31,570 nt of DNA, taken from the IMG/VR virus record IMGVR_UViG_3300025120_000297, positions 1 to 31,570 of that record, one strand, 5' to 3'. Source of the stretch: a virus. The notes under the pieces were generated by a model. That model searched no databases. It worked only from the letters and a program-made list of their open reading frames with translations, and was not told the DNA's origin. Of the stretch, positions 1-31,570 are shown piece after piece (the first letter of the stretch is position 1; the number at the start of each line of letters is the position of its first letter). The position numbers were made by a program, and so were the translations under genes.

Positions 1-1
1 A

Positions 2-400
2 ATAACAGGCGATGATTCGACTGTTGTAACAATTTTAGCAGGAGCCACAGCAAAGTTCTCAGGATCGGGTGGAATATCAACAGTAGCATCTGAACCAGAC
101 ACACTGACAGTAAGTCTAGACAGAGATCTATCAGGAATCACATCAATAACAAGTGACGCATCAAATGGTGATCTAGAATTAAAAGCAAACGGAACAGGGC
201 ACATTGTTATCAATGATATCTTTACATTCTCAGGAATGGCCTCTGATCCAACAGCAACAGCACAAACAAAAGTTTACAATAAAACAGCAGGAGGCGGTGG
301 TACAGGACTGTATTTCAGGAACTCAAACATCGGTTCTGGTGCTGTAGGCGAACTGATAAGTAAGAGTAAGGCAACTGCATTAGCGATTGCGTTAGGATAA
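2..400 (+). CDS. Tail fibre protein, C-terminal part (5' end outside window)
   Basis: This frame is open from the first bases of the window and stops with TAA at 398-400. The 132 visible residues are Gly/Ser/Thr/Ala-rich beta-type sequence and end in a segment reading KVYNKTAGGGGTGLYFRNS, then GELISKSKATALAIALG. That type of ending (a glycine run, GLYF.NS, GELISK.KA) is familiar to me from marine T4-like phage fibre proteins. Function is inferred as a distal fibre or adhesin. It is followed four bases later by the ATG of the next small structural gene, so the two are probably co-transcribed. The start is not visible, so length and N-terminal attachment type are unknown. Confidence 0.7.
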   Translation: MTGDDSTVVTILAGATAKFSGSGGISTVASEPDTLTVSLDRDLSGITSITSDASNGDLELKANGTGHIVINDIFTFSGMASDPTATAQTKVYNKTAGGGGTGLYFRNSNIGSGAVGELISKSKATALAIALG

Positions 401-404
401 TAAT

Positions 405-716
405 ATGGCTATAACAAATTTTCAAGTAGGATCAACCGTAGCGGCGGCGTTCACTGCATCTGCGGACACGGCAGTGACAGTGATATACATCACAAACAAG
501 ACAGACGGTGACGGAACAGTTGACGTTTACATCACTCCAAACGGTGCTTCGGCAACTACCAACCATCTAGTGTATTCACAACTGACTATCAAAGCCAGAG
601 ACACCTACATCATAGACACAGAGAAAACTATTTTAGAAACAGGTGCAAAGATTTGGATATCTGCACCAGACTCAGCGGCACAGTTCAACGCCACTATATC
701 AACTATAGGATTATAA
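405..716 (+). CDS. Small beta-rich virion protein, fibre-associated
   Basis: A 103-residue protein, MAITNFQVGSTVAAAF at the start, with alternating hydrophobic and Thr/Ser/Asn residues throughout, which suggests a single beta-sandwich. There is no signal peptide, membrane segment or catalytic motif. The segment AVTVIYITNKTDGDGTVDVYI, then a loop and IIDTEKTILETGAKIWI, resembles short structural proteins encoded beside fibres in marine phages. An AGGA at 394-397 lies seven bases before the ATG, and the gene follows the truncated fibre by four bases. The role is inferred to be a small fibre, decoration or attachment subunit; enzyme function is unlikely. Confidence 0.6.
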   Translation: MAITNFQVGSTVAAAFTASADTAVTVIYITNKTDGDGTVDVYITPNGASATTNHLVYSQLTIKARDTYIIDTEKTILETGAKIWISAPDSAAQFNATISTIGL

Positions 717-721
717 TAACC

Positions 722-1192
722 ATGGGTAGATTTGTAAAAAACCCAGAGATAGGAGACAATGCTTCTGCTATCAAGATTCCAAATGTGACGACCACACAAA
801 GACCTTCGGGCGTAAATGGACAAATAATTTTCAACACAACTACATCAACATACCAAGCATACAATGGCTCCAACTGGTATAACTTATCAGAAGCATCAAG
901 AGAAAAAACTTTAACAACAGATAAGTTTCAAGGGGATGGATCTACCACTGTATTTGGAAACGGAAACGGAAACACCCTCGATGGTTCGACAGCGGCAACT
1001 TTATCAGTGACGCCGACCAACGCAACAGACATGGTAATATTCATCGGTGGCGTGTATCAAATTCCAGACACACACTACACTTACAATGGTGCAGGATCAA
1101 TCACGTTTGGTTCGGCCCCACCGGCCAATAATGGTTCAGACAGTGGACACATCATCGCGATAGTACACAATCTCCACAAACTAGGGGAGTAA
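722..1192 (+). CDS. Short modular fibre/adhesin protein
   Basis: A 156-residue protein starting MGRFVKNPEIGD. An in-frame ATG at 653 exists, but the extra segment overlaps the preceding gene and is unlike fibre sequence, so 722 is preferred. It contains two modules found again elsewhere in the window. Residues about 25-55 are an RPSG..G.I.FN..TSTYQAYNGSNWYNL module. Residues about 69-150 are a GDGSTT.F ... IFIGGVYQIPDTHYTY module. Both recur in the genes at 6356 and 8363. The TAA stop overlaps the next ATG by one base (TAATG), which suggests translational coupling to the methyltransferase. It is likely a small fibre or chaperone-like subunit; the exact location in the virion cannot be told. 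Confidence 0.6.
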   Translation: MGRFVKNPEIGDNASAIKIPNVTTTQRPSGVNGQIIFNTTTSTYQAYNGSNWYNLSEASREKTLTTDKFQGDGSTTVFGNGNGNTLDGSTAATLSVTPTNATDMVIFIGGVYQIPDTHYTYNGAGSITFGSAPPANNGSDSGHIIAIVHNLHKLGE

Positions 1193-1743
1193 TGGACCAG
1201 AAAACTCACTATGATTGGCTTTGGCCATGGGTGAAGGATAGGTCATTACGTAGAGCAATTGACTGTGGAGCTCATAGGGGAGAGTGGACACTAGCATGGA
1301 AAGATAGAGTTGGGCAGATAGAATGTTTCGAACCCAATGTGGAAATACTTCCATTCTTCAAAGAGAACACCGAAGGTATTCAAAATATTAATCTTTATCA
1401 ACACGCCCTTGGAGACAAACCAGGCACAGTTGCCATGGATTACGAGACACACCTTGGGACTTATCACGTGACTGCTGAGGAAGGTCCTTATGAAATAAAA
1501 ACCCTTGACAGTTACAACTTCACCGACGTTGACGTAATAAAAATTGATGTTGAAGGTTACGAGATACCATTACTAGACGGTGCCAAAGATACTATAATGA
1601 CAAACCGGCCATGGATACAGATAGAAGCAAACGAAACAGGCGAGAGATACAATAGACCTAAAAAGTTAATATTAGATATGTTGACAAGTTTTGGAATGAA
1701 GAGAAGAGCAAAGGAATGGCCGGATCAAATCTGGAGCTTCTAG
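1192..1743 (+). CDS. FkbM-family SAM-dependent methyltransferase
   Basis: A 183-residue protein with the FkbM (Methyltransf_21) pattern. Residues 22-33, AIDCGAHRGEWT, form the glycine-rich SAM-binding motif I. ECFEPN at 44-49 places an acidic residue after strand beta2. VDVIKIDVEGYE at 113-124 and PWIQIEAN at 140-147 are the later conserved strands. Members methylate small molecules or glycans, typically sugar hydroxyls. It overlaps the upstream fibre gene by one base and lies among fibre genes. I infer that it may modify a fibre, a surface glycan or a host glycan; the sequence does not show the substrate. It is shorter than many FkbM proteins but retains the core. Its TAG stop interlocks with the stop of the minus-strand fibre at 1740. 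Confidence 0.85.
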   Translation: MDQKTHYDWLWPWVKDRSLRRAIDCGAHRGEWTLAWKDRVGQIECFEPNVEILPFFKENTEGIQNINLYQHALGDKPGTVAMDYETHLGTYHVTAEEGPYEIKTLDSYNFTDVDVIKIDVEGYEIPLLDGAKDTIMTNRPWIQIEANETGERYNRPKKLILDMLTSFGMKRRAKEWPDQIWSF

Positions 1744-2606
1744 TAAACTAATCCAAAAGTTTTCCAGGTACCGGGAGTACCACCTTTGATACATACCCAA
1801 CCCACTGCTTGATTCATAGCCGGCTTTGAATTCCACACTATTGAGCCAATATCCCATCTTCCTTCCGTGGGAGCGACGTAGCCTGATGAAAATACTTTAT
1901 CACAAAATTTTATATTGCCAGAGACATGTAAACTTTCTTGTGGATTCTTTACACCAATACCGACTTTTCCAAAAACATTTAACTTGGTTGTGCCTGATTC
2001 TTCATTTCCTATCGTGACATCTCCATTTGACCTACAAATAATTCTTGGTGTATCATCAGTACCAATTGCAAACGGCACAGGAGCATGAGTCCCGACATAA
2101 GCATTGTTGTCCTGCATTTTTGTAATTACTTCGTAGCCATTTACATTGACTGAGAAATCCGCCGACGGTGCATCAGTGTTGATTCCGACTCTGCTTTCTG
2201 CGGCATACAAGGTATTTTTTACCCTAAGATCTTTTAAGTTACCTACCTGTTCTAGATTACTTTTTTTGACACTTCTGCCTAATCTATCTTTCCACAGTAC
2301 TTCGTTATGATCAATCATCACGGCCTCTGTGACATTCAGTTTTGGAACTTGGGCTTCCTCGTATTTCAAGTTTTCTACCGTGATTGTACCCTTGACTGTG
2401 AGATCTTTCTGAACTTCAACACGGTCATTGTTAATGACCACCTGAACAGTATCACTCTTGTCGTCTATGCCCGAACTTGAAAAATTTGTAATCTTTCCAC
2501 CATCTATAGCGTCACCACTTATGGTGTTTTCGTAGACATCTAATTGTCTAACATCTATACGCTTTTCAGCGATCTTTTCAATTTTGTTAATAGGTAATAG
2601 TGCCAT
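1740..2606 (-). CDS. Tail fibre protein with VGIG-type repeats
   Basis: A 288-residue protein beginning MALLPINKIEKIAEKRIDV. It contains two fibre repeats of the type R/K-VGI(N/G)...P....L.V.G: RVGINTDAPSADFSVNVNG, and KVGIGVKNPQESLHVSGNI further on. The C-terminal 40 residues include a DIGSIVWNS segment followed by GWVCIKGGTPGTWKTFG, a module I know from the ends of other phage fibre and appendage proteins. A coiled or stalk region rich in Val/Lys/Asp precedes the repeats. It is probably a trimeric short fibre or baseplate-attached appendage. It is transcribed opposite to the neighbouring fibre at 2670 from a shared 63-base intergenic region carrying two late motifs. Confidence 0.75.
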   Translation of the reverse strand: MALLPINKIEKIAEKRIDVRQLDVYENTISGDAIDGGKITNFSSSGIDDKSDTVQVVINNDRVEVQKDLTVKGTITVENLKYEEAQVPKLNVTEAVMIDHNEVLWKDRLGRSVKKSNLEQVGNLKDLRVKNTLYAAESRVGINTDAPSADFSVNVNGYEVITKMQDNNAYVGTHAPVPFAIGTDDTPRIICRSNGDVTIGNEESGTTKLNVFGKVGIGVKNPQESLHVSGNIKFCDKVFSSGYVAPTEGRWDIGSIVWNSKPAMNQAVGWVCIKGGTPGTWKTFGLVY

Positions 2607-2614
2607 ATTATCAA

Positions 2615-2621
2615 TATTTAG
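2615..2621 (-). promoter_or_regulatory. T4-type late promoter motif (CTAAATA), minus fibre
   Basis: CTAAATA on the minus strand ends eight bases before the ATG at 2606. In T4 the TATAAATA element sits at -10, so the transcript would start one or two bases before the start codon. No Shine-Dalgarno site fits in that space. Confidence 0.55.
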
Positions 2622-2648
2622 TGCAAACTGTTAGAGTAAAAGAAAATT

Positions 2649-2656
2649 GGTAAATA
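2649..2656 (+). promoter_or_regulatory. T4-type late promoter motif (GGTAAATA), PKD fibre
   Basis: GGTAAATA ends 13 bases before the ATG at 2670. The short leader contains AAGG at 2659-2662, a possible weak ribosome site, so this is intermediate between the leaderless and long-leader classes in the window. It is divergent to the motif at 2615-2621. Confidence 0.6.
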
Positions 2657-2669
2657 TTAAGGTAGTGTT

Positions 2670-5600
2670 ATGGCAATTAATAGAATAAGTGGAGATATAT
2701 TAGAATCAAACCTTATCCGTACCTCGGATTTGGCATTCAATACCAGCCTATTATACGTAGATGTCACCAATGGACGTATTGGTGTTAACACAGACTCACC
2801 AGGAAACTTCAAACTAGATGTAAACGGTAATGCACGTGTGCAAGGTAACCAAACCATCACGGGAGACCTAACAGTCGAGGGCACAACAACTACAATTGAT
2901 TCACAAAATTTAGTAGTTGAAGACAATATTATCACCTTAAACGAAAATAATTCAACAGCAACTGACTCAGGAATAATGATCCAAAGAGCAGGACAAAATG
3001 AAGCAGTAATTTACTGGGATGAATCGTTAGATAGATTCAGAGTTGGAACAACACCAGAGGACGGTTCCACAAGAACAGATTTTACAAACGTAACATTGGC
3101 CAACTTTCAAGCGGCATCGCCCTCATCAAATGACGATGTTGCAACAAAACAGTATGTGGATAATGAAATATCATCCAACAGTAGTTCATCCGGATCGAGC
3201 ATAACAGTAGGTACTCCGACTGACTCTAGCTTCGGTGATGGAAGTTTGACAACATTGGGCAACGCAAGTTCAGTAACTGATGCATTAGACGATCTTAACG
3301 AAACAATGGAAAATATACGTAATTCGACGTATGTGAAAAGCGTAGCCTTTACTTCTAATTCTACATCAATTTCAACTGGTGACACTGTCACTTTATCAAT
3401 CTCGACCGTGGGTGGTGGTGCCAATAGATACACAATTACCTGGGGTGACGGAGTAACTGAAACAGTCACTGGAACTTCTCCAACACACACATACAACGAA
3501 TCATCTGGTTCACCTATGAGTGTTGTAGTGAAAGCATTCAACAACACAGCTACCACTGACTCATCAGGAAGTTTTGCTAGCCTTACAAGAGCAAACTACA
3601 TCACGGTAGCATCACCGGCACCGGTGGCAGACTTTGAAATAAGGTCATCGGCAACAAGAGATGGCGGCAGTGTAATCACCAAAGCGAACACAGGAAGCAC
3701 TGTATACCTTCAAAACAAGACTACCAACTCGGTATCTGCCTGTACATACACAGTTGACTGGGGCGATGGTCAGATGGACACAGTTGCCAATGACACAGCG
3801 GCAGGTGGTGCCAACGGTAACAACCTGTCACACACTTATACCAACTCGGCCGGAGACGACGGCTCCACTGTAGCAGGTACCGGAGCTGGTGATACAAAGT
3901 ACAATATACGTCTAACCTTATTGACGCACCCAACTGCCAACCCTGCATTGATTCCGAATAATGATAATGCAAATTTTGAAGTGTACTCTACCCATACACC
4001 AAAAATTGATGTGGCAGACTCAACATTAAGAGGAGTCAACGAAGAAGGAACTTCTGGTTTCCCGGTAACATTTATCAATGGTACAGACACAAATCCAGGA
4101 TCGAACTCTGCGTTTTCTTCTACACAAATTTATCAATGGGACTTCACAGACGATTCTACACAAACTAATGTGAACATTGGATCGGGATCATCCGGAGATA
4201 CAGATCAGAACATTGCCAAAACATTTGGATTCTCTCAAGGTTCAAGTGCAGGAGTGCAAGGATCGACTACAACTTTCCCAGTGAAACTTGTAATCAACAA
4301 CGGACATACAACAGGCGCATTTGAAAGTTCAATCACAAACATAATTGTTGAGCCTGACGTAAGAGCAAATTTAGCAGGTACGGCAGTAACAGTAAGCACA
4401 GGTTCAGGAAACAACAGTCTGTCACTTTTTGATGCTACTGACTTAGATGGTGCCAACAGGGCACTTGCTAGATTTACTAATACTTCACAGAATGCCGACA
4501 ACTATGAATATGATTTTTTAAATGACTCCACAGATGCATTATCTTTGGTTGAGGATGGCTCCACAGCAGGTACAATCGGAAACACTATAGATAAAAATTT
4601 CACAGGACAATCTGCAGGAAATATTGTTACAGATTTCAGAGCAACAGGAACACCCGATACAATACATCAAAATGATAATCAAACAATTACGTTTGCAATG
4701 AAGGCAATACCAAGTGCACCTGCTAACCTAAGTGCTAAAACACTTACAATGGCAGACTCCGCTCAAGGTACAAATCCACACTTGTGTGCGAGTTTCGATG
4801 ACAACAGTAGTGCATTCACAAGTCAATCAGCAGGTGATTCTTTAGAAACTACTACTGCCAGAAGATACTCTAGCACATCAACTATCGACACAAACACCGT
4901 TACAAACTTTTTAACAAACAATGCAAACGGTACAGGGTCAACAGTAAATCAAACTGTCACAGCAAAAATTAATAATGCAGACAGAGGGAACAGAACATTC
5001 ACAACTTCGGAAGGCGGTGCAAACAACAACACATTTACCAGTCTTATTGTAACTAACCACAAAGACTACGACGCAGTAGATAGCTCTTATGCACAGAGAT
5101 TATATCTTGTAGCAACAGCAAAAATTACACAGGCACTTTCAGATTACACGATTGGATCAAACGCACAGCGTATAGAAAGTTCAGCAGGCGGTAACACAGG
5201 ATTTACCTATGTAGTCAGAGACAATGTTACAGCGGCTCCGACAACTTCAATCGGTACAATATCTCAAGCAAGTGCAGGAAATCTAAGATACATATCAGGT
5301 GTGCCATACTACAATGACGGTTCACCAACACTTACTATATCAGGAACGACAGTAGCAAACTTCACTGGACAGGCATACCAAGATGCATCAGATCCTCATG
5401 AAGTTGATCCAGCAACGAACCAAGAATCTACTTCAGGTGATGTTATTTCTCAGACTGCGTACACGTATGCAAACATTGACGGGTCATCTACAATGTTATC
5501 AAGTGGTATACCTGTCAAGAATACAGGTGTAAGTTCAGCATACACGTTAGGAAATTTAACTCAACCGATCACTACAGGTAATGTAAGATCGATACAACAA

Positions 5601-6356
5601 ATTAAAGCAAGAAGTAAGAATGCAAACGGCACAGGCTCTTACTCAGAAAGCTCAACAAAAATTCAAGTGTACACCAACTCATTGCTAACTTTAGATAATG
5701 AAGCTGGTGGTATCACTGTAGCAGATTCCCTAGGCGCCGGGTTTGATGACGACGCAAAGAGAATAAGCGGTTTTGGTTCCCTGTCAGGTGACACACCTGC
5801 CTTGAACGATTCTTCAAATGCCAACTACTACACAGATCATGCATGGTCGGGTGCGGTTACTGTGGCAGGGACCAAAGAAGCTATATCCAGATTTGGAACA
5901 ATCAAGCATTTTACAACTAACCTAAGTTCAGGCTATCTACCGGTAGGACCAGACCTGGCCACAGGACGTTCCGGTGCACAATATTTTACTTTTGCATTTA
6001 GAAGGACAACAATGGCCAACTTCAACTTGACAATGTCAGGTAAAGTATCTGGTATGTTTATTGCCGCTCCGGGCACAGCAATAGACACTGCATCAGGATT
6101 GAATGGATGGTTGGATTGTTCAACAACTTATGGTGGCTCGGGTGTTCCGGGTTCCGACGCAGGTGCAGGTGGTAACGGATCCAACGGTTGTGCGTTCAAC
6201 TCAGGAGACAGAGTAGTCGACAATACAACTTATTCTGGTCAGGAATTTACGTTTACATTGGGAACTGAAAATGCATCCAATTCCACAGGCAACAACATTC
6301 TGGTAAGAATTAAATTAGAATCGGGAGACAGTGTAACAGCACTGAGCATTGACTAA
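2670..6356 (+). CDS. Giant tail fibre with PKD-like domains
   Basis: A 1228-residue fibre. Residues 1-50 (MAINRISGDILESNL ... LLYVDVTNGRIGVNT) match the N-termini of the fibres at 8363 and 11982, which suggests a common attachment domain. Residues about 60-130 hold the LTVEGTTTTIDSQNLVVEDN ... IYWDES module. From about 224 there are at least two PKD-like Ig folds, marked by ITWGDG (255-261) and VDWGDG (362-367) with later HTY signatures, and a possible third around YQWDFTDDS. PKD domains are rigid spacers or glycan/protein binders. The C-terminal domain contains FTFAFRRTTMANFNLTMSG, then GLNGWLDCS and a glycine-rich GGNGSNGCAF stretch, typical of marine T4-like phage fibre tips. The stop overlaps the next ATG by one base. 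Confidence 0.85.
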   Translation: MAINRISGDILESNLIRTSDLAFNTSLLYVDVTNGRIGVNTDSPGNFKLDVNGNARVQGNQTITGDLTVEGTTTTIDSQNLVVEDNIITLNENNSTATDSGIMIQRAGQNEAVIYWDESLDRFRVGTTPEDGSTRTDFTNVTLANFQAASPSSNDDVATKQYVDNEISSNSSSSGSSITVGTPTDSSFGDGSLTTLGNASSVTDALDDLNETMENIRNSTYVKSVAFTSNSTSISTGDTVTLSISTVGGGANRYTITWGDGVTETVTGTSPTHTYNESSGSPMSVVVKAFNNTATTDSSGSFASLTRANYITVASPAPVADFEIRSSATRDGGSVITKANTGSTVYLQNKTTNSVSACTYTVDWGDGQMDTVANDTAAGGANGNNLSHTYTNSAGDDGSTVAGTGAGDTKYNIRLTLLTHPTANPALIPNNDNANFEVYSTHTPKIDVADSTLRGVNEEGTSGFPVTFINGTDTNPGSNSAFSSTQIYQWDFTDDSTQTNVNIGSGSSGDTDQNIAKTFGFSQGSSAGVQGSTTTFPVKLVINNGHTTGAFESSITNIIVEPDVRANLAGTAVTVSTGSGNNSLSLFDATDLDGANRALARFTNTSQNADNYEYDFLNDSTDALSLVEDGSTAGTIGNTIDKNFTGQSAGNIVTDFRATGTPDTIHQNDNQTITFAMKAIPSAPANLSAKTLTMADSAQGTNPHLCASFDDNSSAFTSQSAGDSLETTTARRYSSTSTIDTNTVTNFLTNNANGTGSTVNQTVTAKINNADRGNRTFTTSEGGANNNTFTSLIVTNHKDYDAVDSSYAQRLYLVATAKITQALSDYTIGSNAQRIESSAGGNTGFTYVVRDNVTAAPTTSIGTISQASAGNLRYISGVPYYNDGSPTLTISGTTVANFTGQAYQDASDPHEVDPATNQESTSGDVISQTAYTYANIDGSSTMLSSGIPVKNTGVSSAYTLGNLTQPITTGNVRSIQQIKARSKNANGTGSYSESSTKIQVYTNSLLTLDNEAGGITVADSLGAGFDDDAKRISGFGSLSGDTPALNDSSNANYYTDHAWSGAVTVAGTKEAISRFGTIKHFTTNLSSGYLPVGPDLATGRSGAQYFTFAFRRTTMANFNLTMSGKVSGMFIAAPGTAIDTASGLNGWLDCSTTYGGSGVPGSDAGAGGNGSNGCAFNSGDRVVDNTTYSGQEFTFTLGTENASNSTGNNILVRIKLESGDSVTALSID

Positions 6357-7396
6357 TGGCAATTACTGATGCAAAAAAAGTAGATTATCTTTGGAAGAAG
6401 CTCGGTTACGGTGCGACCAAAACTGACACCAATTCGGCCAAGAAAGCACCCAATGAAGCAATAGCATCACCTTTACTACTAAGGGGTGACAACACTTGGA
6501 ACCAAGCATCAACTATCCCGGCCACTATGCCGGCTTCGACTACGTATCCTGTAACGGTGTTTCCGACCAGTGGGCCTAGAGAAACAACGAACGACGGAAC
6601 ATCGGCCGCTAACAGGTCATGGAAAACTAGTCTTACTGACTGGATCCCACCTGAGATGGGATCAACATATCAAGTTAAAATTTATGTTCACACATCCGGT
6701 GCCGCCGGGAATGCCGCGGCAAGTGGAACACAGGTATTTGCTACAGGTTCGGGTAACAACGACGAATGGTTCTTTGATTATCAATCAGGTGTTGTACACT
6801 TTATAGGAACCAACTTACCCAATGGCATAAGTTTTTCAGGTAAGAGTGTATATGTATCGGGTGCAAGATACACAGGAACCAAAGGTTTACAAAATTTATC
6901 AACCACAACAGGTAACACGGAATTTACAGATAATAACATCGGCAACATAATCACCAATGCTGACATGACTTTTACAACACAGGGCACGGGTCTGTTTGAT
7001 TTCAACACAACAACCGGTGTTGTTTTACCTGTGGGTACAACCGGAGAACGTCCTACAGGACAACAAGGAATAATAAGATTCAACACCACAACAGGAAAAT
7101 ACGAAGTATCAGCAGATGGATCGACCTACACTGCCCTTAGAACAGAAGCGGCCGCTTCAACAATAGCTAAAGATATATTCACAGGTGACGGTTCATCAAC
7201 ACAATTTACAATGAGTACTACTCCCTCTAATGCCAAAAATATTTTAGTGTATGTTGATGGTGTAATGCAGGAGCCGATCCAAAACTATACGATAGCTACA
7301 AATGTATTAGCATTCACAGGCGGTGCTGACGGAAGTTCGATTGAGGCTCCACACGATGGTGCAAGAGTAGTTGTCATGCACGGCTTTGCTGACTAA
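6356..7396 (+). CDS. Fibre/baseplate-associated structural protein
   Basis: A 346-residue protein starting MAITDAKKVDYLWKKLGYGATKTD, an N-terminus I associate with structural proteins of T4-like marine phages. Residues about 80-180 form a beta-rich domain with VKIYVHTSGAAG and DEWFFDYQSGVVHF. Residues 224-262 carry the LPVGTTGERPTGQQGIIRFN module. Residues 275-342 carry the GDGSSTQFT ... NILVYVDGVMQEPIQNYTI module, both shared with neighbouring fibres. It is translationally coupled (TAATG) to the giant fibre, so it is probably a partner such as an adaptor, hinge or distal piece. Its TAA stop interlocks with the TAG stop of the convergent minus-strand gene at 7393. Confidence 0.7.
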   Translation: MAITDAKKVDYLWKKLGYGATKTDTNSAKKAPNEAIASPLLLRGDNTWNQASTIPATMPASTTYPVTVFPTSGPRETTNDGTSAANRSWKTSLTDWIPPEMGSTYQVKIYVHTSGAAGNAAASGTQVFATGSGNNDEWFFDYQSGVVHFIGTNLPNGISFSGKSVYVSGARYTGTKGLQNLSTTTGNTEFTDNNIGNIITNADMTFTTQGTGLFDFNTTTGVVLPVGTTGERPTGQQGIIRFNTTTGKYEVSADGSTYTALRTEAAASTIAKDIFTGDGSSTQFTMSTTPSNAKNILVYVDGVMQEPIQNYTIATNVLAFTGGADGSSIEAPHDGARVVVMHGFAD

Positions 7397-7746
7397 TCTA
7401 TTACTATTCCTTTTGATGTATAACGTAGTATGTGTCTTACGTATTTTTGAGAAAAGATATTAAATCGTCCAACGTCTCTGTCTACTTCGTAACCAATTGT
7501 AGCTTGTTCGAGAATAAAATTATAAAGATCGGGTCCTGACGAGAAACCGATATTAATACCTTTCATATCAAAACTATTGCTTATTTTGAATTCATTTGTG
7601 CATGATGCTTTCAAGAAATTTTCAATTTTATTCCTGTGACCGTTCATACCTTCCACGATGTCTGCTCTTTCTTCAAGTACTTCAGCACCACGGTTCCTAC
7701 AATAGCCAGGCCATAGTACTTTTATTATGTAATTTAAATCATTCAT
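7393..7746 (-). CDS. Unrecognised protein, second gene of minus-strand pair
   Basis: I do not recognise this 117-residue protein. It begins MNDLNYIIKVLWPGYCRN, is mixed charged and hydrophobic, has no transmembrane segment or zinc motif, and contains a GINIGFSSGPDLYNFILEQA segment that could be helix followed by strand. Its ATG lies inside the last codons of the upstream gene (eight-base overlap), which is good evidence that it is a real, coupled gene. The pair sits on the minus strand between plus-strand fibre operons, like the methyltransferase earlier in the island. Composition is unlike the Gly/Ser/Thr-rich fibres, so an enzyme or regulator is more likely than a structural role. Confidence 0.5.
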   Translation of the reverse strand: MNDLNYIIKVLWPGYCRNRGAEVLEERADIVEGMNGHRNKIENFLKASCTNEFKISNSFDMKGINIGFSSGPDLYNFILEQATIGYEVDRDVGRFNIFSQKYVRHILRYTSKGIVID

Positions 7747-8272
7747 TTTTTAGTTTTTCTATATCTTTGAACAACACGCATTCCGCATTCTCACAGTAGT
7801 CGAGTTGTTTAGTTTTAGGTGGATTACACAAGAAATAAAACTTCAGCTCACTGTTCAACATGATCACACTCCTTAGATCCTTCAAGACCAGAGGATCAGA
7901 TATATCATATCCAACCAGCATAACTTTTTTATTACTCAGACCAACACCGGATAATAAGGCAAACGTCTGATCAGAGGTGTTTGAATCCAAATATAAATTG
8001 AATTGAGGTGACAACGGTGGAAAACGGTGCACCTGATCATAAAACACGTACTTTTTGTACAGATCTGGTGTGGTCACACACTGCACTAAAATTGGTATCT
8101 GTTGAAGATACCACAAAAGATCAACTTCATCTCTTACCCAAACATAATCTATGTGCTTTTTATCAAGTTTACGATTAGGCACCGAAACAATAGGTCCGTA
8201 TTCACGTAATTCTTTGGCTTCCATTCCATGGGGATTTGTGCCAAGGATTGTAACAAAATCATATTTCTTCAT
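7739..8272 (-). CDS. Unrecognised Rossmann-like protein, first gene of minus-strand pair
   Basis: A 177-residue protein beginning MKKYDFVTILGTNPHGME. The early strand-loop VTILGTNPHG, the central ALLSGVGLSNKKVMLVGYDISD and a late strand KFYFLCNPP suggest an alternating alpha/beta (Rossmann-like) fold. The segment KKVMLVGYDISD recalls sugar- or nucleotide-handling proteins of the DUF115/glycosyltransferase kind, but this is a weak resemblance and no catalytic set is visible. The neighbouring fibres make a glycan-related or host-surface role plausible but unproven. A GTTAAATA motif ends nine bases before the ATG. It is the lead gene of a two-gene unit with the gene at 7393. Confidence 0.5.
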   Translation of the reverse strand: MKKYDFVTILGTNPHGMEAKELREYGPIVSVPNRKLDKKHIDYVWVRDEVDLLWYLQQIPILVQCVTTPDLYKKYVFYDQVHRFPPLSPQFNLYLDSNTSDQTFALLSGVGLSNKKVMLVGYDISDPLVLKDLRSVIMLNSELKFYFLCNPPKTKQLDYCENAECVLFKDIEKLKNE

Positions 8273-8280
8273 TGTAATGT

Positions 8281-8289
8281 TTATTTAAC
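8281..8289 (-). promoter_or_regulatory. Late promoter motif (GTTAAATA), minus pair
   Basis: GTTAAATA on the minus strand (core at 8282-8288) ends nine bases before the ATG at 8272. There is no Shine-Dalgarno sequence in the gap. It is divergent to the late motif at 8311-8318 with about 20 bases between them. Confidence 0.55.
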
Positions 8290-8310
8290 ACGTTTAATTT
8301 AACCGTTTTA

Positions 8311-8318
8311 AATAAATA
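8311..8318 (+). promoter_or_regulatory. Late promoter motif (AATAAATA) with leader and strong ribosome site
   Basis: AATAAATA lies 44 bases upstream of the ATG at 8363. The leader carries AAAGGGGA at 8348-8355, a clear Shine-Dalgarno site, so this fibre is expected to have a conventional leader, unlike many genes in the window. Confidence 0.7.
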
Positions 8319-8362
8319 CCTACAGTTTTGCAAGACAATTAATATCCAAAGGGGAAAATAAA

Positions 8363-10540
8363 ATGGCAATAGGACGAATAACAGGACAGATGCTTTCAGC
8401 CAACCTAGCAAGGTCAGGCACAGATTTAGCATTTGAGACAAACTTATTAGCGTTAGACGTAACGAATAGTAGAGTTGGTATAGGTACAGCCTCACCGGCA
8501 ACTACACTACACATCAACGCCACGGATGCACTAAGACTACCAGCAGGTAACACGGGACAAAGACCGGGTTCAGCGGCAAATGGTGACATCAGATATAACA
8601 GCACGGAATCAACCATTGAAGGTTACGCCGGCGGTGCTTGGGCTAACTTGGCATCAGGTACACAGATCAAAGATGCGGATGAGGACACAACAATCAACGT
8701 TGAAACAAGTTCAGACGCAGACGAGATACATCTTCAAACAGGTGGGAACCAGACTGCGATCTTCAGGACTGCTACAACAGATCTTGGTGTAACAAGACTA
8801 TCAAACACAGCAACAACAATCACAGGACAAGTTACTAACGGTGACATCACACTTACTCCAAACGGAACAGGTAGTGTTGTTATTGGAAAAGCAGACATCA
8901 ACGGTGGCGCAATAGACGGCGTTACGATCGGTGCGGCGGCCGCGGCAACACAATTAGTTGTTAGTGGTGGCGTTAACATCGATGACGGTGGTGACGGTGC
9001 TATTGATGGTTGTGTGATCGGAGCCAACACAGCGGCGGCGATCTCAGGTACAACTATTGCGGCAAGTTCAAACTTAACAGTTGGCGGTAACGCTACTGTA
9101 ACAGGTAACTTGACAGTAAACGGTTCAACAACAACTATCGATTCAACAACATTGACTATTGAAGATCCGATGATCACTTTAGCGAAGAACAACTCAGGTG
9201 GAGATGCTAACACATTTGACCAAGGTTTATTCTTCAACAGAGGTTCATTAGCTAACGTTTCATGGTTATGGGATGAATCAGCAGACCAATTTGCGGCGGC
9301 AGTTACATCAGGAGAAGATGGAACTACAGCAGGTAACGTAACAATCGACAGTTACGCAGGTATCAGAGCAGGTGTTACTACTGTTTCAGACTTAGAAACT
9401 GGAGTGATATCATCAGCAGATGGTACACAGTCGGCGACTATTGCTAACTCAGGTGGAGTTATGACAATTGGAAGTTCAGTGTTGACTACTACTGATATTA
9501 ACGGTGGTTCAGTTGACGGTGCTACAATTGGTGCGGCAAGTGCCAGTACTGGTATTTTCACAACATTGACTGCGGCGAACACGCAAACAGGTACAGTTAA
9601 AGCAAACGACGGAACAGCGGCTATCACAATAGCTGACACATCAGGTGCAGTTAAGATTACAACTGCTTTTGAAGTTGACGGTGCAGGATTCATCTTCAAC
9701 GAGAGTTCAGCGGCGCTTGACTTCAGAGTAGAATCAAATGGACATGCACACGCATTGTTTGTTGATGGTTCAGAGGATCACGTAGGTATTAAGACGGCTT
9801 CCCCAGCTTATGACCTAGATATGAGTGGTTCGACTGATGCTTTCAGATTGCCATCTGGTACTACTGCACAGAGACCTACAGCGGCTTCGGGTATATTAAG
9901 ATTCAACTCTCAATCAGGTGTATTTGAAGGTTCACAAGATGGATCAACATTTGTTGAGTTAGCGACAGTTGGTGACACACCGACTTTCACTAAGGAATCT
10001 GCTACTGGAGATGGATCAACTACAACGTTCACAGGTTTCTTTAGCTCAGCTCCAGAATCAGCGAACAACGTTTTTGTTTACATCGACAACGTATACCAAG
10101 AGCCAACTGAGAACTACAGTGTTTCAAGTACTAACCTAACGTTCACATCTGCTCCACACAGTGCGGCAAGGATTTTTGCTATCACAGGTGCAGACAACAC
10201 AGCGTTGGCAACAGGTGGTATTGCGAGATCTGAGACAAGTTCAGTTAACTTTACATCATCTGCAACAACGATAATGAGTTTTAATGCGGCAACTTACAGA
10301 AGTGCTGAAATATTCATTACGTTGACAGACTCTGCAAACTCAGAGTATGCGGCTATGAAAGGTGTTGTTGTACACAACGGTGCAACTGCGTTCATCACAA
10401 TACATGCGATTACAAACACTGGAGACACGGACCTAGCGGCAATCACTGCTACGCACGATGGATCAAACACAGTGAATGTACAAGCAGTAACTACAGGTGG
10501 ACAGACAGCGGCTAAAGTACAGTACTCACTATCAACATAA
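8363..10540 (+). CDS. Modular tail fibre
   Basis: A 725-residue fibre. Residues 1-50 carry the shared attachment domain MAIGRITG..L..NL, then DLAFETNLL and LDVTNSRVGIGT. An LPAGNTGQRPG ... IRYN module is at 58-97 and a second copy (LPSGTTAQRPT) is at 497-533. A DINGGAIDGVTIGAA-type repeat occurs about 178-195, 212-230 and 378-402. The NLTVNGSTTTIDSTTLTIED ... WLWDES module is at 249-305. The GDGSTTTFT ... VYIDNVYQEPTENYSV module is at 549-607. The last 100 residues (627-725) form a beta domain repeated three times in the fibre at 11982. It is most likely a long trimeric side fibre. A terminator follows the stop by about 20 bases. Confidence 0.85.
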   Translation: MAIGRITGQMLSANLARSGTDLAFETNLLALDVTNSRVGIGTASPATTLHINATDALRLPAGNTGQRPGSAANGDIRYNSTESTIEGYAGGAWANLASGTQIKDADEDTTINVETSSDADEIHLQTGGNQTAIFRTATTDLGVTRLSNTATTITGQVTNGDITLTPNGTGSVVIGKADINGGAIDGVTIGAAAAATQLVVSGGVNIDDGGDGAIDGCVIGANTAAAISGTTIAASSNLTVGGNATVTGNLTVNGSTTTIDSTTLTIEDPMITLAKNNSGGDANTFDQGLFFNRGSLANVSWLWDESADQFAAAVTSGEDGTTAGNVTIDSYAGIRAGVTTVSDLETGVISSADGTQSATIANSGGVMTIGSSVLTTTDINGGSVDGATIGAASASTGIFTTLTAANTQTGTVKANDGTAAITIADTSGAVKITTAFEVDGAGFIFNESSAALDFRVESNGHAHALFVDGSEDHVGIKTASPAYDLDMSGSTDAFRLPSGTTAQRPTAASGILRFNSQSGVFEGSQDGSTFVELATVGDTPTFTKESATGDGSTTTFTGFFSSAPESANNVFVYIDNVYQEPTENYSVSSTNLTFTSAPHSAARIFAITGADNTALATGGIARSETSSVNFTSSATTIMSFNAATYRSAEIFITLTDSANSEYAAMKGVVVHNGATAFITIHAITNTGDTDLAAITATHDGSNTVNVQAVTTGGQTAAKVQYSLST

Positions 10541-10560
10541 TAGTTTAAGATTAATTCTAA

Positions 10561-10601
10561 ACGCCCCAATGGTAAATACTACTGTTGGGGCGTTTTTTTT
10601 T
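10561..10601 (+). terminator. Intrinsic terminator with a late promoter motif in its loop
   Basis: A 9-bp perfect stem pairs 10561-10569 (ACGCCCCAA) with 10585-10593 (TTGGGGCGT), followed by nine T residues at 10593-10601. The 15-base loop is unusually large and contains GGTAAATA. Position just after the fibre stop and before the next gene fits termination of the 8363 unit. Confidence 0.85.
10571..10578 (+). promoter_or_regulatory. Late promoter motif nested in terminator loop
   Basis: GGTAAATA lies wholly in the loop of the terminator at 10561-10601. A start about six bases downstream would give a transcript carrying only the 3' arm of the hairpin, which could not form the terminator. It is the only late motif I see ahead of the gene at 10659, whose ribosome site AGGAA is at 10652-10656. 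Confidence 0.55.
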
Positions 10602-10658
10602 AGACTAAAATTCCGCAACATAACATAAAAACACACACATGAGGGATATATAGGAACC

Positions 10659-11828
10659 ATGACAACAAGAAACTTTAGAGTACACAACGGTATATCAGTT
10701 GGTGACATCACAATCAGTGCCACTAACAACACAATTACTGGAATGTCAGCATCGGCACCATCAGCAAACGGTGACGCGGCAAACAAAAAATATGTTGATG
10801 ACCAAGCGGCGGCATCATTAACATTATCAAACAAAACTGTAACCAACGCAGTCCTTAACGGAACGTTGACTGGTACAGCCATTAAAGATGAAGACAACAT
10901 GGCATCAAACAGTGCAACTGTAGTGCCATCACAACAATCTGTTAAAGCATATGTAGATAGTGAAATCTCATCTGCTATATCAGGTTCTACTACGTTGACA
11001 TCAGGTAACACAACAGTTGTAGCAAGTGGTACATCAGTTGTAAACAATGTAAACAGTGCGGCACAGTTAACGGTAACTGAAGGTACAGTTAGAGTACACG
11101 GAAACTTAATAGTTGACGGTACAGAAACAACTATCAACACTGCGACTTTATCAGTTGAAGATAACATAATCGAAGTTAACAGAAACGTTTCAAACAACGC
11201 AGGTATGCCATCAGTTTCAGGCATCAAAGTAAACAGAGGTGAAGGTTCATCAGCAACTGAAAAAGCTCTTTTCTGGGCGTGGGACGAATCATACAACACT
11301 GGAACAGCTTCAACCGTAGGTGGTGCCTTTACTGCTTTTGCAAGAGCAGAAGGTGATTCATCAACACCAGCAACAGCTGACTTGGCCGATATGAGATGTG
11401 CAGTACTACACGCGACATCAACTGCGGCACAATATGCGGACGTTGCCGAGCGTTTCGAAGCAGACGCTCCAATGATAGCAGGTGCAGTAGTAGAAGTAGG
11501 CGGATCAGCAGAAATAACAGAATCAACTTCAGAAATGTCTGAAAATGTTTTTGGTGTTATCTCTGACATGCCAGCTTATGCCATGAACGAAGCGGCAGGT
11601 AACAATGACTCACACCCATACGTAGCAATGACAGGTAGAACACCGGTTAGAGTTACAGGTGCGGTAACAAAAGGTCAAAGATTAGTTACTTCAAGTGTTA
11701 AAGGTTGTGCTAGAGCAGTAGCGACAGGTGAGTCAATCTCTCCTTTCAACGTTATTGGTAGAGCATTAGAAAGCTCAACAGATGCAGGTATCAAATTGGT
11801 AAACTGTGCAGTGAGAACTAACAACTAA
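10659..11828 (+). CDS. Fibre-type structural protein with IMC/Peptidase G2-like C-terminus
   Basis: A 389-residue protein beginning MTTRNFRVHNGISVGDI. The fibre module LIVDGTETTINTATLSVEDN ... LFWAWDES (150-210) is shared with the fibres at 2670 and 8363. The C-terminal part (about 258-389) reads QYADVAERFEADAP, GAVVEVGG, FGVISDMPA, VAMTGRTPVRVTG and GQRLVTSS. This order resembles the C-terminal intramolecular-chaperone/autoprocessing domains (Peptidase G2 type) of phage appendage proteins, which assist trimer folding. Autocleavage is not proven here, and I cannot point to the catalytic residues. It starts from its own late motif and is closed by a strong terminator, so it is a single-gene unit. 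It may be a short fibre, or it may help its neighbours fold. Confidence 0.7.
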   Translation: MTTRNFRVHNGISVGDITISATNNTITGMSASAPSANGDAANKKYVDDQAAASLTLSNKTVTNAVLNGTLTGTAIKDEDNMASNSATVVPSQQSVKAYVDSEISSAISGSTTLTSGNTTVVASGTSVVNNVNSAAQLTVTEGTVRVHGNLIVDGTETTINTATLSVEDNIIEVNRNVSNNAGMPSVSGIKVNRGEGSSATEKALFWAWDESYNTGTASTVGGAFTAFARAEGDSSTPATADLADMRCAVLHATSTAAQYADVAERFEADAPMIAGAVVEVGGSAEITESTSEMSENVFGVISDMPAYAMNEAAGNNDSHPYVAMTGRTPVRVTGAVTKGQRLVTSSVKGCARAVATGESISPFNVIGRALESSTDAGIKLVNCAVRTNN

Positions 11829-11855
11829 TAAATAAAATTACTTTTTAATAGAATT

Positions 11856-11883
11856 AAAGGGCGGCTTCGGTCGCCCTTTTTTT
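11856..11883 (+). terminator. Intrinsic terminator with UUCG tetraloop
   Basis: A 10-bp stem (11856-11865 with 11870-11879, one G-U pair) is closed by a C(TTCG)G tetraloop and followed by a T run to 11883. It ends the unit of the gene at 10659 and lies eight bases before the next late motif. Confidence 0.9.
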
Positions 11884-11890
11884 GTGGCGG

Positions 11891-11898
11891 TATAAATA
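11891..11898 (+). promoter_or_regulatory. Late promoter (TATAAATA) with long leader
   Basis: An exact T4 late consensus TATAAATA lies 83 bases before the ATG at 11982. The leader carries AAGGAG at 11968-11973 and an inverted repeat just before it. Confidence 0.8.
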
Positions 11899-11936
11899 CT
11901 AGCACTGCTGTCAGCTGGCAATGATAACGAAGCTGT

Positions 11937-11954
11937 GTACGGCATATGCTGTAC
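11937..11954 (+). other. Leader hairpin upstream of fibre ribosome site
   Basis: GTACGGCA pairs with TGCTGTAC across a two-base centre (8 bp including one G-U; realistically a 7-bp stem with a 4-base loop). It lies within the 5' leader, 13 bases before the AAGGAG site. It could stabilise the leader or expose the ribosome site; function is inferred. Confidence 0.45.
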
Positions 11955-11981
11955 TAACATATTATATAAGGAGTACCTTGT

Positions 11982-14363
11982 ATGGCCATAGGTCGTATAA
12001 CAGGGTCGGTATTAAAGTCCAATCTGACTAGGAATGGCGTCGACCTTGCATTTGAAACAAACCTACTGTATCTCGACGTAACGAACAGTCGTGTAGGTAT
12101 TGGTACTTCTGAACCCACAACAACACTACAAGTAAACGGAACAACTACAACTGCTGGCCTTACAGCCAACGGTGCAGTTAATATTGATGGTACGGGTACG
12201 TCCAATATGGATAACGTCATCATAGGTGCCAACACAGCGGCGGCCATCACAGGTACAACTATTGCAGGCACAACAGCCACACTCACAAATACAACAACAT
12301 CAGACAGTGTTTTAATTACTACAACAGAAGATTCAAGCACAGCAGGTCCAGTCATCGCATTGAAAAGAAATAGTGGTTCTCCTGCAGATGCAGACTACCT
12401 GGGACAGATCAAGTTCAAAGGTGAGAACGATGCTGACCAAGAGGTAAACTATGCAAAAATTACAGGAAAAATACTAGATGCATCAGACGGAACAGAAGAC
12501 GGTATATTAGAATTTTCACATATCAAAGCAGGATCACAAGTAATCACAGGAAGATGGAGATCGGATGGATTGCAATTATTGAACGGTACAAACTTAACTG
12601 TTGCAGGTAACACCACAGTAACAGGTTCACTGATCGCAGATGGGTTGAGTTATCCAACGTCAGATGGAAGTGCAGGACAGGTTATAAAAACAGACGGTAG
12701 CGGAACTTTAAGTTTCACAACAATATCTACTAATTCTGTATCACAAGGAAACTCAAATGTAACAGTAACTGATTCAGGCACAGGGGCAATAACAATAGCG
12801 GCAGATGGCAACACCATAATAACAATGAACGCCACTACGGCATTAGATGCATCTGCTGTGACCAATGCAGTAAGGCTACCAAATGGTACGACAGCACAAA
12901 GACCCTCTGGTTCTCTTGGAATGATAAGGTACAACAGTAGCACTGACAACATAGAAGGCTACACTACATCAGGTGGATGGGCACAACTAGGTGCTACCAC
13001 TAGCACAACAGAAAATACAGACGATACAGCCACAGGAAGTGCCACAGCTATAAGCACATCGGCACAGATTATTAATCAGTTCACTACTGACAGTTTTGAC
13101 AGTGCATTTTATCTTGCTGTTGTAAGAGATGAAATAAATGATTCTATTTCGACCGCAAAATACAGTGTTGCACAAAACGATACATCTGCCGTTGTCGCAA
13201 CTTCTCATGTTGTAAGACAGACAGCCAGTTTGGCTGACGTGTCCATAGATGCAGAAATTGGTGCAGGGAGCATGAGGCTGAAGGCCACTGGTTCGTCTGT
13301 TGTAAATTCAATATCTTTCTACAGGATAGGTTTAGGTGATAACACGACAGCAGGAACCACGGGAAATGTGAGGACTGTTATAAACACAGATGTTGACTCA
13401 ACTTCTGAATCGTTAGACAGCTTTGCACATTCAAGTTACAGAGGAGCAAAATACTTTATATCTGTAAACAACACGGCTAAAAGTGAAGTGTCAAATGTTG
13501 AGGCATTGGTCGTCCATAATGGATCTGACGCTTTCATAAATGTCTATGGAACAGTCAACACAGGAAACAATGATTTAATTAATCTTACTGCGGCCATAGA
13601 CGGAGGCAACGTTGTAGTAAGTGTGATAGGAAATGAACCAAATTTAAGAGTAACCGCATACAGAATTTTATTAGCTGATTCAGAAAGTGGCAGTAGCGGT
13701 GACAATGTCAACATAGTCGGAACCACGAATGTCAGCTCAACTGCTACCCAAATTGATTCATTCAACAACGAAACATACACAGGAGCGTTCTATATTTTCA
13801 CAGGTTTCAATGCAGGCGGGGGTGAAGCCAGTATTTCAGAAGTCTCGGTTGTGTCCAACGATGACGCCTACATTGCCACAGGACCTGTTGTAAATTCAAC
13901 AGGCACTGATCAACTTTCTTTTACAGCGACCCAATCGGGCGCCAATGTAAGCGTAAAAGCGGCCAGTACCTCTGGTGCCAGCACAGCGGTCAGTGGATAC
14001 AGAGTACACATGCTTCGAGGAAATGCTGGTGCATCGACGGCAGACACAGTGTTGGTATCAACAACACAAACCATTACAGGTAATAAAACATTTGATAAAC
14101 CTCTAATTTTAAATGTCAACGCAGATCCGTCAACTGTAACAAACTCCGCACACATCTATGCCAAGGACGAATCATCGAGTGCAGAAGTGTTCGTGAGAGA
14201 TGAAGCAGGAAATGTTACTAAAATATCTCCACACAACGATGAAGGTGAGTGGGAATACTATTCAAGAAATACCAAAACAGGCAAAACTGTAAGAGTTAAC
14301 ATGGAAGAAATGATCAGAGATATTGAAAAACTTACAGGTAAAACTTACATCAAAAACAATTAA
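11982..14363 (+). CDS. Modular tail fibre with three tandem beta domains
   Basis: A 793-residue fibre. Residues 1-50 (MAIGRITGSVLKSNL ... DLAFETNLLYLDVTNSRVGIGT) are nearly the same as the N-terminus at 8363, so both probably attach to the same site. LPNGTTAQRPSGSLGMIRYN is at 299-318. Three degenerate copies of a domain of about 98 residues follow at about 357-453, 468-566 and 582-679; one copy ends the fibre at 8363. The C-terminus has SAHIYAKDESSSAEVFVRDE, SPHNDEGEWEYYSRNTKTGK and VNMEEMIRDIEKLTG. This ending is common in environmental phage fibres and may be a trimer cap or folding tail. It is the last fibre gene of the island, and its TAA stop interlocks with the Nudix stop (TTAA, 14360-14363). 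Confidence 0.85.
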   Translation: MAIGRITGSVLKSNLTRNGVDLAFETNLLYLDVTNSRVGIGTSEPTTTLQVNGTTTTAGLTANGAVNIDGTGTSNMDNVIIGANTAAAITGTTIAGTTATLTNTTTSDSVLITTTEDSSTAGPVIALKRNSGSPADADYLGQIKFKGENDADQEVNYAKITGKILDASDGTEDGILEFSHIKAGSQVITGRWRSDGLQLLNGTNLTVAGNTTVTGSLIADGLSYPTSDGSAGQVIKTDGSGTLSFTTISTNSVSQGNSNVTVTDSGTGAITIAADGNTIITMNATTALDASAVTNAVRLPNGTTAQRPSGSLGMIRYNSSTDNIEGYTTSGGWAQLGATTSTTENTDDTATGSATAISTSAQIINQFTTDSFDSAFYLAVVRDEINDSISTAKYSVAQNDTSAVVATSHVVRQTASLADVSIDAEIGAGSMRLKATGSSVVNSISFYRIGLGDNTTAGTTGNVRTVINTDVDSTSESLDSFAHSSYRGAKYFISVNNTAKSEVSNVEALVVHNGSDAFINVYGTVNTGNNDLINLTAAIDGGNVVVSVIGNEPNLRVTAYRILLADSESGSSGDNVNIVGTTNVSSTATQIDSFNNETYTGAFYIFTGFNAGGGEASISEVSVVSNDDAYIATGPVVNSTGTDQLSFTATQSGANVSVKAASTSGASTAVSGYRVHMLRGNAGASTADTVLVSTTQTITGNKTFDKPLILNVNADPSTVTNSAHIYAKDESSSAEVFVRDEAGNVTKISPHNDEGEWEYYSRNTKTGKTVRVNMEEMIRDIEKLTGKTYIKNN
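13050..14018 (+). repeat. Three tandem ~98-residue protein domain repeats in fibre
   Basis: Units at about 13050-13340, 13383-13679 and 13725-14018 each start with a pattern like S.S..I.SF....Y..A.Y.....N, continue with a central VVHNG or VVSND turn, and end with V...A YR..L. They are diverged at the DNA level and detectable only in protein. A fourth copy lies at 10241-10537 in the other fibre. Confidence 0.65.
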
Positions 14364-14788
14364 ACTATTAGATCTAAAATAGTCTGTAACTTACCTTTTA
14401 TACTTTTATTATTCAGTGTATTTTTAAGACCCATGTGCAAATTCTTGGGCCAGCATTCAAACGCAGTCCAACAGTATCCTGAATGTTCATCATTCAACTT
14501 GGGAATGAATTCTGCATCTATGGCTATGAGATATGTGTGGAAGAAGAACTTCTGATCATTGGAAGTGAACATTTCTAAAGGAATTACTTTTTTAAACTTA
14601 GGTAAACTGCCCGTCTCTTCATCAATTTCACGCTTTAGGCCTTCGAAAGCGGATTCCGTGAACTTAGATCTTCCTCCAACTAGACCCCACATTCCTTGTG
14701 TTTTTCTATCTGTACGCTGTAGGAATAAAAACCTTTTGGTACTAGTGGAGTAAAACAAAGCTCCAGAACATATAATGTTGTCTTCCAT
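14360..14788 (-). CDS. Nudix hydrolase
   Basis: A 142-residue protein with a nearly perfect Nudix box (G-x5-E-x7-RE-U-x-EE-x-G) at residues 39-60: G, then E45, RE at 53-54, EE at 57-58 and G60. Only the final hydrophobic position is replaced (Ser). Nudix enzymes hydrolyse nucleoside diphosphates linked to another group, such as oxidised dNTPs, NADH or ADP-sugars; the substrate cannot be read from the sequence. The upstream segment MWGLVGGRS is typical of MutT-like members. It lies downstream of gp15 on the same strand but has its own sigma70-like promoter, so it is probably also expressed earlier than the virion genes. A role in nucleotide-pool cleansing or salvage is inferred. Confidence 0.9.
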   Translation of the reverse strand: MEDNIICSGALFYSTSTKRFLFLQRTDRKTQGMWGLVGGRSKFTESAFEGLKREIDEETGSLPKFKKVIPLEMFTSNDQKFFFHTYLIAIDAEFIPKLNDEHSGYCWTAFECWPKNLHMGLKNTLNNKSIKGKLQTILDLIV

Positions 14789-14793
14789 ACTAT

Positions 14794-14822
14794 ATTATAA
14801 CAAAAAAATAAGAAATTATCAA
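14794..14822 (-). promoter_or_regulatory. Sigma70-like promoter for Nudix gene
   Basis: On the minus strand, TTGATA (14822-14817) is followed by a 17-base spacer and TATAAT (14799-14794). The -10 ends five bases before the ATG at 14788, so the start would be at or near the ATG. The TGA stop of gp15 lies inside the -35 element. No TAAATA late motif is present. Confidence 0.7.
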
Positions 14823-16264
14823 GGAGTCTGAGCATCAGTAGATGCATCATATTCAGATGCACCACCATCTAATACAATACTCCAAGTGCCTTGTGAATAA
14901 ACACCTTCGTATGATTTTACCCATTCAATACCATTAAATTTGTACTGTATTCCTGTGTTTAAATTGGTAATATAATGTTGTGTAGAATCAGGATGTGATG
15001 CATCAAATTTTTTAACCCATTTTGCTCCATCATATTCTATTATATCACCAACGTTGGCTACTAAATTTCCCCAAATAGAACTTTGAAAACTGGCAGTGCT
15101 GTCTCCAACATCGTTTATTATCAAATACCTATCGCCGGTGGTTGGTGTGCCTGGATCAAAAGTTTGTGGATTAATAATTTTCTTTACGTTCGGACCAACT
15201 GGTGCTATTGAATTAGCAGGTATAGTGTCAGAATCAATTGTGTAAAGCAGTATAGTGTCGTCTAGTGTGGTAGTCGCTATTGTACCAATAACTTCATTTC
15301 CGTTTGCTTGTTTAAGTCTAATTTGACTTGTTCCGTTGACCACTTTACCATATTGCTCAAGTAAAACTTTCCAATTAACAGCCGGGCCAAATGTTTCAAA
15401 TGGATCCGCTAATCCTGGATCTCTAGCACCGGTCTGGAATCCGTCACCACCAGATTTCACATTTACTCCAGTAGTGCCAAGCAACCTTAATTGATTACCT
15501 GTTACTAATAGACCAAAATTATTTGGCGTTACAAAACTCTGTGATATCATAGGTCCACTGATTAAGCCTTTATTAATTCCACCGTCATCCTCGTACACAC
15601 TCATGATGATTTTTTGTACAACACCTAGCTTTTTTACTTTTACTGGAGGGGATAACCATATAGGCATATTGAATGTCATGGTTGCTACATCTATCTCTGA
15701 CTCTGCGCCAACAGGAATTGTCCTTGAGCTGAATTTTATGCCATCTAATTCTATGTAACTTAAACTTGTCCAATCAATGTAATTGTCAGATTTTTGTATT
15801 TCAAAATCAGGATTGAACAAATATAAAATTTGTTCTAAGATTTGCAATTTTTGATCAGTATTTGAACTGTAAATATCTGCTGTAACCTGTAATCTAAAAG
15901 GCGAAGGCATCACTTTTTCAACAGTATACCCAGCACCTAATCTATCGCTGTAACTACCATCTGCTAATACGTCTCTTTCTCTCAAATGCTGTTTCTCAAC
16001 ATGATAAGGATTTTGCATTCTTTCTCTATCATATTCAAGTTCTCTGATATAACAAGCAATTTTTGGAGCATAGTTTAAAGCGTTCTCACTGTTGTTCCTA
16101 ATAATGTTAGAAACCTGTCTTGTCGCATCTCCATATACCACCGGTACAGGTCTTAGTGCAATTTCGTCATCCTTGCCCCTACCTACTTCAACGCTAAAAT
16201 TGCCAAGCACCCGCATAAACTGTGTGAGGAATCTTCTTACTTGTCCTGAATAAAAGTGCAACAT
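14819..16264 (-). CDS. gp15: gp15-like proximal tail sheath stabiliser / tail completion protein
   Basis: A 481-residue protein starting MLHFYSGQVRRFLTQFMRVL. Residues 1-235 match the T4-like gp15 family as I know it: VPVVYGDATRQVSNIIRNNSEN (about 40-61), then DQKLQILEQILYLFNP (137-152), DNYIDWTSLSYIELD (160-174) and SEIDVATMTFNMPIWLSPP (189-207). gp15 forms the ring that caps the tail and joins it to the head-neck. Beyond about residue 240 there is an extension with TTGDRYLIIND, IIEYDGAKWVKKFD and YKFNGIEWVKSYEG, a module also present in gp14 and the sheath here. At about 480 residues it is much longer than T4 gp15 (about 270). Its ATG is five bases after the gp14 stop, so the two are co-transcribed. 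Confidence 0.88.
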   Translation of the reverse strand: MLHFYSGQVRRFLTQFMRVLGNFSVEVGRGKDDEIALRPVPVVYGDATRQVSNIIRNNSENALNYAPKIACYIRELEYDRERMQNPYHVEKQHLRERDVLADGSYSDRLGAGYTVEKVMPSPFRLQVTADIYSSNTDQKLQILEQILYLFNPDFEIQKSDNYIDWTSLSYIELDGIKFSSRTIPVGAESEIDVATMTFNMPIWLSPPVKVKKLGVVQKIIMSVYEDDGGINKGLISGPMISQSFVTPNNFGLLVTGNQLRLLGTTGVNVKSGGDGFQTGARDPGLADPFETFGPAVNWKVLLEQYGKVVNGTSQIRLKQANGNEVIGTIATTTLDDTILLYTIDSDTIPANSIAPVGPNVKKIINPQTFDPGTPTTGDRYLIINDVGDSTASFQSSIWGNLVANVGDIIEYDGAKWVKKFDASHPDSTQHYITNLNTGIQYKFNGIEWVKSYEGVYSQGTWSIVLDGGASEYDASTDAQTP

Positions 16265-16269
16265 TGTTT

Positions 16270-17439
16270 TTAATTATCCGCCTTAGGTTTAAGGGCCTGT
16301 TCTAATGATTGTCTTTGCTTAACTGTCAAACCGTTAATCGTGGATGTTCCAGATGTATTAGCAAATCCCGTTTTTTGTGTTGATCTTGTATCTGTGTTTG
16401 ATAAGTTTATTCTTACCGAGTCTTCCATTTTGATCCACCTGTTACCATCATATCTAAACAGTCTATTTGGTAGATAATCAGTTCTTAGGAAATAATCGCC
16501 TTTGTCTACGCCTGCTGTCGGAAATGAAATTCCAAATCCTGCAGGATTTCCGTTTGGTGCGACGCCATCACCATCTAGATAGAATCCATAATGTGAACTT
16601 GCCGGAGTGTCTATAGTAGCATTCACAGTACTACTACTACTTGCTCTTTGAGATGCTGTGTTAACATTCTCCGTACGTATATTTCCTCGTTCATCGATCG
16701 GTGCGACATAGTATTGTTTGTAGTTGAAACCTGATTTAGGAGCATCAGCTTCTGCCTGTGCTAACACTTGATCTGAAATAGTTTTTTCTTTATTGTAAGT
16801 CGACATGTAACTTGCCAACGAACCTGTGTCTGTTGCATCTCCTAGTATATCTCTGTATTCTTGAGAGTCTACTAATGATTTCATTTTCAACCTTAGTAAG
16901 TGAGGCCACCAAGTTTGTGAGAATCCTTCTGCGGCTCTGTTGACATCTTCGATGACATAATATCTTTTCAATGCTATAGGTATACTTTCGTCCAAACTAT
17001 AATCCTCTTTCATATGCGGAAATTCAATGACATCTCCTGACATGGGTTTTCTACCTAATCTTTCTACACTATCATTCAAATGAACTGTAAGGAATAACGT
17101 ATCATTTTGTAAAAACATACCAAATTGAGATAAGTTGAAATCCATGTCTTGCACATTATAAATTCCACGAATTGTGTATATGTCTGAATCGTATTTCCTG
17201 TCTCTATTTTCTAAAAATAACAAATCTTGTATCGTTCTCTCATTCAAAGTATCACCAGAATATTGAGGTTGTGTAGGAGTAGCGTCACCATCCTTGTTTG
17301 TGTCTCCCTGATCATAAGGTCCTAGGTATTTGTGGAAGTGTAGATCAGTACCACCCACAGTAAACATCTCTCTGATGTTACGATCAAAGAACTTATAGTC
17401 ATTGCCCTTTTCAGGCTTAAAAATGGATAATCTTGGCAT
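16270..17439 (-). CDS. gp14: gp14-like neck protein
   Basis: A 389-residue protein starting MPRLSIFKPEKGNDY. An ATG nine bases upstream (17448) overlaps the promoter motif itself, so 17439 is chosen. FFDRNIREMFTVGGTDLHFH, then TIQDLLFLENRDRKYD, DMDFNLSQFGMFL and SQTWWPHLLRLKMKSLVDSQ are the core of gp14 neck proteins of marine T4-like phages. gp14 acts with gp13 to seal the DNA-filled head and receive the tail. Residues about 307-345 form a GDYFLRTDYLPNRLFRYDGN module related to those in gp15 and the sheath. The protein is longer than T4 gp14 (about 256). The orientation is opposite to gp13, unlike T4, where 13, 14 and 15 are colinear. Confidence 0.88.
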   Translation of the reverse strand: MPRLSIFKPEKGNDYKFFDRNIREMFTVGGTDLHFHKYLGPYDQGDTNKDGDATPTQPQYSGDTLNERTIQDLLFLENRDRKYDSDIYTIRGIYNVQDMDFNLSQFGMFLQNDTLFLTVHLNDSVERLGRKPMSGDVIEFPHMKEDYSLDESIPIALKRYYVIEDVNRAAEGFSQTWWPHLLRLKMKSLVDSQEYRDILGDATDTGSLASYMSTYNKEKTISDQVLAQAEADAPKSGFNYKQYYVAPIDERGNIRTENVNTASQRASSSSTVNATIDTPASSHYGFYLDGDGVAPNGNPAGFGISFPTAGVDKGDYFLRTDYLPNRLFRYDGNRWIKMEDSVRINLSNTDTRSTQKTGFANTSGTSTINGLTVKQRQSLEQALKPKADN

Positions 17440-17447
17440 ATCATACA

Positions 17448-17455
17448 TATTTATT
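17448..17455 (-). promoter_or_regulatory. Late promoter motif (AATAAATA) for gp14-gp15
   Basis: AATAAATA on the minus strand ends eight bases before the chosen gp14 ATG at 17439. An earlier ATG shares its first A with the motif and so could not be in the transcript. It is divergent to the gp13 motif, 14 bases away. Confidence 0.65.
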
Positions 17456-17469
17456 GCACAGGCAATGAC

Positions 17470-17477
17470 TATAAATA
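17470..17477 (+). promoter_or_regulatory. Late promoter (TATAAATA) for gp13
   Basis: An exact T4 late consensus ends five bases before the ATG at 17483. As at gp14, a first ATG (17477) overlaps the motif, which argues for the second ATG as the true start of a leaderless message. Confidence 0.75.
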
Positions 17478-17482
17478 TGAGT

Positions 17483-18244
17483 ATGTCAGAACTACAAACA
17501 GGTCAGCAGGAAATATTCGATTACGTTAAGAACAACCTAGGTGAAGGAATGATTGACGTTGAATTAGACCCTAAACACTACCAAACGGCACTGGAAAGAG
17601 CACTTAACAAATATAGACAGAGATCATCGAACGCTGTGGAAGAATCATATGCTTTTCTTACTTTAAACAAAGATCAAAACTCATATATTCTACCAGATGA
17701 AATAATAAATGTGAGGAACTTGAACAGAAGAACAGTAGGATCAAGATCCGAAGGTGGAGAAGGTGGAACACTGTTCGAACCTTTCAACTTGGCCTACACA
17801 AACACATACTTGTTGAGAGCAGGTGCGACTGGTGGGTTAGCAACTTACTATGCTTTTGCATCATACCAAGAAATGGTAGGTAAGATGTTTGGAAGTTTTA
17901 TCCAATTCCATTTTGATGTAGCAACTAAAAAATTAACTATCACACAGAAACCTAGAGCTGACAACGAAACAGTGCTCATGCACACTGACAACTACAGACC
18001 TGACATAACATTGTTCAAGGATATCTATTCTAAACCGTGGATCAGAGATTACACACTTGCTGTATCTAAAATTATGCTAGGTGAAGCTAGAGGCAAGTTC
18101 AATACCATCGCAGGACCACAAGGTGGCACAACACTTAACGGTGATGCACTGAAGCAAGAAGGTCAAGCAGAGATTGATAGGCTCGAAGGCGATATTGGTA
18201 ATTTCCAAGAAGGCGGAACACCTCACAGTTTTGTTATCGGTTAA
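17483..18244 (+). CDS. gp13: gp13-like neck protein
   Basis: A 253-residue protein starting MSELQTGQQEIFDYVKNNLG. Longer readings from upstream in-frame ATGs overlap the late promoter or gp14, so they are rejected. VELDPKHYQTALERALNKYRQRSSNAVEES, then YILPDEIINVRNLNRR and the late KDIYSKPWIRDYTLAVSKIMLGEARGKF are characteristic of gp13 head-completion/neck proteins. gp13 and gp14 form the neck that closes the packaged head. The C-terminal QEGGTPHSFVIG is also familiar from the family. The length is close to the usual family size (about 260-310). It stands alone on the plus strand, divergent from gp14, and no ribosome site is visible before the start. Confidence 0.85.
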   Translation: MSELQTGQQEIFDYVKNNLGEGMIDVELDPKHYQTALERALNKYRQRSSNAVEESYAFLTLNKDQNSYILPDEIINVRNLNRRTVGSRSEGGEGGTLFEPFNLAYTNTYLLRAGATGGLATYYAFASYQEMVGKMFGSFIQFHFDVATKKLTITQKPRADNETVLMHTDNYRPDITLFKDIYSKPWIRDYTLAVSKIMLGEARGKFNTIAGPQGGTTLNGDALKQEGQAEIDRLEGDIGNFQEGGTPHSFVIG

Positions 18245-18277
18245 CTTCTAGTACCGGTAAAGTCTACTGTATATACA

Positions 18278-18285
18278 TTTAAATA
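18278..18285 (+). promoter_or_regulatory. Late promoter motif (TTTAAATA)
   Basis: TTTAAATA ends five bases before the ATG at 18291, the same spacing as for gp13 and the gene at 23683. No Shine-Dalgarno site. Confidence 0.55.
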
Positions 18286-18290
18286 CGAGT

Positions 18291-18479
18291 ATGCCAATAC
18301 TAAACTCCAAATACAAAAAACTTACCAAATGCACAATAGATGAACTAGCCGACATGGTAGATGATTTAGAAAACATTTCTATCCATTGCCTAAAAGAAAA
18401 GAAACTGAGTATGCGTAAACTGGTATTGACACAGATACACGATGTCAAAAAAGAGATTGAAAAACGTTTAAAAAAATAG
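18291..18479 (+). CDS. Small unknown protein
   Basis: A 62-residue, lysine-rich, predicted all-helical protein (MPILNSKYKKLTKCTIDELADMVDDLENI at the start when read in pieces; C-terminal HDVKKEIEKRLKK). It could form a short coiled coil or helical hairpin. I do not recognise the family. Support for it being real is the late motif at fixed spacing before the ATG and its neat fit between gp13 and the dNMP kinase gene. The -35 element of the kinase promoter lies within its last codons. The opposite-strand reading frame over this region is judged a shadow. A regulatory or accessory role is possible but nothing shows it. Confidence 0.55.
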   Translation: MPILNSKYKKLTKCTIDELADMVDDLENISIHCLKEKKLSMRKLVLTQIHDVKKEIEKRLKK

Positions 18480-18485
18480 TATAAT
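18457..18485 (+). promoter_or_regulatory. Sigma70-like promoter for dNMP kinase
   Basis: TTGAAA (18457-18462), a 17-base spacer, and TATAAT (18480-18485), a near-consensus host-type promoter. Six bases separate the -10 from the ATG at 18492, so the expected transcript start is the A of the ATG. Confidence 0.75.
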
Positions 18486-18491
18486 AGTACT

Positions 18492-19145
18492 ATGTTGATA
18501 GGCGTAGTAGGTTTAATAGGTTCTGGCAAAGGTACAGTTTCCGATAGGTTAGTTGAAAAACACGGATATCAAAAAGACAGTTTTGCAAAAAGTCTAAAAG
18601 ATGCTGTGGCATCCATGTTCAATTGGGATAGAAATATGCTCGAAGGTGACACAGATTCCAGCCGACATTGGAGAGAACAACCAGACAAATTTTGGAGTGA
18701 AAAATTTGGCAAGCCTGTTACTCCAAGATGGGTGTTACAATACTTTGGCACGGAAGTCATGCGTGGGCAAATGTACGATGCTATATGGGTTGACAGTTGC
18801 ATGGGCAGATACAAGGGACAAAATACAGTGATAGCAGACACTAGATTCCCAAATGAAGTAAAACAAATCAGGGCAGAGGGCGGCAAAATCATATTAGTAA
18901 AAAGAGGCCAAGATCCCGAATGGTTTGTCAATTACGTTGAAGGGAATGTAGAGCCAAAAGACATACACGCTTCAGAATATGCTTGGGCCAAAGAAGAGTT
19001 CGATTTCACGATTAAAAATGATGGTACAAAAGAGGAATTATTTCAACAAATAGATGACCTAGTCATCAGCAACAAGATCACCGACACGCCAGCCGAGTCT
19101 ACGAACACGCCCCAGCCTTTGGCAATTGGCGCAAACAGTTTTTAA
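18492..19145 (+). CDS. gp1: Deoxynucleoside monophosphate kinase (T4 gp1-like)
   Basis: A 217-residue P-loop kinase. Walker A is GLIGSGKGT at residues 7-15. The pattern continues with DSFAKSLKDAVASMFNWDR, RWVLQYFGTEVMRG and VIADTRFPNEVKQI, which I recognise from T4 gp1-type dNMP kinases. These phosphorylate dNMPs to dNDPs for phage DNA synthesis in the cytoplasm. The C-terminal tail (about 195-217) is Thr/Pro/Asn-rich and overlaps the convergent HNH-like gene by 87 bases. It has a sigma70-like promoter rather than a late motif, consistent with early expression, although it sits among late genes. The neighbouring Nudix hydrolase gene has the same promoter class. Confidence 0.9.
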   Translation: MLIGVVGLIGSGKGTVSDRLVEKHGYQKDSFAKSLKDAVASMFNWDRNMLEGDTDSSRHWREQPDKFWSEKFGKPVTPRWVLQYFGTEVMRGQMYDAIWVDSCMGRYKGQNTVIADTRFPNEVKQIRAEGGKIILVKRGQDPEWFVNYVEGNVEPKDIHASEYAWAKEEFDFTIKNDGTKEELFQQIDDLVISNKITDTPAESTNTPQPLAIGANSF

Positions 19146-19418
19146 ATTAGTAGCCACAGCATTACGTAAATTACCGTCAACAAACAGCACATCCAGTTGA
19201 TTGCTGTCCTGTGCTTTAAAGCCACATAGTTCACATTTCTTGTGTTTTTTATACCCGGATCTTTGTAGGGGAGTTATACCTCCAACACGCTTTCCTGCAT
19301 TCTTTCTTATGCAAGTGTCACACTTGCTACGCCAGTATATTTTATTGTTACGTTTATAAGCATATGCCCTGGGCTTTTCTTTACACTCCTTACATAACGG
19401 TCTGTCCTTGTATTGCAT
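19059..19418 (-). CDS. HNH-like zinc-binding protein with degenerate active site
   Basis: A 119-residue, basic, cysteine-rich protein starting MQYKDRPLCKECKEKPRAYA. Four CxxC pairs are visible: CKEC, CDTC, CELC and CANC, enough for two zinc sites. The last half reads KCELCGFKAQDSNQLDVLFVDGN, then NLKTVCANCQRL, which follows HNH endonucleases (VHHIDGN ... NL..LC..CH). The usual catalytic histidines are missing (LFVDGN; CANCQ). It may therefore be a DNA-binding relic or a regulator rather than a nuclease. The start is chosen because CGTAAATA ends five bases before this ATG; longer readings run into the sheath gene. It is convergent with dNMP kinase and overlaps it by 87 bases. Confidence 0.72.
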   Translation of the reverse strand: MQYKDRPLCKECKEKPRAYAYKRNNKIYWRSKCDTCIRKNAGKRVGGITPLQRSGYKKHKKCELCGFKAQDSNQLDVLFVDGNLRNAVATNLKTVCANCQRLGRVRRLGWRVGDLVADD

Positions 19419-19423
19419 ACATG

Positions 19424-19431
19424 TATTTACG
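19424..19431 (-). promoter_or_regulatory. Late promoter motif (CGTAAATA) for HNH-like gene
   Basis: CGTAAATA on the minus strand ends five bases before the ATG at 19418, matching the leaderless spacing seen on the plus strand. Confidence 0.6.
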
Positions 19432-19487
19432 TCACCTATATAGGCACCAAGAAAACGGTAAATTATGTCAACAAAACCGTATGATTG

Positions 19488-19495
19488 AATAAATA
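19488..19495 (+). promoter_or_regulatory. Late promoter motif (AATAAATA) for sheath-tube operon
   Basis: AATAAATA lies 39 bases before the sheath ATG at 19535, with AAGGAG at 19519-19524. This abundant protein gets a conventional leader. Confidence 0.75.
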
Positions 19496-19534
19496 ACTCT
19501 AGTATATACGTAACTTGCAAGGAGAATACTAAAA

Positions 19535-22500
19535 ATGGCATTAACATCACCAGGAGTAGAAGTTTCAGTAATAAACGAAAGTTTCTACGTACCATCAGAT
19601 GCAGGAACAACACCACTTTTTATAGTGGCATCTGGTCAAGACAAATTACCAGGTTCAGGATCTGGCACAGCGGTTGGAACACAATCTGCTAACGCCAACA
19701 CTGCTTACCTAATATCATCACAAAGAGAATTAACAGAGACTTTCGGAGATCCGAAATTTTACACAGACGCTTCAGGAAATTCATTAAACGGATATGAATT
19801 GAATGAATATGGTCTACAAGCGGCGTATTCATTTTTAGGCGTTGCCAACAGAGCATATGTTTTAAGAGCGAACGTAGACACTTCACAATTACTAGGAAGT
19901 GCATCGGCTCCAACAGCAAAACCGGCAGATGGAACATATTGGTTTGACCTTGCATCAAGCATATATGGAATATTTGAATGGTCTAAAGCAAATCAAAGTT
20001 TCACTACAGTTACACCAACGTTGATAACATCAACTGCAGACCTAGTTGGCGCAGTATCAACAGGTATACCAAAAGCATCAATTGGAACAATGGGTGATTA
20101 CGCAATCAACACAACTAATACTTCAAATAAAATATACAAAAAAGTAACAAAACAAAATGGAACAGTTGAGTGGGTGAACATTGGAACTACAGACTGGCAC
20201 ACTTCTGTACCAGCTGTCGAGTCAACAGCAGGCGCTACTGTAACATCAGGACACAACGTACAGATTAACGGTGTACAAGTTGCGGCTTCAAGCACTACTT
20301 TGGCGAACGTTGCATCTCAGATTAATGCGGCGAACATTACTAACGTAAGTGCAAGATTAAATTCTGTAACAAACAAATTAGAAATCTACCACAACGGTGG
20401 TTCAGTAGGTGACTCTACATCAGGTGGAAACACTATTAGAATAGAAGCCGGTGGTACTGGTACATTGATAGCGGACCTAGGAATAACTGCAGGCACATTT
20501 AAAGGTGCAACTTTCTTACAGGCATCTCACACTAGCAGACCAACGTGGAAGACAGCTGAAGACAACAGACCTACGGGATCTATTTGGTTCAAGACTACTT
20601 CTGCAAATGCTGGAGCAAACCTGACTTCTAAACTTTACAACACTGCAAGTGCAAGTTTCTCAACAATTGCAAGTCCATTACATGCAACTCACAATTCAGC
20701 GATCTTTAATTTAGATCCTGCGAACGGTGGAACAAGTTTGACTGTAGGCAAGATTTACGCACAATACAACATTACTGAAGAGTCGATCACGGCAAGTGAT
20801 ACAACAGACACTTCAGGACCATTGGGTAACTTCCAGTTCTTCAGATATGAAGGTGGTGCTACTACGATTACTAGTAACAGCACTTCACCAAGTTTCACAA
20901 GTACAGAAACTTTTGTAATACAAGAGTCAGTGAAAAACCAAGAAGCGTTGAACAGTGCAGTCACTATCACAGTTAGCGGAACAGGCGCTGATGATTTTAT
21001 AGCGGCAGTAAACAGTTCAAGTCTAGTTAACGTGTCAGCAAGTAAAACAACTGCTGGTGCAATTACCATGACACATGCACTGGGCGGTGAATTCAGAATG
21101 TTTGACACATTAGGAACACCACTGGCAGATGCAGGTTTCAGTGCAACGACGGCACATGATTACGGAACATTCACAAAAAACAGTTCAACTTTGCTCGACA
21201 ACTTGTATGAACTACCAACAGGTGATGCACTTGACTCGACTGCAAACACAGGTATCATGGCAAGTAACTGGAAGAGATTATCATACACAGCAGGAACTAG
21301 TTCTCCGACTACAGAACCAGCAGACGGCACATTATGGTATGACACTTCAACAGACGAAGCAGACATCATGGCACACAATGGTACTACTTGGGTTGGATAT
21401 GCAACAGCATATGCAAGTACAGATCCAAATGGTCCACAGTTCAGTGCAACAGCACCGAATACACAGTCAGATGGTACTGCACTCGTAACAAGTGACTTAT
21501 GGATTGACACAAGTGATCTTGAGAACTATCCAAAACTTTACAAATACAACACATCGGCTACTATTACAAGTACAAATACTGCCAACCAAGTTGCAGTAAC
21601 AACATCAGGTGCGGCATGGGAACTAGTTGACAAGTCGGACCAAACTACAGAAAATGGTATTGTGTTCGCTGATGCTAGATTACACACAGCGGCTGACAAG
21701 GCAGATACATTGTTAACGGGCGGTGCAGGAACATTTAGTGCAATCAAATCATTGTTGAGTGATGGCTTCTTAGATCCAGATGCACCAAATCCATCTCTTT
21801 ACCCGAATGGTATTTTACTTTGGAACACAAGACGTTCTGGATTCAATGTTAAAGAATACAAAAACAGTTACATCACAACAACAAAATATCCAGGAAGTGG
21901 AAGTTCAGGATTAGGAAACATCAGAGCAAGTAATGAATCTGTTTCAACTTACTTCCCAGACAGATGGGTAACTAAATCAAGCAACAATGCAGACGGTTCT
22001 GGATCTTTCGGTAGAAAAGCACAGAGAAAAGTAATTGTTGAACAATTAAAAGCAGAGTTAGACACTAACCAAGCAGTCAGAGAAGACCAAAGGGGATTCA
22101 ACGTAATTGCTACACCTGGTTACCCTGAGTTAATTCAAAACATGCTTAACCTGAATACTGATAGGAACAACACAGCGTTTGTAGTTGGTGACACTCCTTT
22201 GAGATTAACAGGTACATCAACTGCAATACAAAATTATGCAAATAATACAGCAGGCGCTTTAGACAACGGTGAAGACGGATTAATAAGTTCAAGTGACTAC
22301 TTGGGCATGTTTTATCCTTCTGGTCTGACAACAGACAACACAGGTAAGTCTATTGTAGTTCCAGCATCACACATGATGTTGAGAACACTAGCAAACAATG
22401 ACAACATTGCTTTCCCATGGTTCGCACCATCGGGTACTAGAAGAGGTGTTGTTGATAATGCTACAGCGGTTGGTTTTATTGATGCATCAACAGGAGAGTT

Positions 22501-22957
22501 TGAAACAATATCTGTAACGGAGTCAGTGAGAGATTCGATGCATGAAGTAAAAATAAATCCAATTACATTCTTCTCAGGAGCAGGGATTGTAAACTTTGGT
22601 AACCTTACTAAAACATCGGCAAGTTCGGCACTAGATAGAATAAATGTTTCAAGGTTAGCGGTATATCTGAGAACACAACTAGATGCAATCGCAAAACCAT
22701 TTATCTTTGAGCCAAACGATGAACTAACAAGAAACGAGATCAAAGGTGCGATCGAATCATTCATGTTAGAACTAGTAGGACAAAGAGCATTATTTGATTT
22801 CTTAGTAGTTTGTGACGAGACAAACAACACACCGACTAGGATTGACAGAAATGAACTTTATGTGGATATAGCAATTGAGCCAATTAAATCAGTTGAATTT
22901 ATTTACATACCGTTGAGAATCAAAAACACAGGAGAAATTGCAAAATTAGGAAACTAA
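19535..22957 (+). CDS. gp18: Tail sheath protein gp18, enlarged by inserted domains
   Basis: A 1140-residue contractile sheath subunit, far longer than T4 gp18 (659). The conserved parts are the N-terminus (MALTSPGVEVSVINESFYVP) and the C-terminal half from about residue 740: NGILLWNTRRSGFNVK, YLGMFYPSGL, VVPASHMMLRTLA, AFPWFAPSGTRRGVVDNATAVG, then a final VEFIYIPLRIKNTGEIAKLG. Between about 120 and 700 are inserted surface modules. Four resemble P..DGT.W.D (about 124-160, 334-378, 589-622, 638-700). A segment at about 230-323 is like a flagellin/FliD hook IN motif, and a further Ig-like part is at 453-545. Upon contraction the sheath drives the tube into the host. It is followed by gp19 in one operon. 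Confidence 0.95.
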   Translation: MALTSPGVEVSVINESFYVPSDAGTTPLFIVASGQDKLPGSGSGTAVGTQSANANTAYLISSQRELTETFGDPKFYTDASGNSLNGYELNEYGLQAAYSFLGVANRAYVLRANVDTSQLLGSASAPTAKPADGTYWFDLASSIYGIFEWSKANQSFTTVTPTLITSTADLVGAVSTGIPKASIGTMGDYAINTTNTSNKIYKKVTKQNGTVEWVNIGTTDWHTSVPAVESTAGATVTSGHNVQINGVQVAASSTTLANVASQINAANITNVSARLNSVTNKLEIYHNGGSVGDSTSGGNTIRIEAGGTGTLIADLGITAGTFKGATFLQASHTSRPTWKTAEDNRPTGSIWFKTTSANAGANLTSKLYNTASASFSTIASPLHATHNSAIFNLDPANGGTSLTVGKIYAQYNITEESITASDTTDTSGPLGNFQFFRYEGGATTITSNSTSPSFTSTETFVIQESVKNQEALNSAVTITVSGTGADDFIAAVNSSSLVNVSASKTTAGAITMTHALGGEFRMFDTLGTPLADAGFSATTAHDYGTFTKNSSTLLDNLYELPTGDALDSTANTGIMASNWKRLSYTAGTSSPTTEPADGTLWYDTSTDEADIMAHNGTTWVGYATAYASTDPNGPQFSATAPNTQSDGTALVTSDLWIDTSDLENYPKLYKYNTSATITSTNTANQVAVTTSGAAWELVDKSDQTTENGIVFADARLHTAADKADTLLTGGAGTFSAIKSLLSDGFLDPDAPNPSLYPNGILLWNTRRSGFNVKEYKNSYITTTKYPGSGSSGLGNIRASNESVSTYFPDRWVTKSSNNADGSGSFGRKAQRKVIVEQLKAELDTNQAVREDQRGFNVIATPGYPELIQNMLNLNTDRNNTAFVVGDTPLRLTGTSTAIQNYANNTAGALDNGEDGLISSSDYLGMFYPSGLTTDNTGKSIVVPASHMMLRTLANNDNIAFPWFAPSGTRRGVVDNATAVGFIDASTGEFETISVTESVRDSMHEVKINPITFFSGAGIVNFGNLTKTSASSALDRINVSRLAVYLRTQLDAIAKPFIFEPNDELTRNEIKGAIESFMLELVGQRALFDFLVVCDETNNTPTRIDRNELYVDIAIEPIKSVEFIYIPLRIKNTGEIAKLGN

Positions 22958-22979
22958 TTTTCGATAAAGGAGAAAATAT

Positions 22980-23606
22980 ATGGCAATATCAACATTATCA
23001 AAATTTACAGTACCTTTAGCAAACGATCAGAGTTCAGCATCACAAGGTCTGTTGATGCCAAAACTTCAGTATCGTTTCAGAGCAATACTTGAAAATTTTG
23101 GAGTATCAACACCTAGATCAGAATTAACAAAACAGGTTATAGACATTACTAGACCTAATTTGACTTTTGACAACGTAACCCTTGATGTGTACAACTCTAG
23201 AGTATACGTCGCAGGAAAACACACATGGGATCCAATTACAATTACTTTAAGAGACGATGTAAACAACTCAGTTACTAAACTTGTTGGTGAACAAATACAG
23301 AAACAATTTGATTTCTTTGAACAAAGTTCAGCGGCATCTGGTATTGATTACAAATTCACAACCAGAATTGAAATGTTAGATGGTGGTAATGGAGCAAGTA
23401 CACCAAATGTACTAGAAACATTTGAATTATACGGTGCATATGTTGAAAATGTTAACTACAACACGTTGGCTTACAACACTTCAGAACCGGCAACAATTAC
23501 AATGTCTATCAGATACGACAATGCAATACAAACTCCAACAGGAACAGGACTTGGAACTGCTGTTGCAAGAACTATTGGTACTTTAAGTACTGGTGGTGGA
23601 CAGTAA
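22980..23606 (+). CDS. gp19: Tail tube protein gp19
   Basis: A 208-residue protein, slightly longer than T4 gp19 (163). Recognisable parts are QYRFRAILENFG, then QVIDITRPNLTFDNVTLDVYNSR, a central WDPITITLRDDVNN, and VLETFELYGAYVENVNYNTLAY with a final ATITMSIRYDNA strand. This is the tail-tube fold shared with gp54 and Hcp. It stacks in rings inside the sheath and conducts DNA. AAAGGAG at 22966-22972 is a strong ribosome site. It is 22 bases downstream of the sheath stop, and a terminator follows, so gp18-gp19 form a closed operon. Confidence 0.95.
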   Translation: MAISTLSKFTVPLANDQSSASQGLLMPKLQYRFRAILENFGVSTPRSELTKQVIDITRPNLTFDNVTLDVYNSRVYVAGKHTWDPITITLRDDVNNSVTKLVGEQIQKQFDFFEQSSAASGIDYKFTTRIEMLDGGNGASTPNVLETFELYGAYVENVNYNTLAYNTSEPATITMSIRYDNAIQTPTGTGLGTAVARTIGTLSTGGGQ

Positions 23607-23637
23607 TAAAAAAAATTAAGTTAGCAATTATAACAGG

Positions 23638-23664
23638 AAAAGCGTCTTTATAGGCGCTTTTTTT
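23638..23664 (+). terminator. Intrinsic terminator after gp19
   Basis: An 8-bp stem (23639-23646 with 23653-23660, one G-U pair), a six-base loop TTTATA, and a T run to 23664. It lies six bases before the next late motif, the same terminator-then-promoter order as at 11856-11898. Confidence 0.85.
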
Positions 23665-23669
23665 GTGAC

Positions 23670-23677
23670 TATAAATA
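23670..23677 (+). promoter_or_regulatory. Late promoter (TATAAATA)
   Basis: An exact late consensus ends five bases before the ATG at 23683. Transcription would start on or next to that codon. Confidence 0.75.
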
Positions 23678-23682
23678 ACAGT

Positions 23683-25077
23683 ATGCCAAGCATTAACAAT
23701 TTCTTAAAAGGTTTCCAGGACGGACTTCCTGGAATGAAAGACTACCAACACGCATCTAGATTGTATATAGACAACAATTACAAGTTGATGCCAAAACAGA
23801 AGTTCCTGTTCCATGTGGTTTTCAACACAGACGAAAGTTTATTCCAAGAAGGAGGAAGATTTTCAAACGCTGAAAGCAGAGAGCTTAACATGTTGGTAAA
23901 GGCATGTGAACTACCAAAATACAACATGAGTTACGAGGAGAAGACACAGTACAATAAAAAAATGTATGCGGCTACCAGGATTGCATATGAGCCAGTCACT
24001 ATTACTTTCCATGATGATCACGCAGACACAGTGAATGCGTTCTGGAAGAAATATTACGAGTTACAAGTAGCTGATTCAGTAAACATGGACAACGACCTTA
24101 CAATTTCAAATACTAAAGACGATTACTATCTGTACGGCGACAAGAGAAAAATAACAAAATTTGGTATGGACACTCCTACTAAAAGAAGCAAGCCTTATCT
24201 CAAAGGAATAGAAATTTTCGTTCTACACAAAAAAAGATTTACATCAATGACCCTAGTAAATCCTGTCATAGGATCATTTGCTCATGATAACTTAGACCAG
24301 GCAGAAGGCACAGGTATATTAGGAAACACTATGCAGATATTATACGAGACAGTGATATACAAAGCAGGAATCATCAATAAAAATAATGTTCCAGGTTTCG
24401 CAACGATACATTATGATAATTCCCCGAGTCCACTATCTGTACTAGGTGGTGGTACAAACAGCATTTTCGGACCAGGTGGTGTTGTAGACGGCATAGGATC
24501 TGTTATGAGGAACGTGCAATCAGGAAACTTTCTTGGTGCAATACTAGGAGCATCTAACACCTATAACAATGCTAAGAAGATAAAAAAAGGTGCAGTCAAA
24601 GAAGAGTTGAAAGGTATAGCCAAAGACGGAATACTAGAAGTAGGCAAACAAGCAGGATCACTTACAAATCCTATAGCACAATTTACAGTCGGATCAGTTG
24701 TGGCCGCTGGAGCAATTATAGCCACATCAAAAGGAATCACTGATAATAACACAAACCGAAACAACACAGTAATCACAAATCCTGTACAGAACACAACAGA
24801 TTTTTTTGGTCCAGATGAATCATATAACTTAATCGTAAACAATCCAAATGCACGGGAAGAAATAGCGGCAGGAATTTATTACAAGGACATAGGTTCGAGG
24901 AAAGGATTAACTGTTGACGCTTCAAACATAGAATATAATAACTCGACCAACAATGTGAAAACAGTCTACTCCAACAAAGCTATAACAGATATACGAAAAT
25001 TAGTTACAGAGGGATATATAAAAATAAACCGTAATACACAGAATATTGTAATAGTTAAAGAAAAGGCAAATCTATAA
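23683..25077 (+). CDS. Tube-fold structural protein with long C-terminal extension
   Basis: A 464-residue protein starting MPSINNFLKGFQDGLPGMKD. A GTG at 23665 is in frame but sits in the terminator T-run and before the promoter, so it is rejected. Residues about 35-230 look like the gp19/gp54 tube fold: KQKFLFHVVFN, MLVKACELPKYNM, then YEPVTITFHDDHADTVNAFW and a late MQILYETVIYKAG strand. From about 245 there is a Gly/Asn/Lys-rich extension with a small-residue helical segment (FTVGSVVAAGAIIATSKG). It is probably a baseplate-side tube initiator or cap (gp54/gp48 role), or another tail-tube relative; I cannot separate these. The stop overlaps the next ATG by one base (TAATG). Confidence 0.7.
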   Translation: MPSINNFLKGFQDGLPGMKDYQHASRLYIDNNYKLMPKQKFLFHVVFNTDESLFQEGGRFSNAESRELNMLVKACELPKYNMSYEEKTQYNKKMYAATRIAYEPVTITFHDDHADTVNAFWKKYYELQVADSVNMDNDLTISNTKDDYYLYGDKRKITKFGMDTPTKRSKPYLKGIEIFVLHKKRFTSMTLVNPVIGSFAHDNLDQAEGTGILGNTMQILYETVIYKAGIINKNNVPGFATIHYDNSPSPLSVLGGGTNSIFGPGGVVDGIGSVMRNVQSGNFLGAILGASNTYNNAKKIKKGAVKEELKGIAKDGILEVGKQAGSLTNPIAQFTVGSVVAAGAIIATSKGITDNNTNRNNTVITNPVQNTTDFFGPDESYNLIVNNPNAREEIAAGIYYKDIGSRKGLTVDASNIEYNNSTNNVKTVYSNKAITDIRKLVTEGYIKINRNTQNIVIVKEKANL

Positions 25078-25454
25078 TGGAAAATTTTTACACCAATTTA
25101 CCACCAAAGGAACAAGATAATTTAGATAAAACTATCGAAAAACTTACGTCTGGAACTTACGACCAGGAATTCCAATTTAGCCCAGGTGATTATGACAGTA
25201 CAGTTGCTTTTTTTGTTAAGCGTGGCTTTTCGAGACTGTCAGCAGAATCAACAGCATATGTAATACTGGCACAGGCAAAAATTGATAACATCAAAAGTCA
25301 AGAAATACTAGATAAGCTGGGTTATGCCGACGAAGCTACGTTGTCAGAATTAATAACAATCATACTTAATGCAAACAGATACAAATCTAGTAGGCTAGGA
25401 GTAAGGCAAACACTGGCGACAAAAGAAACTGTATCTAGAAATATAATAGACTAA
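25077..25454 (+). CDS. Conserved-type small virion-region protein, function unknown
   Basis: A 125-residue acidic, mainly helical protein starting MENFYTNLPPKEQDNL. Segments FFVKRGFSRLSAESTAYVIL, then EILDKLGYADEATLSELITII and the closing KETVSRNIID recall small proteins of T4-like marine phages that I cannot name with certainty. There is no enzyme motif, membrane span or zinc site. It is translationally coupled to the tube-like gene before it (TAATG), and gp4 begins one base after its stop, so it belongs to a head/tail assembly operon. A baseplate, neck or assembly-factor role is a guess from the context only. Confidence 0.6.
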   Translation: MENFYTNLPPKEQDNLDKTIEKLTSGTYDQEFQFSPGDYDSTVAFFVKRGFSRLSAESTAYVILAQAKIDNIKSQEILDKLGYADEATLSELITIILNANRYKSSRLGVRQTLATKETVSRNIID

Positions 25455-25455
25455 A

Positions 25456-25896
25456 ATGCTTCCTAGATTCGCTAGAGGAAAGTTCTCCCCAAAGAACCAG
25501 CAAAAATATGTAGGTACTAAGACACCAACATACAGATCAAGTTGGGAACACTCTTTCATGAGGTTATGCGACGAGCATCCAAATGTCTATCAATGGGCTA
25601 GTGAGTCAATCAAGATTCCTTATAGACATCCGTTCACAGGCAAATACACAGTGTACGTACCTGACTTCTTTATAGTGTACCAAGACAAGGAGGGTAGAAA
25701 ACATGCAGAAATGGTCGAAGTCAAACCCATGAGTCAAACAACCATGGAGGCGGCAGGAAAAAGTATGGCAAAGAAAAAACAAGTTGTAATTAACATGGCC
25801 AAATGGGAGGCCGCGAATGCTTATGCAAAGCAGAGAAAAATAAAATTTAGAGTTGTATCAGAAGAACAATTATTCCATAGTGGAAAACGTAAGTAA
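25456..25896 (+). CDS. gp4: Head completion protein gp4-like (TnsA/restriction-like fold)
   Basis: A 146-residue basic protein starting MLPRFARGKFSPKNQQKYVG. The pattern YRSSWEHSFMRLCDEHPNV, then IKIPYRHPFTGKYTVYVPDFFIVY and MVEVKPM is that of T4 gp4 (gp50/65), with the same order of residues as TnsA-like nucleases. The likely active-site set is E32 (in SSWEHS), D69-F-F (in VPDFF) and E/K in VEVKP. gp4 completes filled heads before tail joining, and a nuclease role in trimming DNA ends has been proposed for the family. The length is close to the T4 protein (about 150). Confidence 0.88.
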   Translation: MLPRFARGKFSPKNQQKYVGTKTPTYRSSWEHSFMRLCDEHPNVYQWASESIKIPYRHPFTGKYTVYVPDFFIVYQDKEGRKHAEMVEVKPMSQTTMEAAGKSMAKKKQVVINMAKWEAANAYAKQRKIKFRVVSEEQLFHSGKRK

Positions 25897-25904
25897 GTAG
25901 TACA

Positions 25905-26426
25905 ATGACAAAAAAACTAGAAGATATTCTTAATTTACCAAATGTTAAAGAAGCATTCAAAGAAGTAGATAAGAAAGAACAAGCAAGAGCGAACAAAGAT
26001 CAGACAGCTAAGGTCATGAAAAATGTCGATCCCCAGACTGCTAAAAATTTACAAAAAAGTTATGCTGAATTTGACAAGATTGCGGCATCACTACCACAGG
26101 TAAAAGGACTGGGCGATATGTCTGACCTGGAGATGGATAAGCTGGCAGTAGAAGCAGAAGAGAGCTATAAGAATCTAATGGACCTTGGGATGAACGTGGA
26201 CTCACGTTACTCAGGACGTATATTTGAGGTTGCAAGTAACTTCCTAAAGAATGCCATAGATGCAAAGAGCTCCAAGATAGATAAGAAGCTCAAAATGGTG
26301 GAATTACAGCTTAAAAAAATGAAGATTGATCAAGGAAATAAAGAGGGTGGTCCTGTAGAAGAATCCGACGGGTTTGTCATTTCTGATCGTAATGAATTAA
26401 TGAAGAAACTACTTAAAAAAGACTAA
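25905..26426 (+). CDS. gp16: Small terminase subunit gp16-like
   Basis: A 173-residue, highly charged, helical protein starting MTKKLEDILNLPNVKEAF. The central and late part, ESYKNLMDLGMNVDSRYSG, then FEVASNFLKNAIDAKSSKID and LKMVELQLKKMK, follows the gp16 pattern of long helices that form the oligomeric ring. gp16 recognises DNA and stimulates the gp17 motor. The length matches T4 gp16 (164). The two terminase genes are separated here by two putative internal proteins, whereas in T4 they are adjacent. The stop codon overlaps a late motif that drives the next gene. Confidence 0.8.
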   Translation: MTKKLEDILNLPNVKEAFKEVDKKEQARANKDQTAKVMKNVDPQTAKNLQKSYAEFDKIAASLPQVKGLGDMSDLEMDKLAVEAEESYKNLMDLGMNVDSRYSGRIFEVASNFLKNAIDAKSSKIDKKLKMVELQLKKMKIDQGNKEGGPVEESDGFVISDRNELMKKLLKKD

Positions 26427-26429
26427 ATA
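26422..26429 (+). promoter_or_regulatory. Late promoter motif (ACTAAATA)
   Basis: ACTAAATA contains the TAA stop of gp16 and ends six bases before the ATG at 26436. There is no ribosome site in the gap. It may give a separate message for the putative internal proteins. Confidence 0.55.
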
Positions 26430-26435
26430 TTGCAT

Positions 26436-27032
26436 ATGAGCACGTTCAAAGACTACCTAACAGAATCAGCAAAGTCATATGACTACAAAATTAAGGTTGC
26501 AGGCATAATAGCAGACGATTTTGCATCTAAGTTGGAATCAGCACTAGCAAAATTTGAAGTGGCAAACATGTCAGCAGGTAAGAAAACACCTATCATGACA
26601 TTACCACTTGATTTTCCTGCCTTAAGCAACGAAGAAGTTACTATATTTGATGTGACAACAAATTATCCAGCGTCACCAAGAGTGATGCATGAATACCTTT
26701 CAGACTTATTAAGGATTCCATCAACACACATAGTTGTTAAAAAACCAGGTGAACCAACAGAAGAATACCAGAACGACATGCAGGTTGCACAGAAGTCTGA
26801 GTATGCGAACAAACTGCATGACATAGAATACAAAGATGCACCTAAAGTTAATGCAGAGGACTATCATTCAACAAAAGCAAACATGGGTTTACTAAAAGAG
26901 TTATTAAAAGATAGACAAGAAAACAAGGACGCTCCTAAAGAAAAAGAGAATTCAATGAGTAAGGAAGAAAAAGGTACTCCAAGTCCTTTATCAAAATCAA
27001 CAAACCCACACCCAGACCCAAAAAGGAAATAA
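26436..27032 (+). CDS. Putative internal head protein with capsid-targeting-like N-terminus
   Basis: A 198-residue protein starting MSTFKDYLTESAKSYDYKI. A TTG two codons earlier is in frame but lies against the promoter. The first ten residues, MSTFKDYLTE, closely resemble the T4 capsid-targeting sequence MKTYQEFIAE found on internal proteins IPI, IPII, IPIII and Alt, which is removed by the gp21 protease. Residues about 15-110 form a compact alpha/beta part (FASKLESALAKFEVANMSAG, TIFDVTTNYPASPRVMHEYL). The C-terminal 60 residues are Lys/Glu/Pro-rich and probably disordered. The role as DNA-associated or injected head protein is inferred from the N-terminus and from its position between the terminase genes. 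Confidence 0.6.
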   Translation: MSTFKDYLTESAKSYDYKIKVAGIIADDFASKLESALAKFEVANMSAGKKTPIMTLPLDFPALSNEEVTIFDVTTNYPASPRVMHEYLSDLLRIPSTHIVVKKPGEPTEEYQNDMQVAQKSEYANKLHDIEYKDAPKVNAEDYHSTKANMGLLKELLKDRQENKDAPKEKENSMSKEEKGTPSPLSKSTNPHPDPKRK

Positions 27033-27035
27033 GTT

Positions 27036-27911
27036 ATGGAAATGATCGACGTATTAACAAAATTAAAAGAAATAGCAGAATCAAGACCTGAATTGGTTAA
27101 GGATGCCGTGGAAAACGTTGAGAAGACAAATCCAAAAGCGGTGACTGAAGGTGGAATGAAAGACTACTTGCATGACGAAGCAGAGAAAATGTCTAGAAAA
27201 GAATTTATTGAAAAGCACGGTGAGAGCCTAGCAGGTTTCTGGGACAGTATAAACGGTACTGAAGAAGCAGTAGAAGGTAAAATACCAGCAGGCTTAAAAG
27301 CATACCAAGATAAAAAAGCAGGCAAAGAAGAAAAAGAAGATAAAAAAGAAACTGTAAAAGAAGCAATACAAATCTCAACTGACAGTCCACAAGAAGCATC
27401 AATGATGATGCAGATACTAAAACTTGCAGGTGTACAACAAGTAGATCAAGCAATGATTAGTCAAGAGCCAGAAGCAGGCGAAAACCCACCACATGGTGAG
27501 CCAGGACACAGTTGCGGTGATGACGATGCAATGGGTTCGCAGGAAATGGGCAGAATGAGAGACATGATGACTGCTCCAGCAGAAGAGAAACAAGAAGAAA
27601 CATTTGCAAACGAACCAGAAGAGAAAGTTTCAGACATAGACACTTTGGTAAATGTAAACTCAGGTGGTTTAAACAGACAAAAGAAAACTTATCCAAAAGT
27701 TGCTAGTGGTGACAACCCAATGGCGGCCGAGGACAAAATTACTGAAGAAGATTTAGCAAACAGTCTTAGAGCACAGTATGAAGGCTTTAAAGAATCATAT
27801 CAAAAAGCGGCGAAGGTTGCAGAAGCAAAACCAGACTTTTTAGACATGGACAAAGATGGCGACAAAAAAGAACCAATGAAAAAAGCCATCAAAGATAAAG
27901 AAGCAAAGTAA
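27036..27911 (+). CDS. Acidic, low-complexity putative virion protein
   Basis: A 291-residue very acidic protein starting MEMIDVLTKLKEIAES. AAGGA at 27023-27027 supports the first ATG. Segments MKDYLHDEAEKMSRKEFIEKHG and ISTDSPQEASMMMQILKLAG are familiar to me from marine phage proteins without assigned function. A coiled, Lys/Glu-rich linker runs about 85-115. A histidine/cysteine loop (GEPGHSCGDDD) lies at about 155-165. Near the C-terminus DMDKDGDKKE (270-279) looks like a calcium-binding loop of EF-hand or dockerin type but is incomplete. It is coupled closely to the preceding gene (three bases). An internal head or scaffold-associated role is possible. Confidence 0.55.
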   Translation: MEMIDVLTKLKEIAESRPELVKDAVENVEKTNPKAVTEGGMKDYLHDEAEKMSRKEFIEKHGESLAGFWDSINGTEEAVEGKIPAGLKAYQDKKAGKEEKEDKKETVKEAIQISTDSPQEASMMMQILKLAGVQQVDQAMISQEPEAGENPPHGEPGHSCGDDDAMGSQEMGRMRDMMTAPAEEKQEETFANEPEEKVSDIDTLVNVNSGGLNRQKKTYPKVASGDNPMAAEDKITEEDLANSLRAQYEGFKESYQKAAKVAEAKPDFLDMDKDGDKKEPMKKAIKDKEAK

Positions 27912-27935
27912 TACTTTTCTACTCCGTCCCTCAGC

Positions 27936-27943
27936 GTTAAATA
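27936..27943 (+). promoter_or_regulatory. Late promoter motif (GTTAAATA) for large terminase
   Basis: GTTAAATA ends seven bases before the ATG at 27951, with no ribosome site between, so a leaderless or one- to two-base leader message is expected. Confidence 0.65.
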
Positions 27944-27950
27944 CTACACT

Positions 27951-29543
27951 ATGGCGTATGTATCACTAGATAGCGACCAAATTAAGAAGGCGCACAAGAA
28001 ACACAAATATACCAAAACTCAAGTTCTACAACTTGAACAGTGTATGGATCCGAAATCTGGACCATTGTTCTTTATGAGAACTTTCATGAAGATACAACAC
28101 CCGGTCAAGGGATCTATGCCATTCGAACCGTTTCCGTATCAAGAGAGACTAATCAACAGTTACAACGATCATAGATTTTCAATTGCTATGCTACCTAGGC
28201 AGACAGGCAAAACAACCTGTGCTTCAGGTTATCTCATTTGGTATGCCATGTTTAGACCAGATTCACAGATACTAATTGCGGCACACAAATACGCAGGTGC
28301 ATCAGACATCATGTCGAGGGTGCGTTATGCCTATGAGATGTTGCCCAGTTGGATCAAAGCAGGTGTTACACAGTACAACAGAAACAGCATAGAATTTGAC
28401 AACGGTTCAAAGATATCAGCAACCACAACAACTGAAAACACAGGGCGGGGTATGTCACTTACACTTGTTTATTGTGATGAGTTTGCATTCGTACAGCCAC
28501 CAGAGAAAGCCAAAGAATTCTGGACATCACTGTCACCCACGTTGAGTACAGGTGGTAAGTGCATGATCACATCTACACCCAACTCAGATGAAGATCAGTT
28601 TGCATTGATATGGAAAGAAGCAAACAAGAGATTTGACGAATACGGAAATGACAAAGAAGTAGGAACCAATGGTTTCTATGCCATGAAAGCACACTGGTCA
28701 GAACACCCCGACAGAGACGAACAATGGGCTACGGCTGAGAAAGCAAGGATAGGTGATGAAAGATTTAGAAGGGAACACGAATGTGAATTCTTAATCTTTG
28801 ACGAAACACTTATAGACAGTATACACCTAGCAGACATGGAAGGTGTGGCGCCTATTGAAACAACAGGACAAGTGAGATGGTTCAAGCGTCCAACCCCAGG
28901 ACACACATATCTCGTATCTCTCGATCCAAGCATGGGAACAGGTGGCGATTTTGCAGGAATACAAGTATTTGAATTGCCTACTTTCGAACAAGTTGGAGAG
29001 TGGCAACACAACATGACCCCAATGAATAAACAAGTAAGAATACTGCAAAGTATTACAAAACATATCTACGATACAATAATGGAGAAAGACAGCACAGCAA
29101 CTCCTCAGATATTCTATTCTATGGAAAACAATTCAATCGGTGAAGCGGCATTGATGAGAGTCATGGATATAGGAGAAGAAAATATAGAAGGTATGTTCTT
29201 ATCTGAACCAATTAGAAAAGGACACAGACGTAAGTTCAGGAGAGGATTTAATACCACTGCCAAACACAAAATAGATGCCTGCACTAAATTTAAAGAACTG
29301 GTTGAAAATAATAAGATGAAAATTAATTCCAAATTGCTTATTTCCGAGCTAAAGGATTTTGTTGCTACTGGAATGTCATACAAAGCAAAACCAGGACAGC
29401 ACGACGATCTTGTAATGAGCTGTTTGCTTATGACTCGTATGATAAAAACATTGGCCGACTTTGACCCTAAGATATTCGAGAAATGGACCGATAGATCCTC
29501 GGAACTAGCACCCATGCCTATATTTGGATCATTCACAGGATAA
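27951..29543 (+). CDS. gp17: Large terminase subunit gp17 (packaging ATPase-nuclease)
   Basis: A 530-residue motor protein, somewhat shorter than T4 gp17 (610). Walker A is LPRQTGKTT at 81-89. Walker B with catalytic acid is LVYCDEFAF at 172-180 (D176, E177). The coupling motif is ITSTPN at 206-211. The RNase H-like nuclease domain shows D325 in LVSLDPSMGTGGD, E392 in FYSMENNS, and D485-D486 in GQHDDLVMS. It pumps DNA into the prohead through the portal and cuts the concatemer with gp16. All key residues are present, so it should be active. The missing length compared with T4 lies mostly at the two ends. The next gene starts 12 bases after its stop from its own late motif. Confidence 0.97.
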   Translation: MAYVSLDSDQIKKAHKKHKYTKTQVLQLEQCMDPKSGPLFFMRTFMKIQHPVKGSMPFEPFPYQERLINSYNDHRFSIAMLPRQTGKTTCASGYLIWYAMFRPDSQILIAAHKYAGASDIMSRVRYAYEMLPSWIKAGVTQYNRNSIEFDNGSKISATTTTENTGRGMSLTLVYCDEFAFVQPPEKAKEFWTSLSPTLSTGGKCMITSTPNSDEDQFALIWKEANKRFDEYGNDKEVGTNGFYAMKAHWSEHPDRDEQWATAEKARIGDERFRREHECEFLIFDETLIDSIHLADMEGVAPIETTGQVRWFKRPTPGHTYLVSLDPSMGTGGDFAGIQVFELPTFEQVGEWQHNMTPMNKQVRILQSITKHIYDTIMEKDSTATPQIFYSMENNSIGEAALMRVMDIGEENIEGMFLSEPIRKGHRRKFRRGFNTTAKHKIDACTKFKELVENNKMKINSKLLISELKDFVATGMSYKAKPGQHDDLVMSCLLMTRMIKTLADFDPKIFEKWTDRSSELAPMPIFGSFTG

Positions 29544-29549
29544 TAAATA
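29542..29549 (+). promoter_or_regulatory. Late promoter motif (AATAAATA)
   Basis: AATAAATA overlaps the stop of gp17 and ends six bases before the ATG at 29556. No ribosome site is seen. Confidence 0.65.
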
Positions 29550-29555
29550 CACTGT

Positions 29556-31570
29556 ATGAACCCTAAAAACTCACAAGATCTGTTTAACAAGATAAGATCA
29601 CAATTTTCAAATATTAGATTAGGCGACGCAAACGGAGGCGCAACTGCCAACCCAGATGAAGCAGTATTTTTTGAATTTGAATTCCAGGAAGATTCCGACA
29701 CCTTTGGATCAATTAGCATAAGTCTAGCAGACGGTGAGAACATGAAGGTGTATTACAATAGGGATCTGGTAAACAAAATAGACGAAGATAGCAGAGACGA
29801 ATGGTATGCATTTCTTAAAGAATTGAAAGATTTTGCAGTAGAGCACCAATTGGCCTTTGATGTAAGAGATATCACAAAAAACAGCTTAAAGAAGCAGGAT
29901 TATGAAAATCTTGCAGATACGAACAAAACGGTAAATACTGACGAGATGTCAGAAGAACTAAACAGAATTACTAAATTAGCAGGTGTTGACAAGGCGCCAG
30001 TTGCGGAAGGCCTAACAGGCACTGCAAAACGTTCATACGAGAACCTAAACAAAACAAAACTAATAATTAGACACAAAGGCAAAGTTGACGAAACTGTGCC
30101 GGGTTCAAGGTCAAGACAGATACAATCACTATACATAGAAAACGAAGACGGTGAAAGATTCAAGTATCCACTTACACATCTAGCAGGTGCAAGAGCAATG
30201 ATGAGACACGTATCAAATGGTGGAAGACCACATGACGAATTTGGCGAACACATCGTATCAACATCAGAAGACATAGCAAAACTTAACTCATTCTCAAGAT
30301 ATGTAACCAACAAAGATCAGTTGAACGACAACGCAGGTGATATCATTGAGCAGACAAAATTGAAACTAGAGAACCTGAGAGGTTACATGAAAAACCTTTC
30401 TAACCAAGCACACTACGAGAACGCAAGTAAAGATTTCAAAACATCAGAAGAACAAATACTAGATGATGAAACTGTTAACAAAATGAGAGAGAAGTTCACA
30501 ATGACTAACCTAGACAGCAGAGTTGAAGACGCACTACCGATCATAAACAAAATAATGAGTGAGTTGGAAGTGTCAAAAGAAGATGAGCAAGTAAACGAAC
30601 TAGAACCAGATGCAGAGCCAATCGATGCACCAATGCAGGCACCAGTGGATCACGGTGCAGTCGTACAGAGTTTCTTAACAGACCCAGACAACAAACTAGT
30701 ATTGAGAAAAGACGATTCAGCTGATAAGATGCTGAAAGTAACAAAATTCACAAACAAGAACACAATGTTAAGCTCTATACTATCAGACATAGCATCAAGA
30801 CTGTTGACTAAATCAGGCGAGGAAGACAGGGTGGCAAACTTTGCTTCCAGAGTTGCAGATGAGATGGAGCAAGAAAATTCAGCAACATTCAAAGCAACAC
30901 CTGACTATATTAAGAACAAAAAAATAGCAGTACAGTTGGCAAAAAGATACATCGACGACTACAAGAAAATGCAATCAGAGCCGGGATACACAGATCAAGT
31001 GAGAATGGATCCTGCAGATTTTAATCCTAAGAAAGACATCAAAGGTAAAGCAAAAGAAACAGAAGCATTTGAGAATTGGGTAAGCAACGTTGGCGAAGCA
31101 ACAATCAAACCTTACGTTTCAATGTACAAAGGCGATGACGGTAAAATGGTTTATGACGTGTTAGACAAAGACGAAAAGTCAGCATTCAAAAGTGGCGACA
31201 TGAAAGCGGCACAGTTTTATCTAAAACAAAATTATGACAAGTTAAGAGAATACGCAACAGCACCTAGAGACGAAGAAGACAGAAGAGAAAAATTAAAAGC
31301 ATTACAGGATTTACAAGCAAATCCAAAATTGAACGATCCAGAATCAACTGATGCAATTCTTAAGAGAAAAAAAGAATTAACGAAAGAGCCAGTTGCGGCA
31401 GAGGGTAATCAGTTCGCAAACGCAGTACAGAAAGCCAAAGCGGCAGGCATGAAGGCAGGCGATAAATTCAAAGTAGGCGATGATGAGTACACACTGAAAG
31501 ATGCCATAGAGATGGCAGGCTTACAACTTGAAGAGTTCTTCACACCAGAAGACAATGCTCCAGACATGGT
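29556..31570 (+). CDS. Long acidic protein of unknown function (3' end outside window)
   Basis: At least 671 residues, still open at the window end. It starts MNPKNSQDLFNKIRSQFSNI. Residues 1-130 form an alpha/beta part (VFFEFEFQEDSDTFGSISIS). From about 165, KLIIRHKGKVDETVPGSRSR, then IQSLYIENEDGERFKYPLTH and AGARAMMRHVSNGG form a well-defined domain familiar from uncharacterised marine T4-like phage proteins. Later parts are helical and charged, with coiled-coil potential, and at about 640 there is a GDKFKVGDDEYTLKDAIE element. It does not show portal (gp20) features, although gp20 is in this general position in T4. A virion or assembly role is inferred from the late promoter and position. 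An internal late motif and in-frame ATG are at 29930-29946. Confidence 0.6.
   Translation, partial: MNPKNSQDLFNKIRSQFSNIRLGDANGGATANPDEAVFFEFEFQEDSDTFGSISISLADGENMKVYYNRDLVNKIDEDSRDEWYAFLKELKDFAVEHQLAFDVRDITKNSLKKQDYENLADTNKTVNTDEMSEELNRITKLAGVDKAPVAEGLTGTAKRSYENLNKTKLIIRHKGKVDETVPGSRSRQIQSLYIENEDGERFKYPLTHLAGARAMMRHVSNGGRPHDEFGEHIVSTSEDIAKLNSFSRYVTNKDQLNDNAGDIIEQTKLKLENLRGYMKNLSNQAHYENASKDFKTSEEQILDDETVNKMREKFTMTNLDSRVEDALPIINKIMSELEVSKEDEQVNELEPDAEPIDAPMQAPVDHGAVVQSFLTDPDNKLVLRKDDSADKMLKVTKFTNKNTMLSSILSDIASRLLTKSGEEDRVANFASRVADEMEQENSATFKATPDYIKNKKIAVQLAKRYIDDYKKMQSEPGYTDQVRMDPADFNPKKDIKGKAKETEAFENWVSNVGEATIKPYVSMYKGDDGKMVYDVLDKDEKSAFKSGDMKAAQFYLKQNYDKLREYATAPRDEEDRREKLKALQDLQANPKLNDPESTDAILKRKKELTKEPVAAEGNQFANAVQKAKAAGMKAGDKFKVGDDEYTLKDAIEMAGLQLEEFFTPEDNAPDM
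29930..29937 (+). promoter_or_regulatory. Possible internal late promoter inside the long unknown gene
   Basis: GGTAAATA ends eight bases before an in-frame ATG (29946, residue 131, MSEELNRITKLAG). Spacing matches the leaderless starts elsewhere. The motif is short and could be chance in A+T-rich coding DNA. Confidence 0.35.

Follow-up and report, generated by a model that had tools for sequence, protein, structure and literature searches.

The sequence analyzed here (the window; 31,570 nucleotides in full) is a 31.6-kb fragment from a marine T4-like myovirus, in which sheath, tube, and terminase genes are present. In a sheath comparison, its nearest named relatives were Atu_ph07, PA5oct, and Phosso. 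A plus-strand gene at 8363 to 10540 encodes a predicted virion/fiber structural protein (725 aa; PHROG matches to virion structural families), and another at 10659 to 11828, also on the plus strand, encodes a predicted virion structural protein (389 aa; PHROG matches; 366 relatives in viral contigs). Between these genes, the 43 bases from 10559 to 10601 read AAACGCCCCAATGGTA AATAC TACTGTTGGGGCGTTT TTTTTT on the plus strand. The N-terminal ~54 aa encoded by gene 8363 are repeated where the next fiber-like gene begins (window position 11982), which suggests a repeated virion attachment module.

The original prediction had described this element as a 9-bp stem with a 15-base loop; computed folding gave instead a hairpin of 16 pairs (10559 to 10574 with 10580 to 10595) closing a 5-nt apical loop, AATAC (10575 to 10579; fold and scan). 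The stem consists of 11 Watson-Crick pairs followed by five inner ones (i.e., U-G, G-U, G-C, U-A, and A-U), of which pair 12 (U-G) and pair 13 (G-U) are of the G-U type. The minimum free energy is -23.8 kcal/mol (z = -8.2 relative to mononucleotide shuffles). The nine Ts described originally are present (10593 to 10601), and the sequence has the features of an intrinsic terminator, namely a stable GC-rich stem-loop with a U-tract directly after it. The 16-nt 5' arm (10559 to 10574) is delimited by sequence, fold, and covariation, and the 3' arm (10580 to 10595) by the fold and by compensatory changes with the 5' arm.

The octamer GGTAAATA (10571 to 10578; core TAAATA at 10573 to 10578) lies partly in this stem; its first four bases (GGTA) end the 5' arm and the other four stand in the 5-base loop. 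In T4 late promoters, TATAAATA spans positions -13 to -6 and transcription starts 6 nt past the octamer (PMC1524935). Applied to the plus-strand octamer of the window, this rule predicts a start at 10584, 6 nt past the last A of the motif, which is the same base near which the start had originally been placed. According to the computed fold, RNA begun at 10584 folds weakly and cannot form the terminator hairpin, in agreement with the earlier claim about RNA starting in the loop.

TAAATA is not rare by itself in the window (20 observed versus 27.7 expected). What speaks against chance is where the motif lies and how well it is kept, at all 50 orthologous junctions with the same upstream gene and at all 43 with another one (see below). 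The copy in the element is the only TAAATA on the plus strand between 8318 and 11829, and the description of it as the sole late motif before gene 10659 was thus accurate. The two plus-strand side-by-side comparators that had been proposed are also real according to scan and fold: the one at 11856 to 11898 has a terminator (loop TTCG) with TATAAATA soon after the stem, and that at 23638 to 23677 has a terminator and then TATAAATA. Both modules recur in relatives. Side-by-side modules, with TATAAATA a few nucleotides past the T-tract of a terminator, were observed at structural-gene junctions in contigs G001, G002, G003, G005, G007, and G009.

TAAATA as a probable late-promoter core

Summed over seven genomes, TAAATA occurred 213 times in the sense orientation and 62 times in the antisense orientation within 110 nt upstream of open reading frames, while permuted A4T2 hexamers averaged ~117 in the same zones. 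A gp55-like sigma factor (phrog_234 or phrog_12791) was found in 8 of the 15 relative contigs searched, and its carriers include the nested-element contigs G001 and G002. The octamer GGTAAATA also occurs unpaired at 2649 to 2656 of the window, 13 nt before the ATG of a 1,228-aa gene (2670), and this bare copy is kept at the counterpart position in G001, G002, G003, and G005. We conclude from these distributions that TAAATA is evidently the promoter core of the phage family to which the window belongs. The position of the copy at 2649 to 2656 allows a very short leader at most.

With respect to the T4-type octamer, the core was found at every orthologous junction, and the first two bases deviate, being GG here versus TA in T4, but bare GGTAAATA is kept ahead of other structural genes as well. 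The T at -13 is weakly conserved among T4 relatives, the Aeh1 version being CTAAATA (PMC1524935), and cyanophage late promoters have the form NATAAATA (PMC2984593). Among 505 pooled terminators, TAAATA was found in 10, versus 1 to 8 for other A/T hexamers; this lead is modest and not decisive, and our case therefore rests on conservation rather than on genome-wide enrichment. A sigma-70 reading was considered and dropped.

Conservation of the motif and covariation of the stem

Since a megablast search of the region against isolate phages returned no match, relatives were taken from IMG/VR by protein. The relatives of gene 10659 and those of gene 8363 were each collected in this manner, and these two sets are therefore not selected by loop. 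A third set, chosen by the exact loop, also entered the pool, which yielded 113 distinct upstream regions; the loop was fixed in the first pattern search and free in the later gene-based sets. Fifty-three regions were flagged as having a gene 8363-type upstream gene, and the removal of three spurious ones (21% identity) left 50 orthologous junctions.

TAAATA is present in all 50 of these junctions, and a hairpin surrounds it in 46 (i.e., 45 over the threshold, among them the degenerate L258, plus L133 with one mismatch). The four junctions with no hairpin around the motif are L223, L253, L257, and L246. In the first three, the terminator is gone and GGTAAATA is retained. In L246, a terminator with a plain loop (GCCCTAACATCACGTTAGGGCGTTTTTTT) is followed ~50 nt on by CGCATAAATACC, with the bare motif CATAAATA; this junction is evidently a case in which terminator and promoter have been parted naturally at the same site. 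No homologues were encountered that pair an unrelated loop with a different type of promoter, a finding that had been named as speaking against the element: the loop of L246 is the only unrelated one, and its TAAATA stands apart, downstream of the terminator. In L253 and L255, which lie before a gene 10659 homologue and have lost the terminator, an inverted repeat (CAATAGAACGTTCTATTG) that lacks a T-tract is located just past the promoter, at the predicted beginning of the transcript. In L021, L022, L031, L034, L044, and others, which have a different gene upstream of the gene 10659 homologue, the promoter core runs into or directly borders the TAA stop codon of that gene, and in several cases bases are common to both.

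The 60 regions with other upstream genes comprise 43 true gene starts, all of which have a bare TAAATA, typically ~38 nt ahead of the ATG, and 17 matches within coding sequence (30 to 41% identity). The C terminus of gene 8363 sits before the element in every nested-type junction, and the exact-loop search met the terminator form only at the gene 8363/10659-type junction. A per-genome search in the family of the window found exactly one nested element per nested-type genome, at this same junction.

These data bear on the simplest alternative, in which the element is a plain terminator whose loop motif has no function or is left over, with expression of gene 10659 depending on read-through or on a promoter within 10602 to 10658. 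Large loops are tolerated in terminators, the GG bases deviate from the T4 consensus, and the downstream spacer is AT-rich; the interval between hairpin and ATG may leave space for an unrecognized promoter. However, TAAATA is fixed in 50 of 50 junctions despite stem turnover and survives the loss of the terminator, gene 10659 has no other TAAATA ahead of it, and the spacer downstream of the hairpin is poorly conserved among orthologous junctions. We regard the plain-terminator explanation as improbable.

We then compared 39 distinct orthologous hairpins, whose stem arms include CGCCCCAA/TTGGGGCG, CGCCCTAA/TTAGGGCG, CGCCCTGA/TCAGGGCG, CGCTCTAA/TTAGAGCG, ACCCCTTA/TAAGGGGT, GCCTCTTA/TAAGAGGT, and CTCCCTAA/TTAGGGAG, among others. 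Across these hairpins, 96.5% of the cells are paired, versus 88.9% when whole arms were re-dealt, and none of 2,000 such re-deals reached 96.5%. In a FastTree phylogeny of 38 taxa built from the upstream coding sequence, parsimony counts gave 10 changes per side at pair 9, with pairing kept in all but one sequence, and six and four changes on the two sides of pair 10, again with pairing kept. The outer stem is evidently maintained by pairing, which points to a structure that acts at the RNA level and is under selection.

The motif follows a different pattern. TAAATA shows zero changes on the same tree. At pairs 15 and 16, where motif and stem overlap, no change was counted in the arm that carries the motif, against 2 and 7, respectively, in the opposite arm; pair 16 is broken in 9 of the 39 hairpins. 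Since the overlap base is fixed while its partner varies and breaks pair 16, the motif is maintained by something besides RNA pairing (i.e., it is selected as sequence and not as stem). The combination of fixed TAAATA loops and covarying stems, which had been proposed as a check, was thus observed in related phage sequences.

A fixed loop on a varying stem is also typical of protein-bound hairpins, and the element could in principle be an RNA-level regulatory element in which some protein or small RNA recognizes the loop and governs, for instance, termination or stability at the 3' end of the upstream mRNA. We consider this highly improbable, given that TAAATA occupies the same place even where the hairpin is missing, that it matches the core of the late promoters used by T4-like phages (PMC1524935, PMC2984593), and that this core recurs within an unrelated stem in another group of phages (see below). 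An Rfam search of the element returned sub-threshold matches only. A long inverted repeat around a promoter also recalls the DNA hairpin promoters of the N4 virion RNA polymerase type, in which an extruded repeat is read as a DNA structure. The inner stem retains G-T oppositions, though, which pair in RNA and not in DNA, and a gp55-type sigma factor was found. Moreover, orthologous and homologous promoters that lack the repeat keep TAAATA, with no sign of a requirement for the hairpin, and the N4-like reading, to which we attach almost no credence, was dropped.

A second nested element upstream of gp13

A control scan of isolate genomes identified a nested element in the Synechococcus cyanophage S-PM2 at 66785 (AAATCCCTATCTG-ATAAATA-CAGGTAGGGATTT-TT), where it fills the 52-nt gap from ORF095 to gp13. 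Relatives carry other stems around TAAATA upstream of gp13 (i.e., AAGTCCCTGCCTG/CAGGTAGGGACTT, AATCCCTGCTTC/GAAGTAGGGATT, and AAATCCCTTCTT/AAGAAGGGATTT). Among uncultured gp13 relatives, TAAATA was present in 46 of 46 distinct upstream regions and was nested in 35 of them, with covarying stems; the loop of the nested elements is [A/C]TAAATA in nearly all. Since neither the stems nor the genes at the gp13 site are related to those of the window, the simplest reading is that the gp13 element apparently had an independent origin.

In three regions before gp13 (L526, L529, and L536), the T-tract of the terminator passes directly into TATAAATA (CTCTTTTTTTATAAATA), a form that is evidently intermediate between the side-by-side and nested arrangements. 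Another TAAATA was observed soon after CTCTTTTTTTATAAATA in the same three regions. The suggestion that nesting arose by compaction of the side-by-side arrangement is supported in part, in that separated, abutting, and nested states all exist; the change may have run in either direction.

The isolate-genome scan found no nested elements in T4, HTVC008M, PA5oct, or Aeh1. Weak leads were a single nested candidate with a 20-nt loop in Syn9 and, in the first 400 kb of Atu_ph07, a terminator-like hairpin with a 21-nt loop holding TAAATA (L394; minus strand near 123, beside an ATG).

Proposed mechanism and relation to known systems

We judge the element, from the sequence comparisons, to be real, conserved, and convergent. 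In all likelihood, it is a composite of a terminator and a late promoter. Under this model, a polymerase arriving from gene 8363, whose transcript is presumably the one to be ended, would transcribe the entire inverted repeat, and the RNA would fold into the GC-rich hairpin and cause release of the polymerase at the U-tract, near 10593 to 10601. A late-modified polymerase carrying a gp55-type sigma factor would bind the motif GGTAAATA in the DNA and begin near 10584, yielding an RNA that contains only the 3' arm, forms no terminator hairpin, and extends into gene 10659. Stop and restart would thereby fit within ~43 bp, the probable purpose being to close one virion mRNA and open the next.

The same bases could be used twice because the hairpin acts only on fully copied RNA and the promoter acts on DNA. 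The proposed insulation would hold for the RNA but not for the promoter DNA, since the upstream polymerase would have to cross the nested promoter before it is released. A further idea, which we consider rather unlikely, is that nesting links upstream traffic to downstream starts, through occlusion under heavy upstream transcription or through local reuse of released polymerase, and so would act as a self-contained ratio controller of neighboring virion genes that has arisen at least twice in T4-like phages.

If the composite reading is right, the same bases can serve as terminator and promoter at once. It would also provide a compact natural stop-and-restart part of ~35 to 43 bp, apparently independent in two phage groups, and annotation rules that make terminators and promoters mutually exclusive will miss such late starts. 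S-PM2 on Synechococcus WH7803 offers a cultured system with the gp13-type element.

The window element shares with the T4 late promoter (gp55/gp33/gp45) the TAAATA core and a location upstream of structural genes; the T4 promoter needs no -35 element, and T4 relatives relax its first bases (PMC1524935). It differs from that promoter in that the motif lies inside a terminator stem-loop and its first two bases are GG. The rho-independent terminators of T4-like phages have a GC-rich stem, a short loop, and a T-tract, as does the window element. The loop of T4 terminators is usually 4 nt (PMC2988022), whereas the loop region of the window element is a conserved promoter. The side-by-side terminators and late promoters of the window, T4, HTVC008M, S-PM2, and Aeh1 have the same order and presumably the same purpose as the nested form, but their parts have no common sequence and the polymerase halts ahead of the promoter core. 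Among the full texts open to searching, none describes a promoter located in the loop of a terminator; as far as this literature shows, the parts are known and their combination (i.e., a promoter in a terminator hairpin) is new.

The nearest precedent is T4 gene e. In this gene, I-TevI, and others, a late promoter lies within a hairpin that sequesters the ribosome-binding site (RBS), and late RNA escapes the translation block (PMC3014915, PMC2988022). A late start within the hairpin sequence at these genes produces an RNA without the 5' strand, as is predicted for the window element. The hairpin of the gene e type blocks translation, whereas that of the window, which ends at 10595, is set apart from the start codon at 10659 and does not sequester the RBS; it would end transcription of the upstream gene. 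By analogy, the window element appears to apply the same logic to termination.
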